In this document: positions 1 to 64,000 of the stretch, piece by piece
Layout: the number at the start of each line of letters is the position of its first letter
Numbering within the stretch: position 1 is the first letter of the stretch
NCBI RefSeq assembly: GCF_000376865.1
Contig: NZ_AQXQ01000006.1
Span: 1-64,000 of the forward strand
Direction of reading: 5' to 3'
DNA: 64,000 nt
Origin: Thioalkalivibrio sp. ALJ7
GTDB lineage: Bacteria > Pseudomonadota > Gammaproteobacteria > Ectothiorhodospirales > Ectothiorhodospiraceae
The notes under the pieces: generated by a model
The model's input: the letters and a program-made list of their open reading frames with translations, nothing else
Told to the model about the DNA's origin: nothing
The model's database searches: none
Made by a program: the position numbers and the translations under genes

Positions 1-270
1 AGCCAGGCCTGCCGTCGGCTGGGCATCCGTCATCGCCGGACACGGCCCTATACGCCGCGAACCAACGGCAAGGCGGAGCGCTTCATCCAGACCGCCCTGC
101 GCGAGTGGGCCTACGCCTTCACCTATGCCACCTCGGAGGAGCGCAAACGCCACCTGCCCCGGTGGATCCATGACTACAACTGGCACCGCCCACACGGTAG
201 CCTGAACAAACAGCCACCCATCAGCGTCCTCGGGCTACCTGAGGACAACCTTGTGAGACTCCACACCTAG
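1..270 (+). CDS. IS481-family-like transposase, 3' fragment (5' end outside window)
   Basis: The frame is open from the first base to a TAG at 268-270 (89 codons), so only the C-terminal part of an rve/DDE integrase-type transposase is visible. It contains a TNGKAERFIQT segment, where the E fits the last residue of the DDE catalytic triad, and a WHRPHGSL...PPISVL tail. That tail is characteristic of IS481 (and related IS3-group) transposases. The 5' part and left inverted repeat lie outside the window, so I cannot say whether the element is intact. No convincing right inverted repeat was found in the 200 bases after the stop. Its position beside the accessory exporter locus is consistent with past mobile-element activity. 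Confidence 0.8.
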   Translation, partial: SQACRRLGIRHRRTRPYTPRTNGKAERFIQTALREWAYAFTYATSEERKRHLPRWIHDYNWHRPHGSLNKQPPISVLGLPEDNLVRLHT

Positions 271-471
271 AGCTTGGGCTCGCGCCGGATCCTCCGTCTG
301 GGTGCGGTTACTCGCCGGAAGCGTGAGCTTTCCGTTAGCCGCATTAGGGCGAAATCTGAACTGAATCACGGTTTGTGATCTGATACCGCTCGAACGGCGC
401 CTGGTGAGATTCGGGCGATCATGACATCGGGGCGGTCGTTGCGCGGTTCCGATCGACACGAGAGGTGATGG
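271..471. other. Intergenic stretch after the transposase
   Basis: No supported gene. It presumably includes the right end of the insertion element and the promoter region of the gene at 472, but I see no clear inverted repeat and no strong -35/-10 pair. An AGAGGTG Shine-Dalgarno-like sequence lies at 461-467, just before the downstream start. Confidence 0.4.
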
Positions 472-861
472 ATGGGACGAGTGACACGGTGGGCGCTGGT
501 GGCTGCGGTCGGGATGGCCACGATGTTGGCGGGGGCCGCCAAGGCCGACGAGGTTTCCGAGCTGCGACTCGAGAACCGCTCCAGTGAGGCACTGCAGGGG
601 ACCATTACGGTCCTGCACGGATCGGCGGATTATGAACAACGGCAGTTCAGGCTTGCCCCCGGCGCCAGCGAGGAATTCGTCTGGGACGGCTGGTATGGGA
701 ACTACGCGTATCAACTGGACGGGGGCGACCTGAATTCGGTTCGGATGTCGTTGCCAGGATATGCCTCCTATTACTCCAGTGAAGTCGAGATCACCTGGTA
801 TGACGATCAGGATGAACTGAGCCACCGGGTCGAGTGCTCCAAGTCTTGCCGGTGGCCGTGA
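472..861 (+). CDS. Small secreted protein of unknown function (129 aa)
   Basis: I do not recognise the family. The protein starts with a typical Sec signal peptide (residues 1-25, positive n-region, hydrophobic core, ending GAAKA before DEVSEL). The mature part of about 104 residues is acidic and rich in aromatic residues (WDGWYGNYAY), and ends with a CSKSC motif close to the C terminus, which could form a disulfide. It is probably periplasmic or exported. It lies upstream of, and in the same direction as, a MacAB/TolC-like operon and has a plausible AGAGGTG ribosome site. A gap of about 150 bases separates it from the next gene. A role as cargo or accessory of that exporter is inference from position only. 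Confidence 0.7.
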   Translation: MGRVTRWALVAAVGMATMLAGAAKADEVSELRLENRSSEALQGTITVLHGSADYEQRQFRLAPGASEEFVWDGWYGNYAYQLDGGDLNSVRMSLPGYASYYSSEVEITWYDDQDELSHRVECSKSCRWP

Positions 862-1009
862 GCCGCCTCCGCTTCGCGGCTGTCGAGCAGCTTCCAGGCA
901 AACGTATGCAGAACCCAATTACAACGGCACCGCGGCACCGTTGAGGCCCTCGCCCTTTCACGGGGGAAGCTGAACGGCTGTCTGATGGATTCGACAATTA
1001 GGAGAAAAG

Positions 1010-1291
1010 ATGAAAAAGCGACTGGCTACGATGATGCTGCTCGGTGGGGTGATGCTCGGCGCGACCGCGAACGCTTCTACGATTTGTGTGTGCGTGGGTA
1101 TAGGAAGTACCGGAAGTGGCTGTGGTAGTGGCGCAACCGGTGCGAACTTCGGGCAGTATTTTGGAAATGTGAGCAACTCGGATCTGGACTCGTACCTGCG
1201 CGAGCATCATGCCGAACGGCTCAGCAGTGGTGCCAGCAGTAGTGAGTATTCGTCCCAAACCGGTTGGCTGTGCACTCGGGAACGACGTTAG
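1010..1291 (+). CDS. Small Gly/Ser/Cys-rich secreted peptide (93 aa)
   Basis: This is an unrecognised small protein with a clear Sec signal peptide (MKKRLATMMLLGGVMLG..., cleavage probably after ATANA, residue 22). The mature peptide of about 71 residues has four cysteines: a CVC pair at its N terminus, one in a Gly/Ser-rich stretch (GSGCGSGATG) and one four residues before a basic RERR tail (WLCTRERR). An AGGAG sequence lies 6 bases upstream of the ATG. It is directly upstream of the TolC-type gene, about 24 bases away, suggesting co-transcription with the exporter genes. It could be a cargo peptide: MacAB-TolC systems are known to export Sec-delivered periplasmic peptides such as the cysteine-rich E. 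coli heat-stable enterotoxin II. That role here is inference. Confidence 0.65.
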   Translation: MKKRLATMMLLGGVMLGATANASTICVCVGIGSTGSGCGSGATGANFGQYFGNVSNSDLDSYLREHHAERLSSGASSSEYSSQTGWLCTRERR

Positions 1292-1315
1292 GTCTCGGAT
1301 CTAGACGAACCGCAC

Positions 1316-2878
1316 GTGTTAGGTGACACGCGAGGCTGGCCAGCATGCTGGGTCACGGGTGTGCTGGCCAGCTTGGCGTTTGCAGTGTCCGCATGGGTTG
1401 TGATGCCCACGGCCGCTGCTTCTGCAGGTAGTTTCAATGTCCACGAATACGAGCCTGCCCCACTGTCGGGCAGCGAGTTGGAGTTGGGGCTGGCCGAGGC
1501 CATTGCCCTGGCCCTGCGGCGGAATACCCAGCTGCAAAGCGCGTATCTGGATCGCGTGGTGGATCAGTTGAATCTGGCGGTGGCCGAGGCGCAATTTCGG
1601 CCGCAGGGTACGATCGTATTGGGCGCCCAGCAGAACCGCGCGCCCGGGGACGATGCCGATACTCAGCGTTCGAGCACCCTCTCGCCCTCCCTGGATACCG
1701 AACTTCCGACCGGGGGGCGGATCGGTTTCAGCTGGAATCTTGACCAGGACCATGGCCTGGATGAGCCCGCCATCCAAACCTCGCGCAGCTCTCAACTTTC
1801 GCTGGACCTGAATCAGCCGTTACTGCGTGGCGGCGGCCTGGCGGTGGGTCGGGCTCCGCTGGAGATTGCCCGCTTGCAGGAAACCGCGAGTGCCCTGGGG
1901 CTGGAAGAGACGGTGGTCGGGACCATCGATAGTGTGATTGCGGCGTATCGCTCGCTGTTGCAGGGCCAGCAGCGCCTGGAGATTGCGATAGCATCCCTGG
2001 AGCGCACCGTTGAACAGCTGGAACGCAATCGTGCGCTGGTGGAGCGAGGGCGTATGGCAGCCAACGAACTGGTGCAGACCGAGTCGCGCCTGGCCAATCA
2101 GCGCTTCAGTGTTAGCCAGGCCGAAGACGCCGTGGATCAGTCGCGGCTGGAGCTCCTGCGACTGCTCAACCTGGGGCGTGACACGCGCCTTCGTCTGCGT
2201 GACACGGTCGAGCTGGAGGCGCTTGAGAGCCTTCGCGTTCGATCTCCCTCGCTGGAAGCGGCCACATCGATTGCGCGTGACAACCGTCCGGATTATTTGC
2301 GCCTGCGGATCGCGCGCGAGATCGAATCGATCGGGCAGATGCTGGCCGAGAATGAACACCTCTGGAGACTCGATCTGAATGCCTCGCTGGATGCCGGGGC
2401 GACCGGGCGAAGCGCTCGGCAGGCCACCGGTTCGACGCTTGACGAGCGTCCGGGATATGCGTTGGGGCTGGAGTTGGAGATCCCGATCCTGGATCCGGAG
2501 CGGCCGGTTCGGCTGCTTGAGTCCCGCATTCGCCTGCAGCAATCGGAAATCCAGTTCTCCGAACGAGAGGTCGAGCTGGAGCTGGAAGTGGAGCGTTCCC
2601 TGAATGATCTGAACAGTCGCTGGCAACAGTTGGGCTTGGCGCAGCGTTCGCTGGAATTGGCGCGCGAAAGCCTGGAGATCGAGCGTGAGCGGCTGGCCGT
2701 GGGACGGACGACGTCGTTCCAGGTCAATGCAACCGAACAAAACCTCCAGCAGGCCGAGCAGAGCTTGTTGGACGCTGTGATTGCGTATCTGAATGCGCAG
2801 ACTGCGCTGGACCGGGCGCTGGGGACCACGCTGGATAGCTGGGGGCTGTCGCTCCCTGACGCAGGAGTGATGCCATGA
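1316..2878 (+). CDS. TolC-family outer-membrane efflux protein (first copy)
   Basis: The 520-residue protein belongs to the outer membrane efflux protein family, which forms trimeric channels across the outer membrane and periplasm. A hydrophobic N-terminal segment (about residues 16-36) is a likely signal sequence. Two long alpha-helical repeats follow (about 55-250 and 280-500), with typical heptad-like stretches and a conserved QPLLRGGGL segment near residue 168. The GTG at 1316 is used; an internal GTG at 1361 is an alternative and neither has a strong ribosome site. The stop overlaps the next start (ATGA at 2875-2878), so it is translationally coupled to the adaptor gene. It is clearly paralogous to the TolC-type protein at 9154-10725. 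Confidence 0.9.
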   Translation: MLGDTRGWPACWVTGVLASLAFAVSAWVVMPTAAASAGSFNVHEYEPAPLSGSELELGLAEAIALALRRNTQLQSAYLDRVVDQLNLAVAEAQFRPQGTIVLGAQQNRAPGDDADTQRSSTLSPSLDTELPTGGRIGFSWNLDQDHGLDEPAIQTSRSSQLSLDLNQPLLRGGGLAVGRAPLEIARLQETASALGLEETVVGTIDSVIAAYRSLLQGQQRLEIAIASLERTVEQLERNRALVERGRMAANELVQTESRLANQRFSVSQAEDAVDQSRLELLRLLNLGRDTRLRLRDTVELEALESLRVRSPSLEAATSIARDNRPDYLRLRIAREIESIGQMLAENEHLWRLDLNASLDAGATGRSARQATGSTLDERPGYALGLELEIPILDPERPVRLLESRIRLQQSEIQFSEREVELELEVERSLNDLNSRWQQLGLAQRSLELARESLEIERERLAVGRTTSFQVNATEQNLQQAEQSLLDAVIAYLNAQTALDRALGTTLDSWGLSLPDAGVMP

Positions 2879-4641
2879 GCGACAGTCCAGTTATGTTGAG
2901 TCAGCAGATCCTGGATTCGATGGCGGATGGGGTGCTGGTCGTCGACGCCTCTGGCGCGATCACAACCTTGAATCCCGCCGGGGCGGCGATTCTCGGGTTA
3001 CGGGCCGATGAGGCAGAAGGACGCAGCCTGGCCGAGGTGTTTATCGGAGAAGAGGGCTACGCGGCCTTCGTCGATGCTTTGTTCGAGGCGGTCTATTCCG
3101 GTGTGATGCAGCCCGACCAGATGGTGTCCATCAGCGTGGGTGGGCACGTACGTTCGCTGAAATTGACCACCTCCTATCTGGCGCCCCGGCAAGCCGGGGG
3201 CGAGCGCGCCGTGCTCGCGGTGTTTACGGATGTGACCGACCTGGAGCAGGCACGTCAGGCCGAGCAGAGCCTTTCCGATGAGCTGCGCGGCAAACACAAG
3301 GAATTGCAGGACGCCTTCCTGGAAATCGAGGCGAACAGCGAGGCCTTGCAGCAGGCGTACCGCCGTTCCGGCCGCATGCGGCTGATGATGACGGCCGCCG
3401 TTGTGGCCGTGTTTGCGGGTGCTGGGTACTGGGCCATTCCGAACGCCGCGTTGCCCGAATTTGGTGCCAGCGATGCCCCGGTCGTCGACGCCACTCAGCC
3501 CGGAGCGTTCGAGGTGCAATCGCGCGCGGTGGAAAGCACCACGAGCTTTTCCGGGCGGTTTCGTCCGGGCGATGTCATTACGCTGGTCAGTCCTTTCGAG
3601 TCCACCGTGGTGGCCCGTCACGTTGAGTATGGCGAGCGGGTGGACGAGGGTGATCTTCTGCTGGAACTCGATTCGACCGAAATCGATATCCGCTATCGGC
3701 GTGCACGCAGCGACCTGGCGGATGCCGAGTCGGAGCTTGAGGACCTGGAGGACTGGGAGCAGGGCCGCGAGATGGCCAGTTCACGCCGCAGTCTGAGGCA
3801 GGCCGAACGCAATTTGAGTAACGATCAGCGCGAACTGGATGATGTCGAGCATCTATTCGAGCGTGGCATCGTTCCCGAGCGCGAGTTGCGGGCGGCCCGG
3901 GAGCGAGTGGAAGAATCCCGAGTGCGGGTCGAGGCCGCGCGAGAAGACCTTGCGGAGACCTCGCGTCAGGGCGGTGAACGGGCGATTGCGCGGGCGCGAG
4001 TCGAGGTGGAGAACGCGCGCGCGGAGTATGAGCAGGTACAACGCCAACGTGATGGGGCCCGCGTGTATGCCCCGGTCGATGGCGTCGTTCTGGCGCCCCT
4101 TGGCGAGGACCGGGATGACGGCGAGCGGGTGGAGGCTGGGGGGCGTGTGTCCAGTGGTGCCGCTCTGCTGGCGGTGGGCGACCTGTCTTCCCTGGAGATC
4201 GAAGGCACCGTTGATGAGCTGGATATCCATGACGTCCAGGCGGGCCAGTCGGCCCGGGTGAACGTGGTGCGAGGCGGGGGTGACCCGATGCCGGCCCGGG
4301 TGTCCTATGTGTCTTCGCAAGCGCAGGAGGGGAGCGGACGAGGTCTGCCATCGTTCCGCCTGGTCGTGCGTATTGATGACCTCGACGACCAGGACCTGGA
4401 ACGGATTCGGGTGGGGATGTCCGCCTCCGTGGATGTGATCACGCAGCAGGATTCGGATGCGGTGGTCGTGCCCCATGCCTATCTGGGCGGGAGCGGGTCG
4501 GAGCGTTGGGTCCTGCGGCAGACATCCAACGGCTCCGAGCGCATCGCGGTGGAACTCGGCCGGTCCCGATACGATGGGGTCCAGGTGCGAAGCGGCGTGG
4601 AACCCGGAGACCGGCTGTTGCCACCCGGGGGTGAAGTTTGA
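2875..4641 (+). CDS. PAS domain-HlyD/MacA fusion periplasmic adaptor (588 aa)
   Basis: Architecture: a cytoplasmic PAS domain (about residues 8-125, with ILDSMADGVLVVD and LNPAGAAILGL), a short coiled coil (122-165), one membrane helix (168-188), then a MacA/HlyD-type adaptor. The adaptor has a split lipoyl/barrel-sandwich domain (about 235-270 and 405-440), a long periplasmic coiled-coil hairpin (about 280-400) and a beta-barrel part to the C terminus. The adaptor links the inner-membrane MacB-type permease to TolC. The PAS domain places a possible ligand or redox sensor on the cytoplasmic side, which ordinary MacA proteins lack. It overlaps the preceding gene by 4 bases and the next ATG by 1 base, so a single coupled operon is likely. 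What the PAS domain senses cannot be read from sequence. Confidence 0.9.
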   Translation: MSDSPVMLSQQILDSMADGVLVVDASGAITTLNPAGAAILGLRADEAEGRSLAEVFIGEEGYAAFVDALFEAVYSGVMQPDQMVSISVGGHVRSLKLTTSYLAPRQAGGERAVLAVFTDVTDLEQARQAEQSLSDELRGKHKELQDAFLEIEANSEALQQAYRRSGRMRLMMTAAVVAVFAGAGYWAIPNAALPEFGASDAPVVDATQPGAFEVQSRAVESTTSFSGRFRPGDVITLVSPFESTVVARHVEYGERVDEGDLLLELDSTEIDIRYRRARSDLADAESELEDLEDWEQGREMASSRRSLRQAERNLSNDQRELDDVEHLFERGIVPERELRAARERVEESRVRVEAAREDLAETSRQGGERAIARARVEVENARAEYEQVQRQRDGARVYAPVDGVVLAPLGEDRDDGERVEAGGRVSSGAALLAVGDLSSLEIEGTVDELDIHDVQAGQSARVNVVRGGGDPMPARVSYVSSQAQEGSGRGLPSFRLVVRIDDLDDQDLERIRVGMSASVDVITQQDSDAVVVPHAYLGGSGSERWVLRQTSNGSERIAVELGRSRYDGVQVRSGVEPGDRLLPPGGEV

Positions 4642-5339
4642 TGTCCGCGGCGCAACCGCTGGTTAGCCTGCAAGACGTCCATCGCTCCTATCGCGTCGGA
4701 CCCACCGATGTGCACGTCCTGCGCGGAGTTCAACTCGAGATCCACCGGGGTGAACTGGCCTCGCTGATGGGGGCTTCCGGCTCCGGCAAGTCCACGCTGA
4801 TGAACATCATCGGGATGCTTGAACGCCCGTCTTCGGGTGATTTCTTTTTCGAGGGTCGGGACGTGCTGCAACTCGCGCCCGATGCCCTGGCGCATTACCG
4901 CAATCAGCAGATCGGTTTCGTATTCCAGACCTTTCACTTGCTGCCGCGACTGACGGCCCTGGATAACGTGGGGCTGCCGCTGCTGTATCAGGACGTGAGC
5001 AAGCGGGAGATGCGTCGCCGTGCGCGCGAGATTCTGGGTCGAGTCGGCATGGGTGATCGCGTTGATCATCGACCCAACGAGCTCTCCGGCGGCCAGCGCC
5101 AGCGGGTCGCGATTGCGCGTGCACTGGTGGGGAACCCTTCCGTGGTGTTGGCGGATGAGCCCACCGGTGCGCTGGATTCGAGTGTGGGCCGCGAGATCAT
5201 GGATTTGTTCCACGAGCTGAACGGCGAAGGCGTGACCGTGGTGATCATCACCCACGACCCGGCCATCGCACGGGAGTGTCCCCGGCAACTGGTCATCCGG
5301 GACGGTGTGGTCGCCGGCCCGGAGCAGGTGCCGGCATGA
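4641..5339 (+). CDS. MacB/LolD-type ABC transporter ATPase
   Basis: The 232-residue protein is a stand-alone nucleotide-binding domain of the MacB/LolD/FtsE group. It has a Walker A motif GASGSGKST (residues 44-52), a Q-loop region, an LSGGQRQR signature and a Walker B ADEPTGALDS followed by the H-loop ITHD. It should drive the permease encoded next (5336-6532), together forming a two-gene version of MacB, in which ATPase and permease are normally fused. The ATG at 4641 is preferred over the in-frame TTG at 4638. It shares one base with the adaptor stop, and its own stop overlaps the permease start by 4 bases. The substrate is unknown. Confidence 0.93.
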   Translation: MSAAQPLVSLQDVHRSYRVGPTDVHVLRGVQLEIHRGELASLMGASGSGKSTLMNIIGMLERPSSGDFFFEGRDVLQLAPDALAHYRNQQIGFVFQTFHLLPRLTALDNVGLPLLYQDVSKREMRRRAREILGRVGMGDRVDHRPNELSGGQRQRVAIARALVGNPSVVLADEPTGALDSSVGREIMDLFHELNGEGVTVVIITHDPAIARECPRQLVIRDGVVAGPEQVPA

Positions 5340-6532
5340 GGCTGGGGATGCTCCTGGGCGAGGCGAGCCGCAATATTGTGGCGACCAAGCAGCGCTCCCT
5401 GCTGGCGCTACTGGGGATCGTGATCGGCACGGCCTCGGTTATCGCGATGCTGAATGTCGGGTCCATCATGCACAACGCGGTGCTGGAGCAGTTTCGCGCG
5501 ATGGGGACCAATGTCATCAATATCCGACAGCGCTACGCCACGGATGAGGACGACCCCGCGCGTAACCAGCTGGACCTTGGACTGGCTCGGGCATTGGGGC
5601 CGGCCCTGCCGCAATTGATTCAAGTCGCGCCATTTGATTCTGCGAGTGCGCAACTGCGAGCGGGCGCGGAGACCCAGAATGTCCGGCTGACGGGGGCGAC
5701 CGAGGCGTTACAGGGGCTCTTGCGGGTGCGCCTGGCCGCCGGGCGCTGGGTCTCCGAGCTGGATGGGGTGGAGCTCCAGGGTGTGGTCGGTTCCGAGGTG
5801 GCATCGAACTATGCCGCGCAAACCAACCAGCCGCTGGAAGTGGGTGACCGAGTGGGGCTGGACGGCTACACCATGACGGTGGCCGGAATCCTGGAGCCGT
5901 ATCCACGAGGCGGCGGGGTGAGTCCGATCTCCCCGAACCGGACGATCTTTCTGCCGATCAAAGCCTTGCAGCGTTTCGATGCCGATAACCAGCTGGAAGG
6001 CATCCTGGCGCGTGTGCATCCACAGGCCGACCATCAGGAACTGGCGCGAACCATCGAGACCTGGGTGGAGGAGCGCGCCCCGGGGTTGCCCGTCGAGGTG
6101 AATAGTGCCGAACAGTTGCTGGCCAACATGGAGCAGCAAAGCCGCATGTTCACGATCATGCTGGGCGCGATCGGCAGTATTGCGCTCATCGTGGGGGGCG
6201 TAGGGATCATGAACATCATGCTGGTATCGGTCACCGAGCGACGCAAGGAGATCGGCATTCGGCTTGCCATCGGGGCCCGCAATGCCGACATCCGTCGCCA
6301 GTTCCTGGTCGAGGCGGTCATGCTGTGTCTGCTGGGCGGTGTCATTGGGGCCGCGTTGGGAACCGGGGTGGCCATCGCCTTTGCCCATTTCACTGGTAAC
6401 CCGTTCGTGGCGGCACCCATGGCGGTACTGCTGGGCGTTTCCGTCTCCACGCTGACGGGGATTGCCTTCGGGTATTACCCCGCCCTGCAGGCCTCGCGGC
6501 TGGATCCGATCATCGCACTGCGTAGCGAGTAG
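5336..6532 (+). CDS. MacB-type ABC transporter permease
   Basis: This 398-residue permease has the MacB/FtsX layout: an N-terminal membrane helix (about residues 22-42, LLALLGIVIGTASVIAML), a large periplasmic domain (about 45-280), and three C-terminal helices with the FtsX core and the conserved VTERRKEIGIRLAIGA coupling segment. It pairs with the upstream ATPase, PAS-adaptor and TolC to make a tripartite ATP-driven exporter for periplasmic substrates. The ATG at 5336 overlaps the ATPase stop (ATGA). Its last 23 bases overlap the 3' end of the convergent lnt-like gene. MacB-type pumps export macrolides, lipopeptides, haem precursors or peptides; nothing in the sequence decides which. Confidence 0.92.
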   Translation: MRLGMLLGEASRNIVATKQRSLLALLGIVIGTASVIAMLNVGSIMHNAVLEQFRAMGTNVINIRQRYATDEDDPARNQLDLGLARALGPALPQLIQVAPFDSASAQLRAGAETQNVRLTGATEALQGLLRVRLAAGRWVSELDGVELQGVVGSEVASNYAAQTNQPLEVGDRVGLDGYTMTVAGILEPYPRGGGVSPISPNRTIFLPIKALQRFDADNQLEGILARVHPQADHQELARTIETWVEERAPGLPVEVNSAEQLLANMEQQSRMFTIMLGAIGSIALIVGGVGIMNIMLVSVTERRKEIGIRLAIGARNADIRRQFLVEAVMLCLLGGVIGAALGTGVAIAFAHFTGNPFVAAPMAVLLGVSVSTLTGIAFGYYPALQASRLDPIIALRSE

Positions 6533-8087
6533 AGCGTCCCCGCCGGCGCCAGCCACGATGGAGGCTGGCCAGCAGGACCAGCACGGCCAGGCCGTGAATG
6601 AAGCGGTCGCCATGGCGCTGGTAGAAAGGGCGCTCCGCCACGGTGTGGACCACGATGCTTTGAGTCGTGCTCCGCCACTGTGGCGTCTCGCTACCTGGCA
6701 CCACTCGGCCCGTCGCGTCGAAGACAGCCCCGCCCCCGGTGTTGTGCAGCATGACCAATGGACTGCGGTTCTCCAGGCTGCGTGCGCGCGCGATGGCCCG
6801 GTGCGCATCCGCGGCGCGCGGCGAACCGAACCAGGCGTGATTGCTGATGTTCACGATGATCCCCGCTTGCCCCGACAGGTTCTCGCGCACGAGGTTGGCG
6901 AACAGACTCTCGAAACAGATCGTCGGGGCTAGGTGCACCCCGTCGGGCCCGGTCAGGGACGGTTCCGGGTGTCCCGGGCTGAAGCGTGAGGCATGTGGCA
7001 GGCGCTCGCGTAGCCAGGGCAGTTGCGCTTCGAACGGCAGGTATTCGCCGAATGGCACGAGCTTGCGTTTGCGGTAGGTCCCGGACAGGCCGGCCCCAGG
7101 CTCGAACAGTAGGGCGACGTTGTGAGTGTCATGGGCCGGGTCATCCCGGTGTTCGGTCCCGTTGACCAGTATGGGTACCCCGATCTCGTCGGCCAGGGCG
7201 GCAAGGGCGCGATGCCCCCAGGATTGCGGAGCCGCCTGAAGCGTCATGGCCGCCTCGGGCCAGATCACCAGATCCAGATCCGGGTCGGTCTTGTGCAACT
7301 TGCGGGTCTGCGCAATGGCGGTGTCGATGTCGTTGTTTCGATCGGCCATCGGCATGTCGTCGCGCCGCACATGTACCGGGATATTGGGCTGTACCAGGCC
7401 CAACCGGGTGCTGTGTTCCGGAGCGGCCCGTTCCAGTGCATCCAGGCGCAGGCTCCCGTAGGCCAGCACGGTCACCACCAGCAAGCCGAGCAGTACGGGC
7501 GCGACTGGGGTGAGCGTGTGGCGACTCACCGCGATCAGCATGCCGGCGGCGAGAAAGCCGATCGCGGCCGAGAAAAAGAGCAGCAGGGGCATGCCGCCCA
7601 GATCGACGACTTGTGCCAGCAGGGGGTGGGCGAGCAGGGCGTAGGCAAAATGTCCGGGAACGACCTGCGGCGAGAAGGACAGGACCACCGTCAGCAGCCC
7701 CGCTGCGAGCAGGGCCTCAGCGGGACGTTCCAGGCGCAGTGCAAGTGCGGCGACGGCACCGGAGAACAGCGCGTAGGGTGCTGCGTGCAGGAGCGCCAGC
7801 CCCAGCACCATCAGGCTGCCAAGGATCCATGGGAAGCCGAGCCAGGCTTCGGTGCCGGATACGACCCATCCGAGCGATGGCAGCCAGTAGCCCAGGCCCG
7901 CCAGAAGGCCGGTCGTAGCGGATGCGCCGATGGTCAGGCCCTGCAACGCGAGCCCCAGAAGGGCAATGGATATCAGGACGAAGGCCCCGGGCAGGGGGCC
8001 CTCCGGAAAACTCAGGTGAAAGAGAACCGCGGAACCTGCCAGCAGGCCCGCACGCGCGAGTGCGGACAGGGCGGACCGCTGGATCAC
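6510..8087 (-). CDS. lnt: Apolipoprotein N-acyltransferase-like protein (Lnt family)
   Basis: The 525-residue protein has an N-terminal multi-helix membrane domain (about residues 10-215) followed by a periplasmic nitrilase-fold domain. The catalytic triad expected for Lnt is present: Glu278 in IWPEAA, Lys340 in YRKRKLVPFGEY and Cys391 in TICFES. Lnt adds the third acyl chain to the N-terminal cysteine of mature lipoproteins in the inner membrane. The usual neighbours (corC/ybeX, ybeY) are absent. Instead it ends a leftward set with a second TolC and two secreted proteins, so it may be a specialised second copy. None of the neighbouring secreted proteins has an obvious lipobox. Residue spacing between the triad members is close to that of E. 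coli Lnt. Confidence 0.85.
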   Translation of the reverse strand: MIQRSALSALARAGLLAGSAVLFHLSFPEGPLPGAFVLISIALLGLALQGLTIGASATTGLLAGLGYWLPSLGWVVSGTEAWLGFPWILGSLMVLGLALLHAAPYALFSGAVAALALRLERPAEALLAAGLLTVVLSFSPQVVPGHFAYALLAHPLLAQVVDLGGMPLLLFFSAAIGFLAAGMLIAVSRHTLTPVAPVLLGLLVVTVLAYGSLRLDALERAAPEHSTRLGLVQPNIPVHVRRDDMPMADRNNDIDTAIAQTRKLHKTDPDLDLVIWPEAAMTLQAAPQSWGHRALAALADEIGVPILVNGTEHRDDPAHDTHNVALLFEPGAGLSGTYRKRKLVPFGEYLPFEAQLPWLRERLPHASRFSPGHPEPSLTGPDGVHLAPTICFESLFANLVRENLSGQAGIIVNISNHAWFGSPRAADAHRAIARARSLENRSPLVMLHNTGGGAVFDATGRVVPGSETPQWRSTTQSIVVHTVAERPFYQRHGDRFIHGLAVLVLLASLHRGWRRRGRSTRYAVR

Positions 8088-8127
8088 GGGTGCCGTAACG
8101 GTGGGTGTGGCGGAGCTGCTTGGCGGA

Positions 8128-8535
8128 TTAGCGTATGCCGAGGCGGTTCGGACAGCCGCCGCCGCTGTAGTTGATCTCGGTGATCTCGACCTGCCCGGAG
8201 ACTACGTGAACCTCCGAACGGTGGCTGAAATCCAGCCGCTTGCTCTCGCCTTCGCGCCACTGTTCCCGGTCGCGGGCTGTGAGTGTGAGACTTTCCATGT
8301 GCGAGTCTGGGTCCATCACCATTGCATATCCCTGCAGGGTGCTGTCGGCAAGTCCGCGGAATCCGATGCACCCGGTGGCGAAGCTTTGCGTGGCGAGCTG
8401 CACGCTGTCGCCGCTGCGCAGGACGTCCCCTTCATTGGCGGAGCTGCCACCCCCTGAGGCGACCGCAGAGGATAGGGTCACCGAGGCGAACGAAAGCACG
8501 ATCGCAGTGGTGAACAGGCGAGAAACTGGATTCAT
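8128..8535 (-). CDS. Small secreted protein, paralog of the upstream gene (135 aa)
   Basis: The family is not recognised. It has an N-terminal signal peptide (residues 1-27, ending SSAVAS), then a mature domain of about 108 residues. This aligns with the protein at 8585-8992 through blocks such as GDVLR(S/A)GD, TGC, DREQWREGE(S/T)KR, SGQVEITEIN and SGGGCPNRLG. Two cysteines are conserved between the pair (the TGC and GGGCP positions), suggesting one disulfide in the periplasm. No lipobox is visible. It lies 49 bases after its paralog and 40 bases before the lnt-like gene, all leftward, which suggests one transcript. Confidence 0.72.
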   Translation of the reverse strand: MNPVSRLFTTAIVLSFASVTLSSAVASGGGSSANEGDVLRSGDSVQLATQSFATGCIGFRGLADSTLQGYAMVMDPDSHMESLTLTARDREQWREGESKRLDFSHRSEVHVVSGQVEITEINYSGGGCPNRLGIR

Positions 8536-8584
8536 TGCGGATACCGGGTTGGGGTGGGGGTGCAGGTTTGCCCTGCCGTGGCCA

Positions 8585-8992
8585 TCAGCCGACGCGCAGT
8601 CCGAGGCGATCGGGGCAGCCTCCGCCGCTACGGTTGATCTCCGTTATCTCCACGGAGCCAGAGAGCACCATGATTGCCGAGTTACGGAAGTCGAACCGTT
8701 TCGTCTCGCCTTCGCGCCAGCGCTCCCGATCGCGGTCCTTGACCGTGGTCGTGAGGCCTCCACGGTAGGACTCGATGATCTGATATCCCTGCACCTCACT
8801 ATCGCTCAGGCCCCGCAGTTCCATGCAGCCGGTGGAGCCGATCAAGGCCTTTACGCGGGTCTGGTCCCCCGCGCGCAGCACGTCACCTACGTTGGCGCTG
8901 CTGGTGTTCGAGGCCAGGCTGGATCCCGAGGTAGCCACCAAGGCAAATGTCATGCTCAGCAATAAGGCGCGTCGTATCGGTAGAGGGATCAT
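8585..8992 (-). CDS. Small secreted protein, tandem paralog (135 aa)
   Basis: Unknown family. It has a signal peptide (about residues 1-28, ending GSSLAS) and a mature domain homologous to the next gene (8128-8535), sharing GDVLRAGD, STGCMELRGLSDSEVQGY, DRERWREGETKRFDF and GSVEITEIN...GGGCPDRLGLR. The same two cysteines are retained. The near-identical length and conserved C terminus indicate tandem duplication. It sits between the second TolC gene (about 160 bases upstream) and its paralog. Secreted partners or cargo of the local exporter is a reasonable guess, but only from context. Confidence 0.72.
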   Translation of the reverse strand: MIPLPIRRALLLSMTFALVATSGSSLASNTSSANVGDVLRAGDQTRVKALIGSTGCMELRGLSDSEVQGYQIIESYRGGLTTTVKDRDRERWREGETKRFDFRNSAIMVLSGSVEITEINRSGGGCPDRLGLRVG

Positions 8993-9153
8993 TTGGACGT
9001 GGCCTCCGTGCTTGTTCGCCGTTGAATGCGAGCCAGCCTAGCATGGGCAGTGCCGACACCTTTATACGGCGTGAGTCCAACGTAAGGTGAGGTGTTTTGG
9101 GCGGGGATGAAGCCTCCGGGCATACGCCGGATGACCGAGCCACGATGCGGATC

Positions 9154-10725
9154 TCAATCGATGTATGCGGATGTGTCTGTTGTCCTGGATGGGATCGCCA
9201 GATCCCAGCGTTCGAGCACGATGCCCATCGCCCGATCCAGTTCGGTCTGGGCGTTCTGGTAGTTGATGGCGGCATCCAGCAACGCCTGCTCCGCCTCCCG
9301 GAGCTCGCGCTCCACGCTTTCGACCTCGAACCCCGAGGAACGCCCGACTGCGAGCTTTTCCTGCTCGATCGCCACGGCCTGTTGTGCCAGATCCAGCGCT
9401 TGTTCGGCCAGATGGAGTTGATCCCGTCGGCTCTCCAGCGCCCCAAGGGCACGTTCGACCTCGATGCGGATGGATGTTCGGAGTTCCTGGGTCCGCAGGC
9501 GCGCCTGACGCTGCTCCACCCGTGCCGCGCCAAGGCGTTGTTGGCGCGTGTGCCGGTCTCCCCAGGGGATGCTGAGGCGCAGGCCCAGGGAGTGGCCTGG
9601 AGACTCTTCGAAGCCGCGCTCGATGGCTCGAGTGGTGGACGGGCTATCGCCCCGCAGCTCGACCGAGGCGGACACATCCAGTTGCCAACGGTTGGCGTCC
9701 TCGGCCAGCGTTCGATCGAGAGCGGTCAGTCGTTGCGTGACCAGCGATTGGCGAAATTCCGGACTCCGATCCAGTGCCGTATCCATCGCGCTTTCGAGGG
9801 GGGGTGTATCGGCGAGGAGTCCGTCAATGTCGTGGACATCAATCGCGTCCTGCGGCTCGAGCCTCACCCCGGGTTCCAGCCCAATCAGTCGAATCAGATC
9901 GAGCTCGGCCTGATCCCGGCGCTCCTGGGTCTGCGCCTGCTGTAGCTCTTGACGCGCAAGGCTCTCGCGCGCCGGGGCCAGATCCGCCGCTGCCAGCCGA
10001 CCGCGTTCCACCAGCTCCGTCCGGTTTTCCAGCTCTTGGCGACTTCTTTCCAGGGCGAGCTCGGCGAGTTCGACCCGCTGGTTTTCCAGGATCAGGTTGC
10101 GGTAGGCCTGAATTACCTGGGCGAGGGTGCTGATGACCTGGGACTCCAGGGCCAGTACATTCTGTTCCTCGTTCAGGTGCGCACGTTCCACTGGCGCCCG
10201 GCCAATCTCCAGACCGCCACCGCGCAATAGCGGCTGGGTGATGTCCAGCGTGACTGCGGAGGCGCTGTCTGGCGGGGTGTTGGGCGCGTCGGATTCGAGT
10301 ACCCGTTCAATCCGCCAGTTCAGGCCCGCCTGCGCGCCGGTGGGAAGCGCGAGGCTGGCACTTGGATTGACACTGGCGGTGCGGGTCCGCACGCCGTTCG
10401 CGCCCGCTGTACGCTGCTCGCGAGCTTGAAGCGTCACGGCGCTCCGGGGATGAAAGGCTTGGTTGGCCAGATCCAGATTGGCCCGGTCGACCACACGGCC
10501 CAGGTACGCGCCGCGCAGTGACGGATTGCGGGCAAGCGCGACCTGCAAGGTCTCGCGCAACGTCAGGCGCAGGGGCGCGCTCCCGGCTCGCATGCGCGAT
10601 TCAATTGCGGAGTCGGCCGCCGCGACTGCGCGGTCCGGGTCGCCAGGGTTCGCCGGGTCAGCCGCGGCGGTCGTCGCCAGGATCAGGAGGCAGCCGAAGA
10701 GGGCAGGATGTTTGAACAAACGCAT
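9154..10725 (-). CDS. TolC-family outer-membrane efflux protein (second copy)
   Basis: With the start at ATG 10725 the protein is 523 residues and opens with a signal peptide (MRLFKHPALFGCLLILATTAAAD). An in-frame start at 10803 would add 26 residues that destroy this signal, so 10725 is preferred although no ribosome site is obvious. The two helical repeats of the family are present. The segments NPSLRGAYLGRVVDRANL and QPLLRGGGLEIGRAPVE closely match those in the TolC protein at 1316-2878, so the two are paralogs from one duplication. No adaptor or permease accompanies this copy. It could form mixed trimers with, or replace, the first TolC in the local pump. Confidence 0.9.
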   Translation of the reverse strand: MRLFKHPALFGCLLILATTAAADPANPGDPDRAVAAADSAIESRMRAGSAPLRLTLRETLQVALARNPSLRGAYLGRVVDRANLDLANQAFHPRSAVTLQAREQRTAGANGVRTRTASVNPSASLALPTGAQAGLNWRIERVLESDAPNTPPDSASAVTLDITQPLLRGGGLEIGRAPVERAHLNEEQNVLALESQVISTLAQVIQAYRNLILENQRVELAELALERSRQELENRTELVERGRLAAADLAPARESLARQELQQAQTQERRDQAELDLIRLIGLEPGVRLEPQDAIDVHDIDGLLADTPPLESAMDTALDRSPEFRQSLVTQRLTALDRTLAEDANRWQLDVSASVELRGDSPSTTRAIERGFEESPGHSLGLRLSIPWGDRHTRQQRLGAARVEQRQARLRTQELRTSIRIEVERALGALESRRDQLHLAEQALDLAQQAVAIEQEKLAVGRSSGFEVESVERELREAEQALLDAAINYQNAQTELDRAMGIVLERWDLAIPSRTTDTSAYID

Positions 10726-11037
10726 GGCTGGCGGGAGGGGAGCGCGATCTCGATCAGCGGGTGAGTTTCCGGCGACCGCCCGCAAACCTGCGCGCCATCC
10801 CATGCAGGCAGTATCCCAAGCCGACCCTTATGCAGTAAAGCTGCGGCTCGACCGGCCGCAGGGGTGCCGGCATTGACCATCATCGGGAATGGATCCCGAT
10901 CCTCGACCCGACCGCAGCGCGAAGAGCGCACGTCGGTACCTGTCGGCTTGAAGCGCAAGCGAGGGCGGTGTCATGGAAATCGCGAAGGCGGTCTCGTACT
11001 CTGGCACGCCATTCGTCCATACCCTTCTGGAGACATC
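10726..11037. other. Divergent intergenic region
   Basis: About 310 bases between the leftward second TolC gene and the rightward gene at 11038. It should hold promoters for both, but I see no strong sigma-70 pair and no repeat. An ORF upstream of 11038 is open but its composition does not look coding. Confidence 0.4.
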
Positions 11038-11466
11038 GTGGCCAACATCCTGAACCCGTACGCCGACGATCAGCCGGAACCGAAACACATCGTGCTGCGT
11101 GCCCGTAGCGGCCAGGCGGTCTCCGCCGAATTTACCCTGCAGGATCGGCGAGGGCGCCAGAGCGCGGCGGAATATCTGTTCCATCTCTATTCCACCATCA
11201 AGCAGAAGCTGGACGAGCCGGTCCTGGACACCGCCGCGCCATCGCCGGACGACCAGGCCGCCATGCAGCGATTGATCCTGTACTCCGCCGGCGCCCACGA
11301 CACCATGTTCGGCACCTTCAATGGTTCCAATACCTCCTCGGAGATGCCGGAGGAGGAGCGCAACGAGTTCGTGGAAATCTTCCTGCTGGCCTGCGCCACG
11401 GTCATCGAGGGCCAGCGGATCACTGTCGACCTCCAGCGAGGCTTCATCACCGCCGAGGCGGCCTGA
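11038..11466 (+). CDS. Hypothetical protein (142 aa)
   Basis: Not recognised. The frame is open from 10864, but a CTGGAG ribosome site (11028-11033) precedes the GTG at 11038 by 4 bases, and the residues before it (SRSSTRPQREERTSV...) look non-coding, so 11038 is chosen. The product has no signal peptide or membrane helix. It is acidic, with a compact alpha/beta look: a NILNPYADDQPEP start, an RSGQAVSAEF strand and a helix-rich remainder with EMPEEERNEFVEIFLLA. Probably cytoplasmic. It stands alone, flanked by the divergent TolC gene and a direct repeat just after its stop. Confidence 0.6.
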   Translation: MANILNPYADDQPEPKHIVLRARSGQAVSAEFTLQDRRGRQSAAEYLFHLYSTIKQKLDEPVLDTAAPSPDDQAAMQRLILYSAGAHDTMFGTFNGSNTSSEMPEEERNEFVEIFLLACATVIEGQRITVDLQRGFITAEAA

Positions 11467-11518
11467 GCATAAGCCGGGGTCAGGCTTTTCCTTTTGACCC
11501 ACCTACACCAGAGAGGCA

Positions 11519-11573
11519 AAAGGCAAGGTCTGACCCTCCGGGCTACGAAAGGCAAGGTCTGACCCTCCGGGCT
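11519..11573. repeat. Two direct copies of a 26-base repeat
   Basis: The unit beginning AAAGGCAAGGTCTGACCCTC occurs at 11519-11544 and again at 11548-11573, three bases apart and identical over 26 bases. A related piece (GGGGTCAGGCTTTTCC) lies at 11476-11491. GGTCTGACCC-type motifs are common dispersed elements in gammaproteobacteria. Only two full copies are present and there is no spacer regularity, so this is not a CRISPR. Confidence 0.75.
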
Positions 11574-11624
11574 GCGCCCCGCCAGTGAAAAGCCCGGAAT
11601 TCAGGCTAAGGCCATGCGATCCGG

Positions 11625-11876
11625 CTATCCAAGGCTGGCGCAGAGCTGCAGTAGGAACCCGGTAGACATTACCGCGAGTCCAAGGCCAGTGATGAGGCGC
11701 CGCCGCCGCACCTTTTTGGTAGGCGGGAGCCGGTAGGTTTCCGCTTCAGTGGTGGCGTGCTGATAGCCGAACCCAGCCTCGGATAACACGTCGCGGCGAC
11801 TCCATGGCAGCTGCACCAAGGCGGCCGCCAAGGCGCCACCGAAGTTCAGGGCCATACCCCATTGCGCAAGATCCAT
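11625..11876 (-). CDS. Small membrane protein of unknown function (83 aa)
   Basis: Two hydrophobic segments are visible: a weaker one at about residues 8-25 (MALNFGGALAAALVQLPW) and a stronger one at 62-81 (LITGLGLAVMSTGFLLQL). They are joined by a polar loop that ends in a basic KKVRRRR stretch. A purine-rich AAGGGGG ribosome site lies 4-5 bases before the ATG. It lies 18 bases downstream of the gene at 11895-12251, so the two are likely co-transcribed. I do not recognise either. The paired layout resembles small phage-type or toxin-like membrane protein genes, but no specific family is supported. Confidence 0.6.
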   Translation of the reverse strand: MDLAQWGMALNFGGALAAALVQLPWSRRDVLSEAGFGYQHATTEAETYRLPPTKKVRRRRLITGLGLAVMSTGFLLQLCASLG

Positions 11877-11894
11877 CGTTCCCCCTTGGTTGGG

Positions 11895-12251
11895 CTACGG
11901 ACAAGCCCATCCAGTCAGAAGCACGCTACCCGTACCCAGCAATACGCCGACAAAGATGCCACCAAGTACCTGAGCAGAAGCCTGTTGCAAAAGGCCGCGC
12001 CACCAAGTCGCCTTGGCTTGTACCGCCGTTTCCTGTGCTTCCCGGTGCCGTAGAACTTCGCGCATCACGGCCCGGGCGTCACGCTGATACTTCCCGCTCG
12101 GCCGATCCAGGAAGATGCGTAGTTCACTCAGCGGCGCCTGTTCGGCTTCGCTACGGAAATGCGTCTGTTCTTCTGCCGCGGTGTCGGCCGTGGAGTTGCA
12201 GGCATCGCGCAGCCGCGATTGCCAGTCCCGGTCGCTGCTGTCTGTTGCCAT
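11895..12251 (-). CDS. Hypothetical protein with C-terminal membrane helix (118 aa)
   Basis: The ATG at 12251 is preceded by an AAGAGGGG ribosome site, which decides the start against a longer frame. The N-terminal 85 residues are charged and helical (DSSDRDWQSRLRDACNST, RAVMREVLRHREAQ). The C terminus is one membrane helix (about 93-114, LGGIFVGVLLGTGSVLLTGW) ending ACP, so it is probably a tail-anchored inner-membrane protein. It is the first gene of a two-gene unit with the small membrane protein downstream. A strong terminator separates it from the tRNA gene upstream. Function unknown. Confidence 0.6.
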   Translation of the reverse strand: MATDSSDRDWQSRLRDACNSTADTAAEEQTHFRSEAEQAPLSELRIFLDRPSGKYQRDARAVMREVLRHREAQETAVQAKATWWRGLLQQASAQVLGGIFVGVLLGTGSVLLTGWACP

Positions 12252-12311
12252 AGTTGCCCCTCTTGGTGGTGGTGCCCTGACCATAGCCGGACGGCCCGGC
12301 CTCGCAAAGTA

Positions 12312-12345
12312 AAACGCCCCGGAAGACCAAGCTGCCGGGGCGTTT
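12312..12345 (-). terminator. Rho-independent terminator, possibly bidirectional
   Basis: The 11-base stem AAACGCCCCGG / CCGGGGCGTTT encloses a 12-base loop. On the minus strand it is followed by TTTTACTTT, so it can end the tRNA transcript that runs leftward. On the plus strand the stem is followed by CTT. Confidence 0.75.
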
Positions 12346-12449
12346 CTTGCGTGGTTCGGCCACTCTGGAAAACCGCTTCCCATGTGCTTCCCAGCCCCTG
12401 TGGGCGCTGTCTTTGGTGCTGCCGAAAAGCGTGTGACTAACGGTTTATG

Positions 12450-12526
<77 letters not shown>

Positions 12527-12549
12527 GTATTCGGGGAGGGTACAAACGA

Positions 12550-12592
12550 CTGCGGCGCCATTCTACCCGGAAAGGCAGGGATGGCGCCGCAG
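12550..12592 (-). terminator. Hairpin after rpoD
   Basis: The perfect 12-base inverted repeat CTGCGGCGCCAT / ATGGCGCCGCAG has a 19-base loop and lies between rpoD and the tRNA gene. No good T-tract follows on the minus strand (TCGTTTGTACC), so it may be a weak terminator or a processing hairpin. Confidence 0.5.
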
Positions 12593-12630
12593 CGGCAGGG
12601 CAGGTTCCGGCTGTTTGGCCGGGACGCCGG

Positions 12631-14541
<1,911 letters not shown>

Positions 14542-14712
14542 TCGTCAGTACTCCGAGGGAAGTCGAGTCGGCCAAAAATTAATCCTACATTGTAGCAGAA
14601 GATTCTTATATTGCTGGCTGCCCGACCGATTCTCCGGTCAATGGGCGCTGCGCGGCCGGTTCCATGCCTTGAATCATGTGGGCAAATGGCGCCGCTTCAA
14701 GGTGCGTCCGGG

Positions 14713-16497
14713 CTATCGAGGCGCGTCGAATCTCTGTAGCTGCTCGGTAAGACGGGCGAGCTCGGCGCGTTGTTCCGTGCCGAGTTCGCTCCCAGGGCGA
14801 GTCAGTTCACGAATTCGGGAACGATAGTGTTGACGCAGGAGCTGCCGGGCGCAGTCCAGCGCCGTCTGCCGGGTGACGGCCTCCTCGCCGTCCTCCAGCT
14901 CCTGGTGAGCCAGTGCCATCAGGCGCTGGAAGTGACGCTGCTCGCGAAAACGCTCCAGCAGACCGGCCGTGTGGCGGTCCGGGTTCTCCTCCAGGGCCGC
15001 GAGCAGGTCGCGCAGCGTGGTGGCGGCGACTCCGGGCAGTTCGACGAGCTGGCGGAATTCGGGCTGGTTCCAGTCCAGCTCCGGATGTTGCAGCACGCGC
15101 GCGAGCAGGGCGCCCCACAGGGCGGGCGGGGTTTCGCCGTTGGCACCGCCCCGGTTTTCCTGGGAGGTGGCTGGGAGGTCGCGGTCCGGGCCGGTGTCAG
15201 CGGCGCGTCCGAGTGGAGTTGGCTGCTCGGCCAGGACCTGCTCCAGGCGTTCAGGGCTAAGCCCAGTCTCCTGCCCGATGCGCTCGACCAGTTGATCCCG
15301 GAACAAGGGGTCACGGGTGGTGGCCACCAGTTTCATGGCCGCGTGGGCGAAACGGGTGCGACCTTCGGCGGTATCGGTGGGGTGCTCGTCCCGTTGTAGA
15401 CGCACCAGGGTCTCGGACAGGGGCAGGGCTCCGGCCAGGCGTTCCTCCCAGTCGGCAAGGCCGTCGCGCAGGACCAGGCTGTCGGGGTCGTCGCCCTCCG
15501 GCAGGAACAGTACGCGCACCTCGCGTAGGCCCTGTATTGCGGGCAGGGCCTCGGCCAGCGAGCGCCAGGCTGCGCGACGGCCCGCGGCGTCGCCGTCGAA
15601 ACACAGGGTAATGCGAGAGACCTGACGGAACAGGCTGTCCAGATGGGCGCGGGTCAGGGCGGTCCCCATGCAGGCCACGGCACGGCGAAAGCCTGCGCGC
15701 GCCAGGCCGACCACGTCCATGTAGCCCTCAACCACGACGATGTCGTCCAGTCGTGTGCCGGCTTTGCGCGCCTCGAACAGGCCGTAGATGGTCTGGCCCT
15801 TGTGGAAGACCTCGCTCTCCGGGCTATTCAGGTACTTCGGCTCGCCGTCCTCGATCAGGCGCCCGCCAAAGCCGGTGATGCGGCCGCGCCGGTCGCGGAT
15901 CGGGAACATGATGCGCGACCGGAACCGCTCGCGAATGCCGCCGTCGTCGCGTCGCGCGGCCAGTCCGGCATCCACCAGCTGCTGCGGCGTGAAGCGTGGC
16001 TTCAGTGTTTCGATTAGCCCCGAGGGCGGCGCCCAGCCGATCTGGTAATCCCGAGCGGTGGCGCCGTCGATACCGCGGTTCTTGAGGTATTCGACTGCCT
16101 TCGGTGTCTGGCGCAGCTGCTGCACGTACCACTGCGCGGCGGCGTTCAGCGCGTCATACAGCGGCGCGTGGGCCTCGCGTCGATCGTCCCCGTCGGTCTC
16201 GCGCGGCACCTCGAGGCCGGCCTGGTCGGCCAGCTGTTCGATCGCTTCGGGGAAGCTGAGGTTCTCGTACTCCATCAGGAAGCTAATGGCGGTGCCGTGC
16301 GCGCCGCAGCCAAAGCAGTGATAGAACTGCTTTTGCGGGGAGACATAGAACGACGGCGTCTTCTCGCCGTGGAACGGGCAGCAGGCCGCGAACTCGCGCC
16401 CGGCCTTCTTCAGGCTCACGCGGCGCTGGATCACCTCGACGATGTCGCTGCGCTCGAGCAGCTCGTCGATAAATGCCTGTGGGATGAGGCCTGCCAT
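14713..16497 (-). CDS. dnaG: DNA primase DnaG
   Basis: The 594-residue protein synthesises RNA primers at the replication fork. The N-terminal CHC2 zinc-binding domain is intact (Cys40, His43, Cys61, Cys64). A TOPRIM catalytic domain follows (VVVEGYMDVV near residue 250, then the acidic LCFDGDAAGRRAA motif). The C-terminal domain (about 450-594) would bind DnaB helicase. It precedes rpoD by about 170 bases on the same strand. Upstream, where rpsU-yqeY is expected, lies a repeat-rich 430-base gap and then gltB in the same direction. Confidence 0.97.
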   Translation of the reverse strand: MAGLIPQAFIDELLERSDIVEVIQRRVSLKKAGREFAACCPFHGEKTPSFYVSPQKQFYHCFGCGAHGTAISFLMEYENLSFPEAIEQLADQAGLEVPRETDGDDRREAHAPLYDALNAAAQWYVQQLRQTPKAVEYLKNRGIDGATARDYQIGWAPPSGLIETLKPRFTPQQLVDAGLAARRDDGGIRERFRSRIMFPIRDRRGRITGFGGRLIEDGEPKYLNSPESEVFHKGQTIYGLFEARKAGTRLDDIVVVEGYMDVVGLARAGFRRAVACMGTALTRAHLDSLFRQVSRITLCFDGDAAGRRAAWRSLAEALPAIQGLREVRVLFLPEGDDPDSLVLRDGLADWEERLAGALPLSETLVRLQRDEHPTDTAEGRTRFAHAAMKLVATTRDPLFRDQLVERIGQETGLSPERLEQVLAEQPTPLGRAADTGPDRDLPATSQENRGGANGETPPALWGALLARVLQHPELDWNQPEFRQLVELPGVAATTLRDLLAALEENPDRHTAGLLERFREQRHFQRLMALAHQELEDGEEAVTRQTALDCARQLLRQHYRSRIRELTRPGSELGTEQRAELARLTEQLQRFDAPR

Positions 16498-16931
16498 GGT
16501 GTCGCCGGGTATTCCTCGGGGATGTGCTCGTCGTCAGGTTCGCATGATAGCCCAGCGTCGGGCCGCAACACGTCACTGCGGGACGCCGCAGCCGACGCGG
16601 CGAGTCCCGGTGGTCTCCGGGGCGGACGCCGGGGTTGCCCGTGGAGATCGCCACGTCGCTTCGCTCCTCGCGATGACGCTACTTTCTACCTCCCCGTCAT
16701 TGCGAGGAGCCTTGGGCGACGAAGCAATCGGTATCCGTCAGCCTCCGGTCGCGGGAGGGTGTCCGGGTGCTGCCTGGTAATTGAGAGCGCAGCGAAGCAA
16801 TCGCTTGACGCTGTGTTCTGGTGGCAGTTCCTGGAGATTGCTTCGCTGCGCTCGCAATGACGGGTTTTTTGGCACTGCAAACAAAACGGGCCCCGTGAGG
16901 GGCCCGCATTACAATACCGCCGGGTGGCGGA
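16498..16931. repeat. REP-like inverted repeat cluster between dnaG and gltB
   Basis: No gene is supported in this 430-base stretch. It holds at least four copies of a REP/BIME-like element in alternating orientation: 16643-16678 (minus form, GCTTCGCTCCTCGCGATGAC), 16695-16729 (plus form, CGTCATTGCGAGGAGCCTTG), 16781-16802 (plus, partial) and 16833-16863 (minus form). The right part ends with the gltB terminator. The cluster sits exactly where the inferred chromosomal inversion has its left breakpoint. Confidence 0.75.
16887..16906 (-). terminator. Rho-independent terminator of gltB
   Basis: The 8-base stem CGGGCCCC / GGGGCCCG has a 4-base loop and is followed on the minus strand by TTTTGTTT. 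It lies about 25 bases after the gltB stop. Confidence 0.85.
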
Positions 16932-19900
16932 TCAGGCGGCCTGGCGCAGGTTGGCCAGCAGGCCCTTCAGCTCGGAGGCCTTCGGCTTCACCAGCCAGAA
17001 CGAGCCCTGGTAGTCGTCGAAGCGTTCCAGGATCTCGCGGCCCCAGGCGCTGTCGGTCTCGTGCACGAACTCGGTAATGAGTTCCTCCAGGTAGTTCCGG
17101 TGCGCCTCCATGTCCTCGATGTCGAGGCGATGCAGGTCGATCAGCTCGTTGTTGATGCGGTCGGGGAAGTCGTTCTCCCGGTCGAGCACGAACGCGAAGC
17201 CACCGGTCATGCCCGCGCCAAAGTTGATGCCGGTGTTGCCCAGCACCACCATCACGCCGCCGGTCATGTACTCGCAGCCGTGGTCGCCGATGCCTTCCAC
17301 CACCGCAAGCGCACCCGAATTACGCACGCCGAAGCGCTCGCCGCACTGGCCGGCCGCGAACAGCTTGCCGCCGGTGGCGCCATACAGGCAGGTGTTGCCC
17401 ATGATGGTGGTGTCCTGGCTGGCGAAGCTGGAGCCCTCCGGCGGACGGATGACCAGCTTGCCGCCGGTCATGCCCTTTCCGACGTAGTCGTTGGCATCGC
17501 CTTCCAAGTACAGGTGCAGGCCACCGGCGTTCCAGACGCCGAAGCTCTGCCCGGCCGTGCCCTTCATGCGCACGGTGATCGGGGCATCGGACATGCCCTG
17601 ATTGCCGTGGCGCTTGGCGATCTCGCCGGACAGGCGCGCGCCGATCGAGCGGTCGGTATTGGCGACGTCGAAACGGTACTCGCCACCGGCCTTGTTCTCG
17701 ATCGCCTCGAGCATCTCGGCGACCATCTTCTCGGCCAGCTCGCCTTTGTCGAACGGCTCGTTCTTCGGCTCCTTGCAGAAGCGCGGCTTGTCGGCGAGGC
17801 CGCCGCTGGCCAGCAGGCCGTTCAGGTCCAGGTGTTGCTGCTTCGGCGCCTCGCCCGGCAGGACCTCGAGCAGATCGGTGCGGCCGATCAGGTCGGTCAG
17901 GCTGCGCACACCCAGCTTCGCCATCCACTCGCGGGTCTCGCGGGCGACGAACTGGAAGTAGTGCATGACCATCTCGGGCAGGCCGATGAAGTGGTTCATG
18001 CGCAGCACCTTGTCCTGCGTGGCGACACCCGTTGCACAGTTGTTCAGGTGGCAGATCCGCAGGTACTTGCAGCCCAGCGCGACCATCGGGCCGGTGCCGA
18101 AGCCGAAGCTCTCGGCGCCCAGGATCGCCGCCTTGATCACGTCGAGGCCGGTCTTCAGGCCGCCGTCGGTCTGCAGGCGCACCTTGTCGCGCAGGTCGTT
18201 GCCGCGCAGGGTTGCGTGGGTTTCGGTCAGGCCCAGCTCCCACGGGGTGCCGGCATACTTCACCGAGGTCAGCGGGCTGGCGCCGGTGCCGCCGTCGTAA
18301 CCGGAGATGGTGATCAGGTCGGCGTAGGCCTTGGCCACACCGGCGGCGATCGTGCCGACCCCAGCCTCGGAGACCAGCTTCACCGAGACCAGCGCGTTCG
18401 GGTTGACCTGCTTGAGGTCGAAGATCAGCTGCGCCAGGTCCTCGATGGAGTAGATGTCGTGGTGCGGCGGCGGCGAGATCAGGGCGACGCCCGGATTCGA
18501 GTAGCGCAGCTCCGCGATCATCTTGTTGACCTTGTGGCCCGGCAGCTGGCCGCCCTCGCCGGGCTTCGCGCCCTGGGCGACCTTGATCTGCAGCACCTCG
18601 GCGTTGACCAGGTAGTGCGGGGTTACGCCGAAGCGGCCGGAGGCCACCTGCTTGATCTTGGACATGCGCTCGGTGCCGTAGCGGGAGACGGCCTCGCCGC
18701 CCTCGCCGGAGTTGGAGCGCCCACCCAGGCGGTTCATCGCGGTGGCCAGGGCCTCGTGGGCCTCCGGCGACAGCGCGCCCAGGCTCATGCCGGCGGAGTC
18801 GAAGCGCGGCAGGATGTCGGTCTCGGGCTCGACCTCGTCGACATCAATCGGCTCGATGTCGTCGCGCACCTTCAGCAGGTCGCGCAGCACGGTCACCGGG
18901 CGTTCGTTCACCAGGTCCGCATATTCCTTGTACACGCCGTAGTCGCCGGACTGCACGGCGCGGTGCAGGGTCTGGATCACGTCCGGGTTGTAGGCGTGGT
19001 ACTCGCCGCCGTGGACGTACTTCAGCAGGCCGCCCTGGCCGGCGCTCTTGCGCGGGTTCCAGGCGCGCTTGGACAGCGTCTCCAGGTCCGCTTCGATGTC
19101 GGCGAAGCGGGTGCCCTGGATGCGGCTGGTGGTACCCGTGAAACAGGTGTCCACGATCTCGTCGGCCAGGCCGACAATCTCGAACAGCTGCGCCCCGCGG
19201 TAGCTGGCGATGGTCGAAATGCCCATCTTGGACAGGATCTTGAACAGGCCCTTGTTGATGCCGCGGCGGTAGTTCTGCGCCAGGGTCAGCGGGTCGGCAT
19301 TCGGGATCTCGCCGGACTGGCACATGCCGTGCAGCGCGGAGTAGGCCAGGTAGGGGTAGATCGCGGTGGCGCCGTAGCCGAGCAGGACCGCGAAGTGATG
19401 CGGGTCGCGGACGGTGGCGGTCTCGGCGACGATGTTCGCGTCGGTGCGCAGCTTGGCCCGGATCAGGGCGTGGTGTACGGCGCCCACGGCCAGCGCGGCC
19501 GGGATCGGGCGGCGTTCCGGGTCGATGCCGCGGTCGGACAGCACCAATACGACGGCACCGTTGCGAACGGCCTGTACCGCGTTGTCGGTCAGGGCCTTGA
19601 CGGCGTCTTCCAGCGAACCGGAGTGGACGTCGTAGTTGAGGTCCATGCGCTCGACGCGGAAGGCGTCTTCGGTCTGGTTGCACAGCTCGCGGAACTTGGC
19701 CTCGGACAGCACCGGGGAGTCGGATACCAGGCGATGGGCGTGGTCCGGGGTCTCCTCGAACAGGTTCTGCTCGCGGCCGAAGCAGGTTTCCAGCGACATC
19801 ACGATGCTCTCGCGCAGCGGGTCGATCGCCGGGTTGGTGACCTGGGCGAACTGCTGGCGGAAGTAGTCGTACAGCGAACGGGTGTGCTGCGACAGCACCG

Positions 19901-21395
19901 CGAACGGGGTGTCGTCGCCCATCGAGCCCACGGCCTCCTGGCCGGCCTCGGCCAACACGCGCAGGATCTGATCACGCTCCTCGAAGGTGACGTCGAACAG
20001 CTTCTCGTAGGTCTCGAGGCGCTCGGGGGGCATCGGCTCGCCGGAGAACAGCTGGTTGTCGTCCAGCTGGCTCTTCAGGTGCTTCACATGCGCGCGCAGC
20101 CATTGGCGGTAGGGCTGGCGGGTGCGGTTGATGCGGTCGATGTCCTCGGGCTGCAGCAACTCGCCGGACTCGGTGTCCACCGCGAGCATCTGCCCGGGCT
20201 TCAGGCGGCCCTTGGTGACTACGTCCTCGGGGGCGTAGTCGTAGACGCCGATCTCCGAGGCCAGGGTGATGTGGCGGTCCTTGGTGATCACGTAGCGCGC
20301 CGGGCGCAGGCCGTTGCGGTCCAGGGTGCAGGCGGCGTAGCGGCCGTCGGTCAGCACGATCCCGGCCGGGCCATCCCAGGGCTCCATGTGCATGGAGTTG
20401 TATTCGTAGAAGGCGCGCAGGTCGGAGTCCATGTGCGCGACGTTCTGCCACGCCGGCGGGACCAGCAGGCGCATCGCACGGAACAGGTCCATGCCGCCCG
20501 CCAGCAGGACTTCCAGCATGTTGTCCAGGCTCTGCGAGTCGGAGCCTTCCAGATTGACCAACGGCTCCAGTTCGGCCAGCTCCGGCAGCTTCTCGGTGGC
20601 GAACTTGTGCTGGCGCGCGACCGCCCAGTTGCGGTTGCCCTGCACGGTGTTGATCTCGCCGTTGTGGGCGAGGAAGCGGAACGGCTGCGCCAGCCCCCAC
20701 TGCGGGAAGGTGTTGGTGGAGAAGCGCTGGTGGAACACGCAGATCGCGGTTTCCAGCTCCGGGCGCTTCAGGTCCGGGTAGAAAACCGGCAGGTTCTCCG
20801 GCATCACCAGGCCCTTGTAGGAGACCACCTGGGAAGACAGGCTGGGCACGTAGAACACCGGGTCGTCGCCCATCGCGATCTCGGCGCGACGGCGCACTAC
20901 GAACAGGGCGCGTTCGAAATCGGCCGCGTCCATGTCCGCTGGTGCATTGATGAACACCTGCAGGATATGCGGCTGGCTCTTCAGTGCCTCGTCACCGCAG
21001 GCCTCCTCCGGGTTCACCGGGACTTCGCGCCATCCGGCGAGCTTCAGCGGGCCGCGTTCGATCGCGTTCTCCACGGCGCTGCGGGTTTCGTCGATCTTGG
21101 CCGGGTTGATGAACACGATGCCGGCGGCGAAGCGTTCGGCCAGCTCGATGCTCGACTCGGATGCCAGGGTGCGCAGGAAGGCCTCGGGGGTCTTCATCAG
21201 CAGCCCGCAACCGTCGCCGGTCTTGCCGTCGGCGGCGATCGCGCCGCGGTGGGTCATGCGTTCCAGGGCCTTGATCGCGGTGTCCACCACCCAGTGGCTG
21301 GCCACGCCGTCCATATGCGCAATGAGGCCGAAGCCGCAGTTGTCGCGTTCGAATGCGGGGCGGTAGAGGGTGCCGTTCAATTGGTTCTGTCGCAT
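16932..21395 (-). CDS. gltB: Glutamate synthase (NADPH) large subunit GltB
   Basis: At 1487 residues it is normal for the family. It hydrolyses glutamine and uses the ammonia to convert 2-oxoglutarate into glutamate. A short propeptide of 19 residues precedes the catalytic Cys20 in DNCGFG of the N-terminal glutaminase domain. The central FMN domain carries the [3Fe-4S] cysteines ([15 protein letters not shown]), and the C-terminal part is the glycine-rich GXGXG beta-helix ([29 protein letters not shown] region). GGAG lies 8 bases before the ATG. The small subunit gltD is not adjacent but at 26913, on the opposite strand. Confidence 0.98.
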
Positions 21396-21573
21396 CGGTG
21401 AACTCCGGTCGCAGCGCGCGGGGCCGTACGCGGGCGCGGTACGTTGTCAGGGCCGTCCCTGGAAAAAGAACACGGAAAAAGGCGCAGGAATATAGCCGAA
21501 CCGTCATTCTCCCGGCAAACCGGGGCCGGTCAAGTAGGCACGACACCCGCGCAGGTAAAGCCCGGCAGGGCTG

Positions 21574-21797
21574 TTCACCACGAAGTGCACGAAGGCACGA
21601 AGAAGGTCACTTCAAAAGCGTTTTGCACCACAGAGGGCACGGAGTGCACGGAGCAATTCAAGGTGGAAGGGCAAAACACATCGACCCCGCTTTGGCCCAC
21701 CGACCATGCAAAGACTTTGCATTTCTCTGTGTGCTCTGTGCCCTCTGTGGTGAAAAGCTTTTGACCTTCTTCGCGCCTTCGTGTGCTCCGTGGTGAA
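21574..21797. repeat. Long palindromic dispersed repeat between gltB and damX-like gene
   Basis: This 224-base near-palindrome is in the 414-base gap 21396-21809, which holds no gene. Outer arms are 21574-21609 (TTCACCACGAAGTGCACGAA...) and 21762-21797 (its reverse complement with 4 mismatches in 36). Inner arms are CACCACAGAGGGCACGGAG-type at about 21625-21660 and 21720-21760, inverted. The same 36-base outer arm recurs at 38145-38180, and the inner type at about 61383-61418. It looks like a MITE- or REP-like element with no coding capacity. Confidence 0.75.
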
Positions 21798-21809
21798 TAA
21801 GGCCCTTGA

Positions 21810-23654
21810 TTAGTCGCGGACGACGTTCTGGACGGAGCCGATGGAGCGGATCCAGGGTTCGTCGCGGCGGACGGCCTCGGGCAGATCTTCAACGGCCCGT
21901 TCGGCGGCCGCACGGTCGGGGAATACGCCGGCGAGGATGACCACGAATTCGCGATCGTTGACACGGGTTGGGATATAGCGAATGCCGCCCAGCTCGTGCC
22001 GGTCGGCATAGGCTCGGGCGGCGGCCATGTCCTGTGCGGCCAGCAGCTGGATCGTGGCGCCGCTGCCGTCTTGATCATTCAACCAGCTGCGGTCATCACG
22101 CAGGCGGGTGGCATCCACGTCGTCCTCTGCCAGGTCATCCGAGGCCGGGTCGGGCTCCGGAGCTGGCTCTGACTCGGGTTCAGGCTCTGGTTCTGGGGCC
22201 GGTTCCGGTTCCGGCGTCGGCGCCGGTTCGGGATCTGGCTCCGTGGCCGGTTCTGCCTCGGCGGGCTCGGCGGGCGCCTCCGGCTCGATCTGCGACTCGG
22301 CTTCGGCTTCGGCTTCGGCCGGTGGAGGTAGATCCAGCGGGTCAGCGACCACGACTTCGTCGTCCGCCGGTGGCTCCGGCGTCTCGTCCTGCTCGGATTC
22401 AGTCATGCGCGGCTCGGGCAGGGGGAGCTCGATGATTTCGCCGTCGGCCGTGGTGGGCTCCGATTCCAGGAGCTGCCAGGCGACCGGGGCTGCGATACCC
22501 AGGGCCACGGTGATGGCGACGGCCGGTACGAACCAGCGCTGATTCCAGAACGCGACGTTCTCCGGCGCTGGGGGCGCCGGGATACCGCTATCGGGCTCGA
22601 AGCCGTCGGGGCTCGCTGGCGTTTCCGGGGTGTCCTGCACTGCGGATCCGGCCAGGGCCTCGGCGGCTGGTGTGAACTCGGTGTCGTCGGGCTCGCGGCT
22701 GGCGTGCAGGCCTGGCTCGGCGGTGGTCGTCTCGTCGTCGCGGGTGGCCACGAACGAGGGTTCCACCGATTCCTGGTCGAGGTTCGAAGGGGTGTCGTCG
22801 CCCGCGAGTGGTTCGGACTCGGCACTGTCGGCTTCGGCAGCGGCGCCAGCGGCCACGCCCGGTGCCGCGCTACTGGCGGCCGCCGCGCCAGCTCGGCGCT
22901 CGCTACGGCACTGGCGCTCGAGAAAGCTATTGGCCTCGCGGTTGAGGTTGCCAGGCAGACCCTGGCTGGTGGTTTGCAGGTGATGTACGGCGTCCGTGTC
23001 CAGCAAGCGGTCGGGGTCCGCCAGGCCAGCGGCCTGCAGGCGGTGACGCAGATAGGCCGCGGTCTGCTCCAGGTTGAACGCGCGCAGGCTGATGCGGGTG
23101 ACCTGATCTTCGTCCGACGGGTCCGGCAGGTACAGGCGCCGGCGCAGCAGCCCGGTGGAGCCGACCAGGACGATGCGTGGGGCGCGCCCATGCTTGGCAA
23201 GGACCTCGCTGCGCATGCGCATCAGGTTGTTGACAATATCGGTGCCGACTAGATGGGCATCGTCCATCGCGATCACCGGGTCGGCGCCATCCGTCACCCG
23301 GTCGGCGAGCAGTTCGGTCAGGGCACGGTCGGGGTCATCGGCATTCTTCGAGCGCAGATAGTTGCGAATGGTGTTGTCGACCGACTCGAACTGGGTGTTG
23401 ATCCGCGCGCGGAAGGCGATCAGATCGAACGGCTCGGGCAGCATTGCCAGCAGGCGCATCAGCTGCAGGCTGCGCCCGGAGCCGTTTTCACCGGTCATCA
23501 GGACGACGGCGCCGGGTTCGTTCAGGGCCGCCCGCGCGGACTCCAGCAGGCCGTCCAGCAACGGGTCACTGTAGACGAAGGTCTCGTCGGGGGCTTCGTC
23601 AAACGGCGGCGTGTGCAGGCCGAGTTGTTCCAGACATTGTTCGGAGAGCGCCAT
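21810..23654 (-). CDS. damX: DamX-like AAA+ ATPase with C-terminal SPOR domain
   Basis: The 614-residue protein has an N-terminal ExeA/DamX-type AAA domain (Walker A-like GENGSGRS near residue 55, VIAMDDAH Walker B). It then has one membrane helix (about 375-395, WFVPAVAITVALGIAAPVAW), a long Pro/Glu repeat linker (about 440-510) and a C-terminal SPOR domain that binds denuded peptidoglycan at the septum. DamX proteins act in cell division in gammaproteobacteria. Position after aroB and before gltB is the usual one for this gene in Pseudomonas-type genomes, here with dgt inserted. The start lies 10 bases after the dgt stop. Confidence 0.88.
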   Translation of the reverse strand: MALSEQCLEQLGLHTPPFDEAPDETFVYSDPLLDGLLESARAALNEPGAVVLMTGENGSGRSLQLMRLLAMLPEPFDLIAFRARINTQFESVDNTIRNYLRSKNADDPDRALTELLADRVTDGADPVIAMDDAHLVGTDIVNNLMRMRSEVLAKHGRAPRIVLVGSTGLLRRRLYLPDPSDEDQVTRISLRAFNLEQTAAYLRHRLQAAGLADPDRLLDTDAVHHLQTTSQGLPGNLNREANSFLERQCRSERRAGAAAASSAAPGVAAGAAAEADSAESEPLAGDDTPSNLDQESVEPSFVATRDDETTTAEPGLHASREPDDTEFTPAAEALAGSAVQDTPETPASPDGFEPDSGIPAPPAPENVAFWNQRWFVPAVAITVALGIAAPVAWQLLESEPTTADGEIIELPLPEPRMTESEQDETPEPPADDEVVVADPLDLPPPAEAEAEAESQIEPEAPAEPAEAEPATEPDPEPAPTPEPEPAPEPEPEPESEPAPEPDPASDDLAEDDVDATRLRDDRSWLNDQDGSGATIQLLAAQDMAAARAYADRHELGGIRYIPTRVNDREFVVILAGVFPDRAAAERAVEDLPEAVRRDEPWIRSIGSVQNVVRD

Positions 23655-23664
23655 TGCGAGGCCT

Positions 23665-24834
23665 TCAGGTCAGGGAGCCGAGATCGAACAGGCGGTGGTG
23701 TTCGCGGATGGCATGACGATCCGTCATACCAGCGATGTAGTCGGCGATCGCGCGCTGCGGCCCGTGCGGATCGTGTGCAGCCATCTCGTCGGCCAGGCGC
23801 TGGAAGTGCTCGGGCATCAGGCGCGGTTCCGATTCGAATGCGGCAAACAGGTCGTGGATCAGCTGGCGGGCCTTGTGCATCACGCCGTGTACCTGGTGGT
23901 GATGGTAGAGGTTCTCGCGCAGGAAGGCCTTCAGTTCACGTGCCTGCGCGTGCATCTCCGGGCTGAAACGGATCAGCGCGGTGTCGGCGCGGCGCACATC
24001 ATCGGGGCTTTGCGGCCGCTGCTGGTCGATGGCCGCCTGGGTGGTCGCGACCAGGTCGCTCACTAGCGCATCGATCATGCGACGCACCGTCTCGTGCTGG
24101 ACTCGGCGGGGCTCCAGACCGGGGTAGTGGGCCTGTACCGCCTCGTGGCACCCACGAAACAGCGTGACCTCGGCGAGGTCGCCCAGGGTCAGCAGGCCCG
24201 AGCGCAGGCCGTCGTCGACATCGTGGTTGTTGTAGGCGATCTCGTCGGCCACGTTGGTGAGCTGGGCCTCCAGGCTTGGTTGTTCCTTCTGCAGGAAGCG
24301 AACGCCGATCTCGCCCAGCTGCCGGGCCTTGTCCGGCGAGCAGTGTTTGAGGATGCCCTCGCGCGTCTCGAAGGTCAGATTGAGGCCGTCGAAGTCGGCA
24401 TAGTGGCGTTCCAGCAGGTCGACAATGCGCAGGGACTGCAGGTTGTGCTCGAAACCGCCATGCTCGCGCATGCAGGCATTCAGGGCGTGCTGCCCGGCGT
24501 GCCCAAACGGGGTGTGGCCGAGATCATGCGCCAGGGCAATGGCCTCGACCAGGTCCTCGTTCAGGCGTAGCGCACGGGCAATGGAGCGCCCGATCTGGGC
24601 GACCTCCAGCGAATGGGTCAGACGATTACGGAACAGGTCGCCTTCATGGCTGATGAAGACCTGAGTCTTGTACTCCAGCCGGCGAAAGGCGCTGGAATGA
24701 ACGATGCGGTCACGGTCGCGCTGGAAGTCGCTGCGGTGGCGCGGGGCCGGTTCGTCCTGGGCGCGACCGCGTGAATGCGCGGGGTCGCTCGCGTAGGGCG
24801 CCAGGCCGGGGGCCGCGACGCTAGGGGTGGCCAT
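23665..24834 (-). CDS. dgt: Deoxyguanosinetriphosphate triphosphohydrolase-like protein (HD domain)
   Basis: The protein is about 389 residues from ATG 24834; an in-frame ATG at 24855 would overlap aroB by 17 bases. It hydrolyses dNTPs to nucleoside and triphosphate. Family motifs are clear: [22 protein letters not shown], the metal-binding [12 protein letters not shown] and [16 protein letters not shown] (HD motif), and [15 protein letters not shown]. It lies between aroB and the damX-like gene with almost no gaps, so it is part of the aroB operon. Gammaproteobacterial aroB-damX clusters more often lack it. Confidence 0.93.
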
Positions 24835-24838
24835 CGCT

Positions 24839-25936
24839 TCAGGCAACACGGGCATGCTCGTGCAGGGTGTGGTCCAGGGCGGTCTGGTCGAACTCGTCGG
24901 TCAGGACGGCCTCGCCAATACCGCGCAGCAGAACCAGGCGCAGTCGACCGCTGGCAACCTTCTTGTCGATCGCCATCAGTTCGCGGAAGCGATCCGGGGT
25001 CACGGCGGCAGGTGGCTCCAGGGCCAGGCCGGCGCGCTGGATCAGGGCCTCGGCGCGTTCGCGGCTGACGCGGTCCAGCCAGCCCATGCGTTCCGACATG
25101 CGTGCGGCCATGGCCATGCCGGTACCGACGGCCTCGCCATGCAGCCACTCGCCGTAGCCCATGCCGGCCTCGATGGCGTGGCCGAAGGTGTGGCCCAGAT
25201 TGAGCAGCGCGCGGATGCCGCCCTCGCGTTCGTCGGCGGCGACGACCTCCGCCTTGCAGGCGCAGGAGCGACGGATGGCGAAGGCGAGCGCTTCCGGATC
25301 GAGCGTGCGCAGGCGATCGATGTGTTCTTCCAGCCAGGTGAAGAATTCGGCGTCCCGAATCAGGCCGTACTTGATGACCTCCGCAAGACCCGCTCGCAGC
25401 TCGCGCTCGGGCAGGGTTTTCAGGGTGTCGGTATCGATGATGACCGCGCGCGGCTGGTGGAAGGCGCCGATCATGTTCTTGCCCAGTGGGTGATTGACCC
25501 CGGTCTTGCCGCCTACCGAGGAATCCACTTGGGCGAGCAGGGTGGTCGGGACCTGTACGAAGTCGATGCCGCGCTGGTAGATCGCCGCGGCGAACCCGGC
25601 GATGTCACCGACCACGCCGCCGCCCAGGGCGACGATGCGGCTGCCGCGATCCAGGCGTGCCTCCAGCAGGCGCGTCAGGATGGTCTCGACCGTGGCCATA
25701 GTCTTGTATTGTTCGCCATCGGGGAGCTCGATCCACAGAGGCTCCCCGCTGATGCCGCAATCCGCGAGGCTGCGGCGTAGGGCATCACCATGCAGGGGGG
25801 CGACCGTGGTGTTGGTCACTACGGCGACGCGCCGGCCTTCTACTGCGGGGCGCAGCCGCTGCGGCTCGTTCAGTTGGCCCGGTCCAATGTGGATCGGGTA
25901 GCTGCGCGCACCCAGTTCTACGTTCAGGTTTTCCAT
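24839..25936 (-). CDS. aroB: 3-dehydroquinate synthase AroB
   Basis: The 365-residue protein (start ATG 25936, giving [15 protein letters not shown] as in E. coli AroB) converts DAHP to 3-dehydroquinate in the shikimate pathway. NAD and zinc-site motifs are present: [50 protein letters not shown] and [13 protein letters not shown]. In-frame ATGs at 25945 and 25948 are alternatives. aroK, which usually precedes aroB, is about 12 kb away at 37596. The gene is divergent from rpsU. Confidence 0.97.
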
Positions 25937-26012
25937 GCGGGCCATCATAGCGTGCGCCCCGGCGACGGCGTAAGCCGGTGTGGTCGGATGCTGCGGATCG
26001 CTTCACGGACTT

Positions 26013-26040
26013 TTGCAATCGGTGCAGGTTGGATTACCAT
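26013..26040 (+). promoter_or_regulatory. Candidate sigma-70 promoter for rpsU
   Basis: TTGCAA at 26013-26018 and TACCAT at 26035-26040 with a 16-base spacer, about 90 bases before the rpsU start. The -10 matches the consensus at 4 of 6 positions. Assigned by eye only. Confidence 0.35.
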
Positions 26041-26132
26041 AGGGAGTTCTGCATGGTCGCCCGCAGTGTTTGGCGGCCTGTTTTGTTGATTCTGTTTTGA
26101 TCGAGAGATCCTGCATCCGTTTCGGAGATTGT

Positions 26133-26348
26133 ATGCCGCACGTACGAGTTCGTGAGAATGAGCCCTTCGAGGTTGCCCTGCGCCGTTTCAAGCGCACCTG
26201 CGAAAAAGCCGGTGTGGTGGCGGAAGTCCGCCGTCGCGAGTATTACGAAAAGCCGACCACCGAGCGCAAGCGCAAGGCTGCGGCGGCCGTGAAGCGTCAG
26301 CTGAAGAAGAATTCCCGCGATATGACCCGTCGGGTGCGTCTGTACTGA
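26133..26348 (+). CDS. rpsU: 30S ribosomal protein bS21
   Basis: The 71-residue protein begins [20 protein letters not shown] and is rich in Arg/Lys, exactly the length and pattern of bS21, a late-assembling small-subunit protein important for initiation on natural mRNAs. GGAG lies 6-9 bases upstream of the ATG. An in-frame extension upstream (from 26070) is ignored on homology. It heads a rightward group with yqeY, gltD and hemE. In related bacteria rpsU-yqeY continues into dnaG-rpoD, which here lie about 10 kb to the left on the other strand. Confidence 0.97.
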
Positions 26349-26388
26349 ACCTTTGTTCGGGCTTGTGCCCGGACCCGAGGACCCCAAG

Positions 26389-28319
<1,931 letters not shown>

Positions 28320-28327
28320 GCCTTTTG

Positions 28328-29383
28328 ATGCCCAATTCCCTGAAGAACGACCGTCTGCTCCGTGCCCAACTGCGTGAACCGGTGGACCGGCCGCCGATCT
28401 GGATCATGCGTCAGGCCGGGCGCTACTTGCCCGAATACCGCGAGACGCGTGCCCAGGCCGGCAACTTCATGAGCCTGTGCCAGAACCCCGAGCTGGCCTG
28501 CGAAGTCACCATGCAGCCGCTGCGCCGGTTTCCCCTGGATGCGGCGATCCTGTTCTCCGACATCCTGACGATCCCGGATGCGATGGGCCTGGGGCTGTAC
28601 TTCGAGACCGGCGAGGGTCCGCGCTTCCGCGACCCCGTACGTTCGCTGGATGCGATCGAGAACCTCCCGGTGCCGGACCCGGAACAGGAACTGCGCTACG
28701 TGATGGACGCCGTGCGCTTGATCCGTCGCGAACTGGACGGCCAGGTCCCGCTGATCGGATTCGCCGGGAGTCCGTGGACACTGGCAACCTATATGGTCGA
28801 GGGTCAGGGCTCGCGCGACTTCGCCGAGACCAAGCGCCTGATGTATGGCGAGCCGCAGGCGATGCATGCCCTGCTGCAAAAGGTCGCGGACTCGGTGACC
28901 GAGTACCTGAACGCCCAGATCCGCGCCGGCGCCCAGTCGGTGATGATCTTCGACACCTGGGGCGGATCGTTGACCCCGCGGGCCTACCGCGAGTTTTCGC
29001 TGGCGTACATGCAGCGGATCGTGGATGGCCTGATCCGCGAGAATGACGGCCGTCGCGTGCCGGTGACGCTGTTCACCAAGGGTGGCGGGGCCTGGCTGGA
29101 GATCATGGCGGATACTGGGGCGGATGCCCTCGGGATCGACTGGACCATCGAGATCGGCGAGGCCAGTCGGCGGGTCGGTGACCGAGTCGCCTTGCAGGGC
29201 AATCTGGACCCGTCGGTGCTGTATGCGCCCGAGTCGGTCGTGCGCGAGGAGACGTTGCGAGTTCTGGACGGCTTCGAAGGCGATACCGGGCATGTCTTCA
29301 ACCTCGGGCACGGTATCCATCCGGGTATCGATCCGGAGCGTGTCGCCGCGATGGTGGACACCGTCACCAAATACCGACGCTAG
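28328..29383 (+). CDS. hemE: Uroporphyrinogen decarboxylase HemE
   Basis: The 351-residue enzyme decarboxylates uroporphyrinogen III to coproporphyrinogen III in haem synthesis. Conserved segments are the N-terminal [50 protein letters not shown] and the C-terminal [10 protein letters not shown]. The ATG at 28328 matches the E. coli start (LKNDRLLR) better than the TTG at 28316. The gltD-hemE order is conserved in Pseudomonas. An 8-base hairpin (29403-29430) follows the stop and overlaps the 3' end of the convergent gene. Confidence 0.97.
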
Positions 29384-29413
29384 TCCGCCCGGCGCGAGCG
29401 TACGGCCCCGTTA

Positions 29414-30043
29414 CTATTCCACCGGGGCCGCCGCCTCTTCGGCGCCGGTATCCGCCAGTATCCTCTCTACGTCCGCGCGGGTTGCGCGTTGCATCGGGCG
29501 GCCGTCCACCGGCGACGGTGGCGCCTGGCGCATGCCGTCCAGCGGGAATACCGTGAGTTCCACATCGGTGTCGCCCGGTCCGCGGAAGGCGAGGAAGGGG
29601 ATGCGCTGTTCGCGACCCTGCCGGCTGCGGTAACGGCGCTCGCCGGTCTCGCAGTGAATCCCCCGATCCCCCATCTCCAGGATGACCTCTTCGACTGTCT
29701 CGGCGAAGGCATGGAGGTTGATCAGCGGTTGCGACTCCACTAGACCTTGAAGGAGCGGGCCGACCAGTCGCGGTTCCAGGTGCTCCAGGCGTTCCATCAC
29801 GACCAGTGTCGCTTCCAGGCGGCTGCGGTAGGCGGCGCGGCTGGCCGGAGTCGCAAACAGGCGGCTGCGTTCGATCGCGGCGTCCTGGATCTCCATGTTG
29901 CTAGGCATTTCATGGCGCGCATCGACGCCCAGGTGTTCCGCCGCCTTGCGCTTGGCCAGCCCGAAATCCCGGATCCCGTCGTCCAGCATGATGCGCGCGG
30001 CTTCTTGCGCCAGTTCCTGGCGGACACGCGAGGGGGCCGACAT
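29414..30043 (-). CDS. Conserved hypothetical protein (209 aa), coupled to mrcA
   Basis: I do not recognise a characterised family. The soluble protein has an N-terminal helical part with RIMLDDGIRDFGLAKRKAAE, a middle dominated by helices (RAAYRSRLEATLVVMERLEHL), and a beta-rich C-terminal half (RRYRSRQGREQRIPFLAFRG, DVELTVFPLDGMRQAP). The middle and C-terminal part looks nucleotidyltransferase-like only in a vague way. Its ATG directly abuts the mrcA stop (TAAATG), so translation is probably coupled. There is no signal peptide. Confidence 0.7.
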   Translation of the reverse strand: MSAPSRVRQELAQEAARIMLDDGIRDFGLAKRKAAEHLGVDARHEMPSNMEIQDAAIERSRLFATPASRAAYRSRLEATLVVMERLEHLEPRLVGPLLQGLVESQPLINLHAFAETVEEVILEMGDRGIHCETGERRYRSRQGREQRIPFLAFRGPGDTDVELTVFPLDGMRQAPPSPVDGRPMQRATRADVERILADTGAEEAAAPVE

Positions 30044-32425
30044 TTAAAAGACCAGTTCGGGGTCTTGGCCGGTTTCGCTGCCATTTCCGCTTCCGCGCCC
30101 CGGCATGGCGTGGCCGCGTTCAGGGATCTGGTTCGGTAGCAGCCATTGGTTGCGGGCGCCTGGGGCGTCGTCGCTGGGTGCACGTTGACCATTGGGCAGG
30201 ATCGCGGTGCGCACGACGTCGTCGGGACGTTCCACCGGGCGTTCCGGCTGATCGGCAAGTACGTTCCCCATGAAGCGAGTCCAGATGGGCAGGGCCGCGC
30301 GGCCCCCGCTCTCACGCCGTCCCAGTTCGCGATTGTCGTCAAAGCCAATCCAGGCGGTTGCGACCAGCTCGGCATTGAAGCCGGCGAACCAGGCATCGCG
30401 GTAGCTATTGGTGGTGCCAGTCTTCCCGGCCAAATCGGATCGCCCCAGTTCCATCGCGCGGCGCCCGGTGCCGGAGGTGATGACGCTGCGCAGCATGTCG
30501 CTCATCTGCCAGGCAACGCCCGGCTCCAGAACCGGAACCGGGTCCGTGTACTGAAGCGCGCCGCCGCTTGCGACCAAAGGCAAGTCCTGTCCTTTCGGGT
30601 TCTCGCAGGGGGCAGGGCAGGCCCGTTCGGTGGCGGCCTCGTACAGGACTTCGCCGTCCACCGTCTCGATCCGAGAGATGATCCAGGGGCTGTTGAGTCG
30701 GCCGCCGCTGGCGAACACGCCATAGGCGTTGTTCAGCTGGAGCGGGGTGAGGGTCCCGGTCCCCAGGACCATCGAGAGGTTGTCAGGCTGTGCCTCCTGG
30801 TCCAGGCCAAAGCGGGCCAGTTCCTGGTGCACATTGCGGGTCCCCAGGGTGTTGAGCAGGCGGATGGACGCCAGATTGCGGGAGTTCGCCAGCGCCTCGC
30901 GCAGGGTGGTCTCGCCGTGGAAGCGCCGTGTGTAGTTTTGCGGTCGCCATTCGGCTCCGAGGGCGGGATCGTCAAACACCATGGGCGCGTCGATCACCGT
31001 CCCATCAGGCCGGTGCCCCTGACGCAGGGCCAATGAATAGACCAGCGGCTTGAAGGCGGAGCCGGCCTGCCGCTGCGCCTGTGTGGTTCGGTCGTAGCGA
31101 TTCTCGAAGAAGTCGAAGCCGCCCGCCAGCGCAAGAATGGCGCCATCTTCTGGCGATTGCGCGATGACGGCGCCCGTAACTTCCGGTTTTTGGGCCAGGC
31201 GCCAGCGGCCGTCGACGTAAGGGCGCACGCGAATTACGTCGCCGGGGGCGAAGTCAGGCGAGCCCGCCCATTCGCGATCTTCCGGCCGGATTTCCAGTTC
31301 CCCGATCGGACCGCCGTCGACCTGCAGCACGCCTTCTCCGGATGGTTCCAGGACAACGGCCGGGAACAATAACCGTCCATGGACCCCTATCGCCTTCAAG
31401 GCGCGCTCGCGGGCGTCGGCATCCTCCAGAGTGGTGGAGGGAATGCGCATCTCCGGGCCGCGAAAACCGTGGCGTTCGTCGTATTCCAACAGACCCTCCC
31501 GCAGGGCCTGGTTCGCGGCCTCCTGCTGGCGGGCGTCGATCGTGGTGTGTACCTGAAGACCCCGTCGGTAGGCCTCGTCTCCCCACAGGTTGACGACCAT
31601 CTGGCGAGCCATCTCGGCGACCCAGTGGGCATCAATCTCGGTGGCAGCCGTATGGCGCTCGGACAATACTGGCCGCGCCAGCGCTTCTTCGAAGGCTTGT
31701 TCGTCGATCGCACCGGTCTCCAGCATCCGCCGCAGAACATAATTCCGCCGGATCTCGGCGCGTTCGGGACTGGTGACGGGATTCGTGGTCGACGGGGCCT
31801 TGGGCAGGGCGGCAAGCGTGGCGATCTCGTCCAGTTCCAGTTGGTCCAGGGAGCGTCCGAAGTAGACCCGGGAGGCCGCTTCGATCCCGTAGGCACGCTG
31901 CCCAAGGTAGATCTTGTTCAGGTATAACTCGAGAATCTCGTCCTTGGTCATTTCCTGTTCCAGGCGAATGGCCAGGAAGATCTCCCGCAGTTTGCGCTCA
32001 TACGTCCGCTCGCGCGTCAGGAAGATGTTGCGGGCCAGCTGCATGGTGATGGTACTGCCGCCCTGGCTGCGTTCGCCGCCAGTCGAGACGACGTTGAGCG
32101 CCGCGCGCGCCAGGCCCATCACGTCGACGCCCGGGTGGTCATAAAAGCGCTCGTCCTCCGCGGCGATGAACGCCTCGCGGACTTGCTGGGGGATGGCATC
32201 CATTGATACGGGGATGCGCCGCTCTTCGGCGAATTCGCCCATCAGGCGTCCGTCCGCGCTGCGAACCTGCAGGGGCGTTTGCAGGCGCACATCGCGCACC
32301 GCATCGGCCTCGGGGAGGGTCGGCGCGTAATGAACATAGAGGGCCGCCAATGCAATGGACAGGCCGATTCCGGCTGCCAGAATCAGGGCCAGCAGCGCCG
32401 TAATAATCTTCAAGACCGGATTCAT
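30044..32425 (-). CDS. mrcA: Penicillin-binding protein 1A (bifunctional transglycosylase/transpeptidase)
   Basis: At 793 residues from ATG 32425 it builds and cross-links peptidoglycan. It has an N-terminal membrane anchor (about residues 7-30), a GT51 glycosyltransferase domain with the catalytic Glu90 in AAEDERFYDHPGVD and GGSTITMQLARNIFL, and an OB-like insert. The transpeptidase domain carries the active serine in GSAFKP, an SRN motif and AGKTGTTN. An in-frame start at 32479 would add 18 residues before the anchor and is less likely. It is divergent from pilM, the usual ponA-pilM arrangement in Pseudomonas. Confidence 0.95.
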   Translation of the reverse strand: MNPVLKIITALLALILAAGIGLSIALAALYVHYAPTLPEADAVRDVRLQTPLQVRSADGRLMGEFAEERRIPVSMDAIPQQVREAFIAAEDERFYDHPGVDVMGLARAALNVVSTGGERSQGGSTITMQLARNIFLTRERTYERKLREIFLAIRLEQEMTKDEILELYLNKIYLGQRAYGIEAASRVYFGRSLDQLELDEIATLAALPKAPSTTNPVTSPERAEIRRNYVLRRMLETGAIDEQAFEEALARPVLSERHTAATEIDAHWVAEMARQMVVNLWGDEAYRRGLQVHTTIDARQQEAANQALREGLLEYDERHGFRGPEMRIPSTTLEDADARERALKAIGVHGRLLFPAVVLEPSGEGVLQVDGGPIGELEIRPEDREWAGSPDFAPGDVIRVRPYVDGRWRLAQKPEVTGAVIAQSPEDGAILALAGGFDFFENRYDRTTQAQRQAGSAFKPLVYSLALRQGHRPDGTVIDAPMVFDDPALGAEWRPQNYTRRFHGETTLREALANSRNLASIRLLNTLGTRNVHQELARFGLDQEAQPDNLSMVLGTGTLTPLQLNNAYGVFASGGRLNSPWIISRIETVDGEVLYEAATERACPAPCENPKGQDLPLVASGGALQYTDPVPVLEPGVAWQMSDMLRSVITSGTGRRAMELGRSDLAGKTGTTNSYRDAWFAGFNAELVATAWIGFDDNRELGRRESGGRAALPIWTRFMGNVLADQPERPVERPDDVVRTAILPNGQRAPSDDAPGARNQWLLPNQIPERGHAMPGRGSGNGSETGQDPELVF

Positions 32426-32473
32426 GACAGTAAAAAAAGTGAGGCCAAGGTGAGAAGTCGCATTCAATGCGAC

Positions 32474-32501
32474 TTGCAACCTTGAAGTCGCGGTGTATAT
32501 T
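32474..32501 (+). promoter_or_regulatory. Candidate sigma-70 promoter for pilMNOPQ
   Basis: TTGCAA at 32474-32479 and TATATT at 32496-32501 with a 16-base spacer, about 70 bases before the pilM start. It is a good match at both boxes, in the divergent mrcA-pilM region. Confidence 0.55.
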
Positions 32502-32568
32502 GTGAACGAGCTAGCATACGTGATTGTAACGCTACCAGTTACTTTCGTTGGGGTATACAGGGGGATGT

Positions 32569-33636
32569 GTGCTGAGTCTCGGAAAATCCAAACAAGGGGT
32601 CCTGGGCGTGGATATCAGCTCAGCAGCCGTCAAGGTGCTGGAGCTGGCGCGACAGGGTAAGGGCTACCGGGTCGAGGCCTTTGCGGTCGAGCCACTCCCG
32701 GATGGCGTGATGGTCGACAAGGTCTGCCAGGACACCGAAGCCGTTGGGAATGCGTTGGCACGGGCCGTTAAGCGCTCTGGGACGCGGCTCAAGCAGTGTG
32801 CGATGGCCGTCCCTTCCTCCGCTGTCATTACCAAGACGATTCAGATGTCGGCTGGGCTGGGTGATGCGGAACTCGAGGGCCAGGTCTTTGTGGAGGCGGA
32901 TCAATACATCCCCTACACCCTGGAAGAGGTCAACCTGGATTTTCAGGTCCTGGGCCCGAATGACAAGAACCCGCAGATGGTCGACGTGTTGGTCGTCGCC
33001 TCTCGTCGTGAGAACGTCGACTCCCGCGTGGCGATTGCCGAGGCCGCCAAGCTCACCCCTGAAGTGGTCGATGTCGAGGCCTATGCCATCGAGCACACCG
33101 CGGAACGGCTGATGGAGCAAGTTCCCGATAGCGAAAACAAGCCGATCGTGGCGGTGGTCGATGTGGGCTCGTCGGTGACAGCCGTCTATGTGGTCAGTCA
33201 GGGCGAGGGTGTGGTCTACACCCGCGAGCAGAATTTCGGTGGGCGCATGCTCACCGAAGAGATCATGCGCCGCTACAGCATGAACTATCAGGAGGCTGGT
33301 TCCGCGAAGATGAGCGGTGATCTGCCGGCCGACTACGCCAGTTCCATCCTCGAGCCCTTCAAACAGACGATGGTCGATCAGATTCAGCGCCTGCTGCAGT
33401 ACTTCTATGTGACGCGCCCGCAGGACACGATCGACCACATCTTGCTGGGCGGTGGTTGTGCCGCCATACCGGGCGTGGATGAACTGCTCGAGGAAGCGGC
33501 TGGGACGCCGGTCTCCATTGCCAATCCATTTCGCGGTATGGCACTGGCCAAACGGGTCAACCAGGAACGCTTCGCCAATGACGCCCCGGCGCTAATGACG
33601 GCCTGTGGCCTGGCCATGCGGGGGTATGCGTCATGA
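32569..33636 (+). CDS. pilM: Type IV pilus assembly protein PilM
   Basis: The 356-residue FtsA/actin-like cytoplasmic ATPase forms the PilM-PilN part of the pilus alignment complex. Nucleotide-fold motifs are GVDISSAAVK near the N terminus and VAVVDVGSS near residue 195, with GGGCAAIPG later. The GTG at 32569 is chosen because GGGGG (32560-32564) stands just upstream. Its stop overlaps the pilN start by 4 bases. It is the first gene of pilMNOPQ. Confidence 0.96.
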   Translation: MLSLGKSKQGVLGVDISSAAVKVLELARQGKGYRVEAFAVEPLPDGVMVDKVCQDTEAVGNALARAVKRSGTRLKQCAMAVPSSAVITKTIQMSAGLGDAELEGQVFVEADQYIPYTLEEVNLDFQVLGPNDKNPQMVDVLVVASRRENVDSRVAIAEAAKLTPEVVDVEAYAIEHTAERLMEQVPDSENKPIVAVVDVGSSVTAVYVVSQGEGVVYTREQNFGGRMLTEEIMRRYSMNYQEAGSAKMSGDLPADYASSILEPFKQTMVDQIQRLLQYFYVTRPQDTIDHILLGGGCAAIPGVDELLEEAAGTPVSIANPFRGMALAKRVNQERFANDAPALMTACGLAMRGYAS

Positions 33637-34196
33637 TCTATATCAACCTGCTTCCCTGGCGCGAGAAGGCCCGCGAACAGCGGCGCAAGGAATTCTTTAC
33701 CGCGGCGGGTGGTGCCGCGGTTGTGGGTATTCTGCTCGCCTTTGCCGGTTACAGCTTCATGGGCGCATTGATTGACCATCAGCAGTCACGCAACCAGATG
33801 TTGGAAAGCGAGATTCGCCAACTGGATCGCCAGATCGCCCGCATCCGTGACCTCGACGATCAGCGAGAGGCGTTGATCGCACGGATGGAGGTCATTCAAA
33901 CCTTGCAGTCACAGCGCCCGGAGGCGGTGCACCTGTTTGACCAGTTGGTCGAGACGCTACCCGAAGGTACCTATCTCAACGAGGTTCGCCAGGAGGGGGA
34001 GAATGTTCGCCTGGTGGGTCGCTCCGAGTCGAACACCCGGATCTCAGCGCTGATGCGTCGGCTCGACGCTTCGCCCTGGCTAGGTGGCTCCAACCTGCAA
34101 ATTATCGAGACCCGTGAGGAGGGTCGCCTCCAAGTCCGTGACTTCCGACTGGATGCCACGCAGACCCGGCCGGATGCCGAAGAGGAGGGCTCCTGA
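33633..34196 (+). CDS. pilN: Type IV pilus inner-membrane protein PilN
   Basis: The 187-residue bitopic protein has the INLLPWREKAREQRR cytoplasmic motif that docks into PilM. One membrane helix (about residues 24-46, AAGGAAVVGILLAFAGYSF) is followed by a coiled coil and a small periplasmic ferredoxin-like domain. It forms heterodimers with PilO. It overlaps pilM by 4 bases and pilO by 1 base. Confidence 0.96.
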   Translation: MIYINLLPWREKAREQRRKEFFTAAGGAAVVGILLAFAGYSFMGALIDHQQSRNQMLESEIRQLDRQIARIRDLDDQREALIARMEVIQTLQSQRPEAVHLFDQLVETLPEGTYLNEVRQEGENVRLVGRSESNTRISALMRRLDASPWLGGSNLQIIETREEGRLQVRDFRLDATQTRPDAEEEGS

Positions 34197-34777
34197 TGGA
34201 TCTCAATGAACTCAAGCAGGTCGACTTCAACAACATTGGCGAAGCCTCCTGGGGTGTCAAGGGCTTGATCCTAGTCGTGATCGTTCTGGCGATTCTCGGC
34301 CTGTCCTACTACCTCTTCATCAGCGATCAGCGTACCGATCTCGAACGTGCGGAGAGTCGCGAACTTCAGCTTCGCGACGAATTCGAGGACAAGCAGCAAC
34401 GGGCCGCCAACCTCCAGGCCTACGAGGAGCAACTCGAAGAGATGGAGCGTATGTTCGCCTCCCTCCTGGAGTTGCTGCCGAGTAGTGCCGAGATCCCGAG
34501 CTTGCTGGTGGATATTTCACAGACCGGTTTGCAGGCGGGGCTTGAGATCGAGCTGTTCGAGCCGCGCGGCGAGAACCGTCGCGATTTCTACGCCGAGGTT
34601 CCCATCCGTCTGCGCGTGCGGGGTGGTTACGAAGACCTGGCGGAATTCGTTAGTGGTGTCTCGGCACTACCGCGGGTCGTGACCATGCACAACATGTATA
34701 TCCGCCCGGGCAATTCCGATAACGACTTGCTGATGGATGCGGTTGCGCGGACCTATCGCTATCTGGAGGAGAACTGA
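34196..34777 (+). CDS. pilO: Type IV pilus inner-membrane protein PilO
   Basis: The 193-residue protein has a short cytoplasmic N terminus, one membrane helix (about 22-43, GVKGLILVVIVLAILGLSYYLF), a coiled coil and a periplasmic ferredoxin-like domain (YEDLAEFVSGVSALPRVVTM). It pairs with PilN and contacts PilP to link the inner-membrane complex to the secretin. Start and stop each share one base with the neighbours (TGATG). Confidence 0.96.
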   Translation: MDLNELKQVDFNNIGEASWGVKGLILVVIVLAILGLSYYLFISDQRTDLERAESRELQLRDEFEDKQQRAANLQAYEEQLEEMERMFASLLELLPSSAEIPSLLVDISQTGLQAGLEIELFEPRGENRRDFYAEVPIRLRVRGGYEDLAEFVSGVSALPRVVTMHNMYIRPGNSDNDLLMDAVARTYRYLEEN

Positions 34778-35319
34778 TGAAACCTTCTTCCTCGCGAGCG
34801 ATTGGGCCCTGGTTGGGGCTTGTCCTGATTGGCGGCCTGCTGCTGTCGGGTTGCGCACAGGACAACCGTGACCTTCAGCAGTACATCGCCGAGATCAAGG
34901 AGCGCCCGGGGAGCGGGATCGAACCGATTCCGACTCTGGAGCCGCACGAGCCCTATCTTTACCCCGGTCATACGCGCTCGCCTTTCGACTCCTCGGTGAT
35001 CGCGCAGCCGGAACTGGCCGCAGCCGAAGGCGAAGCCGGCGATGCCGAGCTTGATGCCGATCGACCGCGCGAATTCCTTGAAGGCTTCCCTCTCGACTCG
35101 CTGCGAATGGTGGGGTCGCTGGAGCAGCACGGCACACGCTATGCCCTGGTGCGGACGCCGGACCGTGGCATCCAGCGTGTCACCGCGGGGAACTACATGG
35201 GCCAGAACCACGGGCAGATCGTCGAAATTACGTCCACCAAGATCAGCTTGATCGAAGTGGTACCGGACGCCTTCGGCGGCCACGTGGAGCGCGAGAACTC
35301 CGTGGCGCTGAGCGACTAG
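34777..35319 (+). CDS. pilP: Type IV pilus lipoprotein PilP
   Basis: The 180-residue lipoprotein has a signal with lipobox (LLLSGC, lipidated Cys at about residue 27), a disordered linker, and a C-terminal HR beta domain (LRMVGSLEQHGTRYALVRTPDRG...VTAGNYMGQNHGQI). It binds the PilNO dimer and the N0 domain of PilQ, bridging the two membranes. It starts in a TGATG overlap with pilO. Confidence 0.95.
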   Translation: MKPSSSRAIGPWLGLVLIGGLLLSGCAQDNRDLQQYIAEIKERPGSGIEPIPTLEPHEPYLYPGHTRSPFDSSVIAQPELAAAEGEAGDAELDADRPREFLEGFPLDSLRMVGSLEQHGTRYALVRTPDRGIQRVTAGNYMGQNHGQIVEITSTKISLIEVVPDAFGGHVERENSVALSD

Positions 35320-35337
35320 CGGTTGGGGGAGAAGAAC

Positions 35338-37491
35338 ATGATGACGAGTATTCGCCGCACGACCGGCACAACCAACAGGGGATTCAACATGGGTTCTTCC
35401 ATGCGCGCGTTCGCCGCCACTGTCGTGGCCGGCCTGCTGTTCATGGTGTCGCAGGGGGTGGCGGCCACCGAGCTGGAAGAGATTCGGGCCGGCAGTCTTA
35501 GCGGCGATCGGGTGCAGGTGAATCTCCGATTCTCGGATACGCCACCCTCCGACATCCGGGCCTTCGCGATCGACTCGCCGCCGCGCATCGCGCTGGACCT
35601 GCCGGAAGTGGGTAACGCCCTGCCGCGCCGCGAGACCGAACTGAACGTGGGACCGTTGTTGCGCGCCAGCACCGTGGAGGCAGGGAACCGCACACGGGTC
35701 GTCCTGAACCTGACCCAGGCATCCGAGTATCAGACCCGCGTGGAAGGTAACAACCTGATCCTGACGCTGGGACGTGGGGTATCCGAGGCGGACGCGCAGA
35801 CCCAGCAGGTCGTGGATCGCGCAGGTGAGCCGACCACCACAACGCGTAGCGCTCGACCGATGGAAATCACCGGCATCGATTTTCGTCGCGGTGGTGAGGG
35901 AGAGGGCCGCGTTGAGGTCGATCTGTCCCGCTCCGGTGCGGAAATCGATGTCCGCGAGCAGGCTGGCCGGATCGAATTGACCTTCCCGCGCGCCATGATC
36001 GATGAATCGTTAGAGCGGCGCCTGGATGTGGTCGACTTCGCGACCCCGGTCCATACCATCGACACCGTGTCCGAGCGCAACCGCGTCCGCATGGAGGTCG
36101 AGGCTCGAGGTGAATACGAAATCCTGTCGTATCAAAGCGACCGCCAATTTGTGCTTGAGGTGGCCCCGATCTCCGAAGCCGAGCGCGAGGCCCGCGCCCG
36201 GGAGGAAGAGGAGTTCGCCGGCGAGCGCCTTTCGCTCAATTTCCAGGACATCGAAGTACGCTCCGTCCTGCAGCTGCTCGCCGACTTCACCGATCTCAAT
36301 ATCGTGGTCAGCGATACCGTTGGCGGCAACATTACCTTGCGCCTAAATAACGTCCCCTGGGACCAGGCGCTGGACATCATCCTGCGCTCGCGCGGCCTGG
36401 ACAAGCGCATGGACGGTAACGTGCTCTATGTGGCCCCTAGCCAGGAAATCGCAGCCCGCGAACGTCAGGAGATGGAAGCCGCGCGTGATCGTCAGGAGCT
36501 GGAGCCCCTGCGAACCGAATTCGTGCAAATCAACTTCGCCCAGGCCGAGCAGATCGCTTCCCTGATCCGCGGTGGAGATGGCGGCGAATTCCTGTCCGAG
36601 CGTGGCAGCATCACGATCGACAGCCGCACCAACACCCTGTTGATCCAGGATACGCAGAGTCGGATAGAGGACGTTCGACGCCTCGTTTCGACCCTGGACG
36701 TGCCCGTTCAGCAGGTACTGATCGAGACCCGAATCGTGATCGCGGAGGATACCTTTAACCGTGAACTGGGGGCTCGTTTCGGTATCAGTGGGTCGCGCGG
36801 AACGGACCGGCGCACGCAACTGGGTGTGGGTGGATCCCTGGATGGAGCCAGTAGTGCTCGCGGGGCGCCTGGTGGGACTCCGTCCGGCGCCAGTGAACGA
36901 GCAGGGGGCGTTGCTCTGGGGAATCGTTTGAACAGCTCTCTCCCGGCTGGAAGTAGTGCCGGTAGCGCTGGTCTCAGTATCCTTCGCAGTGGCGTTCTGC
37001 TGGATCTCGAGTTGTCGGCCCTGCAGGTCGAAGGCCGTGGCGAGATCATTTCCAGTCCGCGGGTCATCACCGCCAACGGGCAGACGGCCACGATCAAGCA
37101 GGGTGAGGAGATCCCGTATCAGGAGGCGACCGCTTCTGGCGCGACCTCGACCCAGTTCATCGAGGCTGTGCTGTCGACCGAGGTGACTCCTCAAATCACG
37201 CCGAACGGCAACGTAATCCTCGACATCAAGGTGACCAAGGACGAGCCGAGCCAGCGTGTGATCCTGGGCGTGCCGGGGATCAACAAGCGGGAGGTCGAGA
37301 CCCAGGTGTTCGTCGGCAACGGCGAGACGGTCGTGCTGGGCGGCGTGTATGAGATCGACAGCCGCACCAATCTCGAAAAGGTGCCGTTCTTCGGGGATAT
37401 CCCGTTCCTTGGGAATCTGTTCCGCAACCGATCGACCGAGAATACCAAGGCGGAACTCCTGATCTTCGTGACCCCGCGCGTGCTGGACTAA
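35338..37491 (+). CDS. pilQ: Type IV pilus secretin PilQ
   Basis: The 717-residue outer-membrane secretin is the exit pore for the pilus. In order: a signal sequence (about 22-43, FAATVVAGLLFMVSQGVAA), two AMIN domains that bind peptidoglycan (about 45-260), an STN/N0 domain and N1 (about 290-470), then the secretin barrel with a Gly/Ser-rich insert and a C-terminal GGVYEIDS...KVPFFGDIPFLGNLF motif. The ATG at 35338 has GGGGAG before it. A later ATG (about 35389) could also serve because the signal lies beyond it. Confidence 0.96.
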   Translation: MMTSIRRTTGTTNRGFNMGSSMRAFAATVVAGLLFMVSQGVAATELEEIRAGSLSGDRVQVNLRFSDTPPSDIRAFAIDSPPRIALDLPEVGNALPRRETELNVGPLLRASTVEAGNRTRVVLNLTQASEYQTRVEGNNLILTLGRGVSEADAQTQQVVDRAGEPTTTTRSARPMEITGIDFRRGGEGEGRVEVDLSRSGAEIDVREQAGRIELTFPRAMIDESLERRLDVVDFATPVHTIDTVSERNRVRMEVEARGEYEILSYQSDRQFVLEVAPISEAEREARAREEEEFAGERLSLNFQDIEVRSVLQLLADFTDLNIVVSDTVGGNITLRLNNVPWDQALDIILRSRGLDKRMDGNVLYVAPSQEIAARERQEMEAARDRQELEPLRTEFVQINFAQAEQIASLIRGGDGGEFLSERGSITIDSRTNTLLIQDTQSRIEDVRRLVSTLDVPVQQVLIETRIVIAEDTFNRELGARFGISGSRGTDRRTQLGVGGSLDGASSARGAPGGTPSGASERAGGVALGNRLNSSLPAGSSAGSAGLSILRSGVLLDLELSALQVEGRGEIISSPRVITANGQTATIKQGEEIPYQEATASGATSTQFIEAVLSTEVTPQITPNGNVILDIKVTKDEPSQRVILGVPGINKREVETQVFVGNGETVVLGGVYEIDSRTNLEKVPFFGDIPFLGNLFRNRSTENTKAELLIFVTPRVLD

Positions 37492-37538
37492 CCATCACCC
37501 GCGGCTTCGGGCGGCTGCCGTCCGAAGAACTTTCTGAG

Positions 37539-37563
37539 AGCCGGGGCGTGTCCCCGGCTTTTC
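37539..37563 (+). terminator. Rho-independent terminator after pilQ
   Basis: The 8-base stem AGCCGGGG / CCCCGGCT has a 5-base loop and is followed by TTTTC. It lies between pilQ and aroK, so aroK may rely on read-through or its own promoter. Confidence 0.8.
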
Positions 37564-37595
37564 TTTGGGTGGCCCAGCCAGTAGCCTTGGCGTCC

Positions 37596-38138
37596 ATGCA
37601 GAACATCGTACTGGTAGGTCCCATGGGGGCCGGCAAGAGCACTATCGGTCGCGGCCTTGCGGGGCTGTTACGCCGCCCGTTCTTCGACACCGATCAGGAG
37701 ATTCAGCGTCGCACCGGCGTGGATATCCCGACGATCTTCGAATTCGAGGGCGAGGCCGGTTTCCGCAAACGCGAGACGGCGATGTTGGAATCCTTGCTGG
37801 AACAGGAGGGCGCCGTGATTGCTACCGGCGGCGGGATTGTCGAGCGCCCGGAGAATCGGGAATGTCTGCGCGACCAGTTTGTGATTTACCTGCGTGTGCC
37901 GGTGGAGGAGCAGTTCCGGCGGACGCGGCGCAACCGCAAGCGCCCGTTGATCGCGGAAGCGGCGGATCCAAGGGCCCGTCTACAGGAACTCTTCGAGGTT
38001 CGCGACCCGCTTTACCAGGAAGTGGCCGACCTGACCCTGGAGGGCAAGGGGCGCCGCGTGCGCGATGCGGTGCGAGGGGTTTGCGCGGCCCTGCAGATGC
38101 AGCGCCCGGACCTCTGCCAACCCCGCTCTGACAGCTAG
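37596..38138 (+). CDS. aroK: Shikimate kinase AroK
   Basis: The 180-residue kinase phosphorylates shikimate at the 3-hydroxyl using ATP. The P-loop GPMGAGKST is at residues 8-16. Shikimate-binding residues follow in FFDTDQEIQRRTG, the EFEGEAGFRKRE segment and the ATGGGIV motif. The ATG at 37596 is chosen because the P-loop position then matches the family. pilQ-aroK is the conserved order, but aroB does not follow: it is about 12 kb to the left on the other strand. Confidence 0.95.
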   Translation: MQNIVLVGPMGAGKSTIGRGLAGLLRRPFFDTDQEIQRRTGVDIPTIFEFEGEAGFRKRETAMLESLLEQEGAVIATGGGIVERPENRECLRDQFVIYLRVPVEEQFRRTRRNRKRPLIAEAADPRARLQELFEVRDPLYQEVADLTLEGKGRRVRDAVRGVCAALQMQRPDLCQPRSDS

Positions 38139-38144
38139 CGTTTT

Positions 38145-38180
38145 TTCACCACGAAGCACACGAAGGCACGAAGAAGGTCA
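38145..38180. repeat. Dispersed repeat, CACCACGAAG type
   Basis: TTCACCACGAAGCACACGAA... matches the outer arm of the palindromic repeat at 21574-21609 with about two mismatches over 36 bases. It lies directly after aroK and may mark a junction. No gene is visible in the surrounding 170-base gap. Confidence 0.75.
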
Positions 38181-38309
38181 AGGGCAATTCACAGGGAGAC
38201 TGGAAGAAAGTCTTGTTGGGTTGGAGGCGGTGCTCTTAGGGCTATTGTCTCGCTTCCAATCTTTTGTTCTTCCTGTTGATGTCCTCCTGTTGTGGTGGCG
38301 GCGCCTGGT

Positions 38310-38747
38310 CTAGTGGCGAGTTTTGTCGCCGGCGTTCGGGACGAACATGCCGTCTTGGGAGGGAGCGGCGCGGCGGCCGTGGGATGCGTGGTGGAACAGG
38401 AGTCGCCAGCGCGAATCCAGCAAGTGCCAGGTCTGGCTGATCAGGATGGTCCCCGTGGCGGCGACGTCCCCTGGGCGGGTGATCGCCTCCTCGATGACGA
38501 TACTAATAGTATCTCCGGTTTGGTGGCGTCCCACGATCTTTGGTTCGATGCCGATATTGAGCTCGCGGGCGAAGACCAGTAGCCAGCTCTCCATGACCTC
38601 GGCTACGCCGCGGTGGGCGCGTGGGCTACCCGGGTGGATGCAGACGATATCGGGGCGTTCGCCCCATAGCCGCATCATCTGTTCGATGTCGGCGGCGCGG
38701 AAGGCGGCATAGTATTCCTCGATGCAACGATCGACTTCCGCTGTCAT
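38310..38747 (-). CDS. SnoaL-like / DUF4440-type protein (145 aa)
   Basis: This is a small NTF2-fold protein: an N-terminal helix with YYAAFRAADIEQMMRLWGE, the conserved CIHPG segment (residues 36-40), a HRGVAEVMESW helix and a beta-sheet with TWHLLDSRWRLLFHHAS. Such proteins are often annotated as calcium/calmodulin kinase II association-domain-like or SnoaL-like; no reaction can be assigned. It shares these motifs with the upstream gene and overlaps its stop by one base, so they form a duplicated pair. Confidence 0.8.
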   Translation of the reverse strand: MTAEVDRCIEEYYAAFRAADIEQMMRLWGERPDIVCIHPGSPRAHRGVAEVMESWLLVFARELNIGIEPKIVGRHQTGDTISIVIEEAITRPGDVAATGTILISQTWHLLDSRWRLLFHHASHGRRAAPSQDGMFVPNAGDKTRH

Positions 38748-39157
38748 CAGTGCATGCCCCCGCTAGGCCACTCGGCCGTGGGTTCCGGGTCCGGACTGGC
38801 ATGGTGGAGTACCATGCGCCAGCTGTCCCCATCCTCGCGGTAGCCGTTGGTTGCCAGCATCACCCCGCGCCGCTCACCGTGGACGTAGAGGTTCTCCCGC
38901 AATACATGGAGCGCCAGGTCATCGCCATGGATGACGGTGCATTGGGTCCGATGGATGATGACCCCGCGCATGCCAGGAAGGATGTCGTCCCAGCTTTCCA
39001 GGATGATGTCCGTCCCCTGTAGGCGTTCCCCACCGGGGTGGATGCAGACGCACTCCGCGCTATCGTGCCAGACCGCGCGCATCCGCTGCGGGTCGCCTGC
39101 CTGAAACGCCTCATAGAAGGCCGTTTCCACGGACTCGGGAGAGGGGAATGTGGACAT
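38747..39157 (-). CDS. SnoaL-like / DUF4440-type protein (136 aa), tandem paralog
   Basis: The ATG at 39157 is preceded by GGAGG at about 10 bases; a longer in-frame start lacks support. It has the same NTF2-like plan as its neighbour: FYEAFQAGDPQRMRAVWHDS, CVCIHPGGERLQG, ILESWDDIL and GDSWRMVLHHASP. It is probably cytoplasmic and its function is unknown. It is translationally coupled to the second copy by a one-base overlap. Confidence 0.8.
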   Translation of the reverse strand: MSTFPSPESVETAFYEAFQAGDPQRMRAVWHDSAECVCIHPGGERLQGTDIILESWDDILPGMRGVIIHRTQCTVIHGDDLALHVLRENLYVHGERRGVMLATNGYREDGDSWRMVLHHASPDPEPTAEWPSGGMH

Positions 39158-39295
39158 ACGGGCGGGTCCTCCGGGGAACGAAGCACCATTGTCGCAGGCG
39201 GACCGGCCGATGACGAATGCAGGAGTGCGTCCGAGGGTGACGTCCAGGGCGCAAGCGGTGAGAATGGCGCCCCTTTCCACTCACATGGAGTCGGC

Positions 39296-40168
39296 ATGGC
39301 ACGCATCCTCGCCACAGGCATTGTGACGCTCGACCACACGCTGGATGTTGCGGCGTTCCCAGCCGAGGACGACGAGGTGCGGGCGCTCTCGAGCACCTCG
39401 CAGCCGGGAGGAAACGCGACCAATACCGCGTTGCTCCTGGCGCAGTTCGGGCATCGGTCGGAGCTTGCGGCCGTGATCGCCGAGGATGCCACGGGAGAAG
39501 CGCTACGTGAGCGCCTGCAGTCCGCTGGACTGGCGGTGGATCACTGTGTCCGCCGACCCGGGGTGACCCCGACGTCGCACATCCTGCGCTCGCGGGCGAA
39601 CGGCACTCGAACGATTGTGCATTATCGGGATCTGCCCGAGCTTCAGGCGGACGATGTCGCGTCGATTCCCTGGTCGGAGTACGACTGGCTGCATTTCGAA
39701 GGACGTAATCCGGAGGCCCTGGCAACCATTCTAAGTGGCGCGCGCCAGAGCCTATTCGATCAGCCGATCTCGCTCGAGCTGGAGAAAGCCCGCCCCGGCC
39801 TCGACGAATGCCTGGAGTATGCGGACGTGCTGATGCTGTCTCGCGATTGGGCGGCGACCATGGCGGACACCCCCGAGGCAGCCTTGCGGCTGCTGGCTCG
39901 GCGATTCCCTGATCGCCTGGTGACGTTGACGGCCGGGAGCGCCGGGGCCTGGATCGCGGCCCGGGGTGAAATCCATCACTGTGCGCCGACACCGGGGCTG
40001 CGGGTGGTCGACAGCGTTGGTGCGGGGGATACGTTTAATGCCGGGTTGATACACGCACTGGTCTCCGGCGAGCCGCCGGAGCAAGCACTAACGGCTGCGG
40101 TGCGGTTGGCCGAACGTAAGCTCAACCAGGTGGGTCTTGACGGTCTGGGAAGCGCGCTGGCCGACTAG
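39296..40168 (+). CDS. PfkB-family carbohydrate kinase (ketohexokinase-like)
   Basis: The 290-residue protein has the ribokinase/PfkB fold. Near the N terminus are GIVTLDHTLDV and the sugar-binding QPGGNATNTALLLAQFG segment. Near the C terminus is the PfkB signature VDSVGAGDTFNAGLIHAL with the catalytic Asp. GGAG lies 5 bases before the ATG. The sugar substrate is not evident; ketohexokinase-like or other members of the family are possible. It converges with the HPr gene of the PTS cluster. Confidence 0.85.
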   Translation: MARILATGIVTLDHTLDVAAFPAEDDEVRALSSTSQPGGNATNTALLLAQFGHRSELAAVIAEDATGEALRERLQSAGLAVDHCVRRPGVTPTSHILRSRANGTRTIVHYRDLPELQADDVASIPWSEYDWLHFEGRNPEALATILSGARQSLFDQPISLELEKARPGLDECLEYADVLMLSRDWAATMADTPEAALRLLARRFPDRLVTLTAGSAGAWIAARGEIHHCAPTPGLRVVDSVGAGDTFNAGLIHALVSGEPPEQALTAAVRLAERKLNQVGLDGLGSALAD

Positions 40169-40200
40169 GCCGCAAGCTCGGTCAGGTCTGGCCCAAGAGG

Positions 40201-40470
40201 TCAGGCCTCTTCACCAAAGCGGTCGGCCACCAGTTCGGTCAGAGCGTCCAGCGCGTCTTCGGCGTCCGCCCCACTGGTTTCGATGGTGACTTCGCTGCCC
40301 TGGGCCGCGGCCAGCATCATGACGCCCATGATGCTTTTGCCATTCACTTCCTGATGATTGCGTGAGACCGTCACGTCCGCGCTGTACTGGCTGGCCAGGC
40401 TGACGAACTTGGCCGCGGCGCGTGCATGCATCCCCAGGCGATTAACGATGGGGACTACGCGCTGCGGCAT
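40201..40470 (-). CDS. ptsH: Phosphocarrier protein HPr (NPr type)
   Basis: The 89-residue protein has the phosphorylated His15 in RLGMHARAA and the regulatory Ser46 in NGKSIMGV, the site used by HPr kinase. AGGAG lies upstream of the ATG at 40470. It acts in the PTS-Ntr or a remnant sugar phosphorelay, carrying phosphate to the EIIA proteins encoded just upstream. Its start overlaps the EIIA gene by 29 bases. Enzyme I, which should phosphorylate it, is not encoded here. Confidence 0.95.
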   Translation of the reverse strand: MPQRVVPIVNRLGMHARAAAKFVSLASQYSADVTVSRNHQEVNGKSIMGVMMLAAAQGSEVTIETSGADAEDALDALTELVADRFGEEA

Positions 40471-40867
40471 CGCTGCACTCCTGATCGCAAAGAAGGATTC
40501 CGTCGTGGCCACCGGACAGGGCCTTGTTGACCAGCTCGGTCAATGGAAGATGTTGGTAGTTGAGGACACGGACCAGCATGGGCAGGTTGATTCCGGCGAT
40601 CACCCGCGCATTGGCGCCGCGGGCAACCCGGCTGGCCACATTCGAGGGGGTCGATCCAAACATGTCGGTCAGGATCAATACCCCGGATCCGGTGTCCAGG
40701 GTGGTGAGCCGCTCGCGGGCGCGGGCCCGGACCTCGTCGGGGTCGTCATTCTGCGACATCGCCATGGATTCGCAGTTCTCGGGCAGGCTCCCGAGCATGC
40801 TTTGCGCGGTCTGCAACAGGGTGTCGCCCAGGTTTTGATGCGTGATCAGAATGAGACCAACGCCCAT
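40442..40867 (-). CDS. PTS EIIA component, mannose type (EIIA-Man-like)
   Basis: The 141-residue protein starts MGVGLILITHQN with the phosphorylatable His10 in the expected place, and has the ILTDMFGSTPSN loop typical of the EIIA-Man fold. No IIB, IIC or IID permease genes accompany it, so it is probably regulatory rather than for sugar uptake. It is encoded between rapZ and HPr and overlaps HPr by 29 bases, as in other proteobacterial PTS-Ntr clusters. Confidence 0.92.
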   Translation of the reverse strand: MGVGLILITHQNLGDTLLQTAQSMLGSLPENCESMAMSQNDDPDEVRARARERLTTLDTGSGVLILTDMFGSTPSNVASRVARGANARVIAGINLPMLVRVLNYQHLPLTELVNKALSGGHDGILLCDQECSDAAARSPHR

Positions 40868-40923
40868 GGATCTGCTCCGATTGCGGGTTCCTGAAGGGCC
40901 GTGTACCCGTGCCCGGCGTTCGC

Positions 40924-41814
40924 TCAGGGAGACCCGGATTTAAGCGGGGTCCCCAGCTCCCGGTGACGGGTGCTAACAGTAACATGTTCCTGGCCTTGCC
41001 ACGCCCCCGTGAGGCGTTCTACCAGGTAAACCGACCGGTGGCGTCCGCCGGTGCAGCCGATGGAGACCGTGACATAACTACGATGGTCCTCGAGGAGGCG
41101 GGGCAGCCACTGCGAGAGGAAGGCCTGAATACTGTCGAACATGGCCGCGACCTCCGCGTGTCCCTCGAGGAAGTCGCATACCGGCTGATCGCGTCCGGTA
41201 AGTCCGGCCAGGTCGCGCTCGTAGTAAGGGTTGGGCAGACAGCGCACATCGAAAACGAAATCCGAATCCATGGGCGCGCCGTGCTTGAATCCGAACGACT
41301 GGAATAGCAATGAAAGTTCGTGTTCTCCGCGCTCCCCGATGCGGTCGCGCAGGGTACGGGCCAGGTCGTGCATCGACAGCCGCGAGGTATCGACCGTCAG
41401 GTCGGCCTCCACGGCGACGTGCCCCAGCCATTCCCGTTCGCGTTCGATCGCGTCCACCAGTGGCACGCCGTCGCGCGCCAGCGGGTGGCGTCGTCGCGTC
41501 AGGTGGTAGCGCCGCAACAGGACCTCGCTGGACGCTTGCAGGAACAAGACCTCCACCTGGATGCCATCCTGCCGCAGCTGGGCCAGTAGGTCGGCGAAGC
41601 CCTTGAGGGCGTCCAGGCCGCTTCGCACATCCACGCCGACGGCCAGATGACGGTCGCCCTCGGTGTCGTAATGGCCTTGCCGGACCTGTTCGATCAGGCC
41701 TGGCAGCAACGGCAAGGGGAGGTTGTCGACGCAGAAGTACCCGGCATCCTCCAGGGTATGCAGGGCCACGGTCTTGCCGGAGCCAGAGAGGCCACTGACG
41801 ATCAGCAGGCGCAT
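40924..41814 (-). CDS. rapZ: RNase adapter protein RapZ
   Basis: The 296-residue nucleotide-binding protein has the Walker A motif GLSGSGKT (residues 8-15), the DVRCLPNPYYERDLAGLTG segment and the C-terminal SIGCTGGRHRSV motif. In E. coli it binds GlmZ/GlmY sRNAs and presents GlmZ to RNase E, controlling glucosamine-6-phosphate supply. The ATG at 41814 is chosen; the frame is open further upstream but the extra residues look non-coding. It lies directly after hprK, as in other proteobacteria. Confidence 0.95.
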   Translation of the reverse strand: MRLLIVSGLSGSGKTVALHTLEDAGYFCVDNLPLPLLPGLIEQVRQGHYDTEGDRHLAVGVDVRSGLDALKGFADLLAQLRQDGIQVEVLFLQASSEVLLRRYHLTRRRHPLARDGVPLVDAIEREREWLGHVAVEADLTVDTSRLSMHDLARTLRDRIGERGEHELSLLFQSFGFKHGAPMDSDFVFDVRCLPNPYYERDLAGLTGRDQPVCDFLEGHAEVAAMFDSIQAFLSQWLPRLLEDHRSYVTVSIGCTGGRHRSVYLVERLTGAWQGQEHVTVSTRHRELGTPLKSGSP

Positions 41815-41821
41815 AGTGGCG

Positions 41822-42853
41822 TCAGCCCTCCGGGTCCGGATTGGGTACGGTGGTCGCGGGCACGGCGCGATGATAAGGGGGTTCGTCGGCCTCACCGCTC
41901 ATCTGGCGGCGCTGTCGCGCCCGCAGGTCGTCACCCGCGATGTAGCCCTGGATGTGCAGCATGTGGTTGCGCACGGCGGCCTCGATCATCACCGCGATGT
42001 TGCGGCCAGGGGCCACTGGCAGGCTGATCAGGGGCACGCGCAGTCCGAGGATGTCGATCTCGCCCCGGCGTCCGTTCAGTCGGTCATCGGGCACCGGTGA
42101 AGGCTCGCCATGATCACGCAGGTCGATGATCAGACGGAGGTACTTGCCACCCTTGATGGCTGAATCGCCGTACATGGCGCGGATGTTTAGAACTCCAAGC
42201 CCGCGAACCTCGAGCAGGTCCTGGAGCAGTGCAGGACAATGGCCGCGGACGATATCCGGGGCAATCCGCGCGAATTCGGGGGCATCGTCGGCGATCAGGC
42301 GATGCCCGCGGGAGATCAGCTCCAGCGCGACCTCGCTTTTGCCAACGCTGGAGGCGCCGCTGATCAGGACCCCAATGCCGAGGATCTCCATGAACACGCC
42401 GTGGCGAACCTCGAAATGGGCGAGGCGTTGCTGCAGGAAGTATCGCAACAACGAGATGATCTCGTGGCTGCTGCTGCCCGAGCACAGAATCAGGGGCAGC
42501 GCGGCCTGAGGAACGTCGGGCATTTCCGAGAACGGGCAGGTGTCTTCGGCGAAGATCACGGCCGTGGTTCCGGTGCGGGCCATCTCCAGGATCAGGTCAT
42601 TGCACTGGCGGTCACTGAGACTGGAGATGTAGCGGGATTCGAAGTCTCCGATGACCTGGATGCGGTTGGGTCGGATCAGGTTGAGGTGCCCGGCCAGGGG
42701 CAGGTCGTCGCCATCCTCGCCCACCAGTTTGCGGTCGGCGGCCGCGTGTTCACCATGCACAAAGCGCAGATCCAGACGGTTGCCCATCGCCTGGATCAGG
42801 CTTTCCACGGTGATGTCCCGGGCGATTCCGCCTTCCCCTAATGCCTCGTTCAT
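41822..42853 (-). CDS. hprK: HPr kinase/phosphorylase HprK
   Basis: At 343 residues it phosphorylates and dephosphorylates HPr at Ser46. The N-terminal domain is followed by the catalytic domain with conserved His151, the P-loop GASSVGKS (residues 166-173), DDAPEF and the signature EVRGLGVLNIRAMYG. Its partner HPr is encoded three genes downstream and carries the matching serine. The family occurs in Gram-positives and in several proteobacteria with PTS-Ntr. Confidence 0.96.
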   Translation of the reverse strand: MNEALGEGGIARDITVESLIQAMGNRLDLRFVHGEHAAADRKLVGEDGDDLPLAGHLNLIRPNRIQVIGDFESRYISSLSDRQCNDLILEMARTGTTAVIFAEDTCPFSEMPDVPQAALPLILCSGSSSHEIISLLRYFLQQRLAHFEVRHGVFMEILGIGVLISGASSVGKSEVALELISRGHRLIADDAPEFARIAPDIVRGHCPALLQDLLEVRGLGVLNIRAMYGDSAIKGGKYLRLIIDLRDHGEPSPVPDDRLNGRRGEIDILGLRVPLISLPVAPGRNIAVMIEAAVRNHMLHIQGYIAGDDLRARQRRQMSGEADEPPYHRAVPATTVPNPDPEG

Positions 42854-42913
42854 GGCCTCCGGCGTGGGCCGGCCTCCCGCTGGTCGACGTATGGGTAGCC
42901 CGTCTGCAAGGGC

Positions 42914-43381
42914 CTAGCCCTCGCTGAAGCGGCCCACGAGTTCCTGCTCCAGAGCCGACGCATCGCCGGCTCGGCGCAGGGCGGCAATCGTGTCCGGCTG
43001 GGACAGGCCGCGTGCGAGCTGGGCAAGCAGGTTGAGGTGATCGTTGGTCGCGGCTTCCGGGACGAGCAGGGCGATCAGGATATCGACCGGCTCGTGATCC
43101 ATTGCGTCAAAATCGACACCCTGCTCCAGGCGCAGCACGGCCACGCGCGGCGTCGCAAGATCGGGCAGCCGGCCGTGAGGGATGGCGACGCCATGCCCCA
43201 GGCCAGTGGAGCCCAGCTTCTCGCGGGCGGACAGGGCCTCGAAGATCGCGCTGCTGGCCGGCCCCTCGGCGTCACCGCCGGCGGCGAGGAGCTCCGCCAG
43301 TGTCTCGAGGGCCCGTTTCTGGCTGGAACACTCGGGCTCTAGACCAATGCGGTCGGCGGTGATCAACTCGGCAATGGTCAT
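42914..43381 (-). CDS. ptsN: PTS EIIA-Ntr protein PtsN
   Basis: The 155-residue fructose-type EIIA has the phosphorylated His69 in GHGVAIPHGRL. It is the terminal acceptor of the nitrogen PTS and regulates potassium uptake and other targets through its phosphorylation state. It starts 3 bases after the hpf stop and is followed by hprK, the canonical rpoN-hpf-ptsN order. Confidence 0.95.
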   Translation of the reverse strand: MTIAELITADRIGLEPECSSQKRALETLAELLAAGGDAEGPASSAIFEALSAREKLGSTGLGHGVAIPHGRLPDLATPRVAVLRLEQGVDFDAMDHEPVDILIALLVPEAATNDHLNLLAQLARGLSQPDTIAALRRAGDASALEQELVGRFSEG

Positions 43382-43384
43382 GGA

Positions 43385-43723
43385 TCAGGAGGCCTGCTCG
43401 CGGTTGCGCTGGGCACCCTCGGCGCGGTGGTGATCCTTGACCTTTTCCTTGTGCTTGATCAGCTGACGGTCAACCTTGTCGATCAGGCCGTCGATGGCTG
43501 CGTACATATCGTCGTGGGAGGCCTCGGCATGGATATGGTTACCGCTAACCTGGAGATTGGCCTCGGCCTTGTTGTGCTGACTCTGATTCTTCTCATGGGT
43601 CAGCACGACGTGGACATCGATGACTTTGTCAAAGTGGCGCTCCAGCTTCGCGAACTTCTCGTTGACGTATTCGCGCAGGGCGTCGGTCAGGTCGACATGG
43701 TGGCCGGTCAGATTGATCTGCAT
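43385..43723 (-). CDS. hpf: Ribosome hibernation promoting factor HPF
   Basis: This is the short (112 aa) sigma-54 modulation/HPF protein, without the C-terminal dimerisation domain of long HPF. The N-terminal domain reads MQINLTGHHVDLTDALREYV and has the conserved VHVVLTHEKNQ and HAEASHDDMYAAIDGLIDKVDRQL segments. It inactivates ribosomes in stationary phase. AAGGAG precedes the ATG. It lies between rpoN and ptsN as usual. Confidence 0.96.
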   Translation of the reverse strand: MQINLTGHHVDLTDALREYVNEKFAKLERHFDKVIDVHVVLTHEKNQSQHNKAEANLQVSGNHIHAEASHDDMYAAIDGLIDKVDRQLIKHKEKVKDHHRAEGAQRNREQAS

Positions 43724-43740
43724 GGTTGGGTCTCCTTGGG

Positions 43741-45222
43741 TTACTTGCTGCCGGTGGGCATGGAAGCCATCTGCCGACGTTCGCTGGATGAGGGGATATG
43801 CATGGCCTCACGGTATTTGGCCACGGTACGGCGTGCCACGTTAATGCCTCGATCCGCGAGGATCTGGGCGAGCCGGGCATCGCTGAGCGGCTTGTTCGCA
43901 GGCTCGTCGCCGATCAATTCGCGAATCATGGCACGGATGGCGGTGGCCGAACACTCACCGCCATCGTTGGTGCCGACGTGGCTGGAAAAGAAGTACTTGA
44001 ACTCGAAGACCCCGCGCGGGGTGTGCATGAATTTCTGTGTGGTCACGCGCGAGATGGTCGACTCGTGCATCTCCAGGATCTCGGCGATGTCGCGGAGGAT
44101 CAGCGGCTGCATCGCAACCTCGCCATGTTCGAGAAAGCCCTGCTGGCGGAGCACGATCGCCTCGGCGACTCGGAGCAGGGTGTCGTTGCGACTGTGCAGG
44201 CTCTTGAGGAACCAGCGCGCTTCCTGCAGTTGATCGCGCATGAAGGCGCTGTCGCGGGCGTCCGAGACCTGACGCACCATGCCGGCATAGAGGTCGTTGA
44301 TGCGGATGCGCGGGGCGATCTCCGGGTTCAGCTCCACCCTCCAGCCATCGACCGTGTGGCGCACGTAGACATCCGGGACTACGTATTCCGAGGTGGCCGT
44401 ACTGATCTGGGCGCCAGGACGTGGGTTCAGGGTGCGGATCAGATCCAGTGCGCGTGCCAGCTCGTCCGGGTCGCGCACGCCGGACTGGCGTTGCAGTGCC
44501 TTGTAGTCGCGCTTGCCCAGGCTGTCCATGCCGTGCTCCAGGATGGCGCGCGCGGCTTCCCGGGCCGGGGCATCCGGGGCGAGCTCGCGCAGCTGAATCT
44601 CCAGACATTCGCGCAGGTTGCGGGCGCCCACGCCCAGCGGGTCGCATTGCTGGATCCAGTGCAGCACGGCTTCGATCTCGTCGACCCCGACGGGTTCTTC
44701 CTCGCCACGACTAATGGTCTCGGCCAGGGTCTCGAGGTCGCCTTCGAGATAGCCGTCAGGGCTGATCGCATCAATCAGGGCCGCGCCGATGCGCTGGTCG
44801 CGCGGGGTCAGATGGCTCAGGTGCAGCTGCCATAGGAGGTGGTCCTGCAGGCCCTCGCCGCCGTCGTCGCTGGTGTTCTCCAGCGGGTCGCGGTCGTCCA
44901 GGCCCTTGGGGGCGGTCGGTGGCTCGTAGATGTCGTCCCAGCGGCTGTCGGTCGTCAGCTCCTCGGGGATGACGTCGTCGCTGGTGGTGGTGGCCTCCAT
45001 GCGGTCGCCCTCCACCAGTTCGCCCTCTTGGTCGAGGCGCTCGGTATTCGGATCGGCGTCCTCGTCCTCCACCTGTTCGAGCATGGGGTTGCTCTCCAGC
45101 GCCTGCTGGATTTCCACCTGCAACTCAAGCGTGGACAACTGCAACAGACGGATCGCCTGCTGCAGTTGCGGGGTCATGGTGAGCGTCTGACCCAGCTGTA
45201 GATTGAGGCCGGGTTTCAGCAT
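43741..45222 (-). CDS. rpoN: RNA polymerase sigma-54 factor RpoN
   Basis: The 493-residue sigma-54 has the Gln/Leu-rich region I at the N terminus (LGQTLTMTPQLQQAIRLLQL, activator interaction), an acidic region II (about 45-120), the core-binding domain, and the C-terminal RpoN box ARRTVAKYREAM that recognises the -24 element. It needs enhancer-binding ATPases. The lptB gene lies just upstream and hpf downstream. Confidence 0.97.
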   Translation of the reverse strand: MLKPGLNLQLGQTLTMTPQLQQAIRLLQLSTLELQVEIQQALESNPMLEQVEDEDADPNTERLDQEGELVEGDRMEATTTSDDVIPEELTTDSRWDDIYEPPTAPKGLDDRDPLENTSDDGGEGLQDHLLWQLHLSHLTPRDQRIGAALIDAISPDGYLEGDLETLAETISRGEEEPVGVDEIEAVLHWIQQCDPLGVGARNLRECLEIQLRELAPDAPAREAARAILEHGMDSLGKRDYKALQRQSGVRDPDELARALDLIRTLNPRPGAQISTATSEYVVPDVYVRHTVDGWRVELNPEIAPRIRINDLYAGMVRQVSDARDSAFMRDQLQEARWFLKSLHSRNDTLLRVAEAIVLRQQGFLEHGEVAMQPLILRDIAEILEMHESTISRVTTQKFMHTPRGVFEFKYFFSSHVGTNDGGECSATAIRAMIRELIGDEPANKPLSDARLAQILADRGINVARRTVAKYREAMHIPSSSERRQMASMPTGSK

Positions 45223-45310
45223 TGTGGTGTCGGGTCGAAAGTGACCATACGTGAAATCTTAAAGCCTGCCTCGTGGTTTGTGCACTGGCCGCGCGACGTG
45301 TGCGTCGGAA

Positions 45311-46078
45311 TCACAGGCGGAAATTCTCGCCGAGATAGACCCGGCGAACCTGAGGGTCGGCGAGCAGCTCGTCGGGTGTCCCGGCGGCCAGCAGGCGCCC
45401 CTCGCTAAGAATATAGGCCCTGTGGCAGATGCCGAGGGTCTCGCGGACGTTGTGATCGGAGATCAGTACCCCGATTCCGCGGCGGGCAAGGTGTTCGATG
45501 ACGGCCTGGATGTCCCCCACCGAGATCGGATCCACCCCGGCAAAGGGTTCGTCCAGGCAGATGAACTGGGGATCGCCGGCCAGGGCGCGGGCGATCTCGG
45601 CCCGCCGACGTTCGCCACCGGATAGCGAAATGCCGGGGCTGTGGCGCACGGTCTCTAGCTGGAACTCCTCGATCAGGGCGTCGCCGATGCGCCGGCGTTC
45701 ATGGCGGTCCAGTCCGGGGCGCAGTTCCAGCACGGCCTGCAGGTTGTCCCAAACGCTCAGGCGTCGGAAGATCGAGGCCTCCTGCGGTAGATAGCCCAGG
45801 CCGGCGCGGGCCCGCACATGGATCGGGGCGCGCGTGATGTCGCGCTCGCCCAGGGTAATGCGTCCGGCATTGGGGCGGATCAGTCCGACCAGGCTGTAGA
45901 AGCAGGTGGTCTTGCCCGCACCGTTCGGGCCCAGCAGGCCGACGACCTCGCCGGGAGCCAGATCGACGTCGACCTGGTCGAGGACGGTGCGCTTGCCATA
46001 GCGTTTGGTCAGTTCACGTCCGATCAGACGGTCGTGGGGCGCGCCTGCGGTCGCCGGTTGGCTGGGGGTGGTGTTCAT
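45311..46078 (-). CDS. lptB: LPS export ABC transporter ATP-binding protein LptB
   Basis: The 255-residue ATPase powers LPS extraction with LptF/LptG. Walker [10 protein letters not shown], signature SLSGGERRR and Walker [14 protein letters not shown] are intact, and the C-terminal [11 protein letters not shown] ending is typical of LptB. Its ATG overlaps the lptA stop by 4 bases. lptF and lptG are not in the window. Confidence 0.97.
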
Positions 46079-46605
46079 TCGTCGTCGCGCGGCTGGATGG
46101 TGATGCGCACGCGTTCGCTGTCACCGTCGCCGCGCTCGGCCTCGATCACGTCCGTTGCCAGGTCGTAGGTAATGCGTTTGCCGCGTGCCTCTTCGTTGGT
46201 CGTGATTACGTGCGCCTGATCGGTAAGGATCATGCGGTCCTCGTTCAGCAGGTAGTCGATGCGCAGGGCGGTGGCGATGCGCATTTCGCCGGTCTCGGGA
46301 TCCGGGGACTCCAGGCGCGCGGGTTCCCCGTGGGCCTCCATTTCGTAGGGGCGGCGATCACGGGTACGTACGTAGACCTTGTCGGCCTCCAGGGTCATGT
46401 CGCCACGGATCACGACCACGTCGCCGGTGTAGGTCCCCAGGCCCTTGCGTTCGTCCATCTCCGCGCGGTCGGCCGTGATCTCGACCGGCAACGACGAGCC
46501 CGAGCCCTGCTGGGCCAACACCGGACTGGCCAGGAGAAACAGCAGCAGGAATCCCGCCCCGACGATTGCCGGGTGGCGCTGCGGGCTACTCAGTCTCGGG
46601 GTCAT
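46075..46605 (-). CDS. lptA: LPS transport periplasmic protein LptA
   Basis: At 176 residues from ATG 46605, chosen because GAGGAGG lies about 9 bases upstream, it has a signal peptide (about 1-33, ending SPVLAQ) and an OstA domain of beta-jellyroll repeats ([30 protein letters not shown]...). It polymerises with LptC and LptD to form the bridge that carries LPS to the outer membrane. Its start lies inside the 3' end of lptC. Confidence 0.94.
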
Positions 46606-47173
46606 GCGTGGAATCCTCCTCGCTCGTCTCGCTGTAGAGCGAGTACACGGCATGTAACAGCTCTATGGTATCCGCTTGCGAGTCCACGCGCAGGCCGGTC
46701 CCGCGTTGGAAGAGGCCTGGCTGATTCAGCGTTGAGAGTGCATCGGACGTGGCCACCATGGTGTCTGTTGCGACACGGACATCCCGCGAGTCGATGATGG
46801 TCTCCACGCGATCGCCGCGCGCCGGCTGAACGCCCTGGGTGGGGCCAACCAGGTCCAGGGTGGCGTCGGCAGGTTGGTGCAGGGCGGCGGGCGCGGTCCA
46901 GCGCCATTCGATGTCGCCGTCGGCAAACAGGTCAAGGTCCGGGTCGTCTACCCACTGCGGGCCGTCGCGGCCGAACTCGCGCAGGCGCGAACCGCGCAGG
47001 CGGTGGGTCAGCTCGCCGTCGTCGCCGGTCGCATGCAGCGTGAATCCGTCGATCTGCAGGGTCACCTCGCCCCCAGGCGGGGTGATCTCGGCGGTTGTGG
47101 GGCCTGCGCCCGCCAGCGTGAACAGGACAAACGGCAGCGCCAGGCCGTACCGGTTGCGTATCCGCCCGGTCAT
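46586..47173 (-). CDS. lptC: LPS export protein LptC (divergent)
   Basis: The 195-residue protein has an N-terminal membrane helix or signal (about residues 8-28, YGLALPFVLFTLAGAGPTTA) and a beta-rich periplasmic region with IDGFTLHATGDDGEL and LDLVGPTQGVQ. Sequence conservation of LptC is low. The call rests on the layout plus its exact place between kdsC and lptA. The ATG at 47173 overlaps the kdsC stop (ATGA) and replaces a longer, implausible Arg/Pro-rich start. It overlaps lptA by 20 bases. Confidence 0.85.
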   Translation of the reverse strand: MTGRIRNRYGLALPFVLFTLAGAGPTTAEITPPGGEVTLQIDGFTLHATGDDGELTHRLRGSRLREFGRDGPQWVDDPDLDLFADGDIEWRWTAPAALHQPADATLDLVGPTQGVQPARGDRVETIIDSRDVRVATDTMVATSDALSTLNQPGLFQRGTGLRVDSQADTIELLHAVYSLYSETSEEDSTHDPETE

Positions 47174-47709
47174 CCGTTCAGGTAGGTCTCGAGCAGGGCG
47201 TCCAGCCGGTCCTGCGCGGCCAGCAAGCCCTCGCAGGCCTCGCGCACGGCGCCGCGCCCGCCGTGGGCCTCGGTGACCCACTGGGCGTGGCGGCATACCA
47301 GCGGGTGGGCGTCCCCGACCGCAATCCCGAGCCCGACCCGCTGCATGGCCGGCAGATCGACGATGTCGTCGCCCATGAAGGCGGCTTCCGCCGGGTCATG
47401 GCCGGTGCGCTGCAACAACTCGTGCAGGGCCGCGCCCTTGTCGCGGCGGCCCTGGATCAGGTGCTCCACACCGAGGTCCCGCATGCGGTGTTCGACCACC
47501 CCGGAGGTGCGCCCGGTCAGGATGGCGATGTCGAGACCGCCGTCCAGTGCCAGGCGGATCCCGTGGCCGTCGCGGCTGTTGAAGGCCTTGTACTGCTCGC
47601 CCGCGTCGCCGAGGAACAGGCTGCCGTCGGTGAGCACGCCGTCTACGTCCAGGATCAGCAGGCGTACGGCCTGCTGGCGGGTGCGCAGAGTCGCGGCATC
47701 CAGGTTCAT
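47170..47709 (-). CDS. kdsC: 3-deoxy-D-manno-octulosonate 8-phosphate phosphatase KdsC
   Basis: The 179-residue HAD phosphatase has nucleophile Asp21 and Asp23 in LLILDVDGVLTDGSLF and the MGDDIVDLPAM metal motif near residue 115. It removes phosphate from Kdo-8-phosphate in the Kdo pathway. It overlaps kdsD by one base and lptC by four. Confidence 0.96.
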   Translation of the reverse strand: MNLDAATLRTRQQAVRLLILDVDGVLTDGSLFLGDAGEQYKAFNSRDGHGIRLALDGGLDIAILTGRTSGVVEHRMRDLGVEHLIQGRRDKGAALHELLQRTGHDPAEAAFMGDDIVDLPAMQRVGLGIAVGDAHPLVCRHAQWVTEAHGGRGAVREACEGLLAAQDRLDALLETYLNG

Positions 47710-48686
47710 CAGGCCACCCCGGCGCGCAGCAGGTCGTGCATGTTGATCACGCCGACCAGGTGCTGGTCAGCGTCGGTGACCGGCAGGGCGTTGATGCGCC
47801 GGCTCTCCATGGTTTCCAGGGCTTCCACCGCCAGCCAGTCGGGCTGCGCGGTGTGGCCGCCGGTGGTCATCGCCTCGCCGATGGTCAGGCCGTCCAGGCT
47901 GTGACCGGCGTCCAGGGTGCGGCGCAGGTCGCCATCGGTGAACACACCCTGGATGCGGTCGTCGGCGCCGGCCACGATCACCAGCCCAAGGCCCTTGCGG
48001 GTGATCTCGAACAGGGCATCCTTCAGCGGGGCCTCCGGCGTGATGCGCGGGATCGCGTCGCCGGTGTGCATGATGTCCGCGACATGCACCAGCAGCCGCC
48101 GGCCCAGACGGCCGCCAGGGTGCGAGCGGGCGAAGTCGTTGGCGGTGAAGCCGCGTGCATCCAGTACCGCGACCGCCAGCGCGTCGCCCATCGCCAGCGC
48201 CGCGGTAGTGCTGGAGGTGGGTGCCAGGCCCAGCGGGCAGGCCTCGCGCTCGACGCTGACGTCGAGGTGCACGGTGGCGTCGGCGCCCAGACGCGAGCCG
48301 GGGTTGCCGGTCATCGCGATCAGCGGCACGCCCAGGCGCCGGATCAGCGGAAGGATGGTGAGGATCTCGTCGGTCTCGCCGGAGTTCGACAGCGCGATGA
48401 CCACATCCTCGCGGGTAATCATGCCGAGGTCACCGTGGCTAGCCTCGCCTGGGTGCACGAAGAACGCGGGGGTGCCGGTGGAGGCCAGGGTCGCGGCCAG
48501 CTTGCTGCCGATGTGCCCGGACTTCCCCATGCCGGTGACGATTACGCGGCCCTTGCACTTGAGGATGCAGCGGCAGGCCTCGAGGAAGCTGTCGTCGATG
48601 CGTCGGGCGAGATTGCGCACGGCCTCGGCCTCGTCTTTGAGGACGGCCAGGGCCAGGTTGCGAGTGGTTTCGGGGTTGAAGTTCAT
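47709..48686 (-). CDS. kdsD: Arabinose 5-phosphate isomerase KdsD
   Basis: The 325-residue enzyme interconverts ribulose 5-phosphate and arabinose 5-phosphate at the start of the Kdo pathway. An N-terminal SIS domain (GMGKSGHIGSKLAATLASTG, LSNSGETDEI) is followed by two CBS domains (about 210-325). The start overlaps the antiporter stop (ATGA), and the order with kdsC-lptCAB is the E. coli one. Confidence 0.96.
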   Translation of the reverse strand: MNFNPETTRNLALAVLKDEAEAVRNLARRIDDSFLEACRCILKCKGRVIVTGMGKSGHIGSKLAATLASTGTPAFFVHPGEASHGDLGMITREDVVIALSNSGETDEILTILPLIRRLGVPLIAMTGNPGSRLGADATVHLDVSVEREACPLGLAPTSSTTAALAMGDALAVAVLDARGFTANDFARSHPGGRLGRRLLVHVADIMHTGDAIPRITPEAPLKDALFEITRKGLGLVIVAGADDRIQGVFTDGDLRRTLDAGHSLDGLTIGEAMTTGGHTAQPDWLAVEALETMESRRINALPVTDADQHLVGVINMHDLLRAGVA

Positions 48687-49660
48687 GCGGTTGCCGTAAT
48701 TCCCAAATATACAAGGTAGCTTGCGAAGGCGACGAGGAGAAGGGCGCCCTGCCAGCGCAGGATCTGCCCGCGGCGGCCCACGGCGATCAGGAACAGGGCG
48801 ACCGTCAAGGCCAACATGACCGGATAGTCGCGTGCAAGTACGTCGGCGTCGATTGCCAGCGGCGCGATCAGGGCCGGAACCGCCAGCACGGCCAGTAGAT
48901 TGAACAGGTTGGAGCCGACCACATTCCCGATCGCCAGTCCGGCCTCACGGCGGAAGGCGGCCACGACGGAGGTGGCCAGCTCCGGCAGGCTGGTGCCCAC
49001 GGCGACGATGGTCAGACCGATCACCAGGTCGCTGACCCCGAGTTGTTCGGCGACCTCGACGGCGCCCCAGACCAGGGCCTGGCTGCTGGCCAGCAACAGA
49101 AGCAAGCCGAACACCAGCCACGCAATCGCCGGGCCGAGGCGGTTGCTGTCCGGGATCGTCTCGACCATGCCGCGCACCACCTCCGGGGTGTCCTCTCCGA
49201 GGGTTTGTTGTGCGCGTCGGGCGCTCAGTGCCATCCAGATGGTGAATGCGACCAGGCCGGCGAGCAGGGCGAAGCCTTCCAGTCGCCGCAGTTCCCCGTC
49301 AATCAGCAGGAGCAGGACGCCGAAGCTGACCAGCAGGAGGATCGGCAACTCGCGCCGCACCATGCCACGCCCGATCGCAAGTGGCGCGATCACTGCGGCG
49401 GCCCCCAGTACCAGCCCGATGTTGGCGATGTTCGAGCCGATTGCGTTGCCCACCGCCAGCCCTGGGTTGCCCTGCAGACTGGCGAGCACCGAGACCACGA
49501 TCTCGGGCGCCGAGGTGCCGAAGGCGACGATGGTTAGACCGATAATCAGCGGACTGACCCCGACCCCGTGCGCGAACGTCGAGGCGCCGAACACGAAGCG
49601 GTCGGCGCTCCAGGTCAGCAGGATTAGACCCATGATGATGGCGATCAGGGGGAGGGTCAT
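48683..49660 (-). CDS. yrbG: Calcium/sodium antiporter, YrbG (CaCA) family
   Basis: The 325-residue membrane protein has about ten helices and two internally repeated alpha motifs (VAFGTSAPEIVVS near residue 48 and VAVGTSLPELATS near 227), the mark of Na+/Ca2+ exchangers. The ATG at 49660 is preferred over a TTG two codons upstream. E. coli yrbG also precedes kdsD. There it is divergent from mlaF; here three other genes lie between. Confidence 0.93.
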   Translation of the reverse strand: MTLPLIAIIMGLILLTWSADRFVFGASTFAHGVGVSPLIIGLTIVAFGTSAPEIVVSVLASLQGNPGLAVGNAIGSNIANIGLVLGAAAVIAPLAIGRGMVRRELPILLLVSFGVLLLLIDGELRRLEGFALLAGLVAFTIWMALSARRAQQTLGEDTPEVVRGMVETIPDSNRLGPAIAWLVFGLLLLLASSQALVWGAVEVAEQLGVSDLVIGLTIVAVGTSLPELATSVVAAFRREAGLAIGNVVGSNLFNLLAVLAVPALIAPLAIDADVLARDYPVMLALTVALFLIAVGRRGQILRWQGALLLVAFASYLVYLGITATA

Positions 49661-49717
49661 GGACAAATCGGGTCCGGCAGAGACGGGGCTGGCAATTGTA
49701 GCGGATCGGGTGGAGGG

Positions 49718-50650
49718 TCAGTCGCGCAGGCGTTTCAGGCACTCGGCGGTGGTCACTTGTGGTGTCCAGCCGAGGTGTTCGCGGGCGCGGGTGCAGTCGA
49801 GTTCCAGGGGGCCGTCCAGTCCCTGGACCCAGCCGGGATCGCCTGCGCGGGCGGTCAGGCGCCAGGCCAGCGGGTGCAGGGCGCGGATCAGCCTCAGGGG
49901 CACGGGGATTGCCCAACGCCGCTGGAAACGGGCCATCGCCCGCAGTGACCAGACCGGTTCGGCGCCCAGGTTGAAGATCCCGGCGGTGCGAGTCGTTACG
50001 CTGCGCACGATCGCGGCCGCGGCATCGTCTTCCCACAGGATTTGCACCGGCTGCTCGTCGCCGGCCGGGTAGAGCCGGCCGCGGGCAATCTGCAGCAACA
50101 GTGGGTGAGCGTGCGGGCCAACAATCGCTGGCGGCCGCAGGATGGTCGCGCTGCACTCGGGATACTTGCGGGCGAGTGCGAGCAGGGCCTGCTCCACGGC
50201 GACCTTGTCCTCGGCATAGGGAAAGCGGGGTCGGGTCGGGTGGTATTCACCGAGCGGTTGCGGGCTGTCCGGCCACGGGCCGTAGACCGCCGCGCTGGAC
50301 AGGAACACGATGTGGCGCACGCCGGCGTTCACTGCCGTGTGGAATGTGTGCTCACTGAGGGCAACGTTTTGCTGCCGCACCCAGCTGCGGTCATGCCGGC
50401 GCTGGCCACCGTGCCCGCCCATCAACTGAAAGGCCAGGTGCACTAATGTATCCACGCCGTTCAGGTCATCGGGCTGGAGCTGCCCCAGGTCGAGCACGCG
50501 GGCATCAATCGTGGCACCGTCACCGGGGCGCGGAAGTGCGGGGGCGGCCCGGTCCAGGGCGCGGATACGCTGGATCGACGGTTCGCGTGCCAGGGCGGGC
50601 AAAAGCACTTGCCCCAGGCACCCGGCGGCGCCGGTCACGGCAACCTGCAT
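49718..50650 (-). CDS. NAD-dependent epimerase/dehydratase (extended SDR)
   Basis: The 310-residue SDR protein has the nucleotide motif TGAAGCLG (residues 6-13), the LSSAAVYG strand and the catalytic YAEDK (YxxxK). The C-terminal part has NLGAEPVWSL and LGWTPQVTT, as in UDP-sugar 4-epimerase-like enzymes. The substrate is unknown. The ATG at 50650 is chosen because the Rossmann motif starts immediately. It lies 13 bases after the LLM oxidoreductase stop on the same strand, so the two are probably one operon. Confidence 0.88.
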   Translation of the reverse strand: MQVAVTGAAGCLGQVLLPALAREPSIQRIRALDRAAPALPRPGDGATIDARVLDLGQLQPDDLNGVDTLVHLAFQLMGGHGGQRRHDRSWVRQQNVALSEHTFHTAVNAGVRHIVFLSSAAVYGPWPDSPQPLGEYHPTRPRFPYAEDKVAVEQALLALARKYPECSATILRPPAIVGPHAHPLLLQIARGRLYPAGDEQPVQILWEDDAAAAIVRSVTTRTAGIFNLGAEPVWSLRAMARFQRRWAIPVPLRLIRALHPLAWRLTARAGDPGWVQGLDGPLELDCTRAREHLGWTPQVTTAECLKRLRD

Positions 50651-50663
50651 TGTCCCGTGTTTC

Positions 50664-51764
50664 CTACGTGGCCGTGCGGGCGGCGGTGGCCGGGGGCGCG
50701 GCGGCGAATGCCGGCATGACCTCTTCCGCAAAGCAGTCCATGGATTCCTCGGCCAGCGCCTGCGGCACGGCCCCGGCGCCGAAGGCGAGCAGGACTTGAT
50801 TGACGCCAGCCTCGCGCAGGGCTTCGATGCGCTCGCGGCACTCCGCCGGCGTGCCGACCAGGGTCATGCCTAGCATGTCGAGGACTTTCAGGTTGATCCC
50901 CGCCTTGACCAGATGGCGGAAGCGACCCAGAGAACGGTAGTAGTCGTAGCCTTCGATCAGGCGTTCCAGCACCGGCAGGGTCTGCTGGAACATGTGGCGA
51001 TAGAACCACTCGAAGGCGGGCTTGGCCTCGCGCCGGGCGCGCTTTCCATCCGGCAGGCATAGCACGCCCAGGGTCATGCCGACCCGAGGTGGATGGGCGA
51101 TGTCGGAACGCGTCGCGTCCCAGGCCTCGTGGTAGAGGCGGATGTCCTCGCGGATCATCTGCCACGGCTTGAACGGCCCGGCCAGTGCCCCGATGCCCTG
51201 CTGGGCGGCCCAGGTAAAGGACTCCGGGCTGACCGCGGCGGTCCAGATTGGCGGGTGCGGCTCCTGCACCGGACGCGGCATTACCGGCACGTCGTCCAGG
51301 TGATGGAACGGACCGTCCTGCGTAATCCGGCCGGTTGCAAAGGCCTGGCGCAGGGCGTCGAGCCCGGCATCGACCCGCGCACGGGACTCGCTCATCTCGG
51401 CGCCGAATGTGGCATATTCGCGCGGCGAGAAACCGCGCCCGATGCCGAGGTCCAGGCGCCCGCCGGAGAGCTGGTCCAGCATGCCGACCCGCTGCGCTAC
51501 GCGCAGCGGGTGGTGATAGGGCAGCGGGACCACGCCCAGGCCGAGCCGCAGACGTTCGGTGCGCTGGCTGGTGGCGGCCAGAACGAGGTCCGGTGCGGTG
51601 GAATGCGAGAACTCCGGCATCAGGTGGTGTTCCACCAGCCAGGCGGTGCCGAAGCCGAGGCGATCGGCGCGCTCCCACAGGCGCAGGGTGTTCTCCAGCA
51701 CCTCCGCCTCGGAGGTGTGCAGGAAGTCCGGCACGGAGAGCTCGTGAAACAGGTCGAAACGCAT
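50664..51764 (-). CDS. LLM-class flavin-dependent oxidoreductase
   Basis: The 366-residue luciferase-like monooxygenase family protein has the TIM-barrel segments FGTAWLVEHHLMPEFSHS, LRLGLGVVPLPYHHPLRVAQ, LDLGIGRGFSPREY and a C-terminal VGTPAECRERIEALREAGVNQ. It would use FMN or F420 as cofactor; the substrate is unknown. The ATG at 51764 is preferred over an upstream start. It is divergent from the gene at 51843. Confidence 0.88.
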   Translation of the reverse strand: MRFDLFHELSVPDFLHTSEAEVLENTLRLWERADRLGFGTAWLVEHHLMPEFSHSTAPDLVLAATSQRTERLRLGLGVVPLPYHHPLRVAQRVGMLDQLSGGRLDLGIGRGFSPREYATFGAEMSESRARVDAGLDALRQAFATGRITQDGPFHHLDDVPVMPRPVQEPHPPIWTAAVSPESFTWAAQQGIGALAGPFKPWQMIREDIRLYHEAWDATRSDIAHPPRVGMTLGVLCLPDGKRARREAKPAFEWFYRHMFQQTLPVLERLIEGYDYYRSLGRFRHLVKAGINLKVLDMLGMTLVGTPAECRERIEALREAGVNQVLLAFGAGAVPQALAEESMDCFAEEVMPAFAAAPPATAARTAT

Positions 51765-51842
51765 GGCGCCAACTGTGCCGCGCGCCAGGGCGCGATACAA
51801 GCACACTGCTTCGGACTGCGGTTGCGGTCACTCAGGAGACAC

Positions 51843-52490
51843 ATGACGAATACAGCAACGATGCCACTCAGGCTACACGCTGCGGGCGTGGCCGGGCCGG
51901 GCGAGGACTGGTGGGATCGCTTCTTCCCCGAAGGTCTGCCGCAGGAGTGGCAGCTCGAGTACTACACCCATTATTACAGCCGGCTCCTGCTGCCGGGTGT
52001 GGTGTGGGCGAACGCCGAGCCGCCCTTTGGTGACTGGGCCGAGGCGGTGCCATCGGCCCTGCGCCTGACGCTGGAATGGCCGGCCGACCTCGCGCCGAAG
52101 GCGGGCGCCGAACAGGTGCGGGTGTTGGCGCAGGCGATCGGGGACCGCCTGCAGGCGGTCGCGCCCGGCCCCATGGGGCCAGAAGGGGTCGCGGCAATCC
52201 GTGCGGCCATGGAATCGGTCGGGCTTGGCCATGTGCGTGTCTACGAGGCGGGTGAGTCACGCCCACTCGCCAGTGCCGAGGCGGCCTGGTTCTATCCGCC
52301 GGGGCTGAACGATCAGGGCGGTGCCTGGCAGGTTGAGCCCCGGGCGGGTCTTGATGCCCCGGGCTGGCGGGCGCTGGTTGAGGCCCTTAGTCAGGCGGGA
52401 GGCACGGGCGAGACCCTAGTCTTCCTGCGGGCGCGCCCGGAACGCTTGTCCGACTTTCGCACCATCGCCGCGTTGCTGGGTGTGGGATGA
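51843..52490 (+). CDS. Conserved hypothetical protein (215 aa)
   Basis: Not assigned to a known function. AGGAG lies 4 bases before the ATG at 51843, which fixes the start; the frame is open far upstream but antisense to the oxidoreductase. The N terminus contains DWWDRFFPEGLPQEW followed by YYTHYY. The rest alternates Trp-rich and amphipathic helices (LRLTLEWPADL, ARPERLSDFRTIAALLGVG). It is a soluble protein, with no signal or membrane segment. It lies just before mlaF but with an 80-base gap. Confidence 0.7.
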   Translation: MTNTATMPLRLHAAGVAGPGEDWWDRFFPEGLPQEWQLEYYTHYYSRLLLPGVVWANAEPPFGDWAEAVPSALRLTLEWPADLAPKAGAEQVRVLAQAIGDRLQAVAPGPMGPEGVAAIRAAMESVGLGHVRVYEAGESRPLASAEAAWFYPPGLNDQGGAWQVEPRAGLDAPGWRALVEALSQAGGTGETLVFLRARPERLSDFRTIAALLGVG

Positions 52491-52571
52491 AGGCCGCACC
52501 CAAGGGTTTGACGGGCCTCGGGAGGGCGGCCAGACTCCACCATTCCTGGGGCCGAACCGCGAGGAGCGCGC

Positions 52572-53405
52572 GTGGCTGAGCCGGCAGTGGAAGACAGTCC
52601 GCACATCGTGATCGAGAACCTGCGTTTCCGGCGCGGGCGCAAAATGATCTTCGATGATCTGTCGATGCGTATCCCGCGTGGACAGGTGACTACCGTGATG
52701 GGGCCCAGTGGTAGCGGCAAGACCACATTGCTGCGTTTGATCGGTGGGCAGCTGCGCCCGGACAAAGGGCGTATCTGGGTCGATGGTCAGGAAGTCGCCA
52801 AGCTCTCGACGCGCCGCCTGTACGCCCTGCGCAAGCGCATGGGCATGCTGTTCCAGAGTGGTGCCCTGCTGACCGATCTGACGGTCTTTGAGAATGTCGC
52901 CTTCCCGCTGCGCGAACACACCGATCTGCCGGAAGACGTGTTGCACACCTTGGTGCTGTTGAAACTGGAGGCAGTGGGGCTGCGTGCGGCGCGCGATATG
53001 GATCCGGCCACGCTGTCCGGCGGTATGGCCCGGCGTGTGGCACTGGCGCGGGCGATCGCGCTGGATCCGGACCTGATTCTTTATGACGAGCCGTTCACCG
53101 GGCTGGACCCGATCACCATGGGGCAGATCGTCAGTCTGATCCGCCGGACCAATCAGAGCCTGGGCTTGACCAGCGTGCTCGTGTCGCACGACGTCGCCGA
53201 GGCGATGGCGATCTCCGACCAGGTGGTGCTGATTGCCGATGGCCGAGTGGTGGATGCGGGGCCCCCGGACGAACTGGAGGCCCGCGCCTCGGACTGGAGC
53301 GCGCAATTCCTGCAGGGACGCCCGGACGGGCCGGTGCCGTTCCATTATCCGGGGGCCGCCTACCGCGAGGATCTGCTGGGCCACGAGGAGCGCCGCGATG
53401 ACTGA
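52572..53405 (+). CDS. mlaF: Phospholipid transport ABC ATPase MlaF
   Basis: The 277-residue ATPase of the Mla complex maintains outer-membrane lipid asymmetry. Walker A is GPSGSGKTT, the signature LSGGMARR and Walker B LILYDEPFTGLDP. The GTG start has GAGGAG upstream. It overlaps mlaE by 8 bases. The gene order mlaFEDCB is complete here; the outer-membrane lipoprotein mlaA is not in the window. Confidence 0.96.
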   Translation: MAEPAVEDSPHIVIENLRFRRGRKMIFDDLSMRIPRGQVTTVMGPSGSGKTTLLRLIGGQLRPDKGRIWVDGQEVAKLSTRRLYALRKRMGMLFQSGALLTDLTVFENVAFPLREHTDLPEDVLHTLVLLKLEAVGLRAARDMDPATLSGGMARRVALARAIALDPDLILYDEPFTGLDPITMGQIVSLIRRTNQSLGLTSVLVSHDVAEAMAISDQVVLIADGRVVDAGPPDELEARASDWSAQFLQGRPDGPVPFHYPGAAYREDLLGHEERRDD

Positions 53406-54180
53406 CGCGATCGCCTCCCTTGGGCGCTCCTCGATCAATGCCCTGGCGGTGTTCGGTCGGGCCTTTGTGTTCCTGCTGCGGCTACTGGCCAGTCTTGACG
53501 TGGTGGTTCGCCGGTTCGGGCTGACGATGGTGCAGATCTATTCGGTTGGTGTCCGTTCGCTGGTGATTATCGTGGTCGCCGGTTTGTTCGTCGGCATGGT
53601 CCTGGCATACCAGGCCTACATCACGCTGGTGAACTTTGGCGCGGCCGAGGCCCTGGGTGGCGTGGTGGCGCTGTCGCTGGTGCGCGAGCTGGGTCCGGTG
53701 GTGACCGCGCTGCTGTTTGCCGGACGCGCCGGGTCCGCGCTGACCGCGGAGCTGGGCCTGATGAAGACCACCGAGCAGCTCTCCGCGATGGAGATGATGG
53801 CGGTGAACCCGTATCGCCGGATCTTCGCCCCGCGTTTTGTCGCGGGGTTTGTCTCCATGCCGCTTCTGGCGGCCATCTTCAGCGCGGTGGGCGTGATGGG
53901 CGGCTACCTGGTCGGGGTCGGCCTGTTGGGCGTGGACAGTGGGGCCTATTTCTCGCAGATGCAGTCGGTGACCGACTGGAACGAGGATGTGCTCTCCGGC
54001 GTGATCAAGAGCATCGTCTTCGGTTTCGTGGTGACCTGGATCGCAGTGTTCCAGGGCTTCAACGCGCAGCCGACCTCCGAGGGCATCTCGCGCGCGACCA
54101 CCCAGACCGTGGTGGTCTCTTCGCTGGCAGTGCTGGGTCTCGATTTCATCCTGACCGGACTGATGTTCGGCGCGGGCTGA
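53398..54180 (+). CDS. mlaE: Phospholipid transport permease MlaE
   Basis: The 260-residue membrane protein of the MlaE/permease family has conserved GLFVGMVLAYQAYITLVNFG, SLVRELGPVVTALLFAGRAGSA and MKTTEQLSAMEMMAVNPYR segments with about five helices. It dimerises, and MlaD caps it on the periplasmic side. The ATG at 53398 is inside the 3' end of mlaF. Confidence 0.96.
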   Translation: MTDAIASLGRSSINALAVFGRAFVFLLRLLASLDVVVRRFGLTMVQIYSVGVRSLVIIVVAGLFVGMVLAYQAYITLVNFGAAEALGGVVALSLVRELGPVVTALLFAGRAGSALTAELGLMKTTEQLSAMEMMAVNPYRRIFAPRFVAGFVSMPLLAAIFSAVGVMGGYLVGVGLLGVDSGAYFSQMQSVTDWNEDVLSGVIKSIVFGFVVTWIAVFQGFNAQPTSEGISRATTQTVVVSSLAVLGLDFILTGLMFGAG

Positions 54181-54201
54181 TCAACAACGTAGGTGGTAAT
54201 G

Positions 54202-54660
54202 ATGAAAGTACGTTTCTTCGAACTGGCGGTCGGGGTGTTCGTCCTGCTGGGCATCGGCGCGCTGTTCTACCTGGCCGTCCAGGTCAGCAACGTCACCGAT
54301 TACCACGACCGTGATACCTACGAAGTGACCGGCTACTTCGACAATATCGGAGGGCTGAAGACACGGGCTCCGGTCACGGTTTCTGGCGTGCGTATCGGGC
54401 GGGTGGTGGATATTCGTTACGATCCGGAGCGTTTTCGCGCCGAGGTGGTGCTGGCGATTCGGTCGGAACACGACTACCTGCCGATGGACACCCAGGCCGC
54501 GATCCATACCGCGGGGCTGCTCGGTGAACAGTACATCGCGCTGGAGCCGGGCGGTGACTACGAGACCCTGCAGGATGGCGACGAGGTGATGTTCACCCAG
54601 TCCGCGCTGGTGCTGGAGAACCTGATCGGCCGATTCATGACCAACATGGGAAGCGATTGA
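54202..54660 (+). CDS. mlaD: Phospholipid transport MCE-domain protein MlaD
   Basis: The 152-residue protein has an N-terminal membrane anchor (about 7-27, ELAVGVFVLLGIGALFYLAV) and one MCE domain (about 39-117, FDNIGGLKTRAPVTVSGVRIGRV), which forms a hexameric ring. AGGTGG at 54191-54196 fits the second of two adjacent ATGs (54202) better than the first (54199). It follows mlaE by about 20 bases. Confidence 0.94.
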   Translation: MKVRFFELAVGVFVLLGIGALFYLAVQVSNVTDYHDRDTYEVTGYFDNIGGLKTRAPVTVSGVRIGRVVDIRYDPERFRAEVVLAIRSEHDYLPMDTQAAIHTAGLLGEQYIALEPGGDYETLQDGDEVMFTQSALVLENLIGRFMTNMGSD

Positions 54661-54693
54661 TCGCTTGGCCAAGACAAACCAGGAGCTTTGCAG

Positions 54694-55365
54694 ATGAAAT
54701 GGTTGCGTGAACGAATGCTGATCCTGCCGCTGGCACTGCTGGCCTTGATCCTGCTGGCGCCGGCGCACGCCCAATCGGGCAATCCGACGGAAATGATTCA
54801 GGAGTCCATTGACGAGGTCTATGAAATCCTGCGCGCCGACCGGGAGCGGGCACGGGATGATCCGGACTTCGTGATTGGTGTCATCGAGGACAAGATCCTG
54901 CCGGGCGTGGATGTCAACGGCATGGCCCGCCTGGTCCTGGCGCGTCACTGGCGCGATGCCTCCAGTGAGCAGCAAACCCGCTTCACCGAGGCCTTCACCC
55001 AGACTCTGCTGCAGGCGTATGGCGGGCAGCTGGGCGAGCACCTGGACAAGGATGTACGTGTGATCGAGCGGCGTTCGCGTCAGGACGAGCGTATGGCCGT
55101 GGTGGCCACCGAGATCGTCATGGGCTCGGGGCAGTCGAACATCCAGGTCAATTATCGTCTGCGCCCGGTGGACGGCGAATGGAAGGTCTTCGACGTCGAG
55201 GCCGAGGGCCTCAGCTTCGTCGGTAACTTCCGCACCCGCTTCAACGAAGAGATCAACCGCGATGGTCTGGAGGCGTTGATCGAACGCCTGGAAGACGGTG
55301 ACGAAGCCCTGATCGAAGATGCGGTGGGTGATATCACCACTGACAACGGCGATGGAGACCAGTGA
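54694..55365 (+). CDS. mlaC: Phospholipid-binding periplasmic protein MlaC
   Basis: The 223-residue protein has a signal peptide (about 1-27, ending PAHAQ) and an MlaC/Ttg2D domain with the typical NPTEMIQESIDEVYEIL, FTEAFTQTLLQAYGG and YRLRPVDGEWKVFDVEAEGLSFVGNFR segments. It ferries phospholipids between MlaA and MlaFEDB. AGGAG precedes the ATG at 54694. The C terminus is extended and acidic. Confidence 0.94.
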   Translation: MKWLRERMLILPLALLALILLAPAHAQSGNPTEMIQESIDEVYEILRADRERARDDPDFVIGVIEDKILPGVDVNGMARLVLARHWRDASSEQQTRFTEAFTQTLLQAYGGQLGEHLDKDVRVIERRSRQDERMAVVATEIVMGSGQSNIQVNYRLRPVDGEWKVFDVEAEGLSFVGNFRTRFNEEINRDGLEALIERLEDGDEALIEDAVGDITTDNGDGDQ

Positions 55366-55679
55366 GCGACGCGCGCATCCAGGCGGACGCCAGCGGGTTG
55401 GTGCTGAGTGGTCCGCTGACGTTTGCCACGGTCCCCGACCTGGAGGCGCGAGCCCGTGAGCTGGGCGCCGCGTTGCCCGAGCATGCGCGGGTCGATCTGA
55501 CGCAGTCCGCCCGCATCGATAGTGCCGGGGTGGCCTTTTTGGTGATCCTCTGGCGGCGCGCCCGGGAACAGGGCCGCACCCTGGTCTTCGAGCCGATCCC
55601 GGACGGGTTGCGCCCGCTACTCGAACTCTACGACCTCGAGGCGATCATTACGGACTCGTCCGCCCGTTCTGTCGCCTGA
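55362..55679 (+). CDS. mlaB: Phospholipid transport STAS-domain protein MlaB
   Basis: This is a 105-residue STAS-domain protein: VDLTQSARIDSAGVAFLVILWRRA carries the phospho-acceptor-like serine helix. It binds MlaF and is needed for complex stability. The GTG start overlaps the mlaC stop by 4 bases. The ibaG/bolA-like gene that often follows it before murA is missing here. Confidence 0.9.
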   Translation: MSDARIQADASGLVLSGPLTFATVPDLEARARELGAALPEHARVDLTQSARIDSAGVAFLVILWRRAREQGRTLVFEPIPDGLRPLLELYDLEAIITDSSARSVA

Positions 55680-55699
55680 CCCACCGCGAGATCGAGTGA

Positions 55700-57040
<1,341 letters not shown>

Positions 57041-57078
57041 CACCGCGACTCACACGGAACCGGACGAACGCCTGACCC

Positions 57079-57729
57079 ATGATGGATCCCAACGCCCTGA
57101 CCATCGCCCTGTCCAAGGGTCGTATCCTCAAGGATACCCTGCCGCTGCTTTCCAGCGCGGGGATCGAACTGCTGGAGGACCCGGACAAGACGCGCAAGCT
57201 GATTCTCGACACCAACCGCGAGGACGTGAAGATCGTGGTGGTGCGCGCGACCGACGTGCCCACCTACGTGCAGCACGGCGCGGCGTCCATCGGCGTGGCC
57301 GGCAAAGATGTGTTGATGGAACACGGGGCGGCCGGGCTGTACGAGCCGCTGGACCTGCACATCGCCCAGTGCCGCCTGATGCTGGCGGGGCGCCCGGGCC
57401 AGCAGCCGGACCCCCAGCAGCGCCTGCGCATCGCCACCAAGTTCGTGAACATCACGCAGAACTATTTCGCCCAGCAGGGCCGTCAGGTAGAGATCATCAA
57501 GCTCTACGGCTCGATGGAACTGGCGCCGCTGGTCGGTCTGGCCGACTACATCGTGGACCTGGTCGACACCGGGAACACCCTCAAGGCCAATGGTCTGGAG
57601 CCGCTGGAGCTGATTACCCCTATTAGTTCCCGGTTGATCGTGAACCAGGCAGCCATGAAGATGCGACATAGAACCATTCAAAATCTCATCGAGGGCCTGC
57701 GGGAGGCCGTCACGCCCGCGACGACGTAA
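57079..57729 (+). CDS. hisG: ATP phosphoribosyltransferase catalytic subunit HisG, short form
   Basis: At 216 residues it is HisG-S, lacking the C-terminal regulatory domain of long HisG, so it needs HisZ encoded elsewhere. Motifs are [28 protein letters not shown] and the PRPP loop [13 protein letters not shown]. Two ATGs (57079, 57082) are possible. It follows murA by about 40 bases, as in many beta- and some gammaproteobacteria. Confidence 0.95.
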
Positions 57730-57740
57730 CCGAGAACACC

Positions 57741-58808
57741 ATGACCGCCGATACCGACGACCTCCGAATCCGCGAAATCCAGGAGGTGTCCGCCCCGGAC
57801 ACCGTCCGCGAGGAGCTGCCGATCACCGATGCGGCTGCCGATACCGTGTTCGAGGCACGCCAGGCCTGCCACCGCATCCTGCACGGCGAGGACGACCGCC
57901 TGCAGGTGATCGTCGGCCCCTGCTCGATCCACGACGTGGATGCCGCGCTGGACTATGCCGATCACCTGAAGACCCTGCGCGAGGAGCTCTCCGACGCCCT
58001 GCACATCGTGATGCGGGTGTACTTCGAGAAGCCGCGCACCACGGTCGGCTGGAAGGGCCTGATCAACGACCCGGACCTGGACGGCAGCTTCCACATCAAC
58101 AAGGGCCTGCGCGTCGCGCGCGGGCTGCTGCGCGATCTGGCGGTCAAGGGCATGCCGGCGGCCACCGAGTACCTCGACCTGATCAGCCCGCAGTACATCG
58201 CGGACCTGGTCGCCTGGGGGGCCATCGGCGCACGCACCACCGAGAGCCAGGTGCACCGCGAGCTGGCCTCCGGGCTGTCCTGCCCGGTGGGCTTCAAGAA
58301 CTCCACCGACGGCAGCCTGCGGGTGGCGATCGATGCCATCCGCTCCGCCTCGCGTCCGCACCACTTCCTGTCGGTGACCAAGGCCGGGCGCTCGGCGATC
58401 TTCTCCACCACCGGCAACGACGACTGCCACATCATCCTGCGCGGCGGCAAGCAGCCGAACTACGATGCCGAGAGCATCGAACAGGCCTGTAAGGAGCTGC
58501 GCATGGCCGAGCTGCCGGAGAACGTGATGGTCGACTGCAGCCACGCGAACAGCCGCAAGGATCCGCAACAGCAGGTCGAGGTCGCACGGGTGCTGGGAGA
58601 ACAGATCGCCGGCGGTGACCGACGCATCATGGGCGTGATGCTGGAGAGCCACCTGACCGGCGGCCGCCAGGACATCCTGCCCGGCAAGCCGCTGAAATAC
58701 GGCCAGAGCATTACCGATGCCTGCATGGGCTGGGATGACAGTGAAGCTACCCTGCGCCTGCTGGCCGATGCTGTGCGTGTGCGCCGCAAGGCCACTGTTA
58801 CCGCCTGA
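57741..58808 (+). CDS. aroG: 3-deoxy-7-phosphoheptulonate (DAHP) synthase, class I
   Basis: The 355-residue AroFGH-type enzyme condenses phosphoenolpyruvate and erythrose 4-phosphate, the first step of the shikimate pathway. Key segments are VIVGPCSIHD, MRVYFEKPRTTVGWKGLINDP, GARTTESQVHRELASG, FKNSTDGS and MVDCSHANS. Which E. coli isozyme it matches (AroF, G or H) is uncertain. It is inserted between hisG (11-base gap) and hisD (15-base gap) on the same strand, so it is apparently co-transcribed with histidine genes. Feedback specificity is not readable. Confidence 0.93.
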   Translation: MTADTDDLRIREIQEVSAPDTVREELPITDAAADTVFEARQACHRILHGEDDRLQVIVGPCSIHDVDAALDYADHLKTLREELSDALHIVMRVYFEKPRTTVGWKGLINDPDLDGSFHINKGLRVARGLLRDLAVKGMPAATEYLDLISPQYIADLVAWGAIGARTTESQVHRELASGLSCPVGFKNSTDGSLRVAIDAIRSASRPHHFLSVTKAGRSAIFSTTGNDDCHIILRGGKQPNYDAESIEQACKELRMAELPENVMVDCSHANSRKDPQQQVEVARVLGEQIAGGDRRIMGVMLESHLTGGRQDILPGKPLKYGQSITDACMGWDDSEATLRLLADAVRVRRKATVTA

Positions 58809-58823
58809 TCCGAGGATCCGAAC

Positions 58824-60125
58824 ATGCCATCCATTGCCCGTCTCGACACCCAGCAGGACGGTTTCGACCGTGCCCTGACCGATCTGTTGTCCTGGGAATC
58901 CGTAGCCGATTCCGGCGTGCGGGATGCGGTGGACGAGATCCTCGCCGCGGTGCGCGAGGAGGGCGATGCCGCGGTGCTGCGCTACACGGCCAAGTTCGAT
59001 CGTCTGGACCGCAGCGCGGTCTCCGATCTCGAGATCCCGCAGGAGCGCCTGAAGGCCGCGCTGGAGTCCATTCCCGCGGGGCAGCGCAAGGCGCTGGAAA
59101 CCGCTGCGGCGCGGATCCGCCGCTACGCCGAGCACCAGAAGATGCAGGACTGGGACTTCACCGACGAGGACGGCACGGTCCTCGGCCAGCGCGTGACTGC
59201 GCTGGATTCGGTGGGGCTGTATGTCCCCGGCGGCAAGGCGGCCTATCCGTCGTCCGTGCTGATGAATGCGGTGCCGGCCAAGGTCGCCGGTGTGGAACTG
59301 CTGGTGATGGTGGTCCCCGCCCCGGGTGGCGAGCTGAACGACCTGGTGCTGGCCGCCGCGGCGGTGGCAGGCGTGGATCGCGTCTATACCGTGGGCGGCG
59401 CCCAGGCCGTGGCAGCGCTTGCCTACGGCACCCAGACTATCCCGGCGGTCGACAAGATCGTTGGCCCGGGCAACATCTTTGTCGCGGCCGCCAAGCGCGA
59501 GGTGTTCGGCACGGTCGGCATCGACATGATCGCCGGGCCCTCCGAGATCCTGGTGGTCTGCGACGGCGAGACCGACCCGGACTGGATCGCGGCCGACCTG
59601 TTCTCGCAGGCCGAGCATGACGAGCAGGCCCAGTCCATCCTGCTGTCCTGGGATGCGGCCTTCCTCGATCGCGTCGCCGAGGCCATGGACCGCCTGCTGG
59701 CCGAGATGCCGCGCGCCGAGATCATCCGCACCAGCCTCGACAAGCGCGGTGCGCTGGTGAAGGTACGCGACTCCGCCGAGGCTGTTGCGGTCGCCAACCG
59801 CATCGCCCCGGAACACCTGGAGCTGTCGGTGGCCGACCCGCAGGCCATGCTGGACGCCGGCCTGCGCCACGCCGGCGCAATCTTCATGGGCCGCTATACC
59901 TCCGAGGCCCTGGGCGACTACTGCGCCGGGCCCAACCACGTGCTGCCGACCTCGCGCACCGCGCGCTTCTCCTCGCCGCTGGGGGTGTACGACTTCCAGA
60001 AGCGTTCGAGCATCATCCACTGCTCGGCCGAGGGCGCGGCGAAGCTCGGCACGACCGCCGCTGCGCTGGCGCACGGCGAGGGCCTGACCGCGCACGCGCG
60101 TTCCGCCGAACTGCGCAGTCGATGA
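58824..60125 (+). CDS. hisD: Histidinol dehydrogenase HisD
   Basis: The 433-residue zinc enzyme makes the last two oxidations to histidine. Conserved are [49 protein letters not shown], the zinc-site region [13 protein letters not shown] and the EHLEL and GPNHVLPT motifs. It overlaps hisC by 4 bases. Confidence 0.97.
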
Positions 60126-61216
60126 CCGCACGCTCGACACGAACCCCGGACGCCCTGATGCGCCCGGAGGTGCTGGCTCAGCCCGCCTATCAGGTGGCCG
60201 ACGCAACCGGCCTGATCAAGCTGGACGCGATGGAGAACCCGCACCCCTGGCCCGGCGCGCTGGAAGACGCCTGGCTGGAGGCCCTGCGCGACCCGCAACT
60301 GAACCGCTACCCGGATGCACAGGCCCGCGATCTGGCTGAACAGGTGCGCGCCGCCCACGGTGTGCCCGAGGCCGCCGGGCTGATGTTCGGCAACGGCTCC
60401 GACGAGCTGATCCAGATCCTGGTCACGGCGATCGCCGGATCCGGCCGACCGGTGATGGCGCCGGAGCCGACCTTCGTGATGTACGGCGTACTGGCCCGGG
60501 CGCTGGGGGTGCGGTTCGTCGGCGTGCCCCTGAACGCGGACTTCACCCTGGACCTCGCGGCGATGCGCGAGGCGATGGCCGAGCACAACCCGGCCGTGGT
60601 GTTCCTTGCCTACCCCAACAACCCGACCGGGACGCTGGACGACGCCGCGACGGTGGAGGCGGTCGTCGACGCGAATCCGGGGGTTACCGTGGTCGATGAG
60701 GCCTATGCCCCGTTCGCTGCCCACAGCTTCCTCTCGCGGGTTGGCGCGGACGACGGCCTGATGGTGATGCGCACGGTCTCCAAGCTGGGGCTGGCCGGCG
60801 CGCGGCTCGGCTATCTGGCCGGCACCCCGGCCTGGATCGACGCGCTGGACCGGCTGCGCCTGCCGTACAACATCAACACCCTGACCCAGCGCTCCGTCGC
60901 CTTCGCCCTGGAGCATCGCGAGGCACTGGATGCCCAGGCGCGGGGGGTCATCGACGAACGCGATCGCCTGGGCGAGCGTCTGGCGGCCACGACGGGCGTC
61001 GAACAGGTCTTTCCCAGCCAGGCGAACTTCATCCTCTTCCGGGTGCGCGAGGGACACGGGCATGCGAGCTTCGCCGCCCTGCGCGACGCCGGCATCCTGA
61101 TCAAGGACGTCGGCCGCGCGCATCCCCTGCTTGCCGACTGCCTTCGCGTCACGGTCGGGCGCCCCGACGAAAACGACGCCTTCCTGGCGGCGCTGGGGCA
61201 GGCCCTCTCCACCTGA
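60122..61216 (+). CDS. hisC: Histidinol-phosphate aminotransferase HisC
   Basis: The 364-residue PLP enzyme transfers the amino group to imidazole-acetol phosphate. The PLP lysine is in [14 protein letters not shown], with [10 protein letters not shown] and [14 protein letters not shown] earlier. The start overlaps hisD (ATGA). No hisB follows, so the rest of the his pathway is encoded elsewhere. Downstream is a repeat-bearing gap, then a convergent gene. Confidence 0.96.
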
Positions 61217-61252
61217 CACCTTCCTGGTCGCATCACCGTGGGCAGGGGCTTC

Positions 61253-61266
61253 GCCTGCGAGCAGGC
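61253..61266. repeat. REP-like palindrome after hisC
   Basis: GCCTGCGAGCAGGC, a 6-base stem with a GA loop, is embedded in GCTTCGCCTGCGAGCAGG...CTCCTAC, a form common among dispersed intergenic repeats of gammaproteobacteria. It lies in the 230-base gap 61217-61448, which holds no gene. Confidence 0.6.
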
Positions 61267-61382
61267 TCCTACCGGCTGGGGGGGGATGCGAATGCCGCCC
61301 TGCGGCGGGATGCTGCCCAATCGGCCACACCCCCGAAGCTCTCCTTCCAGCCTTCTCACCTTCCTGTTAACCGAGACCTGAA

Positions 61383-61418
61383 CTTCTCCGTGTCCTCTGT
61401 GCCCTCCGTGGTGAAAAG
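61383..61418. repeat. Dispersed repeat, CACCACAGAG/CACCACGGAG type
   Basis: On the minus strand TTTTCACCACGGAGGGCACA... resembles the inner arms of the palindromic repeat at 21.6 kb. It is followed by the 3' end of the convergent helicase gene. Confidence 0.65.
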
Positions 61419-61448
61419 GCTTTCCTCGCCCTTGCCCCGCAGGTCGGA

Positions 61449-64000
61449 TTAGCGGCGGCCGGCGGGTGGCTCCAGGCGCAGGCCGCGCACCTCGCCCAGT
61501 GCGCCGCCGGCGCGCAGGGCGGCGGAGAACGGGGACTGGCGCGCCGGTTCACCGTTGATGCTCTCGATGGTCACGCCGCGGCGCTTCGGCAGCCAGGCGC
61601 TGCTGGCGAGCTGACGAATTGCCTCGGTGACGAGTGCCGCGTGGGCCTCGCCGGTGTCGATGCCGGGGATGGTCTCCCAGACGAACAGTTGGCGACCGGA
61701 GGCGGCCAGGTACAGCAGCGGCTGGCCGCCGGCCAGGGCTACCAGCGCCCCGGCGACCCGGCGCAGGCGGCCCTCGGCCGCTTCCGGCGGCTGCGGCCAG
61801 GGCAGGAGCTGGCCCCAGGGGCTGGCCGGGTCGACGCTTGCCAGCCACTGCGGTTCGGGGGTGTCGTCGGCCGCGCGTTCCAGGGCGCGCAGGCGGTCCA
61901 CCGCGCCAGCGCGGGCGAACTGCGCGCCAGTCAGGCCCTCCACGAAGTGGCCGCGGCGCAGCTTGCCGGTGTCCTCCATCGCGCGGTAGACGGGATACAC
62001 GCGCCCGAAGCCGCCCGGCAGGCCCTCGGCGCGGGCCATCTCGCGGCTGACCACACCGTAGCGGGCCAGCAGGTTCTCGGCCTGTTCGCGGGCGCGCTCG
62101 GTCAGCGACACGCCGGGGTCGATCAGCTCGGCGACCCGTGACCAGCGCCCGCCGGCCAGACCCTGTCCCGGGCGTCGCCGGCCGCGCGCGGAGGTCCTGC
62201 GCTGGCCCAGGCTGCGCAGCGGCGCGAAGGTGTCATTGGTGATCTGCCCGGCCCAGACCAGGTCCCAGATCGCGGTTTCGATCGCGTCCTGGCGGGCATC
62301 CGGCTGTGCGCTGCGGGCCGCGCGTTCCAGCTCCAGGTAGAAGCAGGCGCCGCGCCGGTCCAGGGCCTCCAGGATCGCCTGCGCCAGCGGGTCGTCGCGG
62401 GCGGGGGTATCCGCGGCATCGGCCTCCGGTTCCAGCAGCACCATCGCCTGTTCGCGGCGCAGGAAGCGGATGCGCCCGTCGCGCTGGCCCAGCGCACCAC
62501 TGCCCACCCAGACGAACTCCCCGGAGGCGGTGATGCGGTCGAGCGCATCCAGCGAGAAGTCGCGCACCCGCATCGGCAGCACATGGGCGGTCCAGGCGGA
62601 CCAGGGCAGGGCGATGCCCTCCAGTTGGGTCAGCGTGTCGCGCAGGGCGCCGGCCCCGCGTCCGGGTTCGGTCAGGCCCTGCCAGGCGGGCAGGAAGCGA
62701 CCGAGTGCACGGGCGTCCACTGCCGCAGCCTCGTCGCGCAGCCGCGCCAGGGTGCGGCGCTTCAGTCGCCGCAGGATGTCCAGTTCGCACCAGTCCTCGC
62801 CCGTGCCCTGCGGGCGGATCTCGCCGCGCAGCAGCACGCCGGCACGTTCCAGGCTCTCGAGCGCCGGCAGCAGTGCGCCCGGCGCGAGGCCGTAGCGAGC
62901 GCCCAGGTCCTCGTTGCGGAAAGGTCCGTGGGTACGGGCGTAGCGGCGCAGCAGCTGTTCCAGCGGGCGCTGCGGCGGTTCCAGGAAGGCGGCGGGCAGG
63001 CCGGGCGGGGGCACCACGCCGAGGGCATCGCGGTACAGCGCGGCGTCCTCGGCCGCGATCCAGCGCGACTCGCCGGCGATGCGCACCTCCACCGCGCGCA
63101 GGGACCGGGCGAGCTGTTCCAGCCACGGCCCCGGTGCCTCGGCGCAGGCGGCCGCGACCTCGTCCGGGGTCTGGTCCCCGCGCCGGCGCAGCAGGTCGTG
63201 CAGGGCGTCGGCGTCCGGCACCCGGGTCGCCTCGGTGGCGTGCGCCAGCTCGGCCTCCAGCTCGGCCAGGGCCTCGGGGTCGATCAGTTCGCGCAGCTCG
63301 GCCTGGCCCAGCAGTTCGGCCAGCATGCCGCGGTCGAGCGTGAGCGCCTGGGCCTTGCGCTCGGCCATCGGCGCGTCCTGCTCGTAGATGTAGGCCGCGA
63401 CATAGGCGAACACCAGGCTGCGGGCGAACGGGGAGGCCTGCGGCGTCTCCACCTCGTGCACGCGGATGCGGCGTTCCTGCACGCCGCGCAGGATCTGGCG
63501 CAGGGCGTCCAGGTCGAACACGTCGGCCAGCACCTGGCGGTAGGTCTCCAGCACCACCGGGAAGCTCGCGTACTCGCGCACCGAGGCCAGCAGCTGCTGC
63601 GACTTCAGGCGCTGCGCCCACAGCGGGGTGCGCTGGCCGGGGCGGTTGCGTACCAGCAGCAGGGCGCGTGCCGCGTTCTCGCGAAAGGCGCTGGCGAACA
63701 GCGTGGAGTTGCCCAGCTCGCGGGTGACCGCCTCCTCCAGCTCCTCCGGGTCGGGGAACAGGCTGTCCAGCTCGGGCAGGTCCTCGCTGTCGGCCAGGCG
63801 CAGCACGATGCCATCGTCGGTGTACATCACCTGCACCTCGAAGCCGGAGCGGCTGGTCAGCGCGCCCTGCAGGGCCAGCGCCCAGGGGGCGTGCACGCGC
63901 GCGCCGAACGGGGTCAGGATGCAGACGCGCCAGTCGCCGACCTCGTCGCGGAAGCGCTCGACCACAATGCGCTGGTCGGAGGGCAGCTGCCCGGTGGCCT
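61449..64000 (-). CDS. lhr: Lhr-type large DEAD/DEAH helicase, C-terminal part (5' end outside window)
   Basis: The frame runs from the right edge to a TAA at 61449-61451 (about 850 codons), without a start in the window that fits homology: residues GQLPSDQRIVVERFRD continue upstream of the first internal GTG. It corresponds to the post-helicase region of Lhr proteins (about 1,450 residues in full), with segments such as WRVCILTPFGARVHAPWALAL, followed by winged-helix and Lhr-C-terminal domains (GRFLPAWQGL, GGRWSRVAEL, GRVYPVYRAMEDTGKLRRG). The ATPase motifs lie outside. Lhr acts in DNA repair in other bacteria. It converges with hisC. Confidence 0.82.
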   Translation of the reverse strand, partial: ATGQLPSDQRIVVERFRDEVGDWRVCILTPFGARVHAPWALALQGALTSRSGFEVQVMYTDDGIVLRLADSEDLPELDSLFPDPEELEEAVTRELGNSTLFASAFRENAARALLLVRNRPGQRTPLWAQRLKSQQLLASVREYASFPVVLETYRQVLADVFDLDALRQILRGVQERRIRVHEVETPQASPFARSLVFAYVAAYIYEQDAPMAERKAQALTLDRGMLAELLGQAELRELIDPEALAELEAELAHATEATRVPDADALHDLLRRRGDQTPDEVAAACAEAPGPWLEQLARSLRAVEVRIAGESRWIAAEDAALYRDALGVVPPPGLPAAFLEPPQRPLEQLLRRYARTHGPFRNEDLGARYGLAPGALLPALESLERAGVLLRGEIRPQGTGEDWCELDILRRLKRRTLARLRDEAAAVDARALGRFLPAWQGLTEPGRGAGALRDTLTQLEGIALPWSAWTAHVLPMRVRDFSLDALDRITASGEFVWVGSGALGQRDGRIRFLRREQAMVLLEPEADAADTPARDDPLAQAILEALDRRGACFYLELERAARSAQPDARQDAIETAIWDLVWAGQITNDTFAPLRSLGQRRTSARGRRRPGQGLAGGRWSRVAELIDPGVSLTERAREQAENLLARYGVVSREMARAEGLPGGFGRVYPVYRAMEDTGKLRRGHFVEGLTGAQFARAGAVDRLRALERAADDTPEPQWLASVDPASPWGQLLPWPQPPEAAEGRLRRVAGALVALAGGQPLLYLAASGRQLFVWETIPGIDTGEAHAALVTEAIRQLASSAWLPKRRGVTIESINGEPARQSPFSAALRAGGALGEVRGLRLEPPAGRR

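Follow-up and report, generated by a model that had tools for sequence, protein, structure and literature searches.

Can an adaptor protein of an export pump carry its own cytoplasmic sensor, and if so, what would the sensor do to the pump? The question is raised by a gene in the window (the whole 64,000-nucleotide stretch of Thioalkalivibrio sp. ALJ7 DNA that was analysed), in which a PAS domain precedes an adaptor of the HlyD/MacA type. Regulation of tripartite pumps and type 1-like exporters is usually studied at the level of transcription, and an adaptor that brings its own cytoplasmic sensor lends itself naturally to testing whether the adaptor is a control point. Table 1 lists the features.

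Table 1. Features of the pump module and its surroundings, in window coordinates.
Feature	Coordinates	Strand	Evidence
Small secreted protein (judged by eye), ahead of the pump operon	472..861	+	Homologue in genome G025 at the equivalent position, 40% identity
93-aa Cys/Gly/Ser-rich secreted peptide (by eye)	1010..1291	+	Homologue in locus L011, 87%
TolC-type outer membrane channel 1 (TolC 1)	1316..2878	+	OEP PF02321, E 1.2e-34
PAS-coil-TM-HlyD/MacA-type adaptor, 588 aa	2875..4641	+	ORF; Pfam/NCBIfam; homologues in L011 (97%) and L013 (69%)
PAS domain, residues 10-119	2902..3231	+	PF00989, E 4.9e-12; residues 9-122 69% identical to G025
Amphipathic coil, residues 123-165	3241..3369	+	Heptad test; helix in weak AlphaFold2 model
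Single transmembrane helix, residues ~168-188, N-terminus inside	3376..3438	+	Hydropathy, flanking charges
Periplasmic adaptor part, residues 211-586	3505..4632	+	HlyD_D23, HlyD_3, RND_mfp; profile A4
MacB/LolD-type ATPase	4641..5339	+	ABC_tran, E 2.1e-35
MacB-type permease, ATG at 5336	5336..6532	+	MacB_PCD, E 4e-30; FtsX, E 1e-20; start candidates
Second apolipoprotein N-acyltransferase paralogue (Lnt2)	6510..8087	-	TIGR00546, 214 bits, cut-off 132.9
Small secreted protein, possible cargo; signal peptide by eye, two Cys	8128..8535	-	Family A3; AlphaFold2 model
Small secreted paralogue	8585..8992	-	49% identity to the 8128-8535 protein; family A3
TolC-type channel 2 (TolC 2), true start perhaps further in	9154..10803	-	OEP, E 1.1e-37

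Architecture and reality of the fusion

The adaptor is encoded by a single intact gene, whose ATG is preceded by a Shine-Dalgarno-like AGGAG. The sequence-only reading had described a cytoplasmic PAS domain, a coiled coil and a single membrane helix ahead of a HlyD/MacA adaptor, an order that is borne out by Pfam and NCBIfam matches above cut-off, hydropathy, heptad pattern and charges. The N-terminus scores 46.3 bits against PF00989 (PAS; Pfam curated cut-off 22.6) and also matches PAS_4 (E 1.6e-10, 41.6 bits, cut-off 23.1), PAS_8 (E 2.5e-7, 30.8 bits, cut-off 21.8) and NCBIfam sensory_box (E 1.2e-13), while PAS_9 stays under its cut-off of 27 at 24.3 bits. Rejection of residues 8-125 by PAS profiles had been named as one ground for abandoning this description; the profiles accept the region. 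Because the AlphaFold2 model of residues 1-190, built from two near-identical sequences, is poor (mean pLDDT 49.5), the PAS fold is taken from the profiles only.

Residues 122-168 fit a heptad repeat with 71% hydrophobic residues at positions a and d (27 of 10,000 shuffles were equally good), and in the same weak model residues 120-183 form one continuous helix, with a block pLDDT of 71-79 over 131-160. The most hydrophobic 19-mer is found at residues 170-188 (mean 1.82; next best outside, 1.21). Residues 155-169, on the PAS side of this helix, carry a net charge of +3, and residues 190-210, on the adaptor side, one of -3, a pattern that supports a cytoplasmic location of the PAS domain and a periplasmic one of the adaptor. 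The adaptor part comprises a long hairpin (~267-385, bounds set by eye) and matches HlyD_D23 (residues 252-485; E 1.8e-9, 37.6 bits, cut-off 30), HlyD_3 (residues 397-512; E 3.8e-12, 47.3 bits, cut-off 22.2) and NCBIfam RND_mfp (TIGR01730; 114.5 bits, cut-off 94.9).

The fusion is real, and is known from a few soda-lake sulfur bacteria. It recurs uninterrupted at 97% identity in L009 and L011 (one strain) and at 69% in L013, and the gene order around it is kept in the genomes G011 (97%) and G025 (69%), the latter of a second Thioalkalivibrio lineage. A sequencing error fusing two genes, the other objection foreseen by the sequence-only reading, is excluded by the 69%-identical copy, which lies in the same operon of that second lineage; with the frame open in other genomes and synonymous changes throughout, an artefact of sequencing or assembly is scarcely conceivable. 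An internal start at M168, M171 or M172, giving a short-anchored adaptor, was also rejected: G025 has RLRLAAT there, and no Shine-Dalgarno sequence was seen by inspection upstream of M168.

Compared with G025, for which dS is near saturation, dN/dS is ~0.16 in the PAS domain, 0.18 in the coil and 0.13 in the adaptor; the transmembrane helix is less constrained (0.51 over 25 codons). These ratios indicate that the PAS domain is under purifying selection and nearly as tightly conserved as the adaptor. Cys and Trp are absent from the domain, and its sole His (H91) is Glu in G025, making a LOV-type (cysteinyl) flavin or a conserved His-haem PAS unlikely.

A module of two convergent operons

The genes for TolC 1, adaptor, ATPase and permease form a single operon of overlapping genes (1316-6532), in which the TolC 1 and adaptor genes overlap by ATGA and the ATG of the ATPase has one base in common with the adaptor stop codon. 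The ATPase scores 265 bits against the MacB model and 241 against the LolD model, both under the cut-offs. Upstream, neither of the two putative secreted products gave a Pfam match, the 93-residue peptide has no counterpart in L013, and a promoter and terminator scan over 850-1500 found none.

Convergent with the pump genes is an operon for TolC 2, two small secreted proteins and Lnt2, and the resulting module is patchily distributed. TolC 2 is 38-39% identical to TolC 1. The genome encodes another Lnt elsewhere (305 bits), and alignment with it indicates that Lnt2 retains the catalytic E, K, E and C. The best 25 of 278 plasmid-record matches to Lnt2 are 27-31% identical and annotated as Lnt, which has no bearing on kinship with AatD.

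The gene at 8128-8535 lies 40 bp from that of Lnt2. Its product is modelled by AlphaFold2 with an all-beta core (block pLDDT 75-92 over residues 31-130, except 59-60 at 71-90). The model has no clear structural match: the best Foldseek E is 1.2e-3, and the top VIA match, a carbohydrate-esterase domain, has a Z of 7.3 (83 aligned, rmsd 2.8). Dispersin, which together with CexE served as the reference for an Aat-type cargo fold, is absent among the matches listed (50 in each fold list), which excludes nothing, and a PDB sequence search with the family gave a single match, at E 1.5. Judged by eye, the signal peptides include A-S in all six family members, followed by Gly in three (GGGSS twice, GVSSA once), Ser in two and Asn in one; cleavage before the Ser of A-S would leave an N-terminal Ser in all six.

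The presence of TolC 2, Lnt2 and the small secreted proteins, a wider setting that the sequence-only reading had overlooked, hints at protein export rather than drug export, with the cargo assigned from gene neighbourhood only. Alternatively, the pump might carry drugs, lipids or other compounds, Lnt2 and the secreted proteins might do other jobs, and the PAS fusion would be the only unusual element. This alternative, which draws on the cargo argument being one of neighbourhood and on the many substrates that a review attributes to the MacB family (PMC8277102), is judged unlikely. The PAS-adaptor, the permease (at least 75% identity), Lnt2 (at least 76%) and the secreted family occur in an identical 3 of 58 relatives, together and never apart at this identity, which speaks against it. 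The co-occurrence may, in turn, partly reflect inheritance of one locus, because the module sits at a single shared site: its right flank is common to G000 and G025, and DNA identity to L013 is 89% over window positions 10964-11467 and 94% over 12449-13615, compared with 72.5% over 1445-8900. The idea of a mobile module in unlike surroundings was dropped on account of this common flank; the readings that involve export of the small proteins lose a little credit through it, and the plain efflux pump gains a little.

In a search of 203 genomes of the class, one (the window's own) has the secreted family, which turned up in no other lineage. A scan of genome contigs, which missed the G025 copy and is not exhaustive, returned at least two relatives: the copy in AKL19, a Thioalkalivibrio strain that carries the module, and a Clostridiales MAG sequence that matches in its C-terminal part. 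Plasmid records gave nine matches to the PAS-adaptor and 15 to its GAF counterpart (see below), none covering at least 80% of the query; 123 stretches of viral contigs matched a pattern, and none encodes a relative. In L011, a SpoIIE/STAS/HATPase signalling set lies immediately left of the module.

What the PAS domain may do

The adaptor subfamily (profile A4) has 10 members in 398 genomes, of which eight are sensor-free: the five scanned contain neither PAS nor GAF, and the other three (L089, L090, L092) have no N-terminal excess. Outside the subfamily, nine ORFs have an N-terminal excess of more than 60 residues, and a Pfam scan of all nine found no PAS or GAF. The sequence-only reading had taken a short anchor to be the ordinary state of MacA; the eight sensor-free members agree with this, whereas a review presents sizable cytoplasmic domains as typical of ABC and MFS pump adaptors (PMC8277102).

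A related operon (L056, in genome G571) encodes an adaptor with a GAF domain at the PAS position, before coil and helix, and is followed by a GAF-GAF-GGDEF gene. One supported branch of the tree (97/96) divides PAS from GAF adaptors, suggesting that the two domains were acquired independently, although the GAF case is a single contig of one 76%-complete genome, on a long branch. Adaptors with a sensor thus apparently evolved repeatedly, and the sensor domain differed between these events. Of 48 genomes in the class to which G571 belongs, 1 has the GAF-adaptor; another 11 match at 1e-20, over the GAF part alone.

The favoured reading, with a probability of slightly under one half, is that the protein serves as adaptor in a tripartite exporter of MacAB/Aat-like type, in which the cytoplasmic PAS domain, acting through coil and helix, tunes a pump for small secreted proteins. 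The PAS domain would answer to a cytoplasmic ligand or partner, and the coil and membrane helix would pass the change on to the periplasmic adaptor, which may then determine how it assembles with TolC or how fast the ATPase/permease pair hydrolyses ATP. The cargo would be the small secreted proteins: possibly acylated beforehand by Lnt2, they would be delivered by Sec, taken up from the periplasm or membrane and expelled via TolC. Control of the pump by the PAS domain would be direct and post-translational, which might let the cell switch the pump without going through gene control. A regulatory role is favoured because adaptors do control the transporter's ATPase, as described for MacA/MacB and for the N-terminus of HlyD (PMC4446572), because the PAS domain is conserved and because GAF occurs at the same place elsewhere.

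PAS domains can also act as mere dimerisers, and it is possible, if distinctly less probable, that PAS and coil form a structural module that dimerises the adaptor and seeds a trimer of dimers, with nothing sensed. The unconserved cofactor-type residues, the coil that runs directly into the membrane helix and the eight subfamily members without room for a sensor would all fit. However, a plain coil would suffice for this task, the GAF domain in another branch points to a need for sensor domains as such, and conservation of the PAS domain comes close to that of the adaptor. Protein binding is likewise common among PAS domains, so that the domain might be a docking site, with the pump positioned or regulated by a bound kinase, cyclase, phosphatase or Sec component. 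The signalling genes beside the operons in L056 and L011 are in line with docking, but no signalling gene was recognised within the block common to three genomes, and the L011 set is absent from the 18 kb of G025 compared, where matches to the window start at 1445; docking is considered improbable.

Comparison with known systems

The nearest known systems are tripartite exporters and sensor-HlyD fusions. As in MacA-MacB-TolC, the components are a HlyD/MacA-like adaptor with an N-terminal membrane helix, a MacB-like ATPase, a MacB_PCD/FtsX permease and TolC; by contrast, a cytoplasmic PAS domain and coil are added here. The adaptor scores 21.6 bits against the MacA equivalog PRK11578 (cut-off 342), which sets it apart from E. 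coli-type MacA. Since ATPase and permease are encoded by two genes (4641-5339 and 5336-6532), unlike the single polypeptide of MacB, the term MacA denotes merely a likeness.

Aat systems export Sec-delivered proteins that are acylated by an Lnt homologue (PMC7943197), and the reports on Aat/CexPABC concern pathogens within the order Enterobacterales (PMC7943197, PMC7478709). The module shares with AatPABCD the TolC, adaptor, separate LolD/MacB-type ATPase and permease (a four-gene pump operon), the small secreted proteins and a dedicated Lnt homologue with its catalytic residues. It differs in the PAS domain on the adaptor, the order A-B-C-P with Lnt2 convergent, and the two TolC genes. Aat cargo has an invariant N-terminal Gly after cleavage by signal peptidase I; because this Gly does not appear to be invariant here, the module is not assigned to Aat. 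The comparison nonetheless raises the possibility that enteric pathogens are not alone in having Aat-like export with a dedicated acyltransferase, and that soda-lake sulfur oxidisers have it too. It is a bolder and rather doubtful proposal that this is sensor-gated lipoprotein secretion outside Enterobacterales, in which PAS (elsewhere GAF) directly opens and closes an Aat-like pump that displays Lnt2-acylated small proteins, post-translationally and with no transcription factor.

The L056 operon has the same order, TolC - sensor-adaptor - ATPase - permease, with GAF in place of PAS, and a comparison over 12 kb there found nothing at 1e-5 for the window's Lnt2 and secreted proteins. GAF-HlyD proteins have also been described from SecA2/Peptidase_M50 loci, with a regulatory, sensory role proposed by the authors (PMC4452313). 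They likewise join a sensor domain to HlyD/biotin_lipoyl domains, but have GAF rather than PAS and other partners, and the paper's account of these loci gives no ABC transporter identifiable to its authors. With GAF-HlyD proteins already published, the PAS-adaptor adds a variant to a type of sensor-HlyD fusion that was known before.

Domain layout and conservation of the PAS-adaptor

In profile searches, residues 10-119 of the PAS-adaptor match a PAS domain and the protein from about residue 230 onward matches an HlyD-type adaptor. One hydrophobic helix lies between them, which bears out the sequence-only reading of a PAS fused via a membrane helix to an HlyD-type adaptor. The segment between the two domains fits a heptad pattern better than shuffled sequences do (27 of 10,000 were equally good). 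The positive-inside rule is the basis for orienting membrane helices and, because the helix flank on the PAS side is positive, the PAS is predicted to be cytoplasmic and the adaptor periplasmic. The structure model of residues 1-190 is of low confidence, and the PAS fold is not read from it.

That reading had named as one possible refutation a sequencing error joining two genes. This is not the case: the fusion recurs in Thioalkalivibrio sp. AKL19 (G011, 97% identity) and in a second Thioalkalivibrio lineage (G025, 69%), and the TolC and adaptor genes share an identical 4-bp overlap in both and in the window's genome (G000), which rules out an artefact. The PAS domains of G000 and G025 are 69% identical, with dN 0.25, dS ~1.6 and a dN/dS of 0.16, a rough value because dS is near saturation. 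The corresponding ratios are 0.18 for the coil, 0.13 for the adaptor and 0.51 for the helix (25 codons), and the 20-residue linker past the helix has 40% identity, with dS saturated. Set against these ratios, that of the PAS indicates that selection keeps the domain.

Operons, flanks and occurrence

The fusion belongs to a block of two convergent operons.

Genes of the two convergent operons
Gene	Position	Strand	Remarks
TolC1	1316-2878	+	first gene of (+) operon, before PAS-adaptor
PAS-adaptor	2875-4641	+	ORF, 588 aa
ATPase	4641-5339	+	third gene of (+) operon
permease	5336-6532	+	fourth gene of (+) operon
Lnt2	6510-8087	-	faces (+) operon; second Lnt
small secreted protein	8128-8535	-	faces (+) operon; related to 8585-8992 protein
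small secreted protein	8585-8992	-	faces (+) operon; related to 8128-8535 protein
TolC2	9154-10803	-	faces (+) operon

Lnt2, an apolipoprotein N-acyltransferase paralogue, is an extra Lnt of this genome (2.71 Mb, 12 contigs), because the canonical one, with a better score, lies elsewhere, at G000:C7 (305 vs 215 bits for Lnt2). It retains the catalytic residues named for Lnt and AatD in the available text of PMC7943197.

All block genes but one recur in the G025 locus (L013) at 40-80% identity. The exception, ahead of TolC1 (1010-1291), encodes a predicted 93-aa Cys/Gly/Ser-rich secreted peptide, which is 87% identical in the AKL19 locus (L011) and was not found in L013. In DNA comparison with L013, positions 1445-8900 show 72.5% identity and no match was found left of 1445, while right of the block 10964-11467 and 12449-13615 match at 89% and 94%. 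By this right flank, the block occupies the same genomic site in both genomes, and it diverges faster than its flank, which would reflect either faster change or block exchange. Just upstream of the module, at 1-267, lies the end of an integrase/transposase gene (integrase core, rve_3, E 1.2e-19) that is truncated where the window begins. In AKL19, a partner-switch-like set lies to the left of the module (L011:65-2879): a phosphatase of Cache-HAMP-SpoIIE architecture together with one STAS and one HATPase_c_2 protein.

Within the genus, the block has a patchy distribution. The PAS-adaptor (whole-protein search, E 1e-30), the permease (at least 75% identity), Lnt2 (at least 76%) and the secreted family are each found in one and the same set of 3 among 58 relatives, and in 3 of the 58 a close Lnt2 homologue comes after the exporter. 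At lower identity, the permease query matches 6 further genomes (31-38%, at 1e-40) and the Lnt2 query 11 (32-35%, at 1e-30). The three carriers represent two lineages, since one pair is nearly identical, and shared inheritance of a single locus would explain part of the joint occurrence. One Lnt match (L132, G026:C12:24105-25574) has an in-frame TGA within the matched stretch. Among plasmids, 278 records match the Lnt2 query, many from Rhodobacterales-type genera and Rhodococcus.

Across the order, the whole-protein search finds the PAS-adaptor in 3 of 47 genomes (E 1e-15), a set overlapping the 58 relatives. Matches occur in 25 of 369 genomes of the class and 20 of 398 of the phylum, the only full-length match in each being the window's own; a rare carrier could be missed there, because three candidates were scored per genome and G011 and G025 are absent from the matches. 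A profile of the adaptor part matches 174 of the 398 genomes at 1e-20, with 10 set apart (E at most 7.5e-148; next 5.5e-43): eight with a short N-terminus, the window's own, and one from a further genome, G571.

A GAF-bearing relative

This last adaptor (locus L056, 636 aa) carries a GAF domain (PF01590, residues 20-163, E 3.2e-12) ahead of coil and helix, in an operon with the window's gene order, TolC - adaptor - ATPase - permease. Among 48 genomes of the class to which G571 belongs, such a GAF-adaptor occurs in 1, G571 itself, which is 76% complete. A tree built from 19 adaptor parts has a single supported branch (97/96) between the PAS sequences and the GAF sequence, which lies beside sensor-free adaptors with weaker support (83/69); the GAF sequence sits on a long branch, the PAS sequences are compositionally odd, and the built-in group test omitted these groups. 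The two sensors were thus likely, though not certainly, gained independently.

Several neighbours of these operons were also recorded. A GAF-GAF-GGDEF protein follows the GAF-adaptor operon directly (L056:7930-9855). One sensor-free relative is adjoined by a 91-aa secreted, antimicrobial-peptide-like protein carrying an LCI fold domain (L063:9353-9628, E 2.5e-9), and another by a pair of LuxR-type autoinducer-binding regulators plus a secreted protein of 144 aa (L059:264-3277). On a Nostoc plasmid (NZ_CP040275.1, 277143-277568), a GAF match falls within a feature whose annotation is ATP-binding cassette protein; this is perhaps another sensor-fused ABC exporter.

Possible mechanism and known systems

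The MacB ATPase is controlled by MacA through its membrane-proximal domain, and HlyD lacking its N-terminal cytoplasmic helix neither recruits TolC nor activates HlyB (PMC4446572). A PAS joined to that N-terminus would be well positioned to influence TolC recruitment or transporter activation. The main rival is that the PAS is a purely structural dimer. As for a sensing PAS, the domain lacks both Cys and Trp, and its sole His is not conserved, making cysteinyl-flavin and conserved His-haem binding unlikely.

Among the matches listed for PAS with HlyD, MacA, periplasmic adaptor or Thioalkalivibrio, titles and abstract openings describe no PAS-adaptor fusion (subscription papers and preprints fall outside this scope), and "PAS domain" is absent from the text available of the adaptor reviews PMC8277102 (first 300,000 characters) and PMC4446572. 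Sensor-fused adaptors are already known, as GAF-HlyD proteins have been published since 2015 (PMC4452313); in the text available, the authors found no ABC transporter in those loci, whereas here the sensor is a PAS and the adaptor part of an ABC exporter, and this combination is what is new.

A close comparison is with the Aat lipoprotein secretion system, reported from Enterobacterales pathogens (for PMC7943197, our interpretation of the species it lists), where AatD attaches the acyl group to an N-terminal Gly (PMC7943197; PMC7478709). Both have a TolC, an adaptor, separate ATPase and permease, a dedicated Lnt homologue and small secreted proteins (PMC7943197; PMC7478709). The 8128-8535 protein could start with GGGSS after cleavage, resembling the GGGNS of CexE. 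As read by eye, however, the residue after the common A-S is Gly in only 3 of 6 members of the secreted family, and a fold search with the 8128-8535 protein model gave no clear match; for these reasons the exporter is not classed as Aat, but it may work like it.
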